Source: Halapricum desulfuricans (lineage in GTDB: Archaea; Halobacteriota; Halobacteria; Halobacteriales; Haloarculaceae). Taken from it: DNA of 64,000 bases. Each line of letters starts with the position of its first letter. Position 1 is the stretch's first letter. This document shows, one piece after another, positions 1 to 64,000 of this stretch. The stretch covers positions 2,108,001 through 2,172,000 of the forward strand of contig NZ_CP064787.1 of NCBI RefSeq assembly GCF_017094505.1, in the 5' to 3' direction. The notes below the pieces were generated by a model. That model made no database searches, was not told where the DNA came from, and saw nothing but the letters and a program-made list of their open reading frames with translations. The position numbers and the translations under genes were made by a program.

Positions 1-1
1 C

Positions 2-238
2 TTCGATCAGGAGGCGACCGAAGAGCTGACCGGGATCGAACTCGAGGAAGCGAAGGACATGGCCATGGACGCGCTGGATACGACAGTCGTCGCCGATGAG
101 ATGCGCGTGGCCACGCTCGGGCGGTACTACCGCGTCACCGGTCCGACGCTGGGCCGATACCTGCTGGTGAACGACCTGGAGACGCTGGACGAACCGATCG
201 ATACTGAACAGGCGCTGATCGAAGCGAGGTCGATCTAA
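2..238 (+). CDS. C-terminal end of replication factor A (RPA) family single-stranded DNA-binding protein (partial)
   Basis: An open frame enters from the left edge and ends at TAA 236-238, giving the last 78 residues. The piece is acidic and helix-like and ends in EQALIEARSI. It lies one base before an RPA-associated protein gene, and in haloarchaea that partner gene sits directly downstream of an rpa gene. The identity is therefore mostly from context: single-stranded DNA-binding RPA subunit acting in replication and repair. The absence of the phosphoesterase third gene found in the rpa1 operon of Haloferax points to the rpa3-type two-gene operon (inference). Confidence 0.7.
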   Translation, partial: FDQEATEELTGIELEEAKDMAMDALDTTVVADEMRVATLGRYYRVTGPTLGRYLLVNDLETLDEPIDTEQALIEARSI

Positions 239-239
239 C

Positions 240-839
240 ATGAGTTCCACGCCAACCCGCGAAGTCGCTCGCCGCGTCTTCGCACGCGAGTTCAACGACG
301 CGACCTACACGTTCAAGGAGAGCGACGACGACCGCGCGCCGGTGTACGTCCTGTTGCCGACGGGTGCCCGGGCCAACCGGATCTTCGTGGTCGGGACGCT
401 GACCGAGACCGAAGACGTCGGTGAGGACAGCGAGTACTGGCAGGGGCGGATCGTCGATCCCAACGGCGGAACGTTCTTCGTCTACGCCGGCCAGTACCAG
501 CCCGACGCGGCCGCCACCCTGCGGGAACTGGAGCCGCCGGCGTACGTCGCCGTCGTCGGCAAGCCCCGAACCTACGAGACCGACGAGGGCGACGTCAACG
601 TCTCCGTGCGTCCCGAGTCGATCACGAGCGTCGACGAGACGACCCGCGATCGGTGGGTCGTCGAGACGGCCGAGCGCACGCTCGAACGGATCGAGCGCTT
701 CGAGTCCGAGACGGCCGACGAGTACGTCGAGATGGCCGGCGAACAGTACGACCTGCCGGTCGAGAACTACCGACGGGCCGCGCTCGAAGCGCTCGAGAGC
801 CTGGAAGACGAAGAGACCCCCGCCGAAGCGAGTCCCTAG
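240..839 (+). CDS. RPA-associated protein (RPAP, COG3390 family)
   Basis: A 199-residue acidic protein. It starts at ATG 240, one base after the stop of the upstream rpa gene, so the two are surely co-transcribed. The N-terminal half has an OB-fold-like pattern, with beta-rich stretches such as NRIFVVGTLTE and YVAVVGKPRTY; the C-terminal half is helical and charged. The family is known in haloarchaea as the partner of RPA: genetic work in Haloferax showed that each RPAP works with its cognate RPA in DNA repair. The stop codon overlaps by two bases the stop of the convergent VOC gene on the other strand. The operon has no third gene, which fits the rpa3/rpap3 type rather than rpa1. Confidence 0.85.
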   Translation: MSSTPTREVARRVFAREFNDATYTFKESDDDRAPVYVLLPTGARANRIFVVGTLTETEDVGEDSEYWQGRIVDPNGGTFFVYAGQYQPDAAATLRELEPPAYVAVVGKPRTYETDEGDVNVSVRPESITSVDETTRDRWVVETAERTLERIERFESETADEYVEMAGEQYDLPVENYRRAALEALESLEDEETPAEASP

Positions 840-1252
840 GTTTCCAAAAGCTCCACGAGGTTCCCTTCGGGATCGCGGACGAACAGGATCCGCGTCCCGC
901 TCTCGGTCGTCTGCGGTTCGCTGAGCGTGTCCACACTGTCGGGTAGCCCCGCATAGACCGAATCGAGGTCGTCGACCGCGAGTCCGAGATGTGTCGCCCC
1001 CGGTTCGTTCAGCGACGGCTGCGGTCGGCGATCGCCCTCGGGGCCGTACTCGACGAGTTCGATCCGGGCGTCGCCGCCGTCGAGGTGGACGAACTCGGCG
1101 CTGGCTCCCGGGACGTCGACGCCGGTCGCGAAGGCTTCGCCGCCGACGGAAAACTCGGCGAGAACGTCCAGACCGAGCACGTCCCGGTAGAACGTCACCA
1201 TTCGATCCAGGTCCGAGACGGTGATTCCGTAGTGGTGTGCAGTCAGGTCCAT
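836..1252 (-). CDS. VOC (glyoxalase/bleomycin resistance) family protein
   Basis: 138 residues from ATG 1250-1252. The N-terminus reads DLTAHHYGITVSDLD followed by FYRDVLGLDV, the classic first beta-alpha-beta-beta-beta unit of vicinal oxygen chelate enzymes. The second unit contains THLGLAVDDLDSVYAGL and ends RILFVRDPEGNLVELLE, where the E is the usual metal ligand. His8 and later His/Glu positions could bind a divalent metal. The family includes glyoxalase I, methylmalonyl-CoA epimerase and dioxygenases; nothing here tells which. A longer frame extends upstream to 1474, but it runs through the start of the divergent helicase gene and lacks family similarity, so the inner ATG is preferred. 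Confidence 0.85.
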   Translation of the reverse strand: MDLTAHHYGITVSDLDRMVTFYRDVLGLDVLAEFSVGGEAFATGVDVPGASAEFVHLDGGDARIELVEYGPEGDRRPQPSLNEPGATHLGLAVDDLDSVYAGLPDSVDTLSEPQTTESGTRILFVRDPEGNLVELLET

Positions 1253-1312
1253 ATTCGATGCGGCGACCTCACAGAGATAAATAGTTACGACTGGGAGGCC
1301 AACGCCGACCCG

Positions 1313-2647
1313 ATGGGAACGCGGCTCAGCTACGAGGACGGGACGATCCGAATCGACGGCGAGAGGCCGGATCTCCCGTTCGTCGAAGTCGACTCCCGGA
1401 GCGAGACCGCCCGCGCGCCGGCCTTTCGCTACCGGGAGTTGCGACGCTGGCTCGCAGATCGACCCGGCAACCACGAGGATGCGGTCTTCCGGACCGAACC
1501 GCTGAATCTCGCGACCGACTACGAGCTCCGGTCCTACCAGCGTGAGGCGCTCGAGGCGTGGCGCGACGCGGGCGACCGGGGCGTGCTGGAGTTACCGACC
1601 GGCAGCGGCAAGACGGTAATCGCCGTCGTGGCTGTCGCGGCGCTCGGCGTGCCGACGCTGGTCGTCGTGCCGACGATCGACCTGCTCGAACAGTGGCGCG
1701 AGGAACTCGATCGGGAGTTCGACGTCCCGATCGGGCAACTCGGTGGGGGGACCCAGCGCGTCGAATCGATCACCGTCGCGACCTACGACTCGGCGTATCT
1801 CCGGGCCGAGGAACTGGGCGACCGCTTCGAGCTCGTCGTCTTCGACGAGGTCCATCACCTCGGCGGCGAGGGCTACCGGGAGATCGCGCGACTGCTGGCC
1901 GCGCCGGCGCGCATGGGGCTCACGGCGACGTTCGAGCGCCCGGACGGCGCACACGAGGCACTCACCGATCTGGTCGGTCCGAAAGTCGTCGAGATCGATC
2001 CCGACGAACTCGCGGGTGAGCACCTCGCGGCCTACGATATCAAGCGTCTGACGGTGTCGCTGACGCCCGAAGAGCGCGAGCGCTACGAACGCCAGCAGGG
2101 GACGTTCACCGACTACCTGCAACAGTCGAACCTCCAGCTGCACAGTGGCGAAGACTACCGAAAACTCGTGATGCGGTCGGGGACTGACCCGGCCGCTCGG
2201 GAGGCCCTGCTCGCCAAACAGCGGGCGCGCGAGGTGATGATGAACGCCGACCGGAAGGTCGAGTTACTGGCCGAGCTGCTGGACCGTCACGCCGAGGACC
2301 GGATCATCGTCTTCACGGCGTTTACCGACCTCGTGTATCGGCTCTCCGAACGGTTCCTGTTGCCGGCGATCACCCACGAGACGGGAGCCGACGAGCGCCG
2401 GGAGATCCTGCGGGCGTTTCGCAACGGAACGTACTCGCGGATCGTCACCGCGAACGTGCTCGACGAGGGGGTCGATGTCCCCGATGCGAACGTGGCGATC
2501 GTCCTCTCGGGCAGCGCCAGCGAACGGGAGTTCACGCAGCGACTGGGACGAATCTTGCGCCCGACGGCCGACGGCTCGCGGGCGCTGCTCTACGAGGTCG
2601 TCACCGAAGAGACAGCCGAAGAGCGGGTCGCTCAGCGGCGGCGGTGA
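1313..2647 (+). CDS. rad25: XPB/Rad25-type superfamily 2 DNA helicase
   Basis: 444 residues from ATG 1313. The N-terminal domain (about residues 1-65) is followed by a RecA-like domain with Q-type motif around RSYQREALEAW, Walker A PTGSGKT (95-101), DEVHH (178-182) and LTATFERPDG (motif III). The second RecA domain carries IIVFTAFTD, VLDEGVDVPDA (motif V) and QRLGRILRP (motif VI). This order and the DEVH box match archaeal XPB homologues, the helicase of nucleotide excision repair and transcription in eukaryotes. The usual partner nuclease gene (Bax1/DUF790) is not next to it here. An in-frame extension upstream to 989 crosses the VOC gene and is rejected as a start. Confidence 0.9.
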   Translation: MGTRLSYEDGTIRIDGERPDLPFVEVDSRSETARAPAFRYRELRRWLADRPGNHEDAVFRTEPLNLATDYELRSYQREALEAWRDAGDRGVLELPTGSGKTVIAVVAVAALGVPTLVVVPTIDLLEQWREELDREFDVPIGQLGGGTQRVESITVATYDSAYLRAEELGDRFELVVFDEVHHLGGEGYREIARLLAAPARMGLTATFERPDGAHEALTDLVGPKVVEIDPDELAGEHLAAYDIKRLTVSLTPEERERYERQQGTFTDYLQQSNLQLHSGEDYRKLVMRSGTDPAAREALLAKQRAREVMMNADRKVELLAELLDRHAEDRIIVFTAFTDLVYRLSERFLLPAITHETGADERREILRAFRNGTYSRIVTANVLDEGVDVPDANVAIVLSGSASEREFTQRLGRILRPTADGSRALLYEVVTEETAEERVAQRRR

Positions 2648-2700
2648 CGATTCGACGGGGCACCGACACGCACAAGCGGCCCCTGTCCGTACGAACGGGC

Positions 2701-3279
2701 ATGATAACGAACCTCGCGGCCGGCGAACAGGTCTTCACGAGCAACGTCTTTCTCGTCACCGGCGACCGAACCGTTCTGATCGACGCCGGCAACGACTTCG
2801 ACGTCTGTGAGGCCGTGCGCGAACACGTCGAGGACATCGACGCAGTCGTGCTCACACACACCCACCCAGACCACGTCGGGAATCTCCAGCGCGTCGTCGA
2901 GACCTTCGACGTCGAGGTCTGGGGGTACGATCCCGAGTATCCGGGCGTCGACCACGCCATCGCGGACGGCGAGACGATCCAGTTCGGCGACGACGCCTAC
3001 ACCGCACTGCACACGCCGGGCCACAAGGACGATCACCTCTGCTTTTTCGCCCCCGGGGCGGGCGTCCTGTTCGCGGGTGATCTGATCTTCGCCAACGGCG
3101 GGTTCGGCCGGACCGACCTCGCGGAAGGCGATCGGGAGTTGCTGATCGAGAGCATCGAACGGGTCCGGGAGGCGACCGACGAGACGCTCGCGGCGTTGCA
3201 CTGTGGCCACGGCCCGAGCGTGGAGGACGGCCCGTACGAACACGTCGAACTCGCGGCCCAGGCTGCCCGGTTCGGGTGA
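2701..3279 (+). CDS. MBL-fold metallo-hydrolase (glyoxalase II-like)
   Basis: 192 residues from ATG 2701. Metal-binding motifs are plain: HTHPDH (53-58), HTPGHKDDH (104-112), AGD (125-127) and a final CGHG (His170), the standard set for a two-metal metallo-beta-lactamase fold. Size and motif spacing resemble hydroxyacylglutathione hydrolase-like proteins, but haloarchaea lack glutathione (they use gamma-glutamylcysteine), so the true substrate is unknown; a thioester is likely. A GTG at 2644 in the same frame overlaps the helicase stop but would add an unconserved tail. Likely transcribed with or just after rad25. Confidence 0.85.
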   Translation: MITNLAAGEQVFTSNVFLVTGDRTVLIDAGNDFDVCEAVREHVEDIDAVVLTHTHPDHVGNLQRVVETFDVEVWGYDPEYPGVDHAIADGETIQFGDDAYTALHTPGHKDDHLCFFAPGAGVLFAGDLIFANGGFGRTDLAEGDRELLIESIERVREATDETLAALHCGHGPSVEDGPYEHVELAAQAARFG

Positions 3280-3308
3280 TCCCCGCAACTCGACAGTGGA
3301 CCGGGGTC

Positions 3309-3388
3309 ATACTGGTGGCTATACCATTTCGAACTGATCTGTCACGCCGTCGTGCCAGATATCGTTACGAACGTATAGCCACCAGTAT
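3309..3388. repeat. 80-bp imperfect palindrome with perfect 16-bp inverted ends
   Basis: The ends atactggtggctatac (3309-3324) and its exact reverse complement (3373-3388) enclose a further imperfect arm pair (atctgtcacg against cgtgccagat) around a 4-base centre. It lies between convergent genes, and its last base is also the first base of the stop codon of the ATPase gene on the minus strand. A 21-base half-copy with one mismatch (relative to 3367-3387) occurs at 28492-28512. This may be a MITE-like insertion or a bidirectional terminator. Confidence 0.7.
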
Positions 3389-4197
3389 CACGTACCGGCG
3401 GCCGACAGCATCGCGTCGTAGGCCGACTCGTAGGCGTCGGCGATCGCGGCCGGATCGTGGCGGTCGGACTCGGGTAGTGGCGGTATCTCGACGGTCTCGA
3501 CCGGGTCGATCAGGTCGGTCACGTCCGCGACGCGTTCCTCGAGCGTGCCGCGGTCCGGACCGGGCGAACCGCCGGCGATCGAGCACCCCTTGTCGTAGCG
3601 TCGGCCATCGTAGACGCGCACCCGTCGGGGCTCGACGACTGCGACGGCGTCGTGGTCGAGTTCGGAGAGCGGACGGGCGATCGCGCCGTAGGACTCGACG
3701 ACCGACAGCGGTTGTGCCTCGACCTCAGCCAGCAGATCGTCCTGGACCCGGCCGTGGCGACCGGCCATCACGTCGTTGAATTCCGCGAGCGACTCGACGC
3801 GTATCGCCGACTCGATCGGGAACGATTCACGGACGAACGCCGGGAGCGTCGTCGTCCCGTTGGCGACGTACGTTCCGCCGGCCCGGTCGAGCAGGAACTC
3901 CCGGCCGTCCTGTTCGAGGACGCCACCGACGCCGCCCGGGAGCGGTCGCCAGAGGCGGTGAACGGCGTTGATGTCAGTCGGCTCGACGCCGTCGGGACCG
4001 GCCGCAGCCAACCTCCGGGCGTCTTTCCCGTAGAGGACGCCGTCCTCGGCGGCCGTCCGCACGTCGTCGTGGCTGTACCAGAAGTCGTTGCCGGCCCGGG
4101 GCTTGTAGCCGACCGCGCCGGTGCGCTTGACCAGCCCGACCGAGAAGGTCGTCTTGCCGGCGTCGAGCTGCTCGGAGCCGGCGACGAGCAGGTTCAT
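3388..4197 (-). CDS. Haloarchaeal P-loop ATPase of unknown role
   Basis: 269 residues from ATG 4195-4197. It begins MNLLVAGSEQLDAGKTTF, a Walker A-like loop (about residues 7-17) of the SIMIBI type seen in dethiobiotin synthetase and CobQ-like enzymes, followed by YKPRAGNDFWY. A later stretch (VAVVEPRRVRVYDGRRYDKG) is typical of a conserved haloarchaeal ATPase family. It overlaps the upstream DUF5827 gene by four bases (ATGA), so the two form an operon and are probably translationally coupled. The stop codon uses the terminal base of the 80-bp palindrome. The substrate is not known; an amidotransferase-like or biotin-like ligase is possible but unproven. Confidence 0.75.
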   Translation of the reverse strand: MNLLVAGSEQLDAGKTTFSVGLVKRTGAVGYKPRAGNDFWYSHDDVRTAAEDGVLYGKDARRLAAAGPDGVEPTDINAVHRLWRPLPGGVGGVLEQDGREFLLDRAGGTYVANGTTTLPAFVRESFPIESAIRVESLAEFNDVMAGRHGRVQDDLLAEVEAQPLSVVESYGAIARPLSELDHDAVAVVEPRRVRVYDGRRYDKGCSIAGGSPGPDRGTLEERVADVTDLIDPVETVEIPPLPESDRHDPAAIADAYESAYDAMLSAAGT

Positions 4198-4463
4198 GCT
4201 TCGGCGAGCCCGTAGCGGCCGGGTTCGGCGTCGTCGGCCGGTTCGGCGAAGACGAACTCCGAGCTGTACTTCAGCATCCACGGGATCGCCCAGTCGAGCA
4301 GGACGTTCTCGGTCTCGACGTCCAGTTCGGCGTCGGGCTCGACGCCCTGCAGGAGGCGGGCGACCTCGTAGATCGTGTACATCTTCTCGGGATCGAGCAC
4401 CTCGCGCGGTTCGCGGAACTCAAGCGGTCGCAGATCGTCGAATTCGGCTCGGTCTCTGGGCAT
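4194..4463 (-). CDS. DUF5827 family protein
   Basis: 89 residues, MPRDRAEFDDLRPLEFREP at the start, strongly acidic, no membrane segment. The middle (MYTIYEVARLLQG) resembles a small helical bundle. It is the first gene of a two-gene operon with the P-loop ATPase, overlapping it by four bases; this pairing is common in haloarchaea, which suggests the two proteins act together. No catalytic motif is visible. Function unknown. Confidence 0.75.
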   Translation of the reverse strand: MPRDRAEFDDLRPLEFREPREVLDPEKMYTIYEVARLLQGVEPDAELDVETENVLLDWAIPWMLKYSSEFVFAEPADDAEPGRYGLAEA

Positions 4464-4574
4464 ACGCCCGCTTCGATCGAGCGACGCCTAAACCTCTCGA
4501 AACGGAACGACTGCGCTCTGTCCCGGAACCGATCCAGATGACATATACCGGACCGGGCCGTACGGTCGACACAG

Positions 4575-5918
4575 ATGGACGACCCCGCCGAGCGAGGATC
4601 GACCCGACTGGGGCGACGGGCCTGTCTCGCGGGACTCGGGACAGCCGCGACGGTCGGACTCGCCGGCTGTGCCACGCTCTCGGCGTCGCCGCCGGCCTAC
4701 GACCGCACGCAGTCGACCTTCGATCCGCCGGAACGGCCCTACGACGAGACCTATTCGGGGAGCGACGTCACGATGTTCCGTCGCGGAGTCCGACGGCTCG
4801 GCTACTACCCCGATGCGACAGTGCCGGACGACCCCACAGTCGAGTGGTCTCGCCCGATCAACGCCATCGGTCACACCGCCGCCAAGTCCAGCCCGCGACC
4901 GACGCCGGACGGCGAAGGCATTGTGGTCGCGAGCGACACCGGCCGGATATACGGCTTCGGCCTCGACGGCGAGCGACGCTGGGCGGCACAGACCGGGGCG
5001 ACGTATCTCGGGATCCACGGGACGCCGACGATCGTCGAGGAGACGGCTATCGTCGGCGGCTACGACGGATCGATGTACGCCGTAGACGTCGAGACCGGCG
5101 ATCGAGTCTGGCGGCTGTCCCGGGCGGCGCTCGATCTCGCCATCGCGATCGGTTCCAGCCCGGCCTACTGGGACGGCGTCCTGTACTTTCAGACCGAGCA
5201 TAAACACCCCGCATCCGGGCGGTTGTGGGCCGTCGACGCCGAGACCGGCGAGCCGCTGTGGACCGACGACCAGGACATCGGCGGGATGCCACATCCCTCG
5301 CCGGCCATCGATCCGGCGACGGAGCGGCTCGTGGCGGGCTCGAACGACGGGATCGTCTACGCCTGGGAGTTCCCGTCGCTGTCGTTCGCGTGGTCGTTCG
5401 AGACTGGCGGCGAAGTCAAGGGAACGCCGCCGGTCTACGAGGGCAAGACCTACGTCGGCTCCTGGGACGACTCGGTCTACTGTCTGGAACTCCTCGACGG
5501 GACCGAGCGGTGGTCGTTCGAGACCGACGGGATCGTGATGTCGAACCCCGGCGTCGATCCCGAGCGCGGGGTCGTCTACGTCGGCAGCGGCGACGGCCGC
5601 GTCTACGCGCTCGACGCGGCGACGGGCGAACGACGCTGGTCGACTGACGTCGGCGGGACGGTGCTCGGTTCGCTGACCGTCACGCCCGAGGCGATCCTCG
5701 TCGGGTCCTACGACACGAACCTGTACGCGCTCGATCCGGAAACGGGAGCCGTCCGCTGGCGCGTCCCGAACCGCGGTCACGTCACCAGCGAGCCCGTCCC
5801 GCACGACGGGCGGATCTACTACGCCGAGCGCGCGAACCTCCGGGACTACTGGAACGACGACCGCGAGACCGAACTCGTCGAGAACGGGCACGTCTACTGT
5901 CTGGGACCCGGCGAGTAG
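4575..5918 (+). CDS. Secreted PQQ-like beta-propeller lipoprotein
   Basis: 447 residues. The N-terminus has a twin arginine (RR at 14-15) followed by a hydrophobic stretch and GLAGC (Cys32), i.e. a Tat-exported lipoprotein. The rest is a series of about seven blades with the repeated pattern G-x-V-Y-A-x-D-x-x-T-G-x-x-x-W (for example VYALDAATGERRW and LYALDPETGAVRW), the outer membrane BamB/PQQ-dehydrogenase-like repeat. No dehydrogenase active-site motif is apparent, so it is more likely a scaffold or binding protein on the outer face of the cell than an enzyme. Single gene with its own promoter region, next to sepF but not obviously linked in function. Confidence 0.85.
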   Translation: MDDPAERGSTRLGRRACLAGLGTAATVGLAGCATLSASPPAYDRTQSTFDPPERPYDETYSGSDVTMFRRGVRRLGYYPDATVPDDPTVEWSRPINAIGHTAAKSSPRPTPDGEGIVVASDTGRIYGFGLDGERRWAAQTGATYLGIHGTPTIVEETAIVGGYDGSMYAVDVETGDRVWRLSRAALDLAIAIGSSPAYWDGVLYFQTEHKHPASGRLWAVDAETGEPLWTDDQDIGGMPHPSPAIDPATERLVAGSNDGIVYAWEFPSLSFAWSFETGGEVKGTPPVYEGKTYVGSWDDSVYCLELLDGTERWSFETDGIVMSNPGVDPERGVVYVGSGDGRVYALDAATGERRWSTDVGGTVLGSLTVTPEAILVGSYDTNLYALDPETGAVRWRVPNRGHVTSEPVPHDGRIYYAERANLRDYWNDDRETELVENGHVYCLGPGE

Positions 5919-6012
5919 TTGGTGCCGGGGCTCTGTTTCGTTCCCGGGCCGAGAGTGCGACGAGCCACCCGTGGACGTAAAGCCTATTGTGACAGACGCC
6001 GCTGGATGGCAT

Positions 6013-6372
6013 ATGGGACTCATGAGCAAAATCCTGGGGGAGACCGGCTCGTCCAGGCAGACCGGCGACTACGTCGAACTCAGTGCCGAGGACTTCGAGA
6101 CGGACGCGGCCGAGGCTGACACGACGGTCCGGATCGCCCGGATCAGCGATCAGCAGGACGTCATCGACATCAAAGACGCCGTCTACGACGGCGATATCGT
6201 CATCGCCGACATCACGCGCCACACCACGCAGGACCAGACGATGGAGCACATCACAGACGAACTCAAGCAGGTCGCAGGCGAGGTCGGCGGCGACATCGTC
6301 CAGAAAGACGACGACCAGTTGATCATCACCCCCTCGGGCGTGGCGATCAGTCGAGAACGGCTCGGCCGGTAG
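6013..6372 (+). CDS. sepF: Archaeal cell division protein SepF
   Basis: 119 residues from ATG 6013, which gives the N-terminus MGLMSKILG, an amphipathic membrane-targeting helix typical of archaeal SepF. After a short acidic linker comes the SepF fold: VRIARISDQQDVIDIKDAV, VIADITRHTTQD, and a final beta strand QLIITPSGVAISRE. In Haloferax SepF anchors FtsZ2 to the membrane at mid-cell. A GTG at 5971 in frame would add 14 residues in front of the targeting helix and is less likely. The CdpB-like PRC-barrel protein, which belongs to the same machinery, is encoded at about 35.7 kb. Confidence 0.92.
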   Translation: MGLMSKILGETGSSRQTGDYVELSAEDFETDAAEADTTVRIARISDQQDVIDIKDAVYDGDIVIADITRHTTQDQTMEHITDELKQVAGEVGGDIVQKDDDQLIITPSGVAISRERLGR

Positions 6373-6485
6373 TCGTCCGGTCACGATCGTTTCTTCGGTC
6401 GTCTCCGTGCGAAGCGAGGACCGGCCGCCAGCACTCGCCGGAATGATAGGCCTTTTAGGAACTCTCGGCGTCTGTGCGAACGATA

Positions 6486-7763
<1,278 letters not shown>

Positions 7764-7771
7764 CCGGCCTG

Positions 7772-9652
7772 CTATCGTTCCATTTCGTAGCCCGCGAGTG
7801 ACGCGAACGCCTCGCCGTCCCCGATCGCGTCCGCGAGCTGCCCGACCCCGCTCTTTTCGGCCCGGTCGGGTGCTGCGACGACCCGGACCGGCTGGTGACC
7901 CAGCGAGACGAACCCGAGACCGAGCCGATCGGCCGAGACGCGCAGGCTCAACCCCGCGTCCGCGTCGCCGCGGGCGACCGTCCGGACGGGACTCTCGTGG
8001 GCGCGGGCCGTCCGCTCGTAGCCCGAAATCGAGTCGGCCAGCGCCGCGCGAGACGATTCGCGTTCGGTTGCGAGACGCTCCAGTGCGTCGTCGAAACTCG
8101 CGCGGAGACCGCTGTCTGGCGGCCGGTTGACGAACGACAGGTCGCCCCCGAGCAGCGATTCGAGGCCCTCGAGGTCGGTCGGATCGCGTGACACAAGTCC
8201 CCACTCGCGAGTCCACGAGCCGATCTCGACCGCGTCCTCGGGCGGCTCGACCGGGCCGGCGAGGACGGCGACGTCCGAGATCCCGTCCTCGAGCCATCGC
8301 CGTCCGACTCGCGAGCCTTCAGACAGATACCGGGGGCGATCGACGCGATCGAGCACCGCCGACAGCGCGGGGTCGTCCTCGCCGACGCCCAGCAGCGACG
8401 GGGGCCGGACCGACGGCGAAAACAGCTCGACCGTGACGGACTCGCCGGCCGCGAGTTCGCTGGTGTCGGGGTCCATCGCAACGACGCCGTCAGCGGCCGT
8501 CAGCGACGTGGTCGCACCGCTGCCCTTGTCCACGGGGTAGACCAGCCGCCGGCCGCGCTCGTCGGTCACCAGCCCGACGGGCACGTACCGGAGTCGTCCC
8601 TCCTCGTAGCGCTCGCGGACCGCCATCTCGCCGGTCGCTGTCGCCGTCTCCGGTTCGGACAGCCCTGCCGCCTTCCGGATCGTCGGCGCGACGAACGTCC
8701 GGAAGATCGTCAGCGCCGACACCGGATAGCCCGGCAAACCGACGTAGGCGGCCGACTCGAACCGACCGACGAGCATCGGGCGACCGGGCTTGACAGCGAC
8801 GCCGTGGATCAGCAACTCGCCCAGCTCCTCGACGACGCGGTATATCACGTCTACCGTCGAGGCGCTGGTCGACCCCGAGGAGAGCACGAGGTCGCACTCC
8901 TCGGCGGCCGTCCGGAGCACGGACTCGAGTTCGTCGGAGTCGTCGCCCGCGTGGGCGTAGGTGACCGGCTCGCCGCCGGCCGCTTCGACGCCCGCGGCGA
9001 CGGTGTGGGTGTTGACGTCGTAGATCTGCCCGGCCGCGTGATCGAGCCGCCCACCGGGTCTGACGAGTTCCTCGCCGGTCGAGACGATCCCGACGCGTGG
9101 CTTCGACCGGACCGGAACGGATTCGACGCCCAGCGCGGCGAGCAGCCCGATATCGCGGGCCGTGAGTTCCGTCCCCGGGCCGAGCGCGCGCTCGCCGGCC
9201 GCGACGTCCGCCCCGGCGAGCATCACGTTCCGACCGGGCGTGACCGCCGTCCGGATCGCCACGCGGTCGCCATCCCGGCTCGTCCGCTCGACCGGCACGA
9301 CGGCGTCGGCCCCCTGTGGCATGACCGCTCCCGTCGAGATCTCGACCGCGACTCCCTCGCGTACCTCGACATCCGGAGGTTCGCCGGCGTGTACCTCCCC
9401 GGCGATTTCGAGGGTGACGGGATCGGTCTCGCCGGCCCCGAACGTCTCCCGGGCCGAGACCGCGTAGCCGTCCATGCTCGCCCGGTCGAAGCCGGGCACG
9501 TCGATCGTCGCGTCCACGCGCTCGGCCAGCACGCGACCCCTGGCCGCCTCTAGCGGGACCGTCTCCGACCCGACGTCGAGACCGAGTCCGTCGATCGCCT
9601 CGCGAGCCGTCTCGGGGTCGGTCAGGTCCCGGAACTCGACGCGGTCACTCAT
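7772..9652 (-). CDS. moeA: MoeA-type molybdopterin molybdotransferase fused to a substrate-binding-like domain
   Basis: 626 residues from ATG 9650-9652. Residues 1 to about 400 are MoeA: VPGFDRASMDGYAVSA, PQGADAVVPVE, VGIVSTGEELV, VLSSGSTSAST and LPGYPVSALTIF. The last 220 residues form a periplasmic-binding-protein-like domain (PBP type II, as in PF12727), seen in many archaeal and some bacterial MoeA fusions and thought to sense molybdate or pterin. MoeA inserts molybdate (or tungstate) into adenylated molybdopterin. Its start overlaps the end of the other moeA by eight bases, so both are made from one transcript. It ends nine bases after the convergent icd gene. Confidence 0.9.
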   Translation of the reverse strand: MSDRVEFRDLTDPETAREAIDGLGLDVGSETVPLEAARGRVLAERVDATIDVPGFDRASMDGYAVSARETFGAGETDPVTLEIAGEVHAGEPPDVEVREGVAVEISTGAVMPQGADAVVPVERTSRDGDRVAIRTAVTPGRNVMLAGADVAAGERALGPGTELTARDIGLLAALGVESVPVRSKPRVGIVSTGEELVRPGGRLDHAAGQIYDVNTHTVAAGVEAAGGEPVTYAHAGDDSDELESVLRTAAEECDLVLSSGSTSASTVDVIYRVVEELGELLIHGVAVKPGRPMLVGRFESAAYVGLPGYPVSALTIFRTFVAPTIRKAAGLSEPETATATGEMAVRERYEEGRLRYVPVGLVTDERGRRLVYPVDKGSGATTSLTAADGVVAMDPDTSELAAGESVTVELFSPSVRPPSLLGVGEDDPALSAVLDRVDRPRYLSEGSRVGRRWLEDGISDVAVLAGPVEPPEDAVEIGSWTREWGLVSRDPTDLEGLESLLGGDLSFVNRPPDSGLRASFDDALERLATERESSRAALADSISGYERTARAHESPVRTVARGDADAGLSLRVSADRLGLGFVSLGHQPVRVVAAPDRAEKSGVGQLADAIGDGEAFASLAGYEMER

Positions 9653-10901
9653 CGTACTCCCAGTGTTCGACCGCCACTGTCTCGCCGGCCGGGATCCCCT
9701 CCCGGGACTCGGGTACGACGACCCACCCGTCCGCCAGCGCGACGCTCGAGAGCACGCCCGCGCCGCTCGCCCGTGTCGGCTCGGCGACGACCTCGCCGTG
9801 TTCGTCGCCTCCGGACCCCTCGTCGTCACCCCTCCCGTCGCCGGTGTCCAGCGAGACGCGCGCGAACGTCCGCGCGCCGATCTCACCGGGGATTTTCCGA
9901 GCCAGCGTCGCCTCGGTCGTCGGCGGCTCCGTGGGCGGCAGGTGACCGACGCGCTTGAGCAGCGGTCGCAGCAACTGGACTGCGCCGACGATCGTCGAGA
10001 CCGGATAGCCCGGCAGCATGAGCACGGGCGTGTCCTCGACGAGCCCCGCACCGACGGGATGGCCGGGCTTGACCGCGACGCCGTGAAACAGGACCTCGCC
10101 CAGGTCGTCGATCACGTCCGCCAGGTGGTCGCGCTTGCCGACCGAGGACCCGCCGTTGGTGACGACGACGTCCTTCGTGAGATCGCGCTGGATCGCCGAG
10201 CGAAGCGCCGCCGGGTCGTCCGGGACGATCCGTCGATAGGTCGCCGTCCCGCCCCAGCGCTCGACGTACCGCGAGACCGTGAAGCCGTTGGTCTCGACGA
10301 CCTCGCCGGGTCCGGGGTCGCCCTCGACGAGCTCGTCGCCGGTCGGGACGACGCCGACGGTCGGGCGCTCGTAGACTTCGACCTCGCCGACGCCGGTCGC
10401 CTTCAGCAGCCCCAGATCCGAGGGCCGCAGCCGGTGGCCCGCCTCGAACAACCGCTGTCCCGCTTCGACGTCCTCGCCGACGGGCGCGACGTTCGTCCCT
10501 TCAGCGACTGCCGTTTCGACCTCGACGCGATCCTCCCGGCGGGTCGTCTCCTCAACCTTGACGACCGCGTCGGCTCCGTTCGGCAGCGGACTACCTGTGT
10601 GAACCCACTGTGCCTGCCCGGATGCGACCGATCCGGCCCCGACCCCGAACCGGTCGAGCGTGACGGGCGACCGACCGGTCGCGTCGAACGTGTCGCTCGC
10701 GCGCACGGCGTAGCCGTCCATCGCTGCCCGCCGGAAGTGCGGGACCGGTCGCCGAGCGTCGAGTGGCGTCGCGAGGACGCGACGCTCGGCCGCTGCCAGC
10801 CCGAGTCGTTCAGTCCGATCCAGCGGCGTCGCCGCCTCTCGGAGCGTTTCGACGGCCGACGAGAGTCGCGTCACGTCGTCGAAACCGCGCTGTTCGTCCA
10901 T
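9645..10901 (-). CDS. moeA: MoeA-type molybdopterin molybdotransferase
   Basis: 418 residues from ATG 10899-10901. MoeA motifs: PHFRRAAMDGYAVRAS, LPNGADAVVKVEE, VGVVPTGDELV, VVTNGGSSVGKRD and LPGYPVSTIVGAV; the C-terminal domain IV ends PAGETVAVEHWEYDE. It is the first gene of a two-gene moeA operon and overlaps the second by eight bases. An acidic, glycine-rich insert (around GDGRGDDEGSGGDEHGE) interrupts domain IV, a halophile-style loop. Having two MoeA proteins is common in archaea; the pair may split molybdenum and tungsten insertion, but this cannot be read from the sequence. Confidence 0.9.
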   Translation of the reverse strand: MDEQRGFDDVTRLSSAVETLREAATPLDRTERLGLAAAERRVLATPLDARRPVPHFRRAAMDGYAVRASDTFDATGRSPVTLDRFGVGAGSVASGQAQWVHTGSPLPNGADAVVKVEETTRREDRVEVETAVAEGTNVAPVGEDVEAGQRLFEAGHRLRPSDLGLLKATGVGEVEVYERPTVGVVPTGDELVEGDPGPGEVVETNGFTVSRYVERWGGTATYRRIVPDDPAALRSAIQRDLTKDVVVTNGGSSVGKRDHLADVIDDLGEVLFHGVAVKPGHPVGAGLVEDTPVLMLPGYPVSTIVGAVQLLRPLLKRVGHLPPTEPPTTEATLARKIPGEIGARTFARVSLDTGDGRGDDEGSGGDEHGEVVAEPTRASGAGVLSSVALADGWVVVPESREGIPAGETVAVEHWEYDE

Positions 10902-10958
10902 GTAAGTCCCTTCGGCGGGTCGAACTAAAGTCTCGCGCCGGGCGCGTCCGACAGGACC

Positions 10959-11756
10959 ATGACGGTCGGCCGAGAAGCGCCGCCGATGGCACTTCCAGAT
11001 TTGCTGTTACCGGGGATCGTCGCGGTGGCGGGGCTGGTCATCGGTTTCCTGGGCGTGCGCGAACTGTGGTTCGGGATCCGGATCTATCGCGGCCGACCGC
11101 AGTCGGTGGCCGACGCCGCGAACGACCCGGGGCCGGTCGAGGTCGTCGGCACCGCCAGATCGGACGAGGGAACTGTCGAGGCACCGTTCTCCCGGGCCGA
11201 GTGTCTCGTCTGCGAGTGGGAAGTCCAGCAGTCCGAGCCGACCGGCGATCCGGACACCGCGGGTCGAAACTGGAAGACGCTCGCAACTGGCCTTCGCGGC
11301 GGCCCGTTCCGGCTGGCGGACGACACCGCCAGCTGTCGGGTCGAGCCGAGCGGTTCGGTCCGCCACCTGCGCGAACAGACGGTGACCGTCCCGGCCGGGA
11401 CGACGCCACCCGATGAGATCCAGGCGTTCATCGCGTCCCATCCCGACATCGAGCCACAGGACGAGACGGCCACGGTCGGTCCCGTCGAGATACGGCTCGG
11501 GGACGAACAGCGTTACGTCGAGCGGCGACTCGACCCCGGCGAGGACTGTTACGTGTACGGGTACGCCCACTACGACCCGTCGGCGGGGAGTCGCGCCGGC
11601 GAAGTCAACGTCCGGATCGACGGGGACGGAATCCGGCGGTTCCTGATCGCTGACTCCCGGGAACGGGGCGTCGCGCTCGAACAGGTGAAAATCGGGCTCC
11701 TGCCGACGCTGCTGGGTGTCGCCCTGCTCGGGGCTGCGATCGCACTATTCGTCTAG
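10959..11756 (+). CDS. Membrane protein with GIDE/MULAN-like domain
   Basis: 265 residues if ATG 10959 is used; a second in-frame ATG at 10986 (MALPDLLLPG) would give 256. An N-terminal membrane segment (LLLPGIVAVAGLVIGFLGV) is followed by VEVVGTARSDEGTVEAPFSRAECLVCEWEVQ, the beginning of the E3-ligase-like GIDE domain found between the two membrane helices of MULAN and in archaeal homologues. A second membrane segment closes the C-terminus (LLPTLLGVALLGAAIALFV). No RING finger is present. Function in archaea is unknown; the domain most likely faces one side of the membrane between its two anchors. Confidence 0.7.
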   Translation: MTVGREAPPMALPDLLLPGIVAVAGLVIGFLGVRELWFGIRIYRGRPQSVADAANDPGPVEVVGTARSDEGTVEAPFSRAECLVCEWEVQQSEPTGDPDTAGRNWKTLATGLRGGPFRLADDTASCRVEPSGSVRHLREQTVTVPAGTTPPDEIQAFIASHPDIEPQDETATVGPVEIRLGDEQRYVERRLDPGEDCYVYGYAHYDPSAGSRAGEVNVRIDGDGIRRFLIADSRERGVALEQVKIGLLPTLLGVALLGAAIALFV

Positions 11757-11812
11757 AGTCTCACCTCTCCGCGACCACCGTGTTTTTGCCCCTACCGCCC
11801 TAAGCGGGTCGT

Positions 11813-12169
11813 ATGTCAGCCCTGCGAGACGCGTTGCAAGAGCTGCCCGACGCGGTGTTCGCCGACCTCCTGGAGAGCGACGATGCGTACCTGCTGGTCG
11901 TCGATCTCCCGGGAGCGACCGCCGAGACGGTCGACGCCCACGTCGAAGGGGGACGGATCGTCATCGAAGCCAGACGCGAGAAGGGCCTTCCCGTCGAGTT
12001 CGAGTACGTCGAAGAGGAGCGGTCGATGTTCCTCGACGTCGAGCTGCCGCTCCCGCCGGACGCCAGCGGGACCGGTGCCGAGGGGACGGTCGACAACGGC
12101 GTCCTCGAGCTCCGCCTGCCGAAACAGACCGCCGACCCGTCGGCGACGATCCCGATCGACGAGGCCTGA
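11813..12169 (+). CDS. hsp20: Hsp20/alpha-crystallin family small heat-shock protein
   Basis: 118 residues from ATG 11813. The alpha-crystallin domain is seen as AYLLVVDLPGATAETVDAH, RIVIEARREKG, a shorter central loop, SMFLDVELPLPPDA and the hallmark VDNGVLELRLPK (equivalent to GVLTV-x-x-PK). The C-terminal tail ATIPID contains an I-x-I-like motif used for oligomer assembly. It is an ATP-independent holdase chaperone. The protein is short for the family, with little N-terminal arm. It precedes the UbiB kinase gene on the same strand with an 88-base gap. Confidence 0.87.
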   Translation: MSALRDALQELPDAVFADLLESDDAYLLVVDLPGATAETVDAHVEGGRIVIEARREKGLPVEFEYVEEERSMFLDVELPLPPDASGTGAEGTVDNGVLELRLPKQTADPSATIPIDEA

Positions 12170-12257
12170 TAGTGACCGTCGTCAGGACTTCCCGGAGCGA
12201 CCGCTGTAGTCGTGCGGTCGACCCGGAACGGACATCCGAAGGCGAGGTGGCCGAGCG

Positions 12258-13982
12258 GTGAATCTCCGCGCGTACCGGCGGTTCTTCACGGTCGTCCGGC
12301 AGTTCCTGCCGCTGGTGATCGCCTACGCCCGCGACCGCCGTCGGTACCTGCTGGTCGGTTCGAGCCGCCGCGTCACGTCCGAACAGCGCCATCGTCGGGC
12401 GACAGTGTTACTGGAAACGCTGCTGACGCTCGGCCCGACGTTCATCAAACTCGGGCAACTCCTCTCGACGCGCCCGGACATCCTCCCGCCGGAGTACGTC
12501 GAGGAGTTCTCGAAACTCCAGGACCGCGTGCCCCCTGCCGACTGGGACGACGCGCGCGAGGTCCTCGAAAGCGAGCTCGGCCCGGTCGACAAGCGGTTCA
12601 GCGACTTCGACACCGAGGCGATCAGCGGCGCCAGTCTCGGGCAGGTCTACTACGCAGAGGTCGAGGGCGATCCCGTCGCCGTGAAGGTTCGCCGCCCGGG
12701 CGTCGAGGACCTCGTCGAGGCCGACCTGCGGGTCATCCGGTGGACGCTCCCGTTCGTGATGTACTTCGTCGGCGACGCCCGGTCGTTCTCGCTGGAGACG
12801 CTGGCCGACGAGTTCGCCACGACGATCCGCGAGGAGATGGACTACGGGCGCGAGGCCGAGATGCTGACCGAGATCCGGTCGAACTTCGCCGATGACGACC
12901 GGATCGCCATCCCGCCGGTCGTCGAGAGTCACTCGACCGGCCGGGTGCTCACCATGGAGTACATTCCCGGCACGAAGATCGACGACGTCGAGACCCTCGA
13001 CGAGAAGGGGATCGACCGGACGCGACTCGCTGAGACCCTCGAGCGCGCGTATTTCCAGATGATCGTCGAGGACGGCGTCTTCCACGCCGATCCTCACCCC
13101 GGCAACCTCGCCGTGCAGAACGACGGGACGCTCGTGTTCTATGATTTCGGAATGAGCGGGCGAGTCGATTCGTTCATTCAGGAGAAGATCATCGACTTCT
13201 ATACGGCAGTCGCGGAGCAGGACATCGACGCCATCCTCGACGCGCTCATCGAGATGGGGACGCTCTCGCCAGAGGCCGACCGCCAGGTCATGGCCGACGT
13301 GATGGAACTGGCAATCGCGGACGCCCGCGGCGAGGACATCGAACAGTACCGGGTCCAGCAGATCATCCAGCAGGTCGAAGACACGATCTACGAGTTCCCG
13401 CTGCGGTTGCCGGCGAACCTCGCGCTCGTCCTCCGGGTCGCGACCGTCGTCGAAGGGGTCTGTGTGACGCTCGATTCCGACTTCGATTTCATCTCGGTGG
13501 CGACTGACTTCCTCCGAGAAGAGGGATACTTCGAGGAGAGCGCCCGCCAGTTCGTGCGCGACCGCGCGACCGAGTTCCAGGAAGCGACTCGCTCGACGGT
13601 TCGGATCCCCCCGAAGCTGGAATCCGCGCTCGACCGGATCGAACGCGAGGAGTTCTACGTCCGGGCGGACATCGAAGATTCAGACGACTTGCTCGATGTC
13701 CTCGCGGGTCGGATCGTGCTCGGACTCCTGCTCTCGAGCGGGATCGCCTCGACCGCGTTGCTCTTTGCGCTCTCGACGATCGAGGCGACCGCCGTCGCCG
13801 CCGTCGGGAGCCTGTTCGTCACAGTACTGCTGTATCGCTCGTTCCGCAAGCGACGCGGAATCCGGGCGACGCCGCAGTTCACGCGCCAGCAGATGCGAAA
13901 GCGCGATAGCTCGACGGACACGGAGGAGCCACCGCTCGGCCCGTTCGACGGCAAGAGTGCCGACGAAGCGACCGAAGAGTAG
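12258..13982 (+). CDS. ABC1/UbiB (AarF) family atypical kinase
   Basis: 574 residues from GTG 12258. The family signature KLGQ (64-67, in FIKLGQLLSTRPD), an Ala-rich loop GASLGQVYYAEV, VAVKVRRPG (ATP-binding Lys), HADPHPGNLAV and YDFGMSG are all present. The C-terminus has two membrane helices (about 495-545) and a hydrophilic tail. UbiB-type proteins bind or phosphorylate small lipids and help quinone biosynthesis; in haloarchaea the natural quinone is menaquinone, so the exact role is open. The start region resembles a tRNA D-arm by chance, but no tRNA can be folded there. Confidence 0.9.
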   Translation: MNLRAYRRFFTVVRQFLPLVIAYARDRRRYLLVGSSRRVTSEQRHRRATVLLETLLTLGPTFIKLGQLLSTRPDILPPEYVEEFSKLQDRVPPADWDDAREVLESELGPVDKRFSDFDTEAISGASLGQVYYAEVEGDPVAVKVRRPGVEDLVEADLRVIRWTLPFVMYFVGDARSFSLETLADEFATTIREEMDYGREAEMLTEIRSNFADDDRIAIPPVVESHSTGRVLTMEYIPGTKIDDVETLDEKGIDRTRLAETLERAYFQMIVEDGVFHADPHPGNLAVQNDGTLVFYDFGMSGRVDSFIQEKIIDFYTAVAEQDIDAILDALIEMGTLSPEADRQVMADVMELAIADARGEDIEQYRVQQIIQQVEDTIYEFPLRLPANLALVLRVATVVEGVCVTLDSDFDFISVATDFLREEGYFEESARQFVRDRATEFQEATRSTVRIPPKLESALDRIEREEFYVRADIEDSDDLLDVLAGRIVLGLLLSSGIASTALLFALSTIEATAVAAVGSLFVTVLLYRSFRKRRGIRATPQFTRQQMRKRDSSTDTEEPPLGPFDGKSADEATEE

Positions 13983-14025
13983 GCGTCGTGCTACTCCTGT
14001 GGATCGAGATATGCGAACCGGAATG

Positions 14026-15513
14026 TCACTCGTCGGGACGGTAGTTGGGCGCTTCGTCGGTGATCATCACGTCGTGAGGGTGGCTCTCTTGGTGGCCTGC
14101 GCTGGAGACGCGGACGAACTCCGAGCGCTGCTTGAACTCGGGGATCGTCTCGGCACCGACATACCCCATGCCGGACTTCATACCGCCGACGAGCTGATGC
14201 AGTTCGGACTCGACCGATCCCTTGTACGGCGTCGCCGCCTCGACGCCCTCGGGAACGTACTCCTCTTCGTCGTCTTCCTCGACGTCTTTGAGATATCGGT
14301 CGCCGCCGCCGGAGGACATCGCACCGACGCTGCCCATCCCGCGGTACTGCTTGTACTTCTTGCCGTTCATGGTGATGACTCGCCCGGGCGCTTCGTCGGT
14401 TCCGGCGAAATACGAGCCGAGCATGACGGCGTCGGCACCGGCGGCGATGGCCTTGATCGCGTCGCCGGAGTACCGGATCCCGCCGTCGGCGATCACGGGA
14501 ACGTCGTGCCGGCTGGCGACGTCAGCGACCTCCGTCACGGCGGTGATCTGGGGCATTCCCGCCCCCGAGACGACTCGCGTCGTACAGATCGAGCCGGGGC
14601 CGATGCCGACCTTGAGACCGTCGGCGAACTCGACGAGGTCCTCGGCGGCTTCCTGGGTTCCGACGTTGCCGACGACGACGTCGGCCTCGACCCGTGACTT
14701 GATTTCGCGAGCGCTCTCGACGACGTTCAGGTTGTGGGCGTGAGCACAATCGATGAAGACCACGTCGACGCCCGCCTCGTCGGCGGCGACCGCGCGGTCC
14801 TGCTCGAAGGGGCCGACAGCCGCGCCACAGCGCAGCGCCCCGTCCTCGTCGCGGGCCGCGTCGTCGTACTCGCGACGCTGGAGGATCCCCTGCATCGTGA
14901 CGAGTCCGACCAGCCGGTTCTCCGCGTCGACGATCGGCACCCGTTCGATCTTGTGTTCGTACATCAGCTCGAGCGCCTCGCGCGCCGTGACGTCCTCGCC
15001 GGCCGTGACGACTTCGTCCGTCATCGCCTCTCGCACGGCGTCGGCCTCCCCGACCTCGAGGTACGGCCGAATGTCCGTCCCGGAGATGATCCCGAGCACC
15101 TCGTCGTTTTCGTCGACGACCGGTGCGCCGGAGACGCCCTCCTCCTGCATCATCGCGTCGACCTCCCGGACCGTCTGGTCCGGCCGGGCGGTCACGACGT
15201 CGCGGATGACGAGTTCGTCCGCGCGCTTGACGCGTTCGATCTCGGCGACCATGCGATCGATGTCCATGTTCTGGTGGAGCACGCCCAGCCCGCCCTGCCG
15301 GGCCATCTCGATCGCCATGGCTCCCTCGGTGACGGTGTCCATCGCCGCCGATAGCACCGGAACCTGCAGCTCCACGTTCTTCGAGACCTGTGTCGACATA
15401 TCGGCCTCGTCGGGTTCGACGCGACTCTCTTTGGGCCTGAGTAACACGTCGTCAAATGTCAGCGCCTCGGGTACGTCCAGCTTCGCCGAAAAGGACTGCG
15501 GATCGTTCGCCAT
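14026..15513 (-). CDS. guaB: Inosine-5'-monophosphate dehydrogenase
   Basis: 495 residues from ATG 15511-15513. It starts with the IMPDH barrel ([24 protein letters not shown]), then two CBS domains (about residues 105-225: [17 protein letters not shown] and [18 protein letters not shown]), then the rest of the barrel with the catalytic loop [22 protein letters not shown] and the flap [10 protein letters not shown]. The CBS pair is where adenine and guanine nucleotides usually regulate the enzyme. It catalyses IMP to XMP, the committed step of GMP synthesis. A CBS-less paralogue is encoded at 61.2 kb. Confidence 0.95.
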
Positions 15514-15573
15514 GTAAGCGGTCCGCCGCGACCGCCCAAAAACGTTGCGAGATGTCGAGCGATTGTGAACGGG

Positions 15574-16170
15574 TCACAGGACGGTACGCTCGCTTCGGCA
15601 GATCTCGTTCGCGAGGGTCAGTTCCGAGCAGTCCGCCTCGACGGCGGGTGCGTGCCGGGCGTTCGATTCGATCGTGAGGGTCTCGCTGGCCGCGCCACAG
15701 GTCCCCGCAAGTTCGATCCGCGGCGGGTTCGCCTCGGGGTCGGATTCAGGAAACGCGTGGAGTGTCAGTTCGTAGGTCCCGTCCGGGCCGTCGAGCGCGA
15801 CCCGGTAGCGACCGGGGGCGTCGACCTCGAACTACGCGGCCGTCTCGTGGGCGGCGTCGTATCGCGGGACTGCCGTCGTTGACGCCGCAAACGAGAGGAC
15901 GTCGCCGTCGCTGTCCGGCGGAACCGACGAAACTGACCACTCGAAGGCGTCAAGCTCGGGCGTGGCCGAGAGCGCCGGGAGCCGCGGCGCGAGATTGTCC
16001 CGGCCGCGGTCCGCGGCGTCGATCTCCGCGTCGACGTCCAGACCGGTCGTATCGGCTCTGATAACGAACACGGGATCACGGATCGGATCACCGACGGTGA
16101 CGAACCGCGGCGAGCCGGGACGGTACAATTCGACTGGCGTCTCTGGATCGAACCCCGAGACCGTTGTCAC
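15574..16170 (-). pseudogene. Interrupted gene: reading frame split by an in-frame amber codon
   Basis: Read on the minus strand from GTG 16168-16170, the frame gives 112 residues, meets TAG at 15832-15834, and goes on without shift for 86 codons to TGA at 15574-15576. Both halves have the acidic composition and codon use of a real haloarchaeal gene; just after the TAG it reads FEVDAPGRYRVALDGPDG, like a beta-sandwich segment. Upstream of the GTG an in-frame TGA follows within eight codons, so the N-terminus also seems lost. I do not recognise the family. A single base change (for example TAC to TAG) would explain the break; use of UAG as a sense codon is not expected in this group. Confidence 0.65.
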
Positions 16171-16250
16171 GGCGTCTCGAACCCGGGGAGATCAGTGTCT
16201 CGGACGCGTCGCTGGTCGGAGAGCAGATCACCGAAATAACGCTGTACCGA

Positions 16251-16466
16251 TCACACCGAGCAGGTGTCGATGCCGAGCAGCGAGTACAGCCCGCAGGTGC
16301 CGGTCGCGGCCGTGCCGAGCATCATGAGCGACACGATGCCCAGCACCGGCGACGCGACCGCCGGCAGGTCGAGCTGTCCGCCCAGTACCGCGAGAGATAC
16401 GATTCCGGCGACCGCGCCGACGACGATACGAACGTTCTTGTCGAGAGAACCGACGTTCTGTTCCAT
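16251..16466 (-). CDS. YgaP-type membrane protein (DUF2892 family)
   Basis: 71 residues from ATG 16464-16466: MEQNVGSLDKNVRIVVGAV, then two membrane helices (VVGAVAGIVSLAVLGG and PVLGIVSLMMLGTAATGTCG), ending SLLGIDTC. The N-V-G-x-x-D-x-x-x-R start is the DUF2892 signature. These small proteins occur alone or fused to rhodanese domains and are linked to sulfur or stress metabolism. Two Cys residues near the C-terminus (in TGTCG and DTC) fit the family. Confidence 0.87.
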   Translation of the reverse strand: MEQNVGSLDKNVRIVVGAVAGIVSLAVLGGQLDLPAVASPVLGIVSLMMLGTAATGTCGLYSLLGIDTCSV

Positions 16467-16585
16467 GCATGTGTCATGGGGGCCGGAGGGGTATTATTGT
16501 GTCGCTCCCCCACGACTGCGACGGTTCTGACGGGGCCGCCCGGCAACGAAACGTTTTACCACCCCACCATACTACAGACGAGTGC

Positions 16586-16658
16586 GGGGTCGTGGGGTAG
16601 CTTGGTAACCTTCGGGCCTTGGGTGCCCGTACCCCCGGTTCAAATCCGGGCGACCCCA
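16586..16658 (+). tRNA. tRNA-Pro (anticodon TGG)
   Basis: Acceptor GGGGTCG pairs with CGACCCC (16651-16657) and A16658 is the discriminator base. The D arm contains GGTAGCTTGGTAACC. The anticodon stem CGGGC/GCCCG encloses CTTGGGT, giving anticodon TGG. The T loop is GGTTCAAATCC. A TATA-like ttttacca lies about 28 bases upstream. The 3' end plus its flank is repeated 121 bp downstream. Confidence 0.95.
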
Positions 16659-16687
16659 TTTGCTGTCGCGAACATGTCCGTGAGCGA
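16643..16687 (+). repeat. Direct repeat copy 1 (inside and after tRNA-Pro)
   Basis: A 45-bp stretch starting in the T loop (aatccgggcgacccca) and running 29 bases past the tRNA. It matches 16764-16808 with two mismatches. The layout is that of an attL/attR pair left by an element that integrated into the tRNA 3' end. Confidence 0.9.
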
Positions 16688-16763
16688 CAGCAATCAAAGC
16701 GTTCGGTTTGAACGAGACTGGGGTTCTGCGAGCGACGCGAGCAGGTTCTCAGGCGTGGTTCAC

Positions 16764-16808
16764 AATCCGGGCGACCCCATTTGCTATCGCGAACATGTCC
16801 GTGGGCGA
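16764..16808 (+). repeat. Direct repeat copy 2: partial tRNA-Pro 3' end downstream of the gene
   Basis: Second copy of the 45-bp repeat, offset 121 bp. Just before it the T arm reads GGTTCACAATCC rather than the native GGTTCAAATCC. The 76 bp between the two copies contain a diverged T-arm mimic on the opposite strand (ggtttgaac at 16705-16713) and GC-rich gagcg repeats; no gene fits there. Confidence 0.9.
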
Positions 16809-16835
16809 TAATTATGCGACACCAACGTGTCCTGA

Positions 16836-17573
16836 TCACACTGTCTCGGGTAGCCACCCGCCGTCGACCTCGACGTTCTGTCCGGAGATGTACCCGCTGT
16901 CGGGATCAAGGAAGAACAGCATCGCCTGCGCGACGTCGTCGGTGGTGGCCCAGCGACCGCGAGGGGCCTCCGCGGGGAACTCGTCGGAGTTCTCGACGAC
17001 GTACGGCGAGACGGCGTTGACGGTGATGCCGTCGTCCTGCGTGTCGGCGGCGAGCATTCGGGTGAACATCAGGACGCCTGACTTGGCCGCGAAGTACGGG
17101 AAGTTCTTGGTGTTGACCAGCCCCTTCTCGCTAGAGGCGTAGCCGACGTTGACGATCCGGCCGTAGCCCTGCTCGCGCATGGGCCCCAGCGCGGCCTTCG
17201 AGCAGAGGTAGGTCCCGTTGACGTTCGTCTCCAGCACCGTGTTCCAGGTTGCGAAGTCGATGTCTTCCCAGTGGCGAGGCGCGAACGCGCCGACGTTGTT
17301 GACGAGGATATCGACCGTCCCGAGATCCGACTCGACGCGCTCGAACATCCCGGCCACGTCCTCGGGATCGGTGACGTCCCCCTGGACGACCGTCGTCTGG
17401 ACGCCGGCTTTCGCGGCCCGGTCGGCGACCTCGCTTGCAGCGTCGTCGCTCGTCCGGTAGTGGACGGCCACGTCCGCGCCGCGATCGGCCAGCGCCAGCA
17501 GGAGCGCGCGACCGACGCCTTTGGCACTCCCGGTGACGAGCGCTGTCTGTCCGGTGAGATCCGGTTCGATCAT
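16836..17573 (-). CDS. Short-chain dehydrogenase/reductase (SDR)
   Basis: 245 residues from ATG 17571-17573. Rossmann motif TGSAKGVG (14-21), NNVGAFAP (NAG-type motif), NVGYASSEKG (catalytic Ser) and YFAAK (catalytic Tyr and Lys) are all present; the C-terminus ISGQNVEVDGGW is typical of FabG-like enzymes. The sequence resembles 3-oxoacyl-ACP/CoA reductases. It lies on the same strand as the DUF35-thiolase pair with a 47-base gap, so an acetoacetyl-CoA or other beta-ketoacyl substrate is plausible (inference). A longer upstream frame runs into the DUF35 gene and is discarded. Confidence 0.88.
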   Translation of the reverse strand: MIEPDLTGQTALVTGSAKGVGRALLLALADRGADVAVHYRTSDDAASEVADRAAKAGVQTTVVQGDVTDPEDVAGMFERVESDLGTVDILVNNVGAFAPRHWEDIDFATWNTVLETNVNGTYLCSKAALGPMREQGYGRIVNVGYASSEKGLVNTKNFPYFAAKSGVLMFTRMLAADTQDDGITVNAVSPYVVENSDEFPAEAPRGRWATTDDVAQAMLFFLDPDSGYISGQNVEVDGGWLPETV

Positions 17574-17620
17574 ACACCTCGTTCGACCCCGACGATAAAA
17601 AGCGCGTGCCCGATGGCGGA

Positions 17621-18007
17621 CTATGCCAGATCGAAGGTGACCAGCGGCCGCCCGGTCGTCTCGGACTCGCCCAGTCCGACCTCGACCGCCGATCCGACCT
17701 CGACGTCCTCGGCGTCGGCCTGAACCCGGCCCGTCAGGCGCACGTCGTCGAACTCGGCGACCCCGAGCACGAACGGGACGTCGTCGCTGAAGTCGGGCGT
17801 CGGGACGTACGTGACGTTGTAACTCAGCAGTTCGCCCGACGTGGGGATCTCGACTTCCTCGAGGTCGTCGGAGCCACACTCGGGACAGACCTGCCGGGGC
17901 GGCATCGACTGGTGGCCGTCCGGACACTCAAGCGCGTACGGTTCGCCGTTCTCGATCGCGTCGAGCGCCTGATCGTACCCGTCGTTGGTAATCTCGTCGT
18001 CGCTCAT
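17621..18007 (-). CDS. Zn-ribbon/OB-fold protein (DUF35), thiolase partner
   Basis: 128 residues. The N-terminal rubredoxin-like zinc ribbon has Cys28, His32, Cys41 and Cys44, followed by the OB fold (LLSYNVTYVPTPDF, FVLGVAEFDDVRLTGRV). DUF35 proteins bind next to thiolases; in archaea the thiolase-DUF35-HMG-CoA synthase complex channels acetoacetyl-CoA. The start overlaps the thiolase stop by four bases (ATGA), showing tight coupling. No HMG-CoA synthase gene is in the window. Confidence 0.88.
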   Translation of the reverse strand: MSDDEITNDGYDQALDAIENGEPYALECPDGHQSMPPRQVCPECGSDDLEEVEIPTSGELLSYNVTYVPTPDFSDDVPFVLGVAEFDDVRLTGRVQADAEDVEVGSAVEVGLGESETTGRPLVTFDLA

Positions 18008-19170
18008 TCTGCCACCTCCAGGACGTGGACGACCGCAGAAGCGACCGTCCCACCGGCGTTGTGGGTCAGGCCGACCTCGGCGTCCTCGACGGCGTCGCTG
18101 TTGACGTGGTCGCCGCGGAACAGTTTGGTCATCTCGCTGATCTGGGCGACGCCGGTCGCGCCGACCGGGTGGCCCTTGGCCTTGAGTCCGCCGGAGAGGT
18201 TGACCGGCAACTCGCCGTCGGCGGTCGTCTCGCCCTCGCGGGCGGCGGTGATCCCCTCCCCTTCCTCGTAGAAGCCCAGCCCCTCGATCGCGAGCACTTC
18301 AGCGATCGTGAAGCAGTCGTGGACCTCCAGGAAGTCGACGTCGTCCTTGCTGATGCCGGCGTCCTCGTAGGCTCGCCGGCCCGCGTCCTCGGTCGCGGGC
18401 GTCCGGACCATCGACTCGCGCTCTGCCAGCGCGAGGTTGTCGGTCCCCTGACCGGTGCCGGTGATCGCGACGGGCGTCTCCAGTCCGTGTTCCTCGGCGT
18501 ACGCCTCGCTAACCAGCACCGTCGCGGCCGCGCCGTCGGTGATCGGCGAGGAGTCGAACAGCCCCATCGGCAACGCGACCGGCGGGGCGTCGAGTACCTT
18601 CTCGACGGAGATCTCGGTCTGATACTGTGCGAGCGGGTTGTTCGCGGCGTTGGCGTGGTTCTTGACGGCGACGTGAGCCAGGTCCTCGCGGTCGCCGCCG
18701 TGGACGGCGAAGTACCGCTGGGCCATCAGCGCGTACGCCCCGGGGAAGGTGATCCCCTGACGGATCTCCCAGAGGTCGTCGGCCGCGACCGACAGGCCGC
18801 CGGTCGCGCCGGTCGTGCCCATGTTGTGCATGCGCTCGACGCCGCCGACCAGCACTACGTCGGCCTCGCCGTTGCGGACGTCCTTGACCGCCTGGCGGAC
18901 GGCCATCCCGCCCGAGGCACAGGCGCTCTCGATCCGTGTGGCCGGCGCGTCGATCCCGACGGCCTTGGCCATCAGCGGACCCATGTGGCCCTGGTTTTCC
19001 GAGAGTTCGCCCATGAAGTTACCGACGTACAGCGCGTCGATCTCCTCGCGGTCGATCCCGGCGTCTTCGATAGCGGTGCCGCCGGCTTCCCCGAAGAGGT
19101 CGCGACCGGTCCGCTCGGGGTACTCCCCGAACTCGGTCATGCCGACCCCCGCGATGTGTGCGGATGCCAT
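18004..19170 (-). CDS. Thiolase family protein (acetyl-CoA C-acetyltransferase type)
   Basis: 388 residues. The catalytic Cys84 sits in ESACASGGMAV and the basic His in GGLKAKGHPVGATG; HDCFTIAEV provides the second active-site His (the NEAF position of bacterial thiolases is replaced by HDCF, as in archaeal and SCP2-like thiolases). Expected reaction: reversible condensation of two acetyl-CoA, feeding the mevalonate pathway or beta-ketoacyl metabolism. First gene of an operon with DUF35 and possibly the SDR. Confidence 0.88.
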   Translation of the reverse strand: MASAHIAGVGMTEFGEYPERTGRDLFGEAGGTAIEDAGIDREEIDALYVGNFMGELSENQGHMGPLMAKAVGIDAPATRIESACASGGMAVRQAVKDVRNGEADVVLVGGVERMHNMGTTGATGGLSVAADDLWEIRQGITFPGAYALMAQRYFAVHGGDREDLAHVAVKNHANAANNPLAQYQTEISVEKVLDAPPVALPMGLFDSSPITDGAAATVLVSEAYAEEHGLETPVAITGTGQGTDNLALAERESMVRTPATEDAGRRAYEDAGISKDDVDFLEVHDCFTIAEVLAIEGLGFYEEGEGITAAREGETTADGELPVNLSGGLKAKGHPVGATGVAQISEMTKLFRGDHVNSDAVEDAEVGLTHNAGGTVASAVVHVLEVAE

Positions 19171-19248
19171 GTGAATCCTCCGTGTAATGGCAGGGCCTAC
19201 CCAGTGATATAACTTCAGTTATTTTGTGTCCTTCCGACGGCGACACCG

Positions 19249-19812
19249 CTAGACCGGAAGGGCGTACAGAAGCAGGTAGACGACGATGCCGAGCGCGAAC
19301 GAAACCAGCCATAGACTGGCGGCGACGCGCCCGACCCGCGGGTGGGGCGTCTCGCCGAGTTCGGACGGCGCGTGCGTGAGCGCGAGCAGGAGTACGTAGT
19401 ACACCAGCGGCAGACAGACGATCGCCAGCAGCATGTGGATCCCGAGCACGGGGTAATAGACCCACAGTTTCAGCGCCTGCGGTCCGTCGAACGGGGTCGG
19501 CCCTTCGATCGCGACCCGGAGGAGGTACAGCCCGAGGAAGGACAGAAAGAGCACGACGCTCGCGACCATTGCCCGTCGGTGGTCCGTCAGCCGTCCGTCG
19601 CGGATCGAGCGCCAGCCGTAGGTGATCGTCCCAATCGCCAGTGCGCTGATGAGGGCGTTCGCGTGCGGGATCGCGCTGAGAACGGTCTCCGGGAGCGCCG
19701 GCAACAGCGCTTCGGGAACGAGCTGCCTGACGGCCGCGACGACGACGAACAGCGAGACGATCGTCAACAGGACAGTCACCAGCAGGACGTGACGGCGAAG
19801 CGTTGCTCGCAT
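19249..19812 (-). CDS. DUF420 family membrane protein
   Basis: 187 residues with five membrane helices. Conserved features of DUF420 are visible: PHANALISALAIGTITYGW, HRRAMVASVVLF and GIHMLLAIVCLPLVYY, with His residues in the membrane segments. DUF420 proteins are related to CtaM-type factors and are often encoded with heme-copper oxidase genes, so a role in oxidase maturation is likely. Here the gene stands alone. Confidence 0.83.
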   Translation of the reverse strand: MRATLRRHVLLVTVLLTIVSLFVVVAAVRQLVPEALLPALPETVLSAIPHANALISALAIGTITYGWRSIRDGRLTDHRRAMVASVVLFLSFLGLYLLRVAIEGPTPFDGPQALKLWVYYPVLGIHMLLAIVCLPLVYYVLLLALTHAPSELGETPHPRVGRVAASLWLVSFALGIVVYLLLYALPV

Positions 19813-19936
19813 CGGTCCGCTGTTGGGAGGGCAACTCGTAAGTCCATTCCGGATCGGGAAGTCCGGAAGTACAGGACATCCGTACGAACGTCTGAAGGCC
19901 GTCGTCTTGCGCCTTCTCAGTCAATCTCCGCCAGTG

Positions 19937-20173
19937 TCAGTACCGGATCAGATCGTTTTCGAGGTATCTCGGCTTCGTCGCGAGATGATATCCGAGACTT
20001 GCGACGTGGACCAACAGCCCGAAGATGCCGACGAGGCCGACCGTGTTGCCGCCGTAATCGACGGTTTCCAGGAGATGTGGGGTGAGAATCGGGTTGACGC
20101 CGAGGACGAACGCGACGAGCCCGCCGTAGATGTCGGGGATCGAGAGTGCCCCAACAATCTCAAAACCCGGGCG
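19937..20173 (-). pseudogene. Fragment of a small membrane protein
   Basis: A frame of 78 codons without a usable start codon ends at TGA 19937-19939. It reads GALSIPDIYGGLVAFVLGV, then a polar stretch and VGLVGIFGLLVHVASLGYH, i.e. two good membrane helices. An in-frame TGA lies directly before it (20174-20176); the same frame can be traced on to an ATG at about 20274, but that part looks non-coding. Probably the 3' remnant of a decayed gene. The rest of the 19813-20324 gap holds only the promoter of the next gene. Confidence 0.4.
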
Positions 20174-20294
20174 TCAGAGTGGACGGCTACCAGCCTCTCC
20201 CAGAACGACTGTCTCATGGAATACGCTGGTTTCTCTTTGGACTGGACGATGGAAAACAGCCGTGGCTATCAGATGCGGGAAACGTCTCATAACC

Positions 20295-20302
20295 GATTTA
20301 AT
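20295..20302 (+). promoter_or_regulatory. TATA box of the first GH13 gene
   Basis: gatttaat ends 22 bases before the ATG at 20325, the right distance for a leaderless transcript starting at or next to the start codon. Confidence 0.55.
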
Positions 20303-20324
20303 CCGTCGGTGAGTCGTCTCTGGC

Positions 20325-22025
20325 ATGTGCGCGTCAGACGCTGGAACGATCGGCGACGGCGAACCGGCCTGGTGGAAAGAAGCCGTCGTCTACGAGATCT
20401 ACCCACAGAGTTTCAACGACAGTGACGGCGACGGAATCGGTGACATTCCCGGAATCATCGAGAAGGCGGACTATCTCGACGAGCTGGGGATCGATGTCGT
20501 CTGGCTGACCCCGCCGTACGACTCCCCGCATGCGGACAACGGCTACGACGTCCGCGATTACCGTTCGATCCTCGAGGAGTTCGGCGACATGGACGACTTC
20601 GAGCGACTGCTCGAGGCGCTGCACGACCGGGACATTCGGCTGATTCTCGATATGGTCCTCAACCACACGTCAGACGAACACGAGTGGTTCGAAAAGTCCC
20701 GACGCGAGGAAGACGGCTACGAGGACTACTACCACTGGGTCGAGGGCGATCCAGAGGAGCCGCCGAACAACTGGACCTCCGGATTCGGCGGGTCAGCATG
20801 GAGTTACGACGAGACCCGCGAGGCGTGGTATCTGCACCTCTTTCACGAGAAACAGCCCGACCTGAACTGGCGCAACCCCGACGTTCGCCGGGAAATGTAC
20901 GATGTCGTCGAGTTCTGGCTGGAGAAAGGTATCGACGGCTTCCGCTTCGACGTGTTCAACGTCATGTCCAAGCCGGCAGGCTACCCAGACGGTGACCCCG
21001 ACGATGGCTGGGTGGGGATGGAACACTTCGCGGACGGCCCCCGCATCCACGAGTATATCGGCGGCCTCTACGACGAGGTGCTCTCGAACTACGACGTGAT
21101 GACCGTCGGAGAGGGGATGGACATCACGCCACGAGAAGCCAAGCGATACTGCGGCCCCTCCGGTGACGGGCTGAACATGGTGTATCATTACGACCACACG
21201 CTGGTCGATCACGGTGACGGCGGCTGGTGGGACATCGTCGACTGGGAGGTCCCGGAGATCCGGGACGCGCTGACGGAGTGGGTCCGCCAGCTGGAAGTGA
21301 CCGACGCCTGGAACACCGTCTATCTCGGCACGCACGACACGCCGCGGATCGCCTCGCGGTTCGGCAACGACGACCGCTATCACTACGAATCAGCGACGAT
21401 GCTCGGGACGCTCCTGTTGACGTTCCCGGCGACGCCGTTCTGTTTCCAGGGCGACGAGATCGGCATGACCAACTACCCGTGGTCCTCGCGCGAAGAGATG
21501 CGCGACGCCGACGCCACGAACCGCGTCGAGATAGCCTTCGAGGAGGGTCGCGCCGAGGACTTCACGGACGTCCAGGACGCCGTCCGCTATCGCTCGCGGG
21601 ACAACGCCCGCACGCCGGTCCAGTGGTCCGACGACCGCAACGGTGGGTTCACCGACGGTGAGCCCTGGATCCCGGTCAATCCGAACAGCAGAGAGATCAA
21701 CGTCGCCGACCAGCGAGACCGCGCCGAGTCCGTCCTCTCGTACTATCGGGACCTGATCGAGTTGCGCCACGACGAGGACACGCTGGTCTACGGCGTCTAC
21801 GACCTGCTCGCCGAGGATCACCCGCGCGTGTGGGCGTTCGAGCGGACGCTCGACGACGAGACGCTGCTGGTTGCGCTCAACTGGGCTGGCCGCACGTCCC
21901 GAGTCGACCTTTCCGATAGCGGGGCCGTCCAGTCGGTGCTGGCCTGCAACTACGACGATCCCGGGACTGAACTGGGGTCGCTAGCGCTGCGACCCTACGA
22001 GGCGCGAGTATACCGGCTGGAGTAG
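20325..22025 (+). CDS. GH13 alpha-glucosidase (oligo-1,6-glucosidase type), copy 1
   Basis: 566 residues from ATG 20325. GH13 regions: DMVLNHTSDEHEWF (I), GFRFDVFNV with nucleophile Asp209 (II), VMTVGEGMD with acid/base Glu263 (III) and GTHDTPRIAS with Asp338 (IV); QPDLNWRNPDVR is typical of the GH13 oligo-1,6-glucosidase/alpha-glucosidase group. No signal peptide, so it acts inside the cell on imported maltose- or isomaltose-type sugars. In region IV the usual Asn before His-Asp is Thr (THD instead of NHD), which may shift specificity. The next gene is a close paralogue, a tandem duplication. A GfcR-like regulator follows. Confidence 0.92.
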   Translation: MCASDAGTIGDGEPAWWKEAVVYEIYPQSFNDSDGDGIGDIPGIIEKADYLDELGIDVVWLTPPYDSPHADNGYDVRDYRSILEEFGDMDDFERLLEALHDRDIRLILDMVLNHTSDEHEWFEKSRREEDGYEDYYHWVEGDPEEPPNNWTSGFGGSAWSYDETREAWYLHLFHEKQPDLNWRNPDVRREMYDVVEFWLEKGIDGFRFDVFNVMSKPAGYPDGDPDDGWVGMEHFADGPRIHEYIGGLYDEVLSNYDVMTVGEGMDITPREAKRYCGPSGDGLNMVYHYDHTLVDHGDGGWWDIVDWEVPEIRDALTEWVRQLEVTDAWNTVYLGTHDTPRIASRFGNDDRYHYESATMLGTLLLTFPATPFCFQGDEIGMTNYPWSSREEMRDADATNRVEIAFEEGRAEDFTDVQDAVRYRSRDNARTPVQWSDDRNGGFTDGEPWIPVNPNSREINVADQRDRAESVLSYYRDLIELRHDEDTLVYGVYDLLAEDHPRVWAFERTLDDETLLVALNWAGRTSRVDLSDSGAVQSVLACNYDDPGTELGSLALRPYEARVYRLE

Positions 22026-22078
22026 TGGCGTCCGTCCGTTTGTGTGACTCGCTCCTGTACCTGGGCGATGTGGTAAAC

Positions 22079-22091
22079 TACAAATGTTGTA
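22079..22091 (+). promoter_or_regulatory. Palindrome TACAA-N3-TTGTA in the promoter of GH13 copy 2
   Basis: A perfect 13-base palindrome lies 18 bases before ATG 22109 and overlaps the AT-rich promoter (gtaaactacaaatgttgtaaat). Its position suits an operator that blocks or recruits the basal factors. The nearby GfcR-like protein is a natural candidate to bind it, but no such site is proven here. Confidence 0.5.
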
Positions 22092-22108
22092 AATAGCTAT
22101 CGATAACT

Positions 22109-23788
22109 ATGGGCAACGAAGTCGACGACGTAGCTGAAACCGACCGCGCCTGGTGGAAAGAGGCCGTCGTTTACCAGATCTATCCGCGGAGTTTCAAGGA
22201 TAGTAACGGCGACGGCGTCGGCGACATACCCGGGATTATCGAGAAGGTCGAGTATCTCGACGCGTTGGGGATTGACGTCGTCTGGCTCTGTCCGGTCTAC
22301 GACTCGCCGAACGCGGACAACGGCTACGACATCCGCGACTATCGGTCGATCATGGACGAGATGGGGTCGATGGACGACTGGGAGCGACTGCTCGCGGCGT
22401 TGCACGACCGCGACATAAAACTCGTGATGGATCTCGTCGTCAACCACACCTCAGACGAACACGAGTGGTTCCAGAAGTCCCGTCGGGAAGAGGACGGCTA
22501 CGAGGACTACTACCACTGGGTCGAAGGCGACCCCGATCAGCCACCGAACAACTGGGAGTCGTACTTCGGCGGCCCGGCCTGGAGCTACGACGAGACCCGC
22601 GAGGCGTGGTATCTCCATCTCTTCGACGAGAAACAGCCCGACCTGAACTGGCGCAACCCCGACGTCCGGGCGGACATCTACGAGACAGTCGACTGGTGGC
22701 TACAGAAGGGCATCGACGGGTTCCGCATGGACGTGATCAACCTGCTCTCGAAGCCCGAGGGCTATCCCGACGGCGAGATCGAGGGATATCCGACCGGCCG
22801 CGAGCACTTCGTCGACGGCCCCCGGATCCACGAGTACCTGCGCGAACTCTACGAGGAGACCTACGCGAACTACGACGTGATGACCGTCGGCGAGATGGTC
22901 GATCTCGACGTCGAGACCGCAAACGCGTACCTCGGAGAGGACGGCGACGGCCTCGATATGGTCTTTCACTTCGATCACACGTTCATCGACTTCGGCCCGG
23001 ACGGTCGCTGGGACGTCGGCGAGTGGTCGGTGTCGGACTTCGAGGAGATCTTCACCGAGTGGCAGACCGGGCTCGACGAGACCAGTTGGGACGGGCTCTA
23101 CTGGGAGAACCACGATCAGCCGCGCGTCGTCTCTCGATTCGGTGACGACGAGCAGTATCGCTACGAGTCGGCGACGATGCTCGCGACGCTTTTGTTCGGC
23201 CTGCGGGGAACGCCGTACGTCTATCAGGGTCAGGAGATCGGAATGACCAACGCCGACTTCGAGTCGCTGGAAGCGGTCCGAGACGTCGACACGCGCCGGC
23301 CGATCGAGATCATGCTCGAGGAGGGCGAGATCGACAGTTACCAGCAGATTCGCGACGTCGTCAACTACCGCTCGCGCGATCACGCCCGGACCCCGATGCA
23401 GTGGTCCGACGAGGAAAACGCCGGGTTCACCGACGGCGACCCCTGGATCAAGGTCAACGACAATTACGCCGACATCAACGTCGAATCGGCCCGAAGTGCG
23501 GACAGGTCTGTCTGGTGGTACTACCGCGAGTTGATCGATCTGCGCGGAGACGAAGAGACGCTGGTCTATGGCGAGTACGATCTGCTCGACGTCCCGGACC
23601 CGGTGTACGCGTTCACCCGAACGCTCGGGGACGACGAGTTGCTCGTCGTACTGAACTGGAGCGATCAAGAGCAGTCGTCGTCGCTGTCGGTCGAGGACGG
23701 GACGCTACTGGTCGGGAACTACAGCGGCATCGAGACGACGCTCGGCGAGACGCTTCGGCCGTACGAAGCCCGCATATATCGGCTCTAG
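22109..23788 (+). CDS. GH13 alpha-glucosidase, copy 2
   Basis: 559 residues from ATG 22109. Regions I-IV: DLVVNHTSDEHEWF, GFRMDVINL (nucleophile Asp208), VMTVGEMVD (Glu262) and ENHDQPRVVS (canonical NHD). It shares long identical stretches with the upstream gene (for example the 130s: GYEDYYHWVEGDP and the 160s: DETREAWYLHLF), so the pair arose by duplication. The canonical NHDQPR and FRMD motifs suggest ordinary alpha-1,4 or alpha-1,6-glucosidase activity, while copy 1 has drifted. The own promoter with a palindrome suggests separate control. Confidence 0.93.
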   Translation: MGNEVDDVAETDRAWWKEAVVYQIYPRSFKDSNGDGVGDIPGIIEKVEYLDALGIDVVWLCPVYDSPNADNGYDIRDYRSIMDEMGSMDDWERLLAALHDRDIKLVMDLVVNHTSDEHEWFQKSRREEDGYEDYYHWVEGDPDQPPNNWESYFGGPAWSYDETREAWYLHLFDEKQPDLNWRNPDVRADIYETVDWWLQKGIDGFRMDVINLLSKPEGYPDGEIEGYPTGREHFVDGPRIHEYLRELYEETYANYDVMTVGEMVDLDVETANAYLGEDGDGLDMVFHFDHTFIDFGPDGRWDVGEWSVSDFEEIFTEWQTGLDETSWDGLYWENHDQPRVVSRFGDDEQYRYESATMLATLLFGLRGTPYVYQGQEIGMTNADFESLEAVRDVDTRRPIEIMLEEGEIDSYQQIRDVVNYRSRDHARTPMQWSDEENAGFTDGDPWIKVNDNYADINVESARSADRSVWWYYRELIDLRGDEETLVYGEYDLLDVPDPVYAFTRTLGDDELLVVLNWSDQEQSSSLSVEDGTLLVGNYSGIETTLGETLRPYEARIYRL

Positions 23789-23801
23789 TCGCGATTCGCT
23801 T

Positions 23802-24422
23802 CTAGTCCCGCATCTGGGCAATATCGATCATCGAGTAGATCGGGACGTCGAGGATCTCCTCTTCGCCGTGTTTGTCGGTGAGTACGACAGCGGCTTCGAC
23901 GTCGCCGCCCCGATTGCGGATGTGCTCGATCGTCTCGGTCATCGTTTGACCGGTGTCGATGTTGTCGTCGACAACGTAGCAATCCCGGTCGCGGATCGAC
24001 GCGAAGTTCCGCGAGAACGAACCCGATCCGGCTCCCCCTTCGTCGTTCCACTGGTACTTGCTGGGCAGGTACACGCTGAGGTCGGTGTCCAGCTCCCGAC
24101 TGATGACCGTCGCCAGCGGACCGCCGGACTTGCCGATCCCGACGGTCAGATCGACCGCGTCGCTCTCGTCGCCCAGCAGGTCCGCCATCGCGATCCCGAC
24201 GTGAGTCAGGCGGTTACTGTCGCGGCCGATCGCGCTCCAGTCGACGTGGACGTCCGACGGGCTGCTCGCCCCGGCCCGTTCGTCCGTTCCTTTGCCGCTC
24301 TGATCGACGAGCCAGCTCGCGGTTTCCCGGGAGACGTTCAGCTCGTCGGCGATCTCGCCCTTCGAGAGGCCCCGCTCCGTGAGCTCACCCGCACTGTCGA
24401 TGAGGTCGTCGGTGGACTTCAT
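23802..24422 (-). CDS. gfcR: GfcR-type transcription regulator (HTH plus phosphoribosyltransferase-like domain)
   Basis: 206 residues from ATG 24420-24422. The N-terminus is a helix-turn-helix (LSKGEIADELNVSRETASWLV, about 18-39). The rest is a type I phosphoribosyltransferase fold with the PRPP loop VVDDNIDTGQT (150-160) and a flexible-loop region around YQWNDEGG. Proteins of this build (OrfE/GfcR family) control central sugar metabolism in haloarchaea; GfcR of Haloferax regulates glucose and fructose genes. Here it converges with the GH13 pair, which fits such a role. The ligand is probably a sugar-derived phosphate (inference). Confidence 0.83.
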   Translation of the reverse strand: MKSTDDLIDSAGELTERGLSKGEIADELNVSRETASWLVDQSGKGTDERAGASSPSDVHVDWSAIGRDSNRLTHVGIAMADLLGDESDAVDLTVGIGKSGGPLATVISRELDTDLSVYLPSKYQWNDEGGAGSGSFSRNFASIRDRDCYVVDDNIDTGQTMTETIEHIRNRGGDVEAAVVLTDKHGEEEILDVPIYSMIDIAQMRD

Positions 24423-24447
24423 TCGTCGTCCCGTTCGGTCGCCGGGA

Positions 24448-24463
24448 ATAAAACCACCTGTGG
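24448..24463 (-). promoter_or_regulatory. Promoter of the gfcR-like gene with adjoining 10-bp palindrome
   Basis: On the minus strand ggttttat (24448-24455) is a TATA box about 28 bases before the start codon at 24422. Directly upstream and overlapping it is ccac-ct-gtgg (24454-24463), a perfect palindrome that could be an autoregulatory site. Confidence 0.5.
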
Positions 24464-24493
24464 TCTCGATCCGGCGACCTTCCGAATCCCGAA

Positions 24494-24633
24494 TGTTTTA
24501 ACGACACCGACGGCGACGAGTGGGACGACTTCGAGGGGCCGGGCCAGCGACTCGACTACCTCGATCGGCTGGGTGCCGACGTGATCCGGTTGCTGCCCTT
24601 CGATCCGGGTCCGATCCGAGACAACGGCTACGA
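24494..24633 (+). pseudogene. Remnant of a third GH13 gene (trehalose synthase-like)
   Basis: From 24494 the frame reads CFNDTDGDEWDDFEG, then QRLDYLDRLGADVIRLLPF and IRDNGYD. This is the N-terminal part of a GH13 catalytic domain, and LLPFxPxPxRDNGYD is typical of maltose alpha-D-glucosyltransferase (TreS) rather than of the two neighbours, which have WLTPPYDSP or WLCPVYDSP. There is no start, and similarity stops after NGYD, so this is a relic. The rest of the gap to 25067 shows no convincing gene; at about 24820-24905 a short frame reads EVFSALSNQEI, which faintly recalls a winged-helix regulator. Confidence 0.7.
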
Positions 24634-25067
24634 CTGCGCCTGGGTCCGCGGCGATAGCGAGAGCGAACGCGTCCCGCTCGGCCAGCCCTGGGACAGGGCG
24701 TCGTGCGTCTGTTCCGGGTCAGCCACCCAGTACTGATCGTGACCGTTGCACGTCCCTCCCGGGTCGACCGCATGACAGCGTCCTCGTGAATGGAACAAAC
24801 GATGGATCGGCAGTCGAGCCCCGTGAGGTTTTCAGCGCGCTGTCAAATCAGGAAATCGCTCCAGCGGTCGGTGTGAAACTGCACGCCGAACATCTCTGCA
24901 AAACATAGTTTATAGTATTATGGGCACAAACTGTCACATACGGGGCTGGCAGAGGAGGGCCTCTGACACCAAACTCCTCTGCTCGTCCCCCTGCTCGAGG
25001 TCGCAACCTCTTGTCTCGCGTCCGAAGGACGTCACGGCTCGTCTCTCGCTCGACACCCGTCACAGGA

Positions 25068-26465
25068 TCAGTGCGCGGCATCGACGACTGCCTCGTCGTC
25101 GACGACGAGATTGTACGCCGCTTCGTCGTCGTTCCACAGCACGAGCACGTTCTCGAAGTCGAGCAACGCCCCATAAGGTGCCTCTGCGAGCGGGCGCGTC
25201 AGCGACGAGTCGTCGATCAGCACGGCGAAAACGTCCTCGTTCTCGCTGCCGTCGCCGACCAGAAAGAGCGGGTTCCCCCCCTCCGAGAGGTCGTGACTGA
25301 GCTTGATCGCGACCAGATCGACCCGGTCGGTCACCAGCGACTCGGCCTCCGCAAGCGGCGCGACACGCGAGCGATCCGGCGTGTACTCGATCCGCCGCTC
25401 GCCGTCGGTTCGCAGGATCGAGAAGGCGTATTGCACGTCGACGTTCTCGAACGCGCCGGGGTCGAACCGATCGCCGGCCGACGACTCGAGACGTCGCTGG
25501 AAGGGGGGCACCGCCAGATCGGGCTTGCGGTCGAACGACCAGCAGTCGCCCTCGGGCGTCCGATCGGGCCAGAGCCGGCAGGTCGGCGCGTAAATCGTGT
25601 ACTCGTCCTCGACTGCACGCTCGGTCCGGCGCAGCCCGGTCGCCGTGTTCCTGTCGGCGGGCTCGATCGCCACGAGCGATCCGGACGACGCCAGCGCCGA
25701 CCGATAGCGACGGAGCACCGCCGCCGGGTCGTCGAGTTCGTTCAGGACGTTCGCGAACACCAGCAGATCGAACTCGCTGTCGGGTTCGAAGGCCTCGGCG
25801 CGCTCGCGGTGAACAGTCGGGTGAACGTTCCGGCCGGTCTCTTCCAGCAGGCGCTCGAGCACGTCGGCGTTGTCGCTCGGCTCGACCGCGTGATACTCGA
25901 GGAGGGTGTCGTCAGAGAGCAGATCCGCGACCCCGAGCGCCGGCCCGCCGGTCCCGGCCCCGACGTCGAGCACCCTGAGCGGCGAGGAAAGTTTCCCCTC
26001 ACGGGCCAGTTCGGCGATCACGTACTGGGTGGCCGCGTAGGTGTCGGGAAGGTGGTAGATCGCGTACGCCAGCGCTGTCAGGTCGTCGTATTCGACCGCG
26101 CGCTGTTCGAAGTAGGCGTCTTTCAGCGAGACGAGTCGCTCGCGGAGTCGGTCGCCGCCCGTCCCCTCCGGCCAGCCGGGACCGAACGTCTCGACGAGCA
26201 GGTCCTCCAGCGCCCGGGCATAGCGCTCTGGAAACGCCTCGACGCCGTCGAAATCGACGGAGACGGCCCCCTCGGGCGCGGGGACGAACGTGCCGTCCGG
26301 TCGCTCGATCAGCCCGAGTTCGGGGGCTAACTCACGCAGCGTCGTCCGGACGACGCCGGGGTGGGGCTGGCCCTCGACGTACTCGTAGATCTCCTCGGGA
26401 TCGATGGGACGGACGTTTCGCAGGTACTGGGCGTTCTCGCGGATCGCCCGTCGCTGGTCGCTCAT
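25068..26465 (-). CDS. Rsm22-like putative methyltransferase
   Basis: 465 residues from ATG 26463-26465. The SAM-binding loop VLDVGAGTGGPAL (about 165-177) starts a Rossmann methyltransferase domain, followed by LLVFANVLNELDD and LVAIEPADRNTA; a Cys pair occurs in APTCRLWPDRTPEGDCW. This combination matches the small-subunit ribosomal protein Rsm22 family, linked to mitochondrial and archaeal small-subunit assembly. It overlaps the tyrA gene by four bases and is downstream in the same operon. An upstream extension of the frame crosses tyrA and is rejected. Confidence 0.82.
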   Translation of the reverse strand: MSDQRRAIRENAQYLRNVRPIDPEEIYEYVEGQPHPGVVRTTLRELAPELGLIERPDGTFVPAPEGAVSVDFDGVEAFPERYARALEDLLVETFGPGWPEGTGGDRLRERLVSLKDAYFEQRAVEYDDLTALAYAIYHLPDTYAATQYVIAELAREGKLSSPLRVLDVGAGTGGPALGVADLLSDDTLLEYHAVEPSDNADVLERLLEETGRNVHPTVHRERAEAFEPDSEFDLLVFANVLNELDDPAAVLRRYRSALASSGSLVAIEPADRNTATGLRRTERAVEDEYTIYAPTCRLWPDRTPEGDCWSFDRKPDLAVPPFQRRLESSAGDRFDPGAFENVDVQYAFSILRTDGERRIEYTPDRSRVAPLAEAESLVTDRVDLVAIKLSHDLSEGGNPLFLVGDGSENEDVFAVLIDDSSLTRPLAEAPYGALLDFENVLVLWNDDEAAYNLVVDDEAVVDAAH

Positions 26466-27208
26466 CCGTCGCCCGCCTCCGTGTAGAGCGCCTCGAAGGC
26501 GTCCCTGTCGGCGTCGGCGATCTCGCATGCGGCGTCCGCGACCGCGTGGGCCCCCTCGAAGGTCTCCTGAATGTCGGCGTAGACCCGCGGATCGTTGCCG
26601 GTCACCTGCTCGACGAGATCGAACAGCCCGGCCGATATCGGCGTGTGGAACGGCTGGGGGACCTCGCGGGCGGCCAGCGCGAACGCGAGGACGGCCGCGT
26701 GGGCGCTCGCCTGGACGGTCTCCATCGCCTCGTCGTGAGTCGCGGCGTCAGTTTCGACCCACTCGTTGCCCCGGGCGAGGAGTGCGTTCCGGATCGCGCC
26801 AGTGATCTCGCCGCCGTTCTCGACGACCGCCGCGACGTTGCCGGGAGCGTTGTCGGCGGCGAAAAGCGGGTGGAGGCTGATCCGCTCACACTCGGGGACG
26901 TGCTCGCTCATCGCCGCGAGCGGGCCGGCCATGTAGCCGGCCAGATCGGCCATCGCAGTCGTCGCGTTGTCCGCGAACTCGGCGATGGCCTCCGGCGCGG
27001 CCGGGATCGGGACGGCGATACAGACGAGCTCGAACCGTTCGTCGATCTCCAGCGGGACCGCGCGGGCGTCCAGCGCGTCAGCGGTCGCGTCGGCGACGGC
27101 CGGGTCGGCGTCGGCGACGGCGAGATCGACCGGCGCGTCGAGACCGTCGCGGACGACCCTCCCGAACCACCGCCCCATCTCACCGGCTCCGACGACGAGA
27201 ACGTTCAT
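26462..27208 (-). CDS. tyrA: Prephenate dehydrogenase
   Basis: 248 residues from ATG 27206-27208. A Rossmann motif VVGAGEMGRWFG (4-15), VCIAVPIPAAPEAIAEF, and the TyrA-specific ERISLHPLFAADN with its conserved His are seen, followed by the helical dimerisation domain (TPISAGLFDLVEQVTGNDPRVYADIQ). Converts prephenate to 4-hydroxyphenylpyruvate in tyrosine synthesis. No chorismate mutase or ACT domain is attached. Overlaps the Rsm22-like gene by four bases; the pairing has no evident metabolic logic. Confidence 0.88.
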   Translation of the reverse strand: MNVLVVGAGEMGRWFGRVVRDGLDAPVDLAVADADPAVADATADALDARAVPLEIDERFELVCIAVPIPAAPEAIAEFADNATTAMADLAGYMAGPLAAMSEHVPECERISLHPLFAADNAPGNVAAVVENGGEITGAIRNALLARGNEWVETDAATHDEAMETVQASAHAAVLAFALAAREVPQPFHTPISAGLFDLVEQVTGNDPRVYADIQETFEGAHAVADAACEIADADRDAFEALYTEAGDG

Positions 27209-27276
27209 CGGAAAGTGGTTCCCGTTCGGCGATCAAAAGCAGTTCGGTCGTCGGACCGCGGCGATCACCGTGTTTT

Positions 27277-27576
27277 ATGCCTGTTCAGCGTCGATCCGAA
27301 CGTACGTCGGGGCTACCGGCGGTGGACACCGTGAGTTCGAAACTGGGATACGCGGAGATCGTCATCGGGACGCTGATCGCGTTCGGGGGGACGGTACAGG
27401 TACTGATCAGACTGGGCGAAACACAGCAAGTGCTTCTGTGGGGCGTCGCCGTACTCGTCGGGCTGTTCGTCCTCGCGTACGGCGTCGTCACGGTGATGAG
27501 TGCGGGCAACTCCGAGGAGGCGGCCGATCCGAACAAGGCGATCGGCAAGACCGATTCGCGGTTCGGACGCGGCTAG
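27277..27576 (+). CDS. Small membrane protein of unknown function
   Basis: 99 residues from ATG 27277, or 81 from GTG 27331, which starts nearer the first conserved-looking segment (SSKLGYAEIVIG). Two membrane helices: EIVIGTLIAFGGTVQVLI and VLLWGVAVLVGLFVLAYGVVTV, then a hydrophilic tail with Lys and Asp. Composition and codon use are those of a real gene. I do not recognise a family. It lies between divergent tyrA and convergent heme A synthase. Confidence 0.6.
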   Translation: MPVQRRSERTSGLPAVDTVSSKLGYAEIVIGTLIAFGGTVQVLIRLGETQQVLLWGVAVLVGLFVLAYGVVTVMSAGNSEEAADPNKAIGKTDSRFGRG

Positions 27577-27590
27577 ACCGTCGAGCGCGG

Positions 27591-28433
27591 CTAGCCGACC
27601 AGCGAGCCGACCAGCGGGAGCTCGGCGTCGGCGGCGCGGTGGGCGAACCATGCGGCGCCGAGCAGCGCGACGAACACGAGACCGGCGACGCTGTCGGCCA
27701 CGAGCAGGCCCTGCGGATCGAGCCCGTGACGACCGAGCAGCATCTGGACGGCGAGCAGGGCGGCAGCCAGGAGACTCAGCGTCCCCTGTCGGATCGCGTC
27801 CCGATCGCCGATCGGGCGAGTCCAGGTCCCGACCGCGACCAGCAGCGCAAACAGGACGAGCGCGAGACCGTAGTAGACGATCTGTACTTCCGGGGTGTAG
27901 GGAAAGACCGTCCCGAAACTGAATAGATGGCCCAGCGGAACCAGCGCGAGCGCCACCAGCGCAGCGTCGCGCAGCCGCGTTCGCTCGATCGGTCCGTAAC
28001 TGCGTGCCGTCGCGTAGACGACGAGCGTGAAGATCGACAGCGCGGCGAGGTAGTGTGCCGCCTGGACGGGCGGCGAGTACCCCCACGGGAAGAGCCCGCC
28101 CACCGTGACCGTGAGCGCGCCGAGACCGATCTGGACCGGGAGCAACGCGACGGCGGCGACCAGGCTGTAGCGGACCCGTCGACTCGCACCGCGCTTCCAG
28201 GCCAGTCCCGCAACTGCGAGCAGGGCGAACCCGGTCACCATGGCGACCAGCCGGTGGAACCACTCGATGAAGCTCATCCAGTTCGCGGGAAACAGCCCGA
28301 AGACGGCCCCGTCACAGAACGGCCATCGGGCACCGCAGGTGAGGCCCGCACCGGCCCCGGCCGTGTACACGCCCAGCAGCATGAGGACGAACGTCAGCCC
28401 GGTCGCGCCCGCGAGCAGTCGCCGGAGTTGCAT
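27591..28433 (-). CDS. ctaA: Heme A synthase (COX15/CtaA family)
   Basis: 280 residues with eight membrane helices from ATG 28431-28433. The family landmarks are a first loop with Cys residues (GLTCGARWPFCDG), EWFHRLVAMVTGF and QAAHYLAALSIF, with the His ligands of the first half; the second half keeps only degenerate His positions. It hydroxylates heme O to heme A for terminal oxidases. The heme-copper oxidase genes are not in the window. The gene is divergent from fumC; a half-copy of the 80-bp palindrome lies in the shared upstream region. Confidence 0.87.
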   Translation of the reverse strand: MQLRRLLAGATGLTFVLMLLGVYTAGAGAGLTCGARWPFCDGAVFGLFPANWMSFIEWFHRLVAMVTGFALLAVAGLAWKRGASRRVRYSLVAAVALLPVQIGLGALTVTVGGLFPWGYSPPVQAAHYLAALSIFTLVVYATARSYGPIERTRLRDAALVALALVPLGHLFSFGTVFPYTPEVQIVYYGLALVLFALLVAVGTWTRPIGDRDAIRQGTLSLLAAALLAVQMLLGRHGLDPQGLLVADSVAGLVFVALLGAAWFAHRAADAELPLVGSLVG

Positions 28434-28491
28434 AGGCGACGCTCAGTGCCCCGTGTACTTAGATTCGTCCGTCGCGTCAATCTAGTCGATC

Positions 28492-28512
28492 ACGAACGTA
28501 TCGCCACCAGTA
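28492..28512 (+). repeat. Half-copy of the 80-bp palindromic element
   Basis: 21 bases that match positions 3367-3387 at 20 of 21 sites (core gccaccagta). It sits about 40 bases upstream of fumC; the opposite arm is missing, so this is a solo end or a shared protein-binding site. Confidence 0.55.
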
Positions 28513-28553
28513 CGACCAGTGCTGTTTTGTCGCCGCCGCGAGTGGGTGTGTGC

Positions 28554-29963
28554 ATGGCAGACAAACACCGAACCGAATCGGACAGCCTCGGCGAGATGGA
28601 GGTCCCGGCCGACGCCTACTGGGGGGCACAGACCCAGCGCGCCGTCGAGAACTTCCCGATCAGCGACGCGCGGTTCGGGCGGCGCTTCGTGCGCGCGCTC
28701 GGGGTCGTCAAGAAGGCCGCAGCACAGGCCAACCGCGATCTGGGGACGATCCCCGATGCGAAGGCGGACTATATCGTTCAGGCCGCTGAGGAGGTGATCG
28801 CCGGCGAGCACGACGACCAGTTCCCGGTCGACGTCTTCCAGACCGGCAGCGGCACCTCGACGAACATGAACGCGAACGAGGTGATCGCAAACCGCGCGAC
28901 AGAGCTCTCCGGCGGGGAGATCGGATCGCGGGAGATCCACCCCAACGACCACGTCAACTTCGGCCAATCGAGCAACGACGTCATCCCGACGGCGATGCAC
29001 GTCGCCGCGCTGGAGGCCGTCGAACGCGACGTCATTCCCGGGCTGGAGACGCTCCGAGAGGAACTGCAGGCCAAGGAGGAGGCGTTCGACGACGTGGTCA
29101 AGACCGGCCGAACTCATCTACAGGACGCGACGCCGATCCGGCTGGGTCAGGAGTTCTCGGGCTACCGGACACAGGTCGAGAAGGGGATCGCCCGCGTCGA
29201 GGACTCGACCGACCGGCTGGCGGAACTCGCGCTCGGGGGGACGGCGGTCGGAACCGGGTTGAACACCCATCCCGAGTTCCCCGAACTGGCGATCGAGTAC
29301 ATCGGCGAGGAGACGCTGTTGCCGTTCCGCGAGGCCGACAACCACTTCGAGGCCCAGGCCGCCCACGACGCCATGAGCGAGGCCCACGGCGCGTTGCGCA
29401 CGGTGGCCGGATCGCTGCACAAGATCGCAAACGACCTCCGGTTGCTCGCGTCGGGGCCGCGCAACGGCCTCGGCGAGATCGACCAGCCCGAAAACCAGCC
29501 GGGGTCGTCGATCATGCCCGGGAAAATCAACCCGGTCGTCGCCGAGTCGGTCAACCAGGTCTACGCGCAGGTCGTCGGCAACGACGCCGCGGTCTCGACC
29601 GGCGCGGCGAACGGACAGATCGACCTTAACCTCTACAAGCCAGTCGTCGCGCACAACTTCCTCGAGTCGGCGGAACTGCTTGCGAACGTCAGCGGGACAT
29701 TCGCCACGAAGTTCGTCGCCAAACTGGAGGCCGATCGCGACCACTGCGAGCAGCGCGTCCAGCAGTCGATGGCGCTGGCGACCGCCCTCAATCCCGCGAT
29801 CGGCTACGATAAGGCCAGTAAGGTCGCCAAGCAGGCCCTCGAAGAGGGCAAGACGATCCGTGAGGTCGTCCTCGAGGAGGGGTATCTCGACGAGGACGAG
29901 GTCGACGAGGTGCTCGATCCGGCGAAGATGACCGAACCGGGGATCCTCGGAGAGGAGGAGTAG
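28554..29963 (+). CDS. fumC: Class II fumarate hydratase
   Basis: 469 residues from ATG 28554. Signature stretches: DAYWGAQTQRAVENFPIS, TGSGTSTNMNANEV, VNFGQSSNDVIPTAMH, the C3 region with KTGRTHLQDATPI (catalytic His), and the mobile loop GSSIMPGKINPV with the catalytic Ser. Converts fumarate to malate in the citric acid cycle; also acts with arginine and purine synthesis fumarate. An in-frame extension upstream to 27927 lies over the heme A synthase gene and is not used. Confidence 0.95.
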   Translation: MADKHRTESDSLGEMEVPADAYWGAQTQRAVENFPISDARFGRRFVRALGVVKKAAAQANRDLGTIPDAKADYIVQAAEEVIAGEHDDQFPVDVFQTGSGTSTNMNANEVIANRATELSGGEIGSREIHPNDHVNFGQSSNDVIPTAMHVAALEAVERDVIPGLETLREELQAKEEAFDDVVKTGRTHLQDATPIRLGQEFSGYRTQVEKGIARVEDSTDRLAELALGGTAVGTGLNTHPEFPELAIEYIGEETLLPFREADNHFEAQAAHDAMSEAHGALRTVAGSLHKIANDLRLLASGPRNGLGEIDQPENQPGSSIMPGKINPVVAESVNQVYAQVVGNDAAVSTGAANGQIDLNLYKPVVAHNFLESAELLANVSGTFATKFVAKLEADRDHCEQRVQQSMALATALNPAIGYDKASKVAKQALEEGKTIREVVLEEGYLDEDEVDEVLDPAKMTEPGILGEEE

Positions 29964-30007
29964 TCGCGCACACAGGTGGCTTCAGGGCTGTGCTGCCACG
30001 ACCAGTC

Positions 30008-30280
30008 CTAGCGCGGCCATACGGCCGAGACGACGTCCAGCAGCCAGCGGAGGAACGCTTCGGCGGTCTCTGGAAAGTCCGGAATGAAATGCCAGACGAG
30101 GATCGTCGTCAGGATACCGGCAGGGATCCCTAACAGGGCACCGTATACGATGTAGTCAGTCCGATCAGCCTCCAGAAGGACGTCTCTAAATTCGCGCTCG
30201 TCAGTGACGTCTCGCTCCTTGACGCCCGGATCGTAACTCGACTCGGTTTCGTCCTCTTCGGGCGGGTCGTAGGAACTCAT
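30008..30280 (-). CDS. Small acidic membrane-anchored protein of unknown function
   Basis: 90 residues from ATG 30278-30280. The first 45 residues are acidic and unstructured (SSYDPPEEDETESSYDPG), then a membrane segment YIVYGALLGIPAGILTTILVW and a C-terminal amphipathic part ending DVVSAVWPR. The gene has its own AT-rich promoter, shared in reverse with gatE. No family recognised. Confidence 0.6.
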   Translation of the reverse strand: MSSYDPPEEDETESSYDPGVKERDVTDEREFRDVLLEADRTDYIVYGALLGIPAGILTTILVWHFIPDFPETAEAFLRWLLDVVSAVWPR

Positions 30281-30434
30281 CGCGCACTAGATCGATCGGC
30301 ACATAATTCAGCCTCCGACGGCTTATACTATCTCATCTATAAATCCCCGATCATATCGCCGATACGGCGGCCGTCGCGTTTGAAGCCGCAACGAGACGGT
30401 GTGCTTTTTGTTTGTGCCCTCCCAGCCACCTACA

Positions 30435-32327
30435 ATGACGGAGTTCGATTACGACGATCTGGGGCTGGTGGCCGGTCTTGAGATCCACCAGCAACTCGAC
30501 ACGGCGACGAAGCTCTTCTGTGAGTGTCCGACCGAGTTGCGCGACCCAGAGGAATCGACCCGGCGACTGACCCGATACCTTCACCCGACCAGAAGCGAGC
30601 TGGGCGAACTCGACGAGGCCGCCCTCGAGGAGAGTCGCGTCGAGCGCGAGTTCGAGTATCTGGCCTACGACTCGACGTGTCTGGTCGAGGAGGACGACGA
30701 GCCGCCCCACCGGATCGACGAGGAGGCCACGACCGTCACGCTGGAGATCGCCCAGCTGCTCGGGATGGAGCCGGTCGATCAGGTCCAGCCGATGCGCAAG
30801 CTCGTCATCGACGGCTCGAACACCTCGGGCTTCCAGCGGACGATGCTGATCGCGGTCGACGGCGAGATCCAGACCGACGACGGACCGGTCGGCGTCGAGG
30901 ACCTGATGCTCGAAGAGGAGAGCGCCCAGCGCGTCGAGGAGACCGACGGGGGCGTTCGATACTCGCTGGATCGGCTCGGCATTCCCCTGGTCGAGATCGG
31001 CACCGACCCGGACATCCGCTCGCCCGAGCAGGCCCGGGAGGCCGCCGAGCGGATCGGGATGCTGTTGCGCTCGACCGGAGAGGTCAAGCGCGGCCTGGGG
31101 ACGATCCGCCAGGACGTCAACGTCTCGATCGCCGACGGTGCCCGCGTCGAACTGAAAGGCGTCCAGAGCCTGGACGACATCGACGACATCGTCCGCAACG
31201 AGGTGCGCCGGCAGGTCGAACTGCTGGAGATCGCCGACGAGCTCGCCGATCGGAACGCCGCTGTCGGCGAGCCCCAGGACGTGACGGATGTCTTCGAGGG
31301 GAGCGATTCGGGCGTAATCCAGAGCGCGCTGGCGTCCGGCGGTGTGGTCCGGGCCGTCCGTCTGGAGGGCTTCGACGGACTGGTCGGCCGGGAGATCCAG
31401 CCCGATCGTCGTCTCGGAACGGAGCTGTCAGACCACGCCAAGCGCCACGGCGCGGGCGGCATCTTCCACACCGACGAACTGCCGGCCTACGGGATCACCG
31501 AGGCGGAGGTCGAGGCGCTGCGCGAGGCCGTCGACGCCCGCGAGGCGCGAAGCGCCCCGGATAGCGCGGGCGACGCCGTCGCGATCGTCGCGGACGATCC
31601 GGAGACGGCCGAGCTGGCGATCGACGCCGTCGCCGAACGCGCCGAGACGGCCCTGGAGGGCGTTCCAGAGGAGACGCGAGACGCCAACGAGGACGCGACC
31701 TCCCGATACCTGCGTCCGCTGCCCGGCGCGGCGCGGATGTACCCCGAAACGGACGTGCCACCGGTCGAGCCCGACCCGAGCGAGATCGAGACGCCCGAGT
31801 TACTCACCGAGAGGGTCGAGCGCTATCAGGACGAACACGGCCTCGACGCCGGGCTCGCCGAGCAGGTCGCCTACGGCGAGTACATGCCCCTGTTCGAGCA
31901 GGTTGTCGCCGAGGGCGTCGATCCGACGCTGGCCGCGGGAACGCTGGAATCGACGCTGACGGCGCTCCGACGCGAGGACGTCCCGGTCGAGGACCTGACC
32001 GACGACCACCTCCGGGACGCGCTGGCACTGGTCGACGACGGCGAGGTGCCCAACGAGGGTCTGGAAGACCTGTTGACGGCACTCGCCGAGGAGCCCGCGC
32101 TGACGGCCGAAGAAGCCGTCGAGCGGGAAGGCCTTGGCGGGGTCAGCGAAGACGAGGTCCGCGAGGCCGTCGTCGAGGTCGTCGAGCGCAACGCCGAGCA
32201 GGTCGAGTCGGAGGGCATGGGCGCGTTCTCCGGGCTGATGGGCGAGTGCATGGGCGCGCTGCGCGGCAAGGCCGACGGCGACCTCGTGAGCGACGTGCTC
32301 CGCGAGGAGATCCAGAAGCGAGCGTAG
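30435..32327 (+). CDS. gatE: Glutamyl-tRNA(Gln) amidotransferase subunit E
   Basis: 630 residues from ATG 30435. It begins DLGLVAGLEIHQQLDT, the GatB/GatE cradle signature, with CPTELRD and zinc-type Cys; QTDDGPVGVEDLMLEEESAQ and GTIRQDVNVSI are typical. A GatE-specific AspRS-like insert (GFDGLVGREIQPDRRLGTEL and GGIFHTDELPAYGIT) separates GatE from GatB. The C-terminal YqeY-like tail binds tRNA. GatE works with GatD to convert Glu-tRNA(Gln) to Gln-tRNA(Gln), an archaea-only enzyme. gatD is not in the window. Confidence 0.95.
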   Translation: MTEFDYDDLGLVAGLEIHQQLDTATKLFCECPTELRDPEESTRRLTRYLHPTRSELGELDEAALEESRVEREFEYLAYDSTCLVEEDDEPPHRIDEEATTVTLEIAQLLGMEPVDQVQPMRKLVIDGSNTSGFQRTMLIAVDGEIQTDDGPVGVEDLMLEEESAQRVEETDGGVRYSLDRLGIPLVEIGTDPDIRSPEQAREAAERIGMLLRSTGEVKRGLGTIRQDVNVSIADGARVELKGVQSLDDIDDIVRNEVRRQVELLEIADELADRNAAVGEPQDVTDVFEGSDSGVIQSALASGGVVRAVRLEGFDGLVGREIQPDRRLGTELSDHAKRHGAGGIFHTDELPAYGITEAEVEALREAVDAREARSAPDSAGDAVAIVADDPETAELAIDAVAERAETALEGVPEETRDANEDATSRYLRPLPGAARMYPETDVPPVEPDPSEIETPELLTERVERYQDEHGLDAGLAEQVAYGEYMPLFEQVVAEGVDPTLAAGTLESTLTALRREDVPVEDLTDDHLRDALALVDDGEVPNEGLEDLLTALAEEPALTAEEAVEREGLGGVSEDEVREAVVEVVERNAEQVESEGMGAFSGLMGECMGALRGKADGDLVSDVLREEIQKRA

Positions 32328-32328
32328 C

Positions 32329-32739
32329 GTGTACTCGAAAGCCCACGGCGCGATCTCGCTCGCACTCGGGGTCGCGCTCGTCGCCGCCGGGGTCACCGTC
32401 GTCCATCCGGTCTTCGTCGTCGGCTACGCGACCGCCGTCGGCGTGCTCGTCGACCTCGATCACTTCCTGTGGGCGCGATACAACACCGGCGACTGGCGAG
32501 CGCTGCGGTACGTTCTCGCGAATCCCCTCGCCGCGTTCACCGACCAGCGATCCATCTTCCGAGAGCGCGACCTACAGCGTCTCGAGCGTCTGCTGAGCCA
32601 CGTCGCGATCGTCGGGATCGCCGTCCCGCTGACCTGGTGGGTCGAGCCCGATCTGGGCCTGGTGACTGGCGCGACGCTGTACGCGCACGTGCTGGCGGAT
32701 CTGATCGAGGACGTCCGCGATCTCCGCGCGGTCCGCTAG
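32329..32739 (+). CDS. Conserved haloarchaeal membrane protein
   Basis: 136 residues from GTG 32329, one base after the gatE stop. It starts MYSKAHGAISLALGVALVA and has helices GVTVVHPVFVVGYATAVGVL, HVAIVGIAVPLTWW and VTGATLYAHVLADLIED, with VDLDHFLWARYN and HVLAD carrying His and Asp in positions that recall YdjM-type membrane hydrolases. Function not known. Its end overlaps the convergent TrmJ-like gene by four bases. Confidence 0.7.
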   Translation: MYSKAHGAISLALGVALVAAGVTVVHPVFVVGYATAVGVLVDLDHFLWARYNTGDWRALRYVLANPLAAFTDQRSIFRERDLQRLERLLSHVAIVGIAVPLTWWVEPDLGLVTGATLYAHVLADLIEDVRDLRAVR

Positions 32740-33461
32740 TCTCTTTCGCGTCTGTCGATCCGCTGCTGTGCACGCCGGAAGATCCCTCTGAGCGTGACTG
32801 CTTCCCGGTCGGTCGGATGCGCGCGGCCGATCAGTCGTCTGAAGAGCCGGCCGGCCTTGTCGCGCTTCTCGTCGGGGTGATCAATCGTCTCGAGAAACGT
32901 CCCGAACTGGTCGTGCAACCCCTCGATCCCGCGTTCGCTCGCCCGGTCGTGAGTCGGGTCGGGGAGCTGGGTCGATTCGAGGGTCAGCGAGCGCATCTCA
33001 TAGAGGACGATCGTCGCGGCCTGTCCGAGGTTCAAAACGGGGTACGCCTCGGAGGCGGGGATCGAGCACACTTCGTCGAGTTCGGCCAGTTCCGCGTTGG
33101 TGAGCCCGACGCTCTCGCGGCCGAAGACGAGACAGGTGTCGGCCCGGACATCCGCGAGGCTGTCGGCCAGCTCTCGGGGCGTCCGGAAGGGGTACCGGAC
33201 GTGCTTGCGAGCGTCCTCGTTGGTGACCGCCGTACAGCCCACCGTGTGGTAGTTCTCGACGAGGTGCTCGAAGGTGACTTCCCGGGCGTTCGGGAGGACG
33301 TCCTCGCGGGCCTGCCCGGCGAACCCGTAGGCCTCGCCGTCCGGATCCAGCTCCGGCGGGTTCACGAGCAACAGCTCCTCGAGGCCGAAGTTCTTCATCG
33401 AGCGGGCGATCGTGCCGACGTTGCCCGGCGTCTCGGCGTCGACGACGGCGACGCTGATCAT
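32736..33461 (-). CDS. trmJ: TrmJ-like SPOUT RNA 2'-O-methyltransferase
   Basis: 241 residues from ATG 33459-33461. SpoU motifs: PGNVGTIARSMKNFG (motif 1), TCLVFGRESVGLTN (motif 2) and PVLNLGQAATIVLYE (motif 3, SAM knot). The C-terminal helix-rich extension (about 160-241) is as in TrmJ, which methylates position 32 of tRNAs. It overlaps the upstream Cys-rich gene by four bases. Alternative: another SpoU-type tRNA or rRNA methylase. Confidence 0.85.
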   Translation of the reverse strand: MISVAVVDAETPGNVGTIARSMKNFGLEELLLVNPPELDPDGEAYGFAGQAREDVLPNAREVTFEHLVENYHTVGCTAVTNEDARKHVRYPFRTPRELADSLADVRADTCLVFGRESVGLTNAELAELDEVCSIPASEAYPVLNLGQAATIVLYEMRSLTLESTQLPDPTHDRASERGIEGLHDQFGTFLETIDHPDEKRDKAGRLFRRLIGRAHPTDREAVTLRGIFRRAQQRIDRRERD

Positions 33462-33976
33462 GTGTCGAGATCGCCCACGTCCACGTCGAGCGCCTCGCGT
33501 TCGCCCTCGTCCATCTCCTCGAGCTCCGCCTCGAGAGACGGGATCCCGCCGGCGGCGGCCGCGTCGGGAAGCGCGTCCGGCTCGGTGTCGACGTGTTCGA
33601 TCTCGCCGTAGTCCTCGGGCGCACACCCGCCGTCGGCGATCCACTCCAGAAAAGTGTCGGCAAGCGCCGCGCTGCCGGCGTACTCCTCACCGCCGAGTTC
33701 GCGGAACCAGTAGAAGAAGTCGGATTCGTGCTCCGCACAGAGCAGTACCTCGTGCATCGGCTCGCCATAGACCGCGCTGGCGACGTTGCAGTGACGTTCG
33801 TCGTCTTCCAGAACCATACAGACGTCGCAGGCGTTGCCGAGAATAGCCGTGAGCCGCGAGACGCGCCGGCGAGGCGCCGGAGGCATCTCTGCGAGCGGTT
33901 TGATCGCCCCGTTCGCGTCGAAGACCTCCTCCTCGTCGAAACGCCAGCCCCGAAGCCCGATGCTGACCTTGCCCAT
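33458..33976 (-). CDS. Haloarchaeal Cys/His-rich protein of unknown function
   Basis: 172 residues from ATG 33974-33976. After an N-terminal stretch (MGKVSIGLRGWRFDEEEVF) there are CDVC, an H-C pair in DDERHCNVAS and LCAEHESDFFYW, which together could bind zinc. The C-terminus is a low-complexity acidic tail (LEEMDEGEREALDVDVGD). It is the first gene of an operon with the TrmJ-like gene (four-base overlap), hinting at an RNA-related role. No named family is certain. Confidence 0.7.
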   Translation of the reverse strand: MGKVSIGLRGWRFDEEEVFDANGAIKPLAEMPPAPRRRVSRLTAILGNACDVCMVLEDDERHCNVASAVYGEPMHEVLLCAEHESDFFYWFRELGGEEYAGSAALADTFLEWIADGGCAPEDYGEIEHVDTEPDALPDAAAAGGIPSLEAELEEMDEGEREALDVDVGDLDT

Positions 33977-34082
33977 ACCGGCCGGTTGGAGGCCCGGCGA
34001 TAAAAACCGCGTGGCACGCGCGGCTCGCCCCCGAGTCGAAAGTCCGGATTATAAGAGCCTCGACGCCAACAGGCAAGACACA

Positions 34083-35543
34083 ATGAGTACCGGGACTACG
34101 ATGGCGTCGATGTCCTCGTATGCCATTCTCGGCTGCGGGAGCGTGGGGCACGCGGTGGCCGAGGAACTCGTCGAGGAGGGCAAGGACGTGCTCATCCTCG
34201 ACAAGGACGACGGGCGGGTCGAGGCGCTCCGGGATCAGGACCTCAACGCGCAGGTCAGCGACATCCGCGATTCCGAAATCATCGAGCACGTCGAGGGGCG
34301 CGACGCGGTGTTGATCCTCTCCTCGGACGTCGAGGCGAACAAGGCGGCAACGGAGACGCTCAGAGGGGCCGAGACCGATCACTTCATCGTCGCTCGAGCG
34401 TCCGATCCGGTCTCCGCCGACGAACTGACCGAACTGGGAGCCGACGTCGTCATCAACCCCTCGGCAGTGATCGCCGACTCGGCGCTTCGATCGCTTGAGA
34501 CCGGCGAACTCGAACACCGGGCCGAACAGCTGGCGGCACTCATCGACGGCACCGAATCGCGGCTCGCGATCCTGATCCATCGCGGTCCGGACCCGGACTC
34601 GATCGCAAGCGCCGCGGCGCTGCAGGCGATCGCCGAACATCGGGATATCGAGGCCGACATCGTCTACGAGGGCGAGATCGGCCACCACGAGAACCGGGCG
34701 TTCGTCAACCTGCTCGGGATCGAACTCGTCTCGCGAAACGAGGTCGATTTCGAGCGGTACGATACCGTCGCGCTGGTCGATTACTCCAAGACCGGCGACA
34801 CGGAGTTGATGCCCGAGACGGACGTCGACATCGTCATCGATCACCGCGAACCGGACGCCGACATCGAGACTGATTTCTCGGACATCCGCCCGAACGTCTC
34901 GGCCACCTCGACGATCCTCACGAAGTACGTCCAGGAATTCGATCTAAATCTCAGTCAGGAAGTCGCGACCGCACTGCTGTACGGCATCCGCGCGGAGACG
35001 CTGGATTTCAAGCGCGACACCACGCCAGCAGACCTGACGGCCGCGGCATATCTGTATCCCTTCGCCGATCACGACACGCTCGAGCAGGTCGAATCGCCGT
35101 CGATGAGTCCCGAGACGCTAGACGTGCTCGCCGAGGCGATTCGCAACCGCGACGTCCGGGGGAGCCACCTGATCTCGAACGCGGGATTCATCCGCGACCG
35201 GGAGGCGCTGACTCAGGCCGCCCAGCAACTGCTCAACCTCGAGGGGATCACGACGACGGCCGTCTTCGGGATCGTCGACGACACGATCTACCTCGCCGCG
35301 CGCTCGAAGGACATCCGACTGAACATCGGAAACGTCCTCGGCGACGCCTTTTCGGATATCGGCGAGTCGGCCGGTCACTCGACCGACGCGAGCGTCGAGA
35401 TCCCGCTGGGCATTTTCACCGGCATCGAATCGACCGAGGACAACCGCGACTTGTTGCTGTCGCTGACCGAAGAAGCCGTCAAGACGAAGCTGTTCGAGGC
35501 GATGGGCGTCGAGAGCAGCGGTGACGGTTCGAACGGGAGCTAG
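34083..35543 (+). CDS. DHH family phosphoesterase with N-terminal RCK (TrkA-N) domain
   Basis: 486 residues from ATG 34083. Residues 10-125: Rossmann RCK domain (YAILGCGSVGHAVAEEL, VLILDKDDGRVEAL). Then DHH: HRGPDPDSIASAAALQ (the DHxD-like metal site), VALVDYSKTG, VDIVIDHREPDADI, and DHHA1 with a GIxxEGSGGDGS-like end. Such RCK-DHH-DHHA1 proteins are widespread in haloarchaea and resemble nano-RNase/cyclic dinucleotide phosphodiesterases; breakdown of c-di-AMP or short oligonucleotides is a fair guess, with the RCK part sensing a nucleotide. It converges with the CdpB-like gene, three bases apart. Confidence 0.85.
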   Translation: MSTGTTMASMSSYAILGCGSVGHAVAEELVEEGKDVLILDKDDGRVEALRDQDLNAQVSDIRDSEIIEHVEGRDAVLILSSDVEANKAATETLRGAETDHFIVARASDPVSADELTELGADVVINPSAVIADSALRSLETGELEHRAEQLAALIDGTESRLAILIHRGPDPDSIASAAALQAIAEHRDIEADIVYEGEIGHHENRAFVNLLGIELVSRNEVDFERYDTVALVDYSKTGDTELMPETDVDIVIDHREPDADIETDFSDIRPNVSATSTILTKYVQEFDLNLSQEVATALLYGIRAETLDFKRDTTPADLTAAAYLYPFADHDTLEQVESPSMSPETLDVLAEAIRNRDVRGSHLISNAGFIRDREALTQAAQQLLNLEGITTTAVFGIVDDTIYLAARSKDIRLNIGNVLGDAFSDIGESAGHSTDASVEIPLGIFTGIESTEDNRDLLLSLTEEAVKTKLFEAMGVESSGDGSNGS

Positions 35544-35546
35544 CGG

Positions 35547-35858
35547 TCAGGCGACGACCTCGTCGTCGGACTCGTCTTCGCCGGGACGCTTGAGTCCCTC
35601 GACGATGTCGTTGACGATGACGATGTCGCCGACGGCCTGTACCCAGCGATAGGGCACGATGACGCCGCGCGACCGGTTGATCTCCTGATCGAACAGTTCC
35701 TGGTTGAGCTGGTGCAGCGCCAGCCCGGTGACGTTCTCGGTCGCGAGGTCGAGCCGCAGGTCTTCGATCTCGCCGACGAAAACGCCGTTGTTCGAGTAGA
35801 CCTCGCGACCGACCAGCGTCGTGATCTCCGACGGGGGAGTCTCTCTGTCGACAGCCAT
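35547..35858 (-). CDS. cdpB1: PRC-barrel domain protein, CdpB1-like cell division factor
   Basis: 103 residues from ATG 35856-35858. The PRC-barrel fold shows as LVGREVYSNNGVFVGEIEDL, VTGLALHQLNQELF and GVIVPYRWVQAVGDIVIV. Haloarchaeal PRC-barrel proteins CdpB1 and CdpB2 were shown to form a chain with SepF in the FtsZ-based divisome, and this sequence looks like the CdpB1 type; the adjoining DHH gene fits the Haloferax gene order as I recall it. The symbol is given on family resemblance only. sepF is at 6.0 kb of the same window. Confidence 0.75.
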   Translation of the reverse strand: MAVDRETPPSEITTLVGREVYSNNGVFVGEIEDLRLDLATENVTGLALHQLNQELFDQEINRSRGVIVPYRWVQAVGDIVIVNDIVEGLKRPGEDESDDEVVA

Positions 35859-35902
35859 GTGCGGTGTCTCGGGATGTGGGGCCTTAACTTTTGATAGGTA
35901 GG

Positions 35903-36169
35903 TTACCCGGAGCGTGATTCGATCTCGGCCCGGAGCTTGCGCCCGGCAGGAATGACGAGCCAGAACGCGAGCGCGCCGAAGACGGCGAACCAGAACAGCG
36001 CGTCGCCGAGCGTCAGCGCGAGCTCGGCGTAGACGCCCGGATCAGACGGCCGTTCGCCGAACAGCTGTGCGCCCGAGAAACTCGGCGTCTGGTACCAGCC
36101 CGCGATGATCATCCAGCCCAGTCCAGCCGTCATCAGAATTCCGAACCCTTTCGCGAATTCGTCAGCCAT
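35903..36169 (-). CDS. DUF7314-like small membrane protein of the cytochrome bc cluster
   Basis: 88 residues from ATG 36167-36169. Two membrane helices (GFGILMTAGLGWMIIAGWY and DALFWFAVFGALAFWLVIP) with a loop between them, then a basic end. It overlaps the start of the next upstream gene by eight bases and is the last gene of the bc operon. It is probably a small subunit or assembly factor of the haloarchaeal bc complex, judged by constant gene neighbourhood. Confidence 0.75.
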   Translation of the reverse strand: MADEFAKGFGILMTAGLGWMIIAGWYQTPSFSGAQLFGERPSDPGVYAELALTLGDALFWFAVFGALAFWLVIPAGRKLRAEIESRSG

Positions 36170-36539
36170 CGTCGTATGTCTCCTGTGAGTCCTCGTGGTC
36201 CGTGTCACGCTTCCGTTCGCTATCGATCATCTCGGCAGTCTTGAACCGCGTGCCGAGGACGTACGATCCGGCCCCGAGAACGATGATGCCGATCCCGAGC
36301 AGGCCGAAGGCGACGTTGGTCGCGCCGACCGAGGGAGTCCATCCGGTGAGTCCGACCGTCCAGACGGCCGCCTCGCGGATCGGATTGTCCAGCCGGGTGG
36401 CCGCGTCGAACATGAAGAATCCGAACACGACCAGCCCCGTCGCGACGAGCGTCGAGAAGACGGTGATCCCCTTGTAGACGCGCATCGGGACGACGACCGA
36501 TCCGTCGGACGTGCGCCGTGGTGGTGTATCGCTGCTCAT
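36162..36539 (-). CDS. DUF7315-like membrane protein of the cytochrome bc cluster
   Basis: 125 residues from ATG 36537-36539. Helices: GITVFSTLVATGLVVFGFFMF and VAFGLLGIGIIVLGAGSYVLG; the C-terminus is acidic (ERKRDTDHEDSQETYDDG). Its ATG abuts the stop of the cytochrome b C-terminal gene. No heme- or metal-binding motif is seen, so a structural role in the bc complex is the best guess. Confidence 0.75.
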   Translation of the reverse strand: MSSDTPPRRTSDGSVVVPMRVYKGITVFSTLVATGLVVFGFFMFDAATRLDNPIREAAVWTVGLTGWTPSVGATNVAFGLLGIGIIVLGAGSYVLGTRFKTAEMIDSERKRDTDHEDSQETYDDG

Positions 36540-36541
36540 GG

Positions 36542-37309
36542 TCACTTGGGTGGTCTGAGCCGGTAGTACCGGCGATTGAGGTTGAACATGTAGCCCTCGC
36601 GCATCGACTTCAACACCGCATAGCTGATGAACCCGGCGACGACCGGCAACAGGAAGGTCAGGTCGTTCAACAGCCCCTCCTCGATCGGAACGAGGTTCTT
36701 GATCGAGAGGACGGCAATCGTGAACGCGAAGACGACGCCGGCGACGCCGACCGACGCCCAGAACGGCTGTTCGACCGGCCGGCGTGCGCTGCCCTTGTTC
36801 AGAAACGGGACGATGGCGACGATCCCGACGACGACGAGGTTGGCGAGGACGCCGTAGGTCCGGTCGGTCATCAGCTTCTCGCCGCCCAGAAGCGACAGGT
36901 CGGGGTTGAGAAAGCCGAGCTTGAGCAAGCCAAACGACCAGTAGAGATACCAGTCAGGCAGGATGACTGCCGGAGTACTGCTGGGATTGGCCGGCGCGTC
37001 GATGTGTGGCGGCAGCGTCGCCGAGAGGACGATGATCATCCCGACGAAGAAACTCGCCAGCGAGAGGTTGCGGACCGTCTCGTGGGGCCAGGCCGGGAAG
37101 CCCAGCACGTCCCGTTCGACGTAACTCGACTGCTGGCGCAGGTCCTGATCCTCGCGTCGAGCACGCTCGAAGTACTCGTATGTGAGCCGCGACAGCCCCT
37201 GCTTGCGGGCCTTGCGCTCGCTCCAGGTCGGCGTTTCGTCGTCTGGCGGGACGATCCCCGTCTCGCCGCCGTCGGTGCGTTCGTCCGTGGTGTCTGTGTC
37301 GTCAGTCAT
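36542..37309 (-). CDS. petD: Cytochrome b C-terminal subunit (subunit IV/PetD-like)
   Basis: 255 residues from ATG 37307-37309. A long acidic N-terminal extension (to about residue 75) precedes membrane helices; the Qo-site motif appears as LPDWYLYWSFGLLKLGF (the PDWY form of PEWY/PDWY), then further helices with VANLVVVGIVAIVPFLN. It is the C-terminal half of cytochrome b, split as in b6f-type complexes. Together with the adjoining N-terminal half it forms the quinol-oxidising core. Confidence 0.87.
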   Translation of the reverse strand: MTDDTDTTDERTDGGETGIVPPDDETPTWSERKARKQGLSRLTYEYFERARREDQDLRQQSSYVERDVLGFPAWPHETVRNLSLASFFVGMIIVLSATLPPHIDAPANPSSTPAVILPDWYLYWSFGLLKLGFLNPDLSLLGGEKLMTDRTYGVLANLVVVGIVAIVPFLNKGSARRPVEQPFWASVGVAGVVFAFTIAVLSIKNLVPIEEGLLNDLTFLLPVVAGFISYAVLKSMREGYMFNLNRRYYRLRPPK

Positions 37310-37315
37310 GTGTGA

Positions 37316-38119
37316 TCAGTGCGGTTCCGCGATGCCCTGCATCCAGACGATGCCGATGTGGATCGCGATCAGTGTCGTCACGATAAACGGCAGGAAAAAC
37401 ACGTGCAGGATGTACATCCGCTGGAGCGTCGCCGGATTCGGCGTGAAGCCGCCGAACAGCAACTGGGCGACCCACTCGCCGATCAGCGGGATCGAGAGGC
37501 TCATCTCGACGCCGATCTGGCCGGCCCAGAAGGCCAGCTGGTCCCACGGCAGCAGGTAGCCGGTGTACCCGAAGACCATCGTCAGGCTGATCAACACGAT
37601 GCCGAGCAGCCAGTTCAGCTCGCGCGGTTCCTTGTAGGCCCCGGTGAAGTACACCCGCAGCATGTGCAGGAAGACGGCCGCGACCATCACCTGCGCGGAC
37701 CAGCGATGGAGGCTCCGCAGGAAGTACCCGAAGTTCAGATCCATCATGATGAACTCGATCTGGGTGTACGCAAGCGACGCGGACTCGCTCGCGCCGGCAC
37801 CGGGCGTGTAGTAAAAGCCCAGCAGCGCTCCCGAGATCGCCGCGACGATATATGCCAGCGTCGAGAACGACCCCAGCGCGTACAGCGGGTACCAGTACCA
37901 GAACTTGTTGTCAAGCCCGTATTGTTCGGTGTGGCTCTTCGGCATCTGCATATTGACCTTGTAGTAGAGGTCTTCGAGCAGCTCCAGGTAGTCGACGATG
38001 CGAAGCCGCTTGTCGAGCCACATCAGCGCGGTCAGGTAGACGGTCTCGATGTGCGAGAGGTCGTCGCGGCTCTCCAGCCAGCCACCGTGGTCGTGGTCGT
38101 CTTTGCGTTCGAGACTCAT
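37316..38119 (-). CDS. petB: Cytochrome b N-terminal subunit (cytochrome b6/PetB-like)
   Basis: 267 residues from ATG 38117-38119. The four-helix core carries the heme ligands in LRSLHRWSAQVMVAAVFLHMLRVY and LHVFFLPFIVTTLIAIHIGIVW; GYLLPWDQLAFWA is the conserved loop near the Qi/Qo sites. An N-terminal hydrophilic segment of about 60 residues is longer than in plant or bacterial PetB. Encoded between Rieske and the C-terminal half, all within a few bases of each other. Confidence 0.9.
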   Translation of the reverse strand: MSLERKDDHDHGGWLESRDDLSHIETVYLTALMWLDKRLRIVDYLELLEDLYYKVNMQMPKSHTEQYGLDNKFWYWYPLYALGSFSTLAYIVAAISGALLGFYYTPGAGASESASLAYTQIEFIMMDLNFGYFLRSLHRWSAQVMVAAVFLHMLRVYFTGAYKEPRELNWLLGIVLISLTMVFGYTGYLLPWDQLAFWAGQIGVEMSLSIPLIGEWVAQLLFGGFTPNPATLQRMYILHVFFLPFIVTTLIAIHIGIVWMQGIAEPH

Positions 38120-38123
38120 GGTA

Positions 38124-38993
38124 TCACTCGTCCGCCCGCGGCAGTGCGGTGAACGTCCGCCTCACCGGGCTGAAGGGGTCGTAGATCGACTGGTGACACT
38201 GACAGTACACGGAGTTTTCACCCCCGAAGCGGGCACTGCCGCCGAAGGCTTTGAACCCGGGCACACAGCAGAAGTGCGTGCACTTGTTGAGCCACGCCAT
38301 CACGTCGTTTTCCGTCGCCGCCTCCAGGAAGCTTCGCGCCTCGCCAGACAGCGAGCTGTACTCGCCCTCACCGGCGATCATCTTGCTCACCTCGGGGCTG
38401 CGCATGACCTGTACGGGGATCGTCTGTACGTCGCCCTCGGACCGCCAGTTGGCGACTGCGGGCTTGCCGAGCCCGTCCTGTCCGATCCCGTTGCCCCACC
38501 CTTCGTAATCGTCGAACATGTCCAGCGTCAGCACCGCGCCGTCGTCGACGTCGTCCTGCCAGTCGTAGGTGCCACCGGTCGAGCGGAACGCGTTGTCCTG
38601 GTCGGCGTCGGGCTGGATCCCCTCGTAGGTCTGGACGCCACAGTACTGGAACCAGGTGGTGCTATAGGTCGTCCCGCCGACGTCCGTCTCGGCGACGGTC
38701 ACCTCTTTCCCCTGGACTGTTCGGGTCTCCGGTTCGGGCCAGCGGCCGTATATCTCGTTGTCGTTTCTGATCTCGACGGGGATGATCGGCATCCCGCGCG
38801 GGGCCGGCCCGTCGGTGTTCTCGATGGCGAAATACTCCGTGATCCCGCCACCGGCACCGGCGGCAGAGGTGGCCATCTCGACGGTCGCCGCGGTCCCGGT
38901 CGCCACCGTCCCGAGAGCGGCGCTGCCGACGACACCCTTCACGAACCGCCGTCGTCCCGATTCGCCCGGATACTTGTCTTCGTCTGCGGACAT
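38124..38993 (-). CDS. petA: Rieske iron-sulfur protein of the bc complex
   Basis: 289 residues from ATG 38991-38993. The N-terminus GRRRFVKGVVGSAALG is a Tat signal that stays as membrane anchor. The [2Fe-2S] site is CTHFCC and CQCHQS near the C-terminus: first pair C-x-H, second C-x-x-H, with extra Cys for the disulfide, slightly altered from the usual CTHLGC and CPCHGS. A large insert precedes the cluster fold, as in haloarchaeal homologues. Transfers electrons from quinol to halocyanin. Confidence 0.9.
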   Translation of the reverse strand: MSADEDKYPGESGRRRFVKGVVGSAALGTVATGTAATVEMATSAAGAGGGITEYFAIENTDGPAPRGMPIIPVEIRNDNEIYGRWPEPETRTVQGKEVTVAETDVGGTTYSTTWFQYCGVQTYEGIQPDADQDNAFRSTGGTYDWQDDVDDGAVLTLDMFDDYEGWGNGIGQDGLGKPAVANWRSEGDVQTIPVQVMRSPEVSKMIAGEGEYSSLSGEARSFLEAATENDVMAWLNKCTHFCCVPGFKAFGGSARFGGENSVYCQCHQSIYDPFSPVRRTFTALPRADE

Positions 38994-38995
38994 GG

Positions 38996-39379
38996 TTATC
39001 GTTTGTAGTAGGGATAGAGCGCACGCTTTGCGTTCTCGAGAGCCCCGTCAGTGACGGAGGTGCCGTCGACGTCCTCCTCGCGGACGTACAGGTCCTCCCA
39101 CTTGCGCCGGCGCTTCTTGACGATCATCACGTCCGGCAGGAACTCCTTGCGATACAACAGCAGGACGAACGACAGGTCGATGAAGATGACGCCGAGAACC
39201 CCGCCGAGGAACATGTTGCCCTCCGCGCTCCGGCCCCAGCCGTTGAGCAGCCCCCAGGTGAACAGGCCGACGAAGACTATCTCGACGATCGTCAGCAGAA
39301 CGATCGCCAGCGCCGCCGCCGGGCTCTCTCGGGGCTGTTCGTAGCGGTGGATGTCGCCGTAGGTGCTGCCCGAGGACAT
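38996..39379 (-). CDS. DUF7318-like membrane protein of the cytochrome bc cluster
   Basis: 127 residues from ATG 39377-39379. Helices: ALAIVLLTIVEIVFVGLFTWGLL and MFLGGVLGVIFIDLSFVLLLY, followed by a basic loop (KKRRRKWEDLYV) and a C-terminal tail. It begins one base inside the stop codon of the halocyanin gene and ends two bases before the Rieske gene, so it is part of the same transcript. Likely an accessory subunit. Confidence 0.75.
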   Translation of the reverse strand: MSSGSTYGDIHRYEQPRESPAAALAIVLLTIVEIVFVGLFTWGLLNGWGRSAEGNMFLGGVLGVIFIDLSFVLLLYRKEFLPDVMIVKKRRRKWEDLYVREEDVDGTSVTDGALENAKRALYPYYKR

Positions 39380-40005
39380 CAGTTTCGCCCCCCGCTGGTG
39401 TGGGCCGATTCACCGTACTTCAGGAAGAAGAACGTGTATATGAACGTCATACCCATCATCAGCAACGTCGCGATTCCGACGAAATGCGGCTGGAAGGGGA
39501 CACCCATCTCCTCGGGACTCTGTGCGCCGCCGCCAGCCTCGACCTCGACGGTGGGGATGTCGTCGCCGACGGCGACGGCCCCGAGCATCCCGAGGTTCTC
39601 GTGTGGGCTGCAGTAGTAGGTGACGATACCGGACTCCTCGAAGGTCTGCTCGTAGGTGTAGCCCTCCTCGCCGACCGGGTCGCCGGAGGTGAACTCGACG
39701 CTCTCGCCGACGACGTTGTGATCGCCGCCCGCCCCGGTCCACTCCCAGACGATCGTCGTCCCGGGATCGACCCACACGGCCGCGGGATCGAACGCGTACC
39801 CGTCGCTGCCGGCCCCGACCGCAATCGTGACCTCCTCCTGGCCCCGGAGGTCGGTCGTCGACCCGCCGAACCCGTTTGCGCTGTCCAGATACCCGCCGTA
39901 ATCCGGCTGTTCGGCGGCCTGCGCAGCCGCTGACCCGCTGGCCGCGAGCGCGCCCGCCCCGCCGGCCGCACCGCCGGCCGTCCGGAGAAAGTCCCGCCTG
40001 TGCAT
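39379..40005 (-). CDS. Halocyanin (blue copper protein), membrane-anchored, bc cluster
   Basis: 208 residues from ATG 40003-40005. Tat signal MHRRDFLRTAGGAAGG; cupredoxin domain about 55-155 with copper ligands His96 (GGDHNVV), Cys132, His135 and Met140 (YYCSPHENLGM); then a short linker and a C-terminal membrane helix (VGIATLLMMGMTFIYTFFFL). It should take electrons from the Rieske protein on the outer face. The TATA box gtataaa (minus strand) is 26-32 bases upstream, supporting this start and a leaderless mRNA. The middle of the gene is almost identical to the halocyanin gene at 55.6-56.2 kb. Confidence 0.92.
   Translation of the reverse strand: MHRRDFLRTAGGAAGGAGALAASGSAAAQAAEQPDYGGYLDSANGFGGSTTDLRGQEEVTIAVGAGSDGYAFDPAAVWVDPGTTIVWEWTGAGGDHNVVGESVEFTSGDPVGEEGYTYEQTFEESGIVTYYCSPHENLGMLGAVAVGDDIPTVEVEAGGGAQSPEEMGVPFQPHFVGIATLLMMGMTFIYTFFFLKYGESAHTSGGRN
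39541..39968. repeat. Long repeat copy A (halocyanin coding core)
   Basis: 428 bp that match 55712-56139 with only about seven mismatches, at a constant offset of 16,171 and with no gaps. It covers the second half of the Tat signal and the whole cupredoxin domain. The sequence flanking it on both sides is unrelated. Confidence 0.95.
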
Positions 40006-40030
40006 GTACCACATCCTCCGCCTCTTTTTT

Positions 40031-40037
40031 GTATAAA
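40031..40037 (-). promoter_or_regulatory. TATA box of the bc-cluster halocyanin operon
   Basis: On the minus strand tttatac lies 26-32 bases before the ATG at 40005. The 298-base gap to the next gene (40006-40303) also contains a small hairpin, ccccc-gatatat-ggggg (40048-40064), and AT-rich runs, but no gene. Confidence 0.55.
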
Positions 40038-40303
40038 GCCACCGGAACCCCCGATATATGGGGGAAATCGGGACCGCAACACAATCCAATATATATTCTT
40101 TGTGCACACGTGGCCCAAATACTCGGGTAGATGGATCAGCGGTAGCGATTCACACGGCATTTATAACATATATTGGCGGTGCCGTTTCGAGACGATTCGC
40201 TGTCCCGATATGGCGAATGCTGTCACAAACGGGTAACCGACAGCATCACACGGGTTGTCGTACCGCTCCGACCGCCCGCGATCGATACGAAACAGACGTA
40301 CGA

Positions 40304-41143
40304 TTACTCCTCGTGGTCCGGTCGAGGCGGAAGCACGCTCTCGGAGTCGCCGTCAAGTCGGTCGGTCATCAGGTTGCCGTCCTCGTCGACGGGGAGAAAG
40401 TCCGGGCGTTCGCCGCCGACGTTGACCGCTCGCAGCCGGTCCCGAAACTCCTCGGAGCGGAACCGATCGGACAGTCGGGCGTTGGCCACGACGAACAGCA
40501 GGCCCACACCGACGACGAAAAATCCGACCCCGGCGACGAGCGGGATCGGCTCCAGCCCGAGGACGATCCCGGCACCGAACAGGACCACGCCGGCGAGCAG
40601 TTGCACGACCGCGATCACCTGGACCATCAGGTTCCCGAGTTCGCTGCCGCCCTCGGGCACGTCCTGTGGCTCGGGCAGCACCTCGCCGTCGGGCGCGTCC
40701 GGCACCTCGTAGTCGTCCATCGAGCACAGCGCGATCACCGGCTTGACGTCCCGCAGGACCGTCCCTTCGCCCTCGACGCTGCCGTCGGGGTAGACCAGCG
40801 CGAAGCCGGCCTCGGAGTATGCCAGCAGGTACTCGTCGCCGCGCTCGATCCGGGCAAAGACGTCCCGATCGAGCACCCGCTGTTTGAGGTCGGCCTCGAC
40901 GCGGTCGAGCAGTTCGTCGCCGGTGATCCAGCTGTCGGCGTCGAACGCCGCCTCCCACTCCTCGGCGGTCATCTCGGCCATGTCTCTCGGGCCGAAGTCC
41001 TCGAAGTCGTACTTCTGTTCGACCCGTTCGCGGAGTTGCTCCGTCGAGCGGTCGCCGTCGATGCTCGACTCGCCGGCGTCGTCGACCGCCTCGTCCGAAG
41101 CAGTTTCCGACTCGTCGGGCGTCGTGGAGCCGGACGCGTCCAT
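40304..41143 (-). CDS. DUF7319-like protein near the bc cluster
   Basis: 279 residues from ATG 41141-41143. The first 45 residues are acidic and low-complexity; the soluble middle (DFEDFGPRDMAEMTAEEWEAAF) is followed by two membrane helices (LMVQVIAVVQLLAGVVLFGAG and PLVAGVGFFVVGVGLLFVV) and an acidic tail. It has its own promoter, but the gene neighbourhood is constant in haloarchaea. A role in assembly or regulation of the bc complex is inferred only from position. Confidence 0.72.
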   Translation of the reverse strand: MDASGSTTPDESETASDEAVDDAGESSIDGDRSTEQLRERVEQKYDFEDFGPRDMAEMTAEEWEAAFDADSWITGDELLDRVEADLKQRVLDRDVFARIERGDEYLLAYSEAGFALVYPDGSVEGEGTVLRDVKPVIALCSMDDYEVPDAPDGEVLPEPQDVPEGGSELGNLMVQVIAVVQLLAGVVLFGAGIVLGLEPIPLVAGVGFFVVGVGLLFVVANARLSDRFRSEEFRDRLRAVNVGGERPDFLPVDEDGNLMTDRLDGDSESVLPPRPDHEE

Positions 41144-41258
41144 CAGCCACAAGTTCGGTTTCCGTGGCCTTACACGTATCGCTCGCGTCACCAGTCCGTC
41201 TCCGGTGTGCTTGCCACTGTCCGGACACTCTTTAACGACCCCGTCCCTACGGTCGCCA

Positions 41259-41753
41259 ATGCTCGGGCTGGCCGACGGGACGGTGGCGACGCTGGTCGTG
41301 CTCTCGGTGACGCTCAGCTTCCCCTGCTTTCTGTACGGCGCCTGGATCGTGATCGACAACGATCCCGTCTCCTGGAGCGTGCTGGTCCGACACCTCTCCG
41401 TTGTGTTCACCGGCCTCGCGCTGACGACGATCCCGCTTGTCGGCTGGATGCTTCCGAACCTGCTCGAACAATTTTACGGGTTCAGCGTCCTCCACGCCGT
41501 GATCGGACTACACGCGTACGCGTTCCTCGCCTTCGCGCTCACCGGGATCGTCCGGATCTTCCGTGCGAAGTGGGAACACGACCTCTATCACGACTACGAC
41601 GAGGACCTGTTGCTCTCGGAGATCGGCGGCGACCGCATGGACCACTGGCGCTCCCGACTGCGGATCGGCGTCGCCGGCTACGTCGTCCTCTGGCTGGTCG
41701 CCTACTTCACCGGGCTCGCACAGTATCTCAGCAAGTACGGACTGCCGTTTTGA
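41259..41753 (+). CDS. DUF7321-like membrane protein near the bc cluster
   Basis: 164 residues from ATG 41259. Four membrane helices: ATLVVLSVTLSFPCFLYGAW, LSVVFTGLALTTIPLVGWML, VLHAVIGLHAYAFLAFALTGI and IGVAGYVVLWLVAYFTGL. His residues in VLHAVIGLHAY could bind heme; the arrangement recalls cytochrome b561-like four-helix proteins, but only weakly. Divergent from the DUF7319 gene. It ends just before the tandem repeats next to tRNA-Val. Confidence 0.72.
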   Translation: MLGLADGTVATLVVLSVTLSFPCFLYGAWIVIDNDPVSWSVLVRHLSVVFTGLALTTIPLVGWMLPNLLEQFYGFSVLHAVIGLHAYAFLAFALTGIVRIFRAKWEHDLYHDYDEDLLLSEIGGDRMDHWRSRLRIGVAGYVVLWLVAYFTGLAQYLSKYGLPF

Positions 41754-41774
41754 CCGTTCGACTTCTGGATCTGG

Positions 41775-42006
41775 GCGGATTGTGAACCTCGTCGAGACGT
41801 GCTTGCCTCGCTGCGCGCGACTCGTCTGGTTCAAATCCTTGTCAGCAAAACAGCCGTCTCACGTCCGTTCGACGGCACTTATGGGCCCGGGCGGATTGTG
41901 AACCTCGTCGAGACGTGCTTGCCTCGCTGCGCGCGACTCGTCTGGTTCAAATCCTTGTCAGCAAAACAGCCGTCTCACGTCCGTTCGACGGCACTTATGG
42001 GCCCGG
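41775..42006. repeat. Perfect 116-bp tandem duplication downstream of tRNA-Val
   Basis: Units 41775-41890 and 41891-42006 are identical. Each unit ends with tgggcccgg, the 3' end of the tRNA-Val gene (minus strand), and begins with gcggattgtgaacc, an altered T-arm copy. Within each unit ggattgtgaacc (41777-41788; 41893-41904) faces ggttcaaatcc (41828-41838; 41944-41954) as an imperfect inverted repeat around a GC-rich core. No gene fits. Confidence 0.95.
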
Positions 42007-42071
42007 GCGGATTTGAACCGCCGACTTCGGCCTTGTAAAGGCCGCGTCATAACCAACTAGACCACGGACCC
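41998..42071 (-). tRNA. tRNA-Val (anticodon TAC)
   Basis: On the minus strand the acceptor GGGTCCG (42065-42071) pairs with CGGGCCC; the D arm has GGTCTAGTTGGTTATGAC; the anticodon stem CGGCC/GGCCG encloses TTTACAA, anticodon TAC; the T arm reads GGCGGTTCAAATCCGCC. The discriminator base is A (41998). Two 116-bp units repeating its 3' end follow directly. Confidence 0.95.
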
Positions 42072-42213
42072 ACAGACCGGTCTTGCCCGCCCGGGTGAAT
42101 AACGCTTTCTCTCTGGATCGACCGCCGGCCGTATATTCGTGAAGATCTTCGGCACCGCGGTGTCGGAATGGGACAGGCGACAGTCTTACGCCCGGCCGCT
42201 CCCTCGCGTCGGT

Positions 42214-42735
42214 ATGGATTTGCCCGACCGGGACCGACTCGTTACGCTCGTCGCCGTCGGGGTCATCGTCCTCGTGGTCGGCTTCTGGGCACTGCATCCG
42301 ACCGGGCCGCTCGGCGGCCTTCTGCACCCGCTGGACTACGAGGAGACCACGGTCACGCTGGCCGACGAAAACGGAACCGGACTGGCGACCGTCGACGTCC
42401 GGGTCGCCGACAGCCAGCGCGAACGCTACGTGGGGCTCAGCAAGACTGACTCGCTCGCCGACGGCGAAGGCATGCTGTTCGTCTTCTCCGAGTCCGGCCG
42501 CCACGAGTTCGTCATGCGCGACATGGACTTCCCGCTCGATATCGTCTTCGCCGCCCCGAACGGCACGATAACGACGATCCACCACGCACCCGTCCCCGGA
42601 CAGACGCCGGACGACGACCTACGGCGGTATGCAGGCACTGGCCGGTACGTCCTCGAAGTCCCGCGCGGGTACGTCAACGCGACCGGTGTCGGCGTGGGCG
42701 ATCGCCTCGTCGTCCCGAAGAACGTGACCGACTGA
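42214..42735 (+). CDS. DUF192 family secreted or membrane-anchored protein
   Basis: 173 residues from ATG 42214. An N-terminal membrane segment (LVTLVAVGVIVLVVGFWAL) is followed by the DUF192 barrel: RVADSQRERYVGLSKTDSL, GEGMLFVFSESGRHEFVMRDM, FPLDIVFAAPNGTITTIHHA and GRYVLEVPRGYV. The domain faces the outside. DUF192 (ProM1-like) proteins are common but uncharacterised. An upstream in-frame ATG at 42139 would add a poor leader and is less likely. Confidence 0.85.
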   Translation: MDLPDRDRLVTLVAVGVIVLVVGFWALHPTGPLGGLLHPLDYEETTVTLADENGTGLATVDVRVADSQRERYVGLSKTDSLADGEGMLFVFSESGRHEFVMRDMDFPLDIVFAAPNGTITTIHHAPVPGQTPDDDLRRYAGTGRYVLEVPRGYVNATGVGVGDRLVVPKNVTD

Positions 42736-42788
42736 TTTCGGGCCGTCGATGCGGAACAGACACCAATGGCCTATCCGAACGACCGCGC

Positions 42789-43208
42789 CTACGCGAGCGT
42801 CGCGTCGAGTCGAATGTCGACGCCTGCGAGCGCTTTCGAGACCGGGCAGCCCGCTTTCGCGCCGGCGGCGATCTCCTGGAACGTCTCCTCGTCGATGTCC
42901 GGAATTGTCGCTTCGAGTGTGAGTTCGATCCAGTCGATCTCGAGCGCGTCGGGATCGAGATGGACCTCTGCGTCGGCGTGGAGCTGTTCGGGCTCGTAGC
43001 CCGCCTCGTCGAGTTCGTTCGACAGCGCCATGACGAAACAGCCGGCGTGGGCCGCTCCGATCAGTTCCTCCGGGTTGGTCGCGTCCCCGTCCTCGAACCG
43101 GGACGCGAACGAATACGGACCCTCGTAGACGCCGCTTCCGAGTGCGAGGTCGCCGCTCCCGCTTTTGAGATCGCCGCGCCAGGTCGCTTCAGCGTTGCGT
43201 GTTGGCAT
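42789..43208 (-). CDS. OsmC family peroxiredoxin
   Basis: 139 residues from ATG 43206-43208. The two reactive cysteines are Cys57 (GAAHAGCFVMAL) and Cys121 (GAKAGCPVSKAL), and the swapped-dimer fold is evident in TWRGDLKSGSGDL and TNPEELIGAAHAG. OsmC/Ohr proteins reduce organic hydroperoxides with thiols. The TNPEELI-AHA-C pattern places it in the OsmC rather than the Ohr branch. Confidence 0.9.
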   Translation of the reverse strand: MPTRNAEATWRGDLKSGSGDLALGSGVYEGPYSFASRFEDGDATNPEELIGAAHAGCFVMALSNELDEAGYEPEQLHADAEVHLDPDALEIDWIELTLEATIPDIDEETFQEIAAGAKAGCPVSKALAGVDIRLDATLA

Positions 43209-43874
43209 AGCGATTCGAGAGACGGCTTCCGAACGGAAAGAGGTTAGCGAACTCGCGGGTTCTGCCGCGGACCGGAGAAACCGTGAGGGTTTCGTGCGAG
43301 CGACCGGCAGACCGCTCCTGCTAGTTGATTCCCGTCTCCTGTTGCTGACACGGGCGATGAATCGGTGGTTATTCGCCGGTGATATTCTTCCCCGGTGTCG
43401 GTACTTTTAAGTTCGTCCATACCTCAAAATCGAGGTGACGCTTCGCTTGGAGGGCCGAAGCGTCAGCGGGGACCAATTCAGGGCGGCAAGCGTCCGGCCG
43501 GGCTTTTCCTCGGCCGGTTCGCTTTCCACTCGTTGCTATTTGTGTACCAGCGGCGTCGCTGTGCGACGCCATGAGCCGGAGCCGACAGCCTCGAATCGGG
43601 CCATCTCGTTGTCGGTGACGCCGCCGAGGTCTCGGACGTTCGCGGAGAGTCACGACCCGACCGACGTCGTTACCGAAGTTGTGACACCTCCCAGCAGAGA
43701 GTGATAACCACTCCCTCTCTCCCAATGTCACTCGACTATCACACCATCCCTCAGTAGTATTATCCTTCAGCCGGTCCCGAAAGCCGGTCAAACAGCGGCC
43801 TTGGAATCCAGCCGCAACTTTCCCTCCGATATATTTATATTATTCCGATACTAACGTAAAAGTGGACATTACCG
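43209..43874. other. Long non-coding gap rich in hairpins
   Basis: No gene could be supported in this 666-base stretch. It holds several inverted repeats: acctc-N6-gaggt (about 43421-43436), gacgcttcg/cgaagcgtc (43437-43445 and 43456-43464, perfect 9 bp), and ccggccg/cggccgg around ggctttttcct-like loop (about 43494-43520). Such closely spaced hairpins recall ends of IS200/IS605-type elements, but no transposase remains can be read with confidence. The right end contains the AT-rich promoter of the PadR-like gene. Confidence 0.5.
43829..43844 (+). promoter_or_regulatory. TATA region of the PadR-like gene
   Basis: atatatttatattatt is the most AT-rich stretch before ATG 43875 and lies 31-46 bases upstream, allowing a short leader. 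Confidence 0.5.
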
Positions 43875-44150
43875 ATGTACGACTTGACAGGATTCCAGCG
43901 AGACTTGCTATATGTCATCGCCGGGAAAGAGGAGCCGCACGGACTCGCAATCAAAGAGGAACTCGAGGAGTACTACGAGAAGGAGATCCACCACGGACGG
44001 CTGTACCCGAACCTCGATACACTCGTCGACAAAGGTCTCGTCGAGAAGGGCCAGCGTGACCGACGGACGAATTATTACAGTCTGACCCGGCGCGGCCGTC
44101 GAGAGATCGAGGCGCGGCGCGAGTGGGAACAGCAGTACGTCGATATGTGA
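43875..44150 (+). CDS. PadR-like winged-helix transcription regulator (RosR-like)
   Basis: 91 residues from ATG 43875. It starts MYDLTGFQRDLLYVIAGKE and carries the winged helix with recognition part HHGRLYPNLDTLVDKGLVEK and wing RRTNYYSLTRRGRREIE. PadR family proteins of this size and sequence in haloarchaea include RosR, which controls the oxidative stress response in Halobacterium. The OsmC peroxidase gene upstream would fit such a regulon, but no binding site can be pointed out. Confidence 0.83.
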   Translation: MYDLTGFQRDLLYVIAGKEEPHGLAIKEELEEYYEKEIHHGRLYPNLDTLVDKGLVEKGQRDRRTNYYSLTRRGRREIEARREWEQQYVDM

Positions 44151-44248
44151 TCGCGGTCGGCGTCCCCCTGTCCCGACCGAAGCGTAGCCCGGCTCGATTG
44201 GCTACGCCAATTCCGAAGTATTAACCACCTCTCGGCAAAGATACGCCT

Positions 44249-44914
44249 ATGCGAATCGCAATACTCGGCGGGACTGGAGACATCGGCGAGGGACTGGCGC
44301 TGCGGTGGGGGTATGACACCGACCACGAACTCGTAATCGGGTCGCGCGAGGCCGACCGCGCCCGGGCCAAGGCCGACGAGTACGAGACGGAACTGGACAG
44401 TCGCGGCCGGGACGTCACCATCGACGGAGCAGCGAACCCCGACGCCGCGGCCGGCGCCGACGTGGTCGTCACGGCGGTTCCGGCGTATCATCTCACAGAT
44501 ACGATCGAAGCGGTCGCCGACGAACTGGACGACGCGGTACTGGTCAGCCCCGCGGTCGGCATGCAGCGCGACGGTGACGGTTTTCACTACAACCCGCCCA
44601 GCGCCGGCAGCGTGACGGCGCTGGCGGCCGACGCGGCGCCCGAGGGTGTCCCCGTCGTCGGTGCGTTCCACAATCTCGCTGCCGGTCGTCTGGCGAATCT
44701 GGACGCCGACCTCGGCATCGACACGCTGCTCGTCGGCGACGACCCCGACGCCAAGTCGATCGTCGCCGATCTGACCGACGGGATCGAGGGACTGCGGCCG
44801 CTCGACGCCGGCGGGCTCGCGAACGCCCCCGAGATCGAGGGGATCACGCCGCTTTTGATCAACGTTGCCCAGCACAACGACGGCCTGCACGACCTTGGCG
44901 TCCGGTTCGACTAG
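44249..44914 (+). CDS. npdG: F420-dependent NADP oxidoreductase
   Basis: 221 residues from ATG 44249. The N-terminus MRIAILGGTGDIGEGLALR is the FNO-specific Rossmann loop, IGSREADRARAKA gives NADP 2'-phosphate contacts, and VVVTAVPAYHLTDTI and VGAFHNLAAGRLANL are family stretches. The enzyme moves hydride between reduced F420 and NADP. It fits with cofE and mer encoded at 48-50 kb. Single gene. Confidence 0.9.
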   Translation: MRIAILGGTGDIGEGLALRWGYDTDHELVIGSREADRARAKADEYETELDSRGRDVTIDGAANPDAAAGADVVVTAVPAYHLTDTIEAVADELDDAVLVSPAVGMQRDGDGFHYNPPSAGSVTALAADAAPEGVPVVGAFHNLAAGRLANLDADLGIDTLLVGDDPDAKSIVADLTDGIEGLRPLDAGGLANAPEIEGITPLLINVAQHNDGLHDLGVRFD

Positions 44915-45001
44915 CGATCACCGCCTGTACCGCCCTGCCAGTGGGGGTCGTACCGACGAATCGGCGCGAACGCTGTCCCATTTCGTTCTAGAATGCTGAA
45001 G

Positions 45002-45009
45002 TTTATTAA
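45002..45009 (+). promoter_or_regulatory. TATA box of the nikR-like gene
   Basis: tttattaa lies 23-30 bases before ATG 45032, indicating a leaderless mRNA. A near-palindrome (agtt-tatt-aact) overlaps it and could allow autoregulation. Confidence 0.55.
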
Positions 45010-45031
45010 CTCAGCCCCATTCAGTTAGTAT

Positions 45032-45445
45032 ATGACCGTCGCAAGCGTCTCGATGCCGGAGGAGTTACTCGATCGGATCGACGAGTTCGCCGACGAACAC
45101 GGATACACGGGCCGCAGCGAGGTACTCCGAGAGGCCGCGCGCAATCTCATGGGCGAGTTCGAGGACAAGCGACTCGAAGAGCGAGAACTGCTGGGAATCG
45201 TGACAGTCCTGTTCGATTATGAGACGTCCAACGCCGAGGAGCGGATGATGCAGTTGCGCCACGAATACGACAGACTCGTCGTTTCGAACTTCCACAGCCA
45301 CGTCGGTGACCACCAGTGTATGGAACTGTTTATTCTCGAGGGGGGGCTGGAAGACATCTCGACGTTCGTCGGCAAGATCAGAGCGACACAGGGAACGACG
45401 ACCGTCGACTACTCCGTGACGCCCGTCGATGTCAACGTCGCGTAG
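45032..45445 (+). CDS. nikR: NikR-type nickel-responsive ribbon-helix-helix regulator
   Basis: 137 residues from ATG 45032. The N-terminal ribbon-helix-helix is [20 protein letters not shown] with [14 protein letters not shown]. The ACT-like metal domain has His77, His88, His90 and Cys96, the four nickel ligands of NikR at the right spacing (H-x10-H-x-H-x5-C). It should repress nickel or metal uptake genes when nickel is bound. No transporter gene is adjacent, so its targets lie elsewhere. Confidence 0.88.
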
Positions 45446-45475
45446 CGAACCTGCCGGAGCACCGGTCGTGACCGC

Positions 45476-45733
45476 CTAGGTCGTGACCATCCAGGTCGTC
45501 GAGGAAGAGTAGCCCCACTTTTCGATGTCGATGTCGAAGTCGCCGTCCTGGAGCGGAGCCATGTTCGTTCCGACTTCCTTGGCCGACATGCCGAGTTCCT
45601 CGCCGATGAGTCGCGACTTGAAGTAGGTCTGAGAGTCGGCACGTTCCCGGAGGTACTCCAGGATCGACTGTTGTTTGTCCGTCAGCGTGGTCTGGGCTCC
45701 CCCGCTTCCGTGTCGTTGTGCTGTCGCGCTCAT
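45476..45733 (-). CDS. DUF7123-like small HTH protein
   Basis: 85 residues from ATG 45731-45733. After a flexible start comes TLTDKQQSILEYLRERADSQTYFKSRLIGEELGMS, a winged-helix-like DNA-binding fold, ending with SSSTTWMVTT. It is a well-conserved small haloarchaeal protein family, often placed near other regulators. Targets unknown. Convergent with nikR. Confidence 0.75.
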   Translation of the reverse strand: MSATAQRHGSGGAQTTLTDKQQSILEYLRERADSQTYFKSRLIGEELGMSAKEVGTNMAPLQDGDFDIDIEKWGYSSSTTWMVTT

Positions 45734-45918
45734 ACTTTCCGGTACGCACGATCCACTAATATGGAGTTTGGTACGATCGGTTAACGCGTCGCAGTCTGGC
45801 GATTTTCTTGTCTCGATTGATCCCAGACGACCTCACAGCGGACCAGCGAGACGGGAGTGGTACGAGACGGCAACAGTCTACCGGTCACACGGCAACCGGC
45901 TCGCCCGGTACCCGACAT

Positions 45919-46260
45919 CTAGGTCCCATCGTAGCGAACGTACAGCGCACAGTAGGCGTCGGGTTCGATCTCGCCGGCGACGCGCGTGCACGCCCCGACG
46001 CCGTCGTCGTTTCTGTCCTCGACGTAGAACCGGCAGTTCGAGCACTGACGGTCTTCGCTCGGGGAGTCCCGATACGACGCGGCGTCCTTGCCGGAGAGGC
46101 TGTCCGGATCGCGCTGGTCGCCGCCGATGCTCGTCGCCGTCCGGTACGCTTCGGGGACGCCGCCGTCGTCTCCGCCGCCCGAACAACCGGCCAGCGCGAT
46201 TGCCGTCGCGGTCGTCACACCGGCGACGAACCGCCGTCGAGTGAATTGTTGGTCGTCCAT
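45919..46260 (-). CDS. High-potential iron-sulfur protein-like Tat lipoprotein
   Basis: 113 residues from ATG 46258-46260. Twin-arginine RRR (8-10), hydrophobic stretch and lipobox LAGC (Cys26) make it a Tat-exported lipoprotein. The C-terminal half has CSNC (73, 76), Cys91 and Cys104 in a C-x2-C-x14-C-x12-C layout with the aromatic residues of HiPIP proteins, so it probably carries one [4Fe-4S] cluster and ferries electrons outside the membrane. TATA ggttttat on the minus strand (46288-46295) is about 30 bases upstream. Confidence 0.78.
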   Translation of the reverse strand: MDDQQFTRRRFVAGVTTATAIALAGCSGGGDDGGVPEAYRTATSIGGDQRDPDSLSGKDAASYRDSPSEDRQCSNCRFYVEDRNDDGVGACTRVAGEIEPDAYCALYVRYDGT

Positions 46261-46356
46261 AGGCGGCGATACGCACGCTGGTGACAAGGTTTTATGGGGC
46301 ATGCCAGTCGAAACTGCAGCGGCTGCGGAGACGAACTCTCGGCTATGAGAGGACGA

Positions 46357-46674
<318 letters not shown>

Positions 46675-46684
46675 CTACTAAACA

Positions 46685-47495
46685 CTATCGGGACCACCAG
46701 ACGCGCTCGGCGACGACAGTGTCCACGAGCGCGATTGCGCGCTCGGAAGTGTCCGGATCGGCTTCACCGGCGTACTGGACCCGCTCGTATCGCCGCTGGA
46801 CAGCTATATGCGCTCGTTCCGATCGCCTCGAAGTACTGCCGTGGCGTCTCGCTCTCAGGTCGTGGACGGTGTGCGCGCTGGAAGAGATATTCCAGCCGAC
46901 GGCAGGTCCGCCTGACGTCGGTCGCCGGGTCTGATCGGGGTCGCCACCGCAACCAGACTGCGCGATAGAGGCGTCGAGACACCTCGACACGGCGGCTATC
47001 CGCGACCTGTCCCCAAGCGTGTATCCGACGGCCGGCGGGAGTTCGTACGTCTGGTTCCGTTTGACGGTGTTCCGGGTCGCGATCACGGTGAGCGACATCA
47101 GCACGGGTCGTCCCGTCGACGGAGGCCTGCTGTTCCTCCATCCAAGCAGCGCGGTCTTCGACAGCGCGCGGTCGATCTCATCGCCGAGGACGACATTGGC
47201 GAAGATCGGCCCCTCGTGGAACTCGAACTCGATGGCCCCTGACCGTACACGTCGACGGCGGTCACGTCGGCGGGGGGCAGGTCGGGCGTGAACTGGATCC
47301 GCTTGAACGTCCCGTCGAACGAGGTCGCGATGGCCCGCGCGAGCATCGTCTTGCCGGCGCCGGGGACGTGCTCGAACCCGTCGTGGCGACCCACGACGTC
47401 CCGTTCGACCTCTCGACGACGCGCCTGACGGTCGCGGCGGCCGACTCGAGTTCGCCCGTCGTTTGCGACCCGACGCGTGTCTCTAAATCCGTCAC
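46685..47495 (-). pseudogene. Decayed moxR-type ATPase joined to the end of a DUF4129 protein
   Basis: Fragments in several frames add up to one ruined locus. From GTG 47493-47495: [10 protein letters not shown]..., then after a shift [14 protein letters not shown] (Walker A of MoxR), [16 protein letters not shown], then [13 protein letters not shown] and VIATRNTVKRNQTYELPPAV (sensor and second region of MoxR, degenerate). Next, without the expected DUF58 and transglutaminase genes, comes LEYLFQRAHRPRPESETPR and ERVQYAGEADPDTSERAI, the C-terminal part of DUF4129/transglutaminase-type proteins, ending at 46685. A large deletion plus several frameshifts explain this. Confidence 0.75.
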
Positions 47496-47655
47496 GTGTG
47501 ACCGTGTGATTCTGTGAGTGGGACCGGAACAAAACGGCCAGTGACGCGCGTGTCTGTGGCGGCTATCCCGGACGCCCACGCGGTCGTTACCACGCCTAGC
47601 GGCCGACGTCACGTTAGCGTGCTGATCATCAGAACGGTGATAGTGGACGCCAGCG

Positions 47656-48012
47656 CTACCAGTTCTTGCAGTCCCGACAGACCAGGTCGTCGGCCTCGCG
47701 CCACCGCCGTTCGACGACGTCACCGCAGATCGCGCAGGCTCCACCCCTGGCCCGGTGGCTCATCGTCGAGGTCGCCCGATCGATCTCCCCGGGCGGTTCC
47801 TCGCTGGCCGGTCCGGGCACCTCCTTGCTCGGCACTTCGTCGGTAGGCTCCCCCGGTTGTTCATCGGCGCGCCCGTCAGGTTGTTCGCCGGGTGAGTCAG
47901 CCGCCGACTCGCCGGGCCGTTCGTCAGCAGCCTCATCGGCGTTCGCGTCGGATGAGTCGGCCGACGACCCGCCCTCGTCGAGGAAGTCTTCGAGGGTGGC
48001 GTCCTGTTCCAT
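47656..48012 (-). CDS. Acidic protein with C-terminal zinc ribbon (DUF7573-like)
   Basis: 118 residues from ATG 48010-48012. It starts MEQDATLEDFLDEGG, continues as a low-complexity acidic linker (many E, D, S, P, G) and ends with CAICGDVVERRW and LVCRDCKNW, a four-Cys zinc ribbon. This layout is typical of a haloarchaeal family of unknown function. The 160-base gap to the moxR relic shows no gene. Confidence 0.72.
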   Translation of the reverse strand: MEQDATLEDFLDEGGSSADSSDANADEAADERPGESAADSPGEQPDGRADEQPGEPTDEVPSKEVPGPASEEPPGEIDRATSTMSHRARGGACAICGDVVERRWREADDLVCRDCKNW

Positions 48013-48086
48013 ACGGACCGGTCGGGGTGCCAGCGAGAAAAGTCCGCGGGACGAACACACAAGTACCAGCCGCGAGAAGGAGGGGT

Positions 48087-48317
48087 ATGGTTTCGCTGGA
48101 GACGTTCCTCTCGGAGTTGCTCGATAGCATCGGGGCGATCGGCCCGGAGTTCGTCGACGTGGCGACCCGAGACCCGATCGCCGGCGTGCTGGTACTGTTC
48201 GGCGGGCTGTTCGTCATCGCGGCAGTCGGCGTGCTGGGCGTGCTCACGCTGGGAGCGATCGCGGAGCTGGTCACGCCGAGTCGACCCGGCCGATCACATC
48301 CCCCAGAAGCCCGATAG
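48087..48317 (+). CDS. Small membrane protein of unknown function
   Basis: 76 residues from ATG 48087: MVSLETFLSELLDSIG, then one long membrane helix (PIAGVLVLFGGLFVIAAVGVLGVLTLG) and a basic tail. Its last 47 bases overlap the end of the convergent mer gene on the other strand. Good ribosome-binding-like agaaggaggggt directly before the start supports translation. No family recognised. Confidence 0.65.
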   Translation: MVSLETFLSELLDSIGAIGPEFVDVATRDPIAGVLVLFGGLFVIAAVGVLGVLTLGAIAELVTPSRPGRSHPPEAR

Positions 48318-49251
48318 CCGTCTCGACGTCGGGGCCGAGCGGCGAACCGGCGACGAAGCTGTCGGCGTACTCGAGGACGCCCTCGATCCGATCGGAGACA
48401 GTCTCGGGCGTGCCCGTGATACAGAAGGCGTCGATCATCGCCGGCGTCACGGCTCCGAACGCCTCCTCGAAGTCCCCCCGGGAGATGGCCGCGCTGATCT
48501 CCTCGGCGCGCTCGCGGTCGAGACCGTGACGCTCCAGCAGCGGCGGCGCGGCGCTCCCGGCGATGAACGCCACCGGCGGCCGCGCGGCCTCGCGGGCGGC
48601 CTGCTCGTCCTCGGCGATCGAGACGCTCGCGTACGCGCCGAAGTCGAACTCGCCGCGGTGGTCAGGCCGGTCGTCGAGCCCCTGTGTGACCTGCTCGGCC
48701 GCCCACTCGTAGTCCCGCGGATGTGAACCGTTGAACAGCACGCCGTCGGCGTGTTTCGCAGCCATCCTCGTCATGTGCGGTCCCTGCGCGCCGACGTAGA
48801 CCGGGATCGACCCGACCTCGTAGTTGAGCGCGGCGTCCTCGGCCCGGAACGTGCCGTCGTGATCGACGCGCTCGCCCGCCCACAGCCGCTGTGCGACCTT
48901 GAACGTCTCCAGCGTCCGCCGGAGCGCGCCGTCCTGGTCGTAGCCGAGGTTCGCGAGCGTCGACTTGTCTCCGGGGCCGATCCCGAACAGCCCGCGGCCG
49001 CCCGAGAGTTCCTCCAGGGTGGCCATCCGCGAGGCCAGCGTCACGGGGTGGGTCTCGTAGGGGTTGGCGATGCCCGGGCCGAGGCGGATGTCGTCGGTCT
49101 CGCGGGCGATATCGGTCAGCGCCACGAACTGGTCGCGGTTGTTGTAGTGGTGGCTGACGAAGGCGGCGTCGAGGCCGGCCGATTCGGCCGCGACCGCGAA
49201 GTCAGAAAGCGTTTCGACTGGGTGTTCCGGTGTGAGTTCGAGTCCGTACAT
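48271..49251 (-). CDS. mer: F420-dependent methylenetetrahydromethanopterin reductase-like protein (LLM family)
   Basis: 326 residues from ATG 49249-49251. The luciferase-like barrel shows WVSHHYNN-type FVSHHYNNRDQFVAL, RLGPGIANPYETHPV, ISGGR-like LSGGRGLFGIGPGDKSTL and PVYVGAQGPHMTRMAA; GIGPGDK is the F420 site of Mer. Methanogen Mer reduces methylene-H4MPT; haloarchaea use folate-type carriers, so the actual C1 carrier may differ, and another F420-dependent reaction is possible. The start codon overlaps the cofE stop by one base (TGATG), so both are co-translated. Confidence 0.83.
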   Translation of the reverse strand: MYGLELTPEHPVETLSDFAVAAESAGLDAAFVSHHYNNRDQFVALTDIARETDDIRLGPGIANPYETHPVTLASRMATLEELSGGRGLFGIGPGDKSTLANLGYDQDGALRRTLETFKVAQRLWAGERVDHDGTFRAEDAALNYEVGSIPVYVGAQGPHMTRMAAKHADGVLFNGSHPRDYEWAAEQVTQGLDDRPDHRGEFDFGAYASVSIAEDEQAAREAARPPVAFIAGSAAPPLLERHGLDRERAEEISAAISRGDFEEAFGAVTPAMIDAFCITGTPETVSDRIEGVLEYADSFVAGSPLGPDVETAIGLLGDVIGRVDSA

Positions 49252-50003
49252 CAGTAGCTCCACTGGCGTAGCGCCTGTCGAACGAAGTCGGTCTCCGCGT
49301 CCCGGAAGAGCAGGTCGTGGCCGTCGTGGTCGCCGAACGACCAGTCACGGACGACTGCGACCGGCGTCCCACCGGCCCCCTCGCCGGTGACGAGGTTCGC
49401 CGCCCCGGCGAGTTCGTCGACCACCGACTGGACGGTCACGCCGAGTTCGCGCCCGTCGCGGTCGCGCTCGCCCCGCCAGTCGCGGTTGGCGGCCATCCCC
49501 GCCCAGCCGAGCGCGACCGCGCGCTGGCCGTGACGAAAGGGCCGACCCGACGTGTCCGTGACGACGACCGCGACGTCGGCCGACAGCGACTCGCGGATCG
49601 CCCGGGCGCTGGCGGCGGGCTCTTCCGGTAACAACAGCAGGTCTCCGCCGGGGACGTTCGAGCGGTCGATCCCGGCGTTGACCGTGATGTGCCCGAACCG
49701 CGTGACCGTCAGCAGGAACGGAGCCTCCATGAGCAACTCGTCGCTCTCCTCGAGGACGGCCTGCGCGAAGCGGGGGTCCTTCCGGTCGCCGGTGATCCCC
49801 TCGAGTCGGCGTGCGATCGCCCGGGCGCGCTGGCTCGCCTCGAACGCCGAGCGGTCGAACGCCCGACCCTCTGCTTTCGAGACGATCGTGCTCGCGACGC
49901 ATATCACGTCGCCGTCCTGCAGGTCCGCCTGCTCGTCGATCAGCGCGGCGATATCGTCACCGGCCCGGACCTCCGGGAGTCCCGGGACCGCGAAGACCTC
50001 CAT
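49251..50003 (-). CDS. cofE: Coenzyme F420-0:L-glutamate ligase
   Basis: 250 residues from ATG 50001-50003. CofE motifs: LPEVRAGDDIAALI, DGDVICVASTIVSKAEGR, TRFGHITVNAGIDRSNVPG (metal and GTP site), VVVTDTSGRPFRHGQRAVALGWAG and DELAGAANLVTGEGAGGTPVAVVR. It adds glutamates to F420-0. It precedes mer in one operon. Length matches archaeal CofE. The 290-base gap upstream (50004-50292) contains nothing I can name. Confidence 0.93.
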   Translation of the reverse strand: MEVFAVPGLPEVRAGDDIAALIDEQADLQDGDVICVASTIVSKAEGRAFDRSAFEASQRARAIARRLEGITGDRKDPRFAQAVLEESDELLMEAPFLLTVTRFGHITVNAGIDRSNVPGGDLLLLPEEPAASARAIRESLSADVAVVVTDTSGRPFRHGQRAVALGWAGMAANRDWRGERDRDGRELGVTVQSVVDELAGAANLVTGEGAGGTPVAVVRDWSFGDHDGHDLLFRDAETDFVRQALRQWSY

Positions 50004-50292
50004 ATCCGTCTCTGAGGCGAGGCGCACAAAAAGTGGCCCGGTAGGAGTATGGGTTGCCAGACATGGCATGACATGACACGGTGCTCGAGTCGAGAGTGTG
50101 GTTCTCTTCGGATTCAGAAATCCGTCGGCGGAAAGTCGAGAGCAGGGCACTCAATACGGGACAACATCGAGACTCCCACCCGAGGTGACTGGGAGATCCG
50201 GGCAGGTGCTGCGACGCTGATTTGGGCGCAGTGACGACCGAAGATCAACAGTATCTTCCGGGGAAGAACCTGCGAAGTTAGACCATATCGCC

Positions 50293-50847
50293 ATGCAGAC
50301 GATGAATTCTCTTTCGGATCTTGGACCGAACGCGGCATATCTCAACCAGAAGCCGGAGAATCCATTCCAGCCGGGAGACCGAGTCGTAAAACAGGCTGAC
50401 GAAGATAGATCAGTTGCTGTCGTTGTAGAAGTCTTACCGCCTGAAACACAGGTAGAATTGTACGGGCAGGAACTGGACGGCGAAGCCGTTAGAGTTGCGT
50501 TCCCGAATTCACTGGACAACGGCGCAGGAGATTGGCGGACAATTGACGACGCACTCCTCTCATCGTACTGCGACGACCAGGAAATCAAGCTCTACACGTA
50601 CAAACACGAGAACTTGACCTATCCAGAGAACCCGTTCGTCGTCGGTGATCGAGTGCTCAAATCGTCTCACAGTGATCCAGATACAGCCGCAGTGGTCGAG
50701 AATGATGGGGGAGAAGTTACAGTAGCATTCGACAGCGAAGTCACGAGCGGAGATGTCGAGCCGAATAATCTCTCTCAATACTGTGGAAGCAACGGCATCT
50801 CTGCGTACACGTACTCCGCTTCAGAGATAGAGTTCGCGGGTGAATAG
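50293..50847 (+). CDS. Unknown protein with two similar KOW/SH3-like halves
   Basis: 184 residues from ATG 50293 (or MNSLSDLG at 50302). Two halves match: ENPFQPGDRVVKQADEDRS...VAVVVEV...VRVAFP...YC...IKLYTY (about 22-104) and ENPFVVGDRVLKSSHSDPD...AAVVEND...VTVAFD...YC...ISAYTY (about 110-176). GDRV followed by short strands is typical of KOW or SH3-like barrels. Codons are AT-richer than in the neighbouring housekeeping genes. No family recognised. It sits alone in a small island near tRNA-Arg, pointing to horizontal arrival. Confidence 0.65.
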   Translation: MQTMNSLSDLGPNAAYLNQKPENPFQPGDRVVKQADEDRSVAVVVEVLPPETQVELYGQELDGEAVRVAFPNSLDNGAGDWRTIDDALLSSYCDDQEIKLYTYKHENLTYPENPFVVGDRVLKSSHSDPDTAAVVENDGGEVTVAFDSEVTSGDVEPNNLSQYCGSNGISAYTYSASEIEFAGE

Positions 50848-51282
50848 TGGCATATCGGCCGGGTGAAGAATTAAAAGGCTGGTGTGTACGCACCGCAGGA
50901 CGAATGCCCCCGTCGCTCCGCTCGGGGGCGTGCGCTCGGTCCTCGCTTGTGCTTCGAGACGAGCCGAGTGTAGCCCGTATTCTGAATCGAGATCGTCTGT
51001 TGGATATGCACACCCAGTACAGGGTCGGGTGCGGGGTGAGTCGTGATCGAGGCACTACTAGCTGGGCAATGTCCTCGAGATCGAGAAGATTCGCAGGCGA
51101 CCAACGAGCAACTACTGATAGGGATCGGCGTAAGAGCTCGTACTTTCCCACATAATAGATTACATACCGATTAAAATTGGCGTGCAAGATACAGAGCGTG
51201 TAGCCAGCAGTGTAAATCAGTCTTGTATATGCTTGACCGATTCTCTTCACCTCCTATTCTGTGTGGACGTATTGGATAATGT
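50848..51282. other. Intergenic stretch with a strong hairpin, no gene
   Basis: Just after the two-repeat protein gene there is gccccc/gggggc (50906-50911 and 50924-50929) around a gctccgctc loop, which may act as a terminator. The rest is AT-rich (for example around 51140-51280) and appears to be decayed DNA beside the transposase remnant. Confidence 0.5.
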
Positions 51283-51420
51283 TTAGTTTGTATCATTGTG
51301 CCAGCGAGCGAAGTCTTGGAGCGCTGATTCGGCTGTTTCAGGTTCAACGTGGCTGAAGCAGTTCGAAAACGACGACGTTCGCCGTTTTAGTTCTCGAAAA
51401 ATCCGTTCGATGACGTCGTA
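51283..51420 (-). pseudogene. C-terminal remnant of an IS6-type transposase
   Basis: On the minus strand the frame ending TAA 51283-51285 reads YDVIERIFRELKRRTSSF then SNCFSHVEPETAESALQDF. This is the C-terminal end of haloarchaeal IS6-family transposases (FRELKRRTSSFSNCFSHVEP is characteristic). The catalytic DDE core is absent. The open frame continues upstream to 51507, but that part is the other gene read out of frame. Confidence 0.8.
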
Positions 51421-52106
51421 TTGAGCTGTACGTATCGACCGCTGGCGACGAATGACAGCGTCGCGCCCCCGATCACGCCGATAATTCGAACGATAGGGAG
51501 TATCCACGGAGGAAACAGACGTTGAGATTCTCTTCCCCAGGGCTCAAGCCGGTAGAACGTCCCACTTTGGTTGACGATGCGAAGATGATCGTCAATGAGT
51601 GGGTGGTCGGCGTGGTCCCGGGTCGTTGAGGCGGTTCCGTTGCGGATTGCTTGCTTACCGAGCTGTGGCACACTTTTGAACGGAACGGCCCACTTGCTTA
51701 GGACCTGTTTCTGTGATACGGGATCAAACGAGAGAACGAGCCTCCCACCGTCAATCGAGGCATTTGGTTTTGCATAGCCCTGGTCAAACCGAACGAAGTC
51801 ATAGTCAAAGTGCAACCCAGTCTCGTCATCCTCAAGGACTACCTTCGAATCGTTATTGACGCCAAGCCGTCCGCCATACCCTACCTGGTGAGCCTGAACG
51901 CACTCACGGCGGTCGAGAGGTTCCTTACTACAGGAAAGGATCGAATAGAACGGAAGGTGGTCCACGTCTAGGACTCTCTCGACCTCTTCGGCTCGGTAGG
52001 TGATATCTGTCTCAGACGGGACGCCGTTCGAAAAGAGGTATACCGGATTTAATACGAGTACGAGGCCCAGGACGAACAGGAGGAAATATTTATCTCGGGG
52101 CGTCAT
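51387..52106 (-). CDS. Membrane protein of unknown function, C-terminus altered by IS remnant
   Basis: 239 residues from ATG 52104-52106. N-terminal membrane helix (YFLLFVLGLVLVLNPVYLFS), a long extracellular-type middle with Cys pair (SCSKEP and RRECVQ), then a second helix (PIVRIIGVIGGATLSFVASG). The last residues (QLNTTSSNGFFEN) are encoded by transposase DNA read in another frame, so the natural C-terminus has been cut off. It may still be functional because both helices remain. I do not recognise the family. Confidence 0.65.
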   Translation of the reverse strand: MTPRDKYFLLFVLGLVLVLNPVYLFSNGVPSETDITYRAEEVERVLDVDHLPFYSILSCSKEPLDRRECVQAHQVGYGGRLGVNNDSKVVLEDDETGLHFDYDFVRFDQGYAKPNASIDGGRLVLSFDPVSQKQVLSKWAVPFKSVPQLGKQAIRNGTASTTRDHADHPLIDDHLRIVNQSGTFYRLEPWGRESQRLFPPWILPIVRIIGVIGGATLSFVASGRYVQLNTTSSNGFFEN

Positions 52107-52254
52107 ACATATCACTACAAACTACTATCAAAAAAAATTTGGGGCCAATGCGCTCTGGGTGGATATCACACGCTTGTAAAGCCGAATCGACATAGCCTCA
52201 AATGGCTAAGTACTATCCTGTGACGGGCAACTCGGTGAACCGCCAGTTTTGAAG

Positions 52255-52276
52255 CGGGCACGGTGGGATTCGAACC
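52255..52276 (-). repeat. Partial copy of the tRNA-Arg 3' end
   Basis: 22 bases identical to the tRNA-Arg T-arm and acceptor end (52376-52397), offset 121 bp. It is followed by the hairpin described next. It may be the outer attachment-site copy of the small island at 50-52 kb. Confidence 0.85.
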
Positions 52277-52331
52277 ACGCGAACACGATCGCTCGCTCCG
52301 CTCGCGCTGCGTGTTCTCTGCTTCGAATCCC
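52265..52331. repeat. Hairpin built on a T-arm mimic, downstream of tRNA-Arg
   Basis: gggattcgaa (52265-52274) and ttcgaatccc (52322-52331) are perfect 10-base inverted repeats, with a second nested pair gaacacg/cgtgttc, around the core gctcgctccgctcgcgc. The same kind of arrangement is found behind tRNA-Val and, in weaker form, tRNA-Pro. Confidence 0.85.
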
Positions 52332-52375
52332 CTGCGAGATCGTTCAGCACGCCTCGTATTCGCTCGGCGGCTTCA

Positions 52376-52450
52376 CGGGCACGGTGGGATTCGAACCCAC
52401 GACCGTCGGATTAGAAGTCCGACGCTCTATCCGGACTGAGCTACGTGCCC
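52376..52450 (-). tRNA. tRNA-Arg (anticodon TCT)
   Basis: On the minus strand the acceptor GGGCACG (52444-52450) pairs with CGTGCCC; D arm TAGCTCAGTCCGGATAGAGC; anticodon stem TCGGA/TCCGA with loop CTTCTAA, anticodon TCT; T arm GTGGGTTCGAATCCCAC; discriminator G. Its 3' end is partly repeated 121 bp downstream. Confidence 0.95.
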
Positions 52451-52595
52451 TCACCCACTGGTTACAGTCTTGATTTGAAAACAGTAGTGATTGTGGATCG
52501 AGTCGCACCGATCACTGTCATAGTGACCGTGGAAGTCTGTTCTGGATTGACCCACGCAGTCGTGCGGTCGCACCGGTACATCGGTACAACGGTCG

Positions 52596-53696
52596 CTATC
52601 GAACGGGATCCGTCCGATTGCCGAGGCGAGCCTCGGCGACTGCGAACGCGAGCGTGCTCGTCAGCCCGAGTAGCGTCCCGCCGGTGAGTATCAGCGCCAG
52701 ATACGACAGGCTGGCGTAGTCGTACTCCAGAAAGTACACCGAGACGGCGTGCAAGATTGCTGCGATCGAGACGATGTAAAACGGCGCGTTGAGATAGCGC
52801 CACTCGAACGTCCCCGAGAGGTACTCGTCGGTGACGCGTCCGAGGCTGCTGGTCACGCCGGCGGCGGCGAACCACTGGATCGCGCCCGCGACGATCGCGG
52901 CGACCACCTCGACGACGCCGAGCGGATCGCCGTCGGCCTGCAGGCTCTGTAACGTCTGATACCCGCTGGCGCTTCCGATCAACAGGAGCACGCCCGCGAC
53001 GAGATACGTCACCAGCGTCACGCGACCGGCGTACAGCCCCGAGAGGAGCCGATCGACTGCGCCGTCGAGGCGCTCCCCGAGTCCGAACCCGCGCGAGAGC
53101 AGATACAGCCCGAGCAGTCCCGAAACGAGTCCGAAGACGTCCCCCTGCATCCCCAGCAAATCCGCCAGCACCGCGAGCGGATAGATCAACAGCACGATCC
53201 CCAGCGGAACCAGGATCGTCCCGCGGGTCTCGGGGTCGTCAAGCACCTGCTTGATGGTGTAGTACATCGACTCCAGATCCTGTGCCTGCCTGACGACGAC
53301 CCGCCGGACGCCGTCGATCTCGACACGCGAGCGGATCACGGGCACGACGCTCTCGTCTTGCGCGCCGTCGGTGACGAGCAGCGCGCGGACGTCCTCGCCG
53401 GTGGCGAGTCGCGCCAGCACCTCGTCGAGCTCCTCGCCGACCGCGCGGTTGGCCGCGACGTCGCTGCCCTCGAGCCCGGTGACTGCCGCGATCTCGACGC
53501 TCTCGTCCTCTTCGGCGCTGAGATCGTCGTAGATGTGCAACCCCTCGAAGAGGACGTTGAGGTCGCTGTCCTCGGGGTCCGCGGTGGCGAACTCGACGGC
53601 GGCGTCCTCGACGGCGTCGCGGCCGACGACCGGCGTCTCGATGCCGGTCTTGCGGCCCACGTCGTCGTCGAGGTCGATGCACAGCACCAGCAGCAT
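52596..53696 (-). CDS. DUF373 family membrane protein
   Basis: 366 residues from ATG 53694-53696. The N-terminus MLLVLCIDLDDDVGRKTGI with DAVEDAAVEFATADPEDSD is the DUF373 signature. A soluble domain of about 150 residues (ALLVTDGAQDESVVPVI) is followed by six or more membrane helices. DUF373 proteins are restricted to archaea and have no known role; the D-x-D-D-D start suggests metal or nucleotide binding. Confidence 0.88.
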   Translation of the reverse strand: MLLVLCIDLDDDVGRKTGIETPVVGRDAVEDAAVEFATADPEDSDLNVLFEGLHIYDDLSAEEDESVEIAAVTGLEGSDVAANRAVGEELDEVLARLATGEDVRALLVTDGAQDESVVPVIRSRVEIDGVRRVVVRQAQDLESMYYTIKQVLDDPETRGTILVPLGIVLLIYPLAVLADLLGMQGDVFGLVSGLLGLYLLSRGFGLGERLDGAVDRLLSGLYAGRVTLVTYLVAGVLLLIGSASGYQTLQSLQADGDPLGVVEVVAAIVAGAIQWFAAAGVTSSLGRVTDEYLSGTFEWRYLNAPFYIVSIAAILHAVSVYFLEYDYASLSYLALILTGGTLLGLTSTLAFAVAEARLGNRTDPVR

Positions 53697-53749
53697 CAGG
53701 CGTCGATAGGCGATCCCACCATATGGGTTTTCGGCATCGCGACGCCGTG

Positions 53750-54910
53750 CTAGCCGAGATCGAAGTGCTCGGCGGCGGTCTCCATGTCCTTGTCACCCCG
53801 GCCGCTGAGGTTGACGACGATCGTCTCGTGGTCGGTCTCTTCGAGGACTCGCCTGGCCATCGCGAGGCCGTGGCTGGTCTCCAGTGCGGGGATGATCCCC
53901 TCTTCCTCGCTGAGCGTCCGGAACGCTTCCAGCGCCTCGTCGTCGGTAATGGCGCGGTACTGAGCGCGACCCGTCTCGCGGAACATCGCGTGCTCGGGAC
54001 CGACGCCCGGGTAGTCGAGACCGGCCGACACGGAATGGACCTCGGTGTCGTCGTCGATGACTCGCGTCTTCATGCCGTGGATCACGTCGTCGGTCCCCTC
54101 GTCCAGCGGGGCGGCGTGGCGCTTCGAGCCCGCCCCTTCGCCGCCGCCCTCGCCGCCGTAGAAGGCGACGTCGTCGTCACGGAACGCGTGGAAGAGCCCG
54201 ATCGCGTTCGAGCCACCACCGACGCAGGCGACCGCGGCGTCGGGCAGGCGTCCGATCTGTTCGAGGCTCTGCTCGCGCGCCTCCTTCCCGATGACCGACT
54301 GGAACTCCCTGACCATCCGCGGGAACGGGTCGGGTCCGACGACGCTGCCGACAAGGTAATGCGTGTCCTCGATGTGCTGGGCGAAGTCCTCCAGCGCCGC
54401 GTCGACCGCGTCGGCGAGTCCCTCCCCACCGCGGGTGACCTCCGTGACGGTCGCGCCCATCAGTCGCATGCGGAAGACGTTCATCCGCTGGCGCTGGATG
54501 TCCTTGCGGCCCATATAGATCTCGGTGTCCATGTCGAACAGGGCGCCGGCCATCGCCGTCGCGGTGCCGTGCTGGCCGGCCCCGGTCTCGGCGATCAGCC
54601 GTTCCTTGCCGGCCTCTCTGGCCAGCAGCGCCTGTCCGACGGCGTTGTTGATCTTGTGTGCCCCGCCGTGCAGCAGGTCCTCGCGCTTCAGGTAGATCTC
54701 GCCACCCCACCGATCGGAGAGGTTCTCGGCGTGATACAGCGGCGTCGGCCGTCCGGCGTACTGTCGCAGAATCGTTCGGAACTCCTCTTGAAACGCCTCG
54801 CTTTGCACGATTTCGTCGAACGCCGCCGCGAGGTGCTCCAGCGGTTCCTCCAGCATCTCGGGAACGTGTCTGCCCCCGTAGCCCTCGAACTCACCGGTGT
54901 CTTCTGACAT
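53750..54910 (-). CDS. trpB: Tryptophan synthase beta chain
   Basis: 386 residues from ATG 54908-54910. PLP Lys86 lies in GGAHKINNAVGQALLA; other motifs are RPTPLYHAENLS, LIAETGAGQHG (catalytic Glu), GGGSNAIGLFHAF and SVSAGLDYPGVGPEHA. It is the TrpB1 type that pairs with TrpA. Neither trpA nor other trp genes are adjacent, which differs from the common trpCBA cluster, so either the pathway genes are dispersed or this is a second copy. Confidence 0.92.
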   Translation of the reverse strand: MSEDTGEFEGYGGRHVPEMLEEPLEHLAAAFDEIVQSEAFQEEFRTILRQYAGRPTPLYHAENLSDRWGGEIYLKREDLLHGGAHKINNAVGQALLAREAGKERLIAETGAGQHGTATAMAGALFDMDTEIYMGRKDIQRQRMNVFRMRLMGATVTEVTRGGEGLADAVDAALEDFAQHIEDTHYLVGSVVGPDPFPRMVREFQSVIGKEAREQSLEQIGRLPDAAVACVGGGSNAIGLFHAFRDDDVAFYGGEGGGEGAGSKRHAAPLDEGTDDVIHGMKTRVIDDDTEVHSVSAGLDYPGVGPEHAMFRETGRAQYRAITDDEALEAFRTLSEEEGIIPALETSHGLAMARRVLEETDHETIVVNLSGRGDKDMETAAEHFDLG

Positions 54911-54993
54911 CGCCTGAACCATCGGGACTGATGCCCATAACTGTGGCTCTTGGAGGGGCGAGTCCTTTTGTTTCCCGAAGCCGCAACGACGGT

Positions 54994-55533
54994 GTGGACA
55001 CGATCGAAGTCAGCACCGTCGTCTACCGACCGAAAGCCGACGTCTACGAATTTCTCGTCGACTTCCCGCGGTACGCGTCTCTCTCGAAATATCTCCGGGA
55101 CGTCCGACAGGACGGGGACGGTTCAGCCGGGACACGGTATCGACTGCACTTCGCCTGGTGGAAACTCTCCTATACGGCCCACTCGACAGTCACCGGTCTC
55201 GACTCGCCGGAGCGGATCGACTGGCGACTCACGAAGGATCTCGACGCTCGCGGCTCCTGGGTGCTGGAATCGGAACGTCCGCCGGAGGGCCGAGATACCG
55301 CAACCCGAGTCCAGTTTCTCGTCCACTACGATCCTCATTCTGCCGGCAAGGGGACGATCGATCTCCCCCGGTTCGTCTCGCTGAACTGGGTTATCGAGAA
55401 GGCCAGGCCGCTCGTTCGCAAGGAAGCCGAACGGATCGTCGAACGCCTCGTGACCGAACTCGAAGGTGAGTCAAGGCCTGTCGAGCTGGATATACAGACG
55501 GATGCAGGCGATCGGGCGTCGGAGTTGTCGTAA
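54994..55533 (+). CDS. SRPBCC/START-like lipid-binding family protein
   Basis: 179 residues from GTG 54994. It starts VDTIEVSTVVYRPKADVYEFLVDFPRYASLSKY, the standard beginning of polyketide-cyclase/CoQ10-type SRPBCC proteins, followed by long strands (YRLHFAWWKLSYTAHSTVT, RIDWRLTKDLDARGSWVLE) and a final long helix (KEAERIVERLVTELE). These proteins bind hydrophobic molecules in a cavity. An upstream in-frame ATG at 54931 is possible. Confidence 0.82.
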   Translation: MDTIEVSTVVYRPKADVYEFLVDFPRYASLSKYLRDVRQDGDGSAGTRYRLHFAWWKLSYTAHSTVTGLDSPERIDWRLTKDLDARGSWVLESERPPEGRDTATRVQFLVHYDPHSAGKGTIDLPRFVSLNWVIEKARPLVRKEAERIVERLVTELEGESRPVELDIQTDAGDRASELS

Positions 55534-55573
55534 TCGTCGTAGTCAGGCGTCGGGGCTGTCGTAGTCGCCGCGG

Positions 55574-56182
55574 TCAGGGCTCTGATTCACCGTAGTCGCC
55601 ACCGTACTTCATGAAAAAGTACGCCAGACCGAGCGTCGAGACCATCGCGACGCCCGAGGCGACGCCGAGCGCCTTCGCATCGCCCGATACCGACGGTCCG
55701 GTCTCGCCGCCGACCTCAACGGTGGGGATGTCGTCGCCGACGGCGACGGCCCCGAGCATCCCGAGGTTCTCGTGTGGGCTGCAGTAGTAGGTCACGATAC
55801 CGGACTCCTCGAAGGTCTGCTCGTAGGTGTAGCCCTCCTCGCCGACCGGGTCCCCGGAGGTGAACTCGACGCTCTCGCCGACGACGTTGTGGTCGCCGCC
55901 CCTGCCGGTCCACTCCCAGACGATCGTCGTCCCGGGATCGACCCACACGGCCGCGGGATCGAACGCGTACCCGTCGCTGCCGGCCCCGACCGCAATCGTG
56001 ACCTCCTCCTGGCCCCGGAGGTCGGTCGTCGACCCGCCGAACCCGTTTGCGCTGTCCAGATACCCGCCGTAATCCGGCTGTTCGGCGGCCTGCGCAGCCG
56101 CTGACCCGCTGGCCGCGAGCGCGCCCGCCCCGCCGGCCGTCGCTCGCAGGAAGTCGCGTCGAGACGTCGCTGGTTCGGTCAT
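55574..56182 (-). CDS. Halocyanin (blue copper protein), second copy
   Basis: 202 residues from ATG 56180-56182. Tat signal TSRRDFLRATAGGAGALAAS; copper ligands His98, Cys134, His137 and Met142 at the same positions as in the bc-cluster copy; C-terminal membrane helix (ALGVASGVAMVSTLGLAYFFM) unlike the other copy. Between residues about 17 and 159 the two proteins are nearly the same (one visible change, WTGRGG for WTGAGG). It stands alone between SRPBCC and a prenyl synthase gene. It may serve a different oxidase or replace the first copy under some conditions. Confidence 0.92.
   Translation of the reverse strand: MTEPATSRRDFLRATAGGAGALAASGSAAAQAAEQPDYGGYLDSANGFGGSTTDLRGQEEVTIAVGAGSDGYAFDPAAVWVDPGTTIVWEWTGRGGDHNVVGESVEFTSGDPVGEEGYTYEQTFEESGIVTYYCSPHENLGMLGAVAVGDDIPTVEVGGETGPSVSGDAKALGVASGVAMVSTLGLAYFFMKYGGDYGESEP
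55712..56139. repeat. Long repeat copy B (halocyanin coding core)
   Basis: Second copy of the 428-bp repeat (see 39541-39968), same strand, about seven mismatches, including a cluster of three beside the copper-site codons (ccccctgcc against cccgccccg at about 55898-55901). Confidence 0.95.
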
Positions 56183-56313
56183 AGCCGTCGCTTTCAGGTG
56201 GCGACTACTGAAGATAGCGGAACCAGCGGTTCTTGCTCATAGGGTTTCGTGTCGAGCTCCATATAGTTCTCCGATGAAGTCGCACCGACTGATCCGATCG
56301 GCGACGCGACTCC

Positions 56314-57378
56314 CTACTGTTCGCGTTCGATGACGAACCGCGTGAACGCGGCCAGCCGCTCGGCGATCTCGGGGTCGAGCTGTTCCCGGGGGAGACTTTC
56401 TCTGGCCTGTCGGGCGAGGTCCTCGGCACGCTCGCGCGCATACTCGATGCTGCCCGCCGACTGGTATATCTCGATCGCCTCCATGATCTCCCCGTCGGTG
56501 TTGTCCTCGGCCCAGAGGATCTCCTCGAGACGGGCCACCTCGTCCGGGGGCGCGTGTTCGGCGGCGTGAATCGCCATCAGCGTCTTCTTGCCCTCGCGGA
56601 TGTCGTTGCCGAACTCCTTGCCGAACTCGCCGGCCTGATCGAGCGTGTGCTCGATGTCGAGGATGTCATCGCCGATCTGGAACGCGATGCTCATCCGTTC
56701 GGCGTACTCAGCGACGCGTCGTTCGGTTTCTTCGGACTGGCCGGTGATGATGGCGGGCAGGCGGGCGACGATCCGGCCGATGCAGCCGGTCTTGCACGCG
56801 CCCATCTCGCAGTATTCGGCCTCGCTGGCGTGGATTTCCCGCTCGTTGTGCCACCAGATGTCCATCCCCTGGCCGAGATGCGTCCGGTTCAGTTCGTACA
56901 TGAGCATCTCGTAGATGTCCAGGCGCGTCTCGGCGTCGAGGTCCCCCGAGTTCCGGGTGACGATCTTCAGCGGCAGGAAGTACATCGCGTTGCCCGCGTT
57001 CAGCGCGACGTCAACGCCGTATTCGAGGTGCAGGGCGGGTTCGCCGCGGCGCTTGCTCGCCCCGTCTTCGACGTCGTCGACGATGATCGTCCCGTTGTGC
57101 AGGATCTCTGGGATGATCGCATAGCGCAGGTACTCCGTCGGATCCGCGCCAAATCCCTCGAACAACTGCACCGCAAGGACGGCGCGCCACCGCTTGCCGC
57201 CGCGATCGAGCAGGTCCCAGATCGGGTCCGAAAGCGCGCCCTGGATCGCGTCCGGATCGTACGAGTAGGTCGGCGCGCCGAAAAAGTCCGTCAGATACTG
57301 CTCGTCGATCTCCCGGGGGAGGACCTCGGCGATCGCTTCGTCGATGACTGGCTGCCAGTCAGCAAGCACGTCCCGCAT
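56314..57378 (-). CDS. idsA: Polyprenyl synthase (geranylgeranyl/farnesyl-geranyl diphosphate synthase family)
   Basis: 354 residues from ATG 57376-57378. First aspartate-rich motif DDVED (101-105, in the form HNGTIIVDDVED), second motif GDDILDIEH, plus GGKRWRAVL and LNAGNAMYFLPLK. The first motif has the short D-D-x-x-D form with small residues upstream, which suits C20 or longer products used for archaeal lipids. Haloarchaea carry several such genes; this resembles the IdsA3 branch. Confidence 0.88.
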   Translation of the reverse strand: MRDVLADWQPVIDEAIAEVLPREIDEQYLTDFFGAPTYSYDPDAIQGALSDPIWDLLDRGGKRWRAVLAVQLFEGFGADPTEYLRYAIIPEILHNGTIIVDDVEDGASKRRGEPALHLEYGVDVALNAGNAMYFLPLKIVTRNSGDLDAETRLDIYEMLMYELNRTHLGQGMDIWWHNEREIHASEAEYCEMGACKTGCIGRIVARLPAIITGQSEETERRVAEYAERMSIAFQIGDDILDIEHTLDQAGEFGKEFGNDIREGKKTLMAIHAAEHAPPDEVARLEEILWAEDNTDGEIMEAIEIYQSAGSIEYARERAEDLARQARESLPREQLDPEIAERLAAFTRFVIEREQ

Positions 57379-57450
57379 ACCCCCTTCCTCGCTCCGGCGT
57401 CACTAAAAGTCTAGCTCATCGGTCCGGGCAGCCGACAGACGGGACCGCTA

Positions 57451-58767
57451 TTACAGTTCCGGCGTCGCTTCGAGCTGACTGGCCTTCGCACGCGCCTGCT
57501 CGACGATCTCGGGACGCCCCTCGAACGCGATCACGATCTGGTCGCCGTACTCGACGTCCTCGACGTGGGCGTGGTCGTGGATCCAGGACACCAGGCTCAT
57601 CGCGTCGTCGGTCATCGGGAGGACGAGTCTCTCGCGCCGTAACGCCGGCAGCGCCTCGTCGATGCGCGCCCGGAGCGTGTCGACGTTGTGCCCCTCGCTG
57701 GCGCTGACGGCCACCGGATTCGGCGCGAGTGCCGACAGTGCCTCGCGCTTGCGTTGCAGTTCGTCGTCGTCGACGGCGTCGATCTTGTTCAGGACTGTGA
57801 GAATCGGCGCTTCGTTGCGCTCGTAGAGGGTGTCGTGGCTCGTGACCAACTTCTCGCGGATCTCCTCGACGGGTTCGCTCACGTCGACGACGAGCAACAC
57901 GAGATCGGCCCGATAGACCGAATCCAGCGTCGACTTGAACGACTCCACCAGCCAGTGGGGGAGATCGGAGATGAACCCGACGGTGTCGGTCACGAGCACC
58001 TCCCGCCGATCGAGTTCGGCCTTGCGGGTCGTCGTCCCGAGCGTCGTGAACAGCCGGTCCTCGCTCTCGGCGGTCGAATCGAGGTCCGGGTGGAGATCCT
58101 CGTTGTCGTCGACGTCCAGATCGTCCGCGAGCCGTCGCAACAGCGTCGACTTGCCGGCGTTGGTGTACCCGGCTAGCGCCACCAGATCGAACCCCGACTC
58201 GCGGCGCTGTTCGCGGCGGTGTTGCTCGGTCTCCTCGATCGATTCCAGTTCCTCGCGGATGTTGGCGATCTGGTTTTTGATGTCCTGTTCGCGGCTCTCG
58301 TCGTATTCCCCCAGCCCCATGAACCCGGGGCGTTCGTCGCGCTTGGCGAGGCTGGCCTTGGCCTCCGCCCGCGGCAGTTCGTAGCGCAACTCCGCGAGCT
58401 CGACCTGCAGTTGCGCCTTGCGAGTCTGGGCCCGCTGACCGAAAATCTCCAGAATGAGCCGGAACCGATCCAGAATCCGGACGCCGTCCGGCAACTGGTT
58501 GCCGAGGTTGTACGTCTGGTAGGGACCGAGCTGGTTGTCGAAGATCACCACCGAAGCCCCAGTTCGTGCGACGAGTTCCGACAGCTGGCCGGCTTTGCCT
58601 TTGCCGATGTGATAGGCGGGATCCTCCGTCCTGGTCTGGGTCAGTTCGTCGGCGATTTCGTACCCGGCCGCGCGGGCCAGTTCGCGGATTTCGGCGGTCT
58701 CGGGACTCCCCGAATCGACCCGCTTGACGATGACCGCGGATTCAGTCTGCGTTCGTGTCTCCGTCAC
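57451..58767 (-). CDS. hflX: GTPase HflX
   Basis: 438 residues from GTG 58765-58767. The HflX N-terminal domain (AYHIGKGKAGQLSELV, VVIFDNQLGPYQTYNLG, RILDRFRLILEIFGQRAQT) is followed by a coiled-coil linker (about 115-195) and the G domain: GYTNAGKST (G1, 200-208), DTVGFISDLP (G3), NKID (G4) and a SAS-type G5. HflX splits stalled ribosomes. The GTG start is chosen because TATA agttatatgg (58791-58800, minus strand) would place the transcript start right at it; ATG 58794 would lie inside the TATA box. Confidence 0.9.
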   Translation of the reverse strand: MTETRTQTESAVIVKRVDSGSPETAEIRELARAAGYEIADELTQTRTEDPAYHIGKGKAGQLSELVARTGASVVIFDNQLGPYQTYNLGNQLPDGVRILDRFRLILEIFGQRAQTRKAQLQVELAELRYELPRAEAKASLAKRDERPGFMGLGEYDESREQDIKNQIANIREELESIEETEQHRREQRRESGFDLVALAGYTNAGKSTLLRRLADDLDVDDNEDLHPDLDSTAESEDRLFTTLGTTTRKAELDRREVLVTDTVGFISDLPHWLVESFKSTLDSVYRADLVLLVVDVSEPVEEIREKLVTSHDTLYERNEAPILTVLNKIDAVDDDELQRKREALSALAPNPVAVSASEGHNVDTLRARIDEALPALRRERLVLPMTDDAMSLVSWIHDHAHVEDVEYGDQIVIAFEGRPEIVEQARAKASQLEATPEL

Positions 58768-58790
58768 TCGTCTGCGCGTAGGAGACGAGG

Positions 58791-58800
58791 CCATATAACT
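58791..58800 (-). promoter_or_regulatory. TATA box of hflX
   Basis: agttatatgg on the minus strand, centred about 29 bases before GTG 58767, fits a leaderless promoter and rules against the upstream ATG at 58794. Confidence 0.6.
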
Positions 58801-58929
58801 TTGTTTTGACCTCCCCATGGAGTAGCGCCCGTCTGCGAGGGGGAGCGACGCGTCTACAAGACGAGACCAGCGTCCGCGAAAGCGAACGAAACTCCGACAG
58901 AATAGCTGTCGCGTTTGCAAAGGGGAAAT

Positions 58930-58980
58930 GCGGGAGCGTGGCTCCCGCGCGTGTGACACTACGGAGCCGTTCCGGCTCCG
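58930..58980. terminator. Two consecutive GC hairpins between purM and hflX
   Basis: gcgggagc-gtg-gctcccgc (58930-58948) and cggagccg-ttc-cggctccg (58962-58980), both perfect 8-bp stems. They lie in the 3' region of purM and upstream of hflX; termination or mRNA stabilisation is possible. The rest of the 58768-59056 gap holds no gene. Confidence 0.5.
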
Positions 58981-59056
58981 CTCGTACCTACGAGATCCAG
59001 CCGCATAAGCCTCTAGCGTCGTTCACACGGAAGGCAACGGTGTTATCCGCGGATCG

Positions 59057-60034
59057 TCAGGCCAGTTCGAGCCCACGAATCGCTACGCACTCCTCGCCGT
59101 CTTCGACGCGACCGATGATGCGCGCGTCGTCGCTGTCTTCGACGACGGTTTCGGCGTCGCCTCGATCGAGCGCGGCCACGAATCCAGTCCCCATGTTGAA
59201 CGTCCGGTGCATCTCCTCGCTGTCGACGTTGCCGACTTCCTGAACGAACTCGAAGATCGGCTGTGGCGGGAAGGGGTCGTCGATCTCGTACCGATACGAT
59301 CCCATCCGGGTGAGGTTCGTCCAGCCGCCGCCGGTCACGTGTGCGGCGGCGTGAGCGTCATGTTCTCGAAGCGGGGCGAGCACCTCGCTGTAGATGCGCG
59401 TGGGCGTCAGCAGTTCCTCGGCGATCGTTCGGTCGGGTTCGGGCGGGAAGGGGTCGGTGTACTCGTGGTCGCGCGTGACGGCCTCGCGAGCCAGCGTCAG
59501 CCCGTTCGAGTGGATCCCGGATGACGGCCAGCCGACGACCGCGTCGCCCGGTTCGGCCTCGCCCGGGAAGACGGCGTCTTTCGGCGCGAGCCCGGCACAG
59601 GTTCCGGCGATGTCCAGTCCTCTGATCACGTCCGGCATGACGGCGGTCTCGCCCCCGACCAGCGCGACGCCGGCGCGTTCGGCCCCCTCGCGCAACCCCG
59701 CGCCGATCTCCTCGCTCGTCTCCTCGTCCGGCGTCTCGACGGCCAGGTAATCGACGAACGCGACCGGCTCGACCCCCGCCGCGATCAGGTCGTTCGCGTT
59801 CATCGCCATGCAGTCGATGCCGACCGTCGAGTAATCGTCGACCGCCTCCGCGACCAGCAGTTTCGTCCCGACGCCGTCGGTGGCCAGCGCCAGGTACTGC
59901 TGGCCGATATCGACCAGCCCGGCGTAATCGCCCTCGAACTCCCCGGCAGCGCCGATGAGCGCCTCGGTCGCGGCCTCGCTGGCGTCGATGTCCACCCCGG
60001 CCTCGGCATAGGTGAGCTCCTCGTCCTCGGTCAT
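59057..60034 (-). CDS. purM: Phosphoribosylformylglycinamidine cyclo-ligase (AIR synthase)
   Basis: 325 residues from ATG 60032-60034. PurM motifs: TYAEAGVDIDASE, LALATDGVGTKLLVA (ATP-grasp-like D-G-V-G-T-K), IDCMAMNANDLIAAGVEP, VGGETAVMPD and VGWPSSGIHSNGLTLAR; the C-terminal domain has HVTGGGWTNLTRM and FNMGTGFVA. It closes the imidazole ring in purine synthesis. Length is as expected. No other pur gene is adjacent. Confidence 0.93.
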   Translation of the reverse strand: MTEDEELTYAEAGVDIDASEAATEALIGAAGEFEGDYAGLVDIGQQYLALATDGVGTKLLVAEAVDDYSTVGIDCMAMNANDLIAAGVEPVAFVDYLAVETPDEETSEEIGAGLREGAERAGVALVGGETAVMPDVIRGLDIAGTCAGLAPKDAVFPGEAEPGDAVVGWPSSGIHSNGLTLAREAVTRDHEYTDPFPPEPDRTIAEELLTPTRIYSEVLAPLREHDAHAAAHVTGGGWTNLTRMGSYRYEIDDPFPPQPIFEFVQEVGNVDSEEMHRTFNMGTGFVAALDRGDAETVVEDSDDARIIGRVEDGEECVAIRGLELA

Positions 60035-60239
60035 ACCCGAGTGAGCGCCCGGCCCGGGCAAAAGCACACCGGAACGAACTCGCGACAGCGATATGATTGC
60101 TTGAACCGATAGCACCCTTCACGGCCACTGACGTAGCAGGTCCCCTCTCGACGTAAGGGACGTTTACGTCGCGTGAAAACACCGTGAACAGTCCAAACGA
60201 TTGCCGTCTCTTATGCGGATAGCCGTCGTCCTGTCTCCC

Positions 60240-60359
60240 ATGAGCGTGGCCCGAACGCGGTGTCCGAACTGTGGGTTCGAGGTACAGGGGGAACGGGAGT
60301 GTCCGCTCTGTGGGGCGGAACTGGCCGGCGAAGTCGACGCACAGACAGAGAACGGCTGA
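60240..60359 (+). CDS. 39-residue double-CxxC zinc-finger protein
   Basis: ATG 60240 to TGA 60357-60359. It reads MSVARTRCPNCGFEVQGER and ECPLCGAELAGE, then an acidic tail. CPNCG and CPLCG, 14 residues apart, form a minimal zinc ribbon, like the many very small zinc-finger proteins known in haloarchaea. An in-frame ATG at 60213 would add nine residues without similarity to the type. A weak TATA (tcttatgc, about 60208) suggests a leaderless mRNA starting at 60240. Confidence 0.72.
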   Translation: MSVARTRCPNCGFEVQGERECPLCGAELAGEVDAQTENG

Positions 60360-60509
60360 TCGCCCGCGTCGTATCCCTTGATCGTTCTCGGAGCGTCGGT
60401 GCCTGTCGCCCGGTCAGGTGCGTCGTTGATATGACCGGCCACGCCAGTCACCACGGGCAGTTCTTGCGACCTGCCGAGCGGTTTTACCGCGTCGAGACCT
60501 ATCGCGTCT

Positions 60510-61190
60510 GTGACCTCGCCGTACGAGGTGCTCGGAGTCGACCCGGACGCCGACGAGGCCGAACTGCTCGAGGCATACAGACAGCGGGTCAAAGAGACCC
60601 ATCCGGACCAGGGCGGCTCGGTCGAGCAGTTTCAGGCCGTCAGAGACGCCTACGAACAGCTCCGTTCCGGTGCGGTCCCCGACGACGGAACGTCGACCGA
60701 CGAACCCCGCAAGTCCGGGAGTGACGAGACTCCGAGCGAACCGGACACTCGCCCGAAAACAGTCACCGTCGAATATCTCGATTACGAGGTGCTCGACGAC
60801 CGCGGCTGGTCGCTCGCCGACGACGGCCTCTTCGAGCGCGCCCGACGTGCCGACCTCGACGCCGAGGCCCACGGCCAGTTTACCGTCGAACCGGGCGAGA
60901 CGCTGCTCGAAGCCGCCGAGAACAACGGCTTCGCCTGGCCGTTCGCCTGTCGGGGCGGGGCCTGCACGAACTGCGCCGTCGCAATCGTCGACGGGGAGAT
61001 GCCCCCGCCGGTCGGCCACATCCTCCCCGACGAGTTGATTCGCTGTGGGATTCGGCTGTCGTGTCTGACCGCGCCGATCACGAGGGACGCGAAGGTCGTC
61101 TACAACGTCAAGCACATGCCCGACGTCGCGGAGTTTCTCCTGCCGGCGAGCCGCTTCGAGAAGACGTACTCGCGTCGACAGGATCGGTAG
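60510..61190 (+). CDS. J-domain/2Fe-2S ferredoxin fusion protein
   Basis: 226 residues from GTG 60510, with ttttacc about 27 bases upstream. Residues 1-50 are a J domain (SPYEVLGVDPDADEAELLEAYRQ, HPD at 31-33, QFQAVRDAYEQL). Residues 85-226 are the halophilic plant-type ferredoxin: the acidic insert LDYEVLDDRGWSLADDG, and the [2Fe-2S] ligands Cys147, Cys152 and Cys155 (CRGGACTNC) plus Cys185 (LSC). The main ferredoxin of haloarchaea lacks the J part. The fusion suggests delivery of electrons or of the cluster protein to an Hsp70 (DnaK) partner. Confidence 0.9.
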   Translation: MTSPYEVLGVDPDADEAELLEAYRQRVKETHPDQGGSVEQFQAVRDAYEQLRSGAVPDDGTSTDEPRKSGSDETPSEPDTRPKTVTVEYLDYEVLDDRGWSLADDGLFERARRADLDAEAHGQFTVEPGETLLEAAENNGFAWPFACRGGACTNCAVAIVDGEMPPPVGHILPDELIRCGIRLSCLTAPITRDAKVVYNVKHMPDVAEFLLPASRFEKTYSRRQDR

Positions 61191-61225
61191 CGTTATCCGG
61201 ATCGATCGATTATGCCTGTGGCGGC

Positions 61226-62290
61226 ATGGACAACATTCGAACTGGACTCTCGTACGGGGACGCGCTGCTCGTCCCACAGCGATCGCCGGTCGACAGTCGC
61301 AGCGACGTCGACCTCTCGACTCGACTCACACCGGAGATCGAACTGGAAACGCCGCTGCTCTCTGCGCCGATGGACACAGTCACCGAGGCCGAGACGGCGG
61401 TCGCGCTCTCTCGCGCCGGCGGTCTCGGGACGATCCACCGATTTATGACGGTCGAAGAGCAGGTCGCGGCAGTCGAACGGGTCGTCGAGGCTGGCGAGCG
61501 CTGCGGCGCGGCGGTCGGCATCGCGGAAGACACGGTCGCTCGCGCAGACGCCGTGCTCGATGCCGGCGCGTCGCTGGTGATGGTCGACGTCGCACACGGC
61601 CACCTCGAGAAGACGCTTGACGCGGTCGCTAATCTGCGAGACGCGCTCCCCGACGCCGAGATCGTCGCGGGCAACGTCGCGACGAAACAGGGCGTTCGCG
61701 ACCTGGCTACGGCCGGCGCCGACGCGGTCAAGGTCGGGATTGGCCCGGGCAGTCACTGTACGACCCGCCGCGTGGCCGGGGCCGGCGTCCCGCAGCTGAC
61801 GGCCGTCGACGACTGTGCCGACGCGGCCGCACCGCTCGACGTCCCGATCATCGCCGACGGCGGCATCCGCACGTCCGGCGACGCGGTCAAGGCGCTGATG
61901 GCCGGTGCTGACACGGTCATGATGGGCAGCCTCTTCGCCGGGACTGACGAAGCGCCCTCGGAAATCGTCGAGATCGACGGGACGAAGTACAAGCGTTCCC
62001 GTGGGATGGCGACGACTGCCGCCAACGAGAAACGCTCGGACAAGGACACCGACGCGGTCGCACCGGACGCCGACGAGGGCGTCGAGGGGCTGACCGAATA
62101 CAAGGGTCCGCTGGCCGACGTCGTCGAGGAGTTCGCCGCCGGGATACGGTCGGGGCTCTCCTACGTCGGCGGTCACACGATCGAAGACGCGCGCGAACGC
62201 GCCGAGTTCATCCGAGTCGCACCCAGCGCGCAGGACCGCGAGGGCGCGCACGGCGATCACGACTGGGAAACCGTCTCCGCCGACGACTAG
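61226..62290 (+). CDS. CBS-less IMP dehydrogenase/GMP reductase family protein
   Basis: 354 residues from ATG 61226. It is an IMPDH-type barrel ([38 protein letters not shown] with Cys178, [28 protein letters not shown]) but goes straight from [15 protein letters not shown] to the rest of the barrel without the two CBS domains of GuaB. GMP reductases also lack CBS; a GMP reductase or a salvage IMPDH is possible. The flap lacks the usual R-Y motif form of GuaB (here [11 protein letters not shown]). Single gene with own promoter. Confidence 0.85.
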
Positions 62291-62352
62291 CGTCTCCGGT
62301 CCTCTCCACCCGTGTTGCTGTCACCGATTTACCGCTCCGCGGACTGTCTCGC

Positions 62353-63855
62353 TCACACGAAATCAGATAGTCCGGTCTGTCCGTCGTCCTCCGACTGCTG
62401 ATCGTCACCGTCGGACTTGCCCTGTTCGGAACTGGATGACGTCCCTTCGTCGGACGCTTTCCGGTCCGTCGATCCGGGTTCGCCGGCGATCGACTGCTGG
62501 CCGTCCGTGTCATCGGACGCCACGTCGCTGTCATCGTCGCCGCTGGCGCGTCCGGCGAACGCCTCGCCGCCGGCCTCTGCCGTCCGCTCCTCGCGGAGTT
62601 TTTGCGCGTCCTCGACGATCGACTGGACCTTGTTGGTGTTCTCGCCGCTTCCGGTGACGAAGGAGACGTGGCCGGCGTCGAGGTCGTAGGCGGCGGCCAT
62701 CGCGACGGTCAGTTCGCGGTTCTTGCAGTGGTGGGTCATCGTCGCCAGGAACGGCACGATCTCTCGGCGGGCCGTCGCGATGCTGGTCCCGTTCCTGGTC
62801 GCGATCTGTCGGGCGACGTAATCGCGGGTCTTGCGTGCCCCTTTCGTGCGGCCGAGCTTCGACCAGTACGACGGCGGCCCGTACCGCGTCCATCCGCCTT
62901 TCTGTCCGCCGCGTGCGGCCGCGACGCCAGCCGTCATGTTGTCGCCGGCGTACTTCCAGAAACTGTAGTTCTGGGTGGCCCGGACCCGGCCGAGCCACTG
63001 GTCTGCACGAGCGAGCGCGTCGTAGGCGCGAGCCAGCTCCGGCCCCTCGAAGTCCTTCGGGACGTTGTCCGCGATCCAGTTGATCAGGTCGTCGGGCGTC
63101 TCGTCGACGTCGTAGGACGACTTGAGCGCGGTCTCGGCGTCGCCTTCCTTGATGACTACGTCGAGATACTCGAAGATTCCCTGTGTCGTGTCTCGCTCGC
63201 CGGTGATCACGTCCTCGGCTTCGATCGAATCGCGCCCTTCGGTCAGCGCCTGCAGGTCCTTGATCGCCCCGCGGAGGTCGCCGCTGTTCATCTCGGCGAT
63301 CCGCTCGAGCGCCGCGTCCTCGAACTCGATGTCCTCCTTGCGACAGACGTCCCTGAGCACGGGTACGATCGAGCGCTTGCTCACCTCGCGGAACTCGATC
63401 TCCCGGCAGGCGTTGCGCAGGCCCTTGGACATCTCGTAGAAGTCGTTGGCGATGAGAATCACCGGCTGGTCGGCATCTTTGACCAGCGACGTGACCGCCC
63501 GCGTTCCGCCGCGGTCGGCGTTACCGTGGATGTTGTCGGCCTCGTCCATGATCACCAGCCGCCGGCCGGCGCCACCTTGCGCGAGCGTCCCCGAGCGGGC
63601 CGCCTCGCCGGCGACGCGTTCGATTACGTCCTTCGTGCGCGCGTCGCTCGCGTTGAGTTCGATCGTCGGCCAGCCCTTGTCGCTTGCCAGCGCGTGCGCG
63701 GCCGAGGTCTTTCCGACCCCCGGGGAGCCGTGGAGGACGACCGCCTCGCGGTGGTCTTCCCAGGTGTCGGCCCACTCCTCGAGGGCGTCGCGGGCCTTGT
63801 CGTTACCCCGGACTTCCGCGAGCGTCGACGGCCGGTACTTCTCCGTCCAGTCCAT
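62353..63855 (-). CDS. rfcL: Replication factor C large subunit
   Basis: 500 residues from ATG 63853-63855. AAA+ domain: Walker A GSPGVGKT (43-50), DEAD (104-107, in VIMDEADNIHG), and sensor motifs; DWTEKYRPSTLAEVRGND is the RfcL start. A long acidic, Ser-rich tail (about 400-490) ends in QTGLSDFV, a C-terminal PIP box (Q-x-x-L-x-x-F) for binding the PCNA clamp. It loads PCNA onto DNA together with the small subunits. No intein is present. Confidence 0.95.
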   Translation of the reverse strand: MDWTEKYRPSTLAEVRGNDKARDALEEWADTWEDHREAVVLHGSPGVGKTSAAHALASDKGWPTIELNASDARTKDVIERVAGEAARSGTLAQGGAGRRLVIMDEADNIHGNADRGGTRAVTSLVKDADQPVILIANDFYEMSKGLRNACREIEFREVSKRSIVPVLRDVCRKEDIEFEDAALERIAEMNSGDLRGAIKDLQALTEGRDSIEAEDVITGERDTTQGIFEYLDVVIKEGDAETALKSSYDVDETPDDLINWIADNVPKDFEGPELARAYDALARADQWLGRVRATQNYSFWKYAGDNMTAGVAAARGGQKGGWTRYGPPSYWSKLGRTKGARKTRDYVARQIATRNGTSIATARREIVPFLATMTHHCKNRELTVAMAAAYDLDAGHVSFVTGSGENTNKVQSIVEDAQKLREERTAEAGGEAFAGRASGDDDSDVASDDTDGQQSIAGEPGSTDRKASDEGTSSSSEQGKSDGDDQQSEDDGQTGLSDFV

Positions 63856-63946
63856 TAGAAGGCGAAAGGCGGGTGACGGGGTTAGTGGTTTCGGAGCGTG
63901 GGCCGAGACCGGCGCGGACGCCACACCCGAGGACGGTATCGGGGCG

Positions 63947-64000
63947 ATGGAATCACACCTACCCACAGACGTCCTGTCCTACTCGCTGTCATCGACGTCG
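63947..64000 (+). CDS. Possible start of a gene running off the right edge
   Basis: ATG 63947 opens a frame of 18 codons (MESHLPTDVLSYS...) without stop up to the window end, divergent from rfcL. Too short to identify; no strong promoter is visible. Confidence 0.3.
   Translation, partial: MESHLPTDVLSYSLSSTS

Follow-up and report, generated by a model that had tools for sequence, protein, structure and literature searches.

A widespread haloarchaeal protein joining a J domain to a halophilic [2Fe-2S] ferredoxin, and its probable link to DnaK

Why should an archaeon carry a DnaJ-type J domain and a ferredoxin on one polypeptide chain? The question is raised by a gene in a 64,000-nucleotide stretch of the Halapricum desulfuricans genome (hereafter the window), whose product we call J-Fdx. 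An initial annotation, made from the letters of the DNA, proposed that the J domain could recruit DnaK to an electron carrier and pointed to HscB as a parallel. We analyzed the architecture, distribution, conservation and relatives of J-Fdx, and conclude that its probable use in the cell is to direct the Hsp70 chaperone to redox or iron-sulfur tasks.

Architecture of the protein and its gene

The initial annotation had read the gene as a DnaJ-type HPD domain, an acidic linker and a full ferredoxin with all four cluster cysteines. This reading was borne out by Pfam, NCBIfam and AlphaFold2, and the reading frame, coordinates, strand and start proved correct (Table 1). Residues 4-52 match Pfam DnaJ (E 7e-12, 45.7 bits for a cut-off of 27.8) and, in the same frame, residues 123-189 match Pfam Fer2 (PF00111; E 9e-14, 51.6 bits for a cut-off of 21). 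Residues 86-208 score 156.2 bits with the NCBIfam family NF041393 "ferredoxin Fer", above its curated cut-off of 150, and all four cysteine ligands (147/152/155/185) are in place, as expected of a halophilic ferredoxin of this family. The nearest solved structures for residues 86-204 are the halophilic ferredoxins 1e0z (Halobacterium) and 1doi (Haloarcula), and residues 2-53 match solved J domains of DnaJ-type proteins.

Table 1 Features of the J-Fdx locus, in window positions.
Feature	Position	Strand	Remarks
TATA-like box TTTTA	60482..60486	+	28 nt 5' of the GTG start; own promoter
J-Fdx gene	60510..61190	+	226 aa from a GTG start, coordinates with the stop codon; order: J domain, linker, [2Fe-2S] ferredoxin
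J domain	60510..60671	+	Residues 1-54; three helices 4-8, 16-30, 38-53; Pfam and model
HPD motif	60600..60608	+	Residues 31-33, within HPDxGGS; invariant in 85/85 homologues
Acidic disordered linker	60672..60764	+	Residues 55-85; pLDDT <50 at 57-79
Halophilic plant-type [2Fe-2S] ferredoxin domain	60765..61145	+	Residues 86-212; Fer2, NF041393, 1doi/1e0z
Cluster ligands Cys147, Cys152, Cys155 (CRGGACTNC)	60948..60974	+	Invariant in 85/85
Fourth cluster ligand Cys185 (RLSC)	61062..61064	+	Invariant in 85/85
C-terminal tail L-x-L-P-x3-F	61134..61187	+	Residues 209-226; specificity positions 209, 211, 212, 216

The AlphaFold2 model, built from 18 homologues, assigns the three J helices a pLDDT of about 90 and most of the ferredoxin 82-95, dropping to 57 close to the cluster loop; linker residues 57-79 are disordered. 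The modelled ferredoxin part superimposes on 1doi with a TM-score of 0.88 by target length (Foldseek), and model helices 16-30 and 38-53 flank the HPD motif, which therefore lies between helices II and III as in a J domain. Only DnaJ-type and Fer2-type matches rise above the cut-off; the protein is thus laid out as a type III (class C) J protein, devoid of a G/F region, zinc finger and DnaJ C-terminal domain. Helix IV and the other DnaJ regions are absent from both the Pfam matches and the model.

The start codon and the promoter can be judged from the homologues. Of 83 distinct upstream regions, 73 have a TATA-like box between -40 and -18, usually at -30 to -26, compared with 2-7 in control windows, and the start codon is GTG in 72/85 homologues; the annotated start is therefore right and the promoter is the gene's own. 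A further upstream box, GCAGTTCTTG or CAGAAACTG, lies at window positions 60457-60466 (-53/-54 from the start) and recurs in relatives, namely in Haloarculaceae-like and some other genomes, where the sequences are themselves related; it may be a regulator site. Between purM and the J-Fdx gene, an ORF of 39 aa with a double-CxxC zinc ribbon occupies window positions 60240-60359 (+), a position kept within the genus (L021, L022, L023). A search for conserved gene neighbours found purM, hflX, guaB and rfcL to be common to the genus and none to be conserved further out; synteny was consequently dropped as a guide to function. Among the neighbours examined, no conserved one hints at a client or at iron-sulfur assembly, and no partner-enzyme gene is linked.

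Distribution, conservation and origin

By our own count, which includes only matches extending beyond what a ferredoxin alone yields, J-Fdx occurs in about 212 of 292 Halobacteria genomes, and it is absent from all 241 genomes examined elsewhere in the phylum. The initial annotation had suggested surveying how widespread the fusion is, and these counts make it no local oddity. A scan of bacterial and archaeal genomes returned 17 full-length fused relatives, every one haloarchaeal. Presence judged by the E-value of a single protein is unsafe, so 22 weak-scoring genomes were searched again with a profile; 21 yielded a full-length J-Fdx, while one (G196) matched profile positions 1-196 only. The gene is missing from roughly a quarter of Halobacteria (most genomes of family f3, about half of those of f2, some f1 genera and a few others), where the matches are housekeeping-type or other ferredoxins only, indicating that J-Fdx is not essential to haloarchaeal DnaK or iron-sulfur biology generally.

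Most genomes with the gene carry a single copy, and the gene is present in the genus Haloferax. Some copies, again labelled "ferredoxin Fer", are located on secondary replicons of large size, in Haloferax larsenii, Halobaculum, Haloprofundus and Halocatena. A phage or plasmid origin was rejected, since no fused copy was found in phage records or viral contigs and the plasmid copies sit on large secondary haloarchaeal replicons. One viral contig (L189:439-1060; IMG/VR contig 3300000875_000006) codes for a protein with an HPDQGG J domain at its C-terminal end, 71% identical over 45 residues to that of J-Fdx. The RefSeq name for J-Fdx, "ferredoxin Fer", hides the J domain.

For conservation we used 85 non-redundant homologues. 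Their identical architecture across many genera rules out an assembly accident. L8, A14, A22, H31-P32-D33, G36, F41, A47 and the four cluster cysteines are invariant in this set, the AY(K/R) of helix II is invariant or nearly so, and the J domain is exactly 54 residues long with zero indels. Helix II of E. coli DnaJ has the basic residues R22, K26 and R27; of these, only K26 has a conserved equivalent among the 85 homologues, and the equivalents of R22 and R27 vary. Mean pairwise identity is 62% in the J domain, 62% in the ferredoxin and 16% in the linker, which ranges from 21 to 63 aa with a net charge of -0.25 per residue. Nei-Gojobori dN/dS values for 16 close pairs, rough because dS is high in some of them, are 0.04-0.24 for the J domain, 0.05-0.35 for the ferredoxin and about 0.1-1 for the linker (mostly 0.4-1, with one higher value on few sites). 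The J and ferredoxin domains are under comparable purifying selection.

This bears directly on whether the J domain is vestigial or merely a structural N-terminal extension. NCBI annotation does ignore it, and, as noted above, the protein lacks helix IV and further parts of DnaJ. Nevertheless, HPD is kept in 85/85 homologues with no indels, and dN/dS is as low as in the ferredoxin while the adjacent linker drifts; selection at this level makes vestigiality very improbable. A clear frameshift turned up in a single copy (L116, genome G008), where the frame breaks in the J domain just after HPD, by pseudogenization or assembly error.

The ferredoxin domain has a history distinct from that of the housekeeping electron carrier, which the source genome encodes by a separate gene (L057). 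A maximum-likelihood tree was built from 110 ferredoxin domains over 141 columns. In it, the 62 J-Fdx rows all fall on one side of a single branch (support 96/91), HTH-Fdx proteins join them as a sister clade (100/99), and the housekeeping ferredoxins lie across a 100/99 branch, together with UspA-Fdx and a kinase-Fdx. Orthology with the housekeeping ferredoxin thus failed: J-Fdx is a separate clade (100/99), and the housekeeping gene is present as well. J-Fdx has G149, S184, P167, H170 and P204 where the housekeeping ferredoxin has A, T, D, Q and D, respectively, and a tail that the latter lacks. One clade of J-Fdx ferredoxins, apart from the housekeeping ones, implies that the fusion arose once; the simplest reading of this tree is a single old fusion, early in Halobacteria, onto a diverged ferredoxin paralogue, followed by losses. 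In a J-domain tree (56 columns), J-Fdx falls with the haloarchaeal HPDxGG small J proteins and not with DnaJ, without firm support; its J domain looks like that of these small proteins.

The halophilic ferredoxins of known structure (1doi, 1e0z; HVO_2995/OE_4217R; NF041393) share the fold with J-Fdx, including the acidic N-terminal insertion and the four cysteines, at 44-47% identity in structural alignment with 1doi/1e0z. Unlike them, J-Fdx has an extra J domain and linker, is less acidic, and differs in its tail and diagnostic residues.

Proposed role and competing explanations

The source genome encodes seven J domains, eight Fer2 domains (that of the housekeeping ferredoxin L057 among them), DnaK and a second Hsp70. 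All of the genomes checked (145/145) have a DnaK-type Hsp70 and the second Hsp70 occurs sporadically, making DnaK the likely partner; the second Hsp70 was rejected as a dedicated one for its sporadic occurrence. This shorter Hsp70 (533 aa) is encoded divergently from a large membrane protein whose J-like domain lacks HPD; the pair occupies 1063200-1064801 (-) and 1064945 onward (+) on contig 1 of the source assembly (G000; L106, L056) and is sporadic in the class.

With the J domain under selection, DnaK in every genome checked and the cluster ligands kept, recruitment of DnaK to an iron-sulfur protein, as first proposed, is the natural reading. The wording "electron carrier" in that proposal needs qualifying: the main carrier is the product of L057, and the J-Fdx ferredoxin is a diverged paralogue, which may carry electrons, sense redox state or only bind partners. 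We give a probability of roughly 0.55 to the view that J-Fdx is a haloarchaeal J protein of type III (class C) dedicated to bringing DnaK to whatever its ferredoxin domain binds, probably under the control of its cluster. Against this view count the variable R22 and R27 equivalents, the lack of a conserved neighbour hinting at a client, and the roughly one genome in four that has no J-Fdx; a literature search also returned no experimental work on the family. DnaK binding, cluster occupancy, clients and redox gating are what we infer here. The N-terminal J domain would dock on DnaK and stimulate its ATPase, the flexible acidic linker would provide reach, and the ferredoxin domain would confer specificity by binding ferredoxin-partner oxidoreductases or other iron-sulfur clients. 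The state of the [2Fe-2S] cluster (present or lost, reduced or oxidized) would probably gate partner binding. DnaK would in this way be delivered to redox or iron-sulfur proteins for folding, repair or cluster loading, a role that has been proposed for the chloroplast CDJ3-5.

J-Fdx might instead be an electron carrier first, its ferredoxin domain serving one enzyme and its J domain only docking on DnaK or on a DnaK-bound substrate. The retention of the four cysteines, of the CRGGACxNC loop and of a redox-ferredoxin fold fits such a role, and there is a precedent in human Dph4 of diphthamide synthesis, in which a J domain accompanies an iron-binding domain and which was reported as an electron carrier, although subsequent studies in yeast failed to bear out that Dph4 binds iron or transfers electrons (PMC8153317). 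Like J-Fdx, Dph4/DNAJC24 combines a J domain with a metal domain for which electron-carrier activity was proposed, but it is eukaryotic and its CSL zinc/iron ribbon is unrelated to ferredoxin. The consistent differences from the housekeeping ferredoxin at cluster-loop, C-terminal and other positions (A149G, T184S, D167P and the tail) and the lack of a linked partner-enzyme gene leave this explanation unlikely. Still less credit goes to a self-serving, HscB-like arrangement, in which the J domain would serve solely to get the protein's own cluster loaded, by drawing DnaK to the ferredoxin it is joined to or to Suf scaffolds. Both domains do share one chain, and J proteins of the ISC system are established to assist cluster transfer; however, the housekeeping ferredoxin in these genomes has no J domain and folds all the same, Pfam detects no HscB C-terminal domain, and no iron-sulfur assembly gene is linked. 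The recruitment of DnaK to ferredoxin-domain partners thus stays our preferred reading.

Related systems and other ferredoxin fusions

HscB, the parallel first offered, is not the closest one. HscB/Jac1 of ISC assembly is, like J-Fdx, a J protein tied to iron-sulfur biology, but it has the scaffold-binding domain HSCB_C, for which neither Pfam nor NCBIfam gave a match in J-Fdx, placing J-Fdx outside the HscB family; J-Fdx carries the iron-sulfur domain itself. Closest are the DnaJ-Fer proteins, including CDJ3-CDJ5, which the initial annotation did not mention. DnaJ-Fer was defined in 2012 (Petitjean et al.) as a J domain with PF13459, and no other lineage was said to contain it (PMC3564930); these proteins (CDJ3-CDJ5, DJC76/77/82) are known from Viridiplantae chloroplasts and Thaumarchaeota (PMC3564930, PMC9407819, PMC6006212). 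In Chlamydomonas, CDJ3/4 associate with HSP70B in its ATP-bound state and carry a redox-active [4Fe-4S] cluster (PMC6006212; PMC9407819). Two-hybrid assays showed binding between Synechocystis Fed7 and a DnaJ-like protein, which cysteine mutations weakened (PMC4284462).

DnaJ-Fer and CDJ3-5 share with J-Fdx an N-terminal HPD J domain followed by a ferredoxin on one chain and, in the thaumarchaeotal proteins, a variable inter-domain region. In contrast, their ferredoxin is the bacterial-type PF13459 with CxxCxxC, kin of cyanobacterial Fed7, and unrelated to the plant-type [2Fe-2S] domain of J-Fdx. Pfam gave no 4Fe-4S ferredoxin match in J-Fdx up to E 10. Because its ferredoxin is PF00111, J-Fdx is not a member of DnaJ-Fer; it is a convergent variant of the same plan, of independent origin. 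We found no description of a haloarchaeal J-ferredoxin in the open-access literature, and subscription journals may hold one.

In other Halobacteria the halophilic ferredoxin domain also stands behind a predicted HTH, tandem UspA domains, or a Ser/Thr kinase with a winged HTH. These HTH-Fdx, UspA-UspA-Fdx and kinase-HTH-Fdx proteins resemble J-Fdx in placing the ferredoxin C-terminally after a stress or regulatory module, but are rarer and differ in the predicted nature of this module (DNA-binding, universal-stress or kinase). Five HTH-Fdx loci were noted (L114 in G033, L111, L161, L162 and L168), which are candidate iron-sulfur transcription regulators. Tandem UspA-Fdx, labelled "ferredoxin Fer", occurs at L121/L125 (Natrialba magadii plasmid pNMAG01, NMAG_RS22510), L112, L113, L155 and L159, in genomes of f3 (Natrialbaceae-like), 4/5 of which have no J-Fdx. 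The kinase fusion is a 727-aa ORF (L118) with a Ser/Thr protein kinase, a winged HTH and a ferredoxin, on a contig matching a Halomicrobium plasmid (G041 contig 2). Two tandem Fer2 domains behind a twin-arginine/lipobox-like N-terminus are encoded in the source genome (L060/L062; G000 contig 1: 2913474-2914046), in a possibly exported protein.

The recurrence of the same ferredoxin domain behind HTH, UspA and kinase modules makes a general sensing role plausible. We tentatively consider that the haloarchaeal [2Fe-2S] fold may be a plug-in redox or iron-sulfur sensor behind J, HTH, tandem UspA and kinase modules, in which case J-Fdx would be a cluster-switched DnaK co-chaperone independent of the plant and thaumarchaeal DnaJ-Fer; we hold this wider idea possible and clearly less probable than DnaK recruitment by a dedicated J protein.

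The case of J-Fdx exposes a systematic annotation problem, in that J-Fdx proteins are filed under the housekeeping ferredoxin. The role can be tested in a simple host, as the gene is widespread, mostly single-copy and present in Haloferax, and the HPD motif and the cysteines are open to point mutation. J domains have been fused to ferredoxins on at least two separate occasions, each time to an unrelated ferredoxin, and this speaks for a linkage between Hsp70 and ferredoxin that is useful and not accidental.
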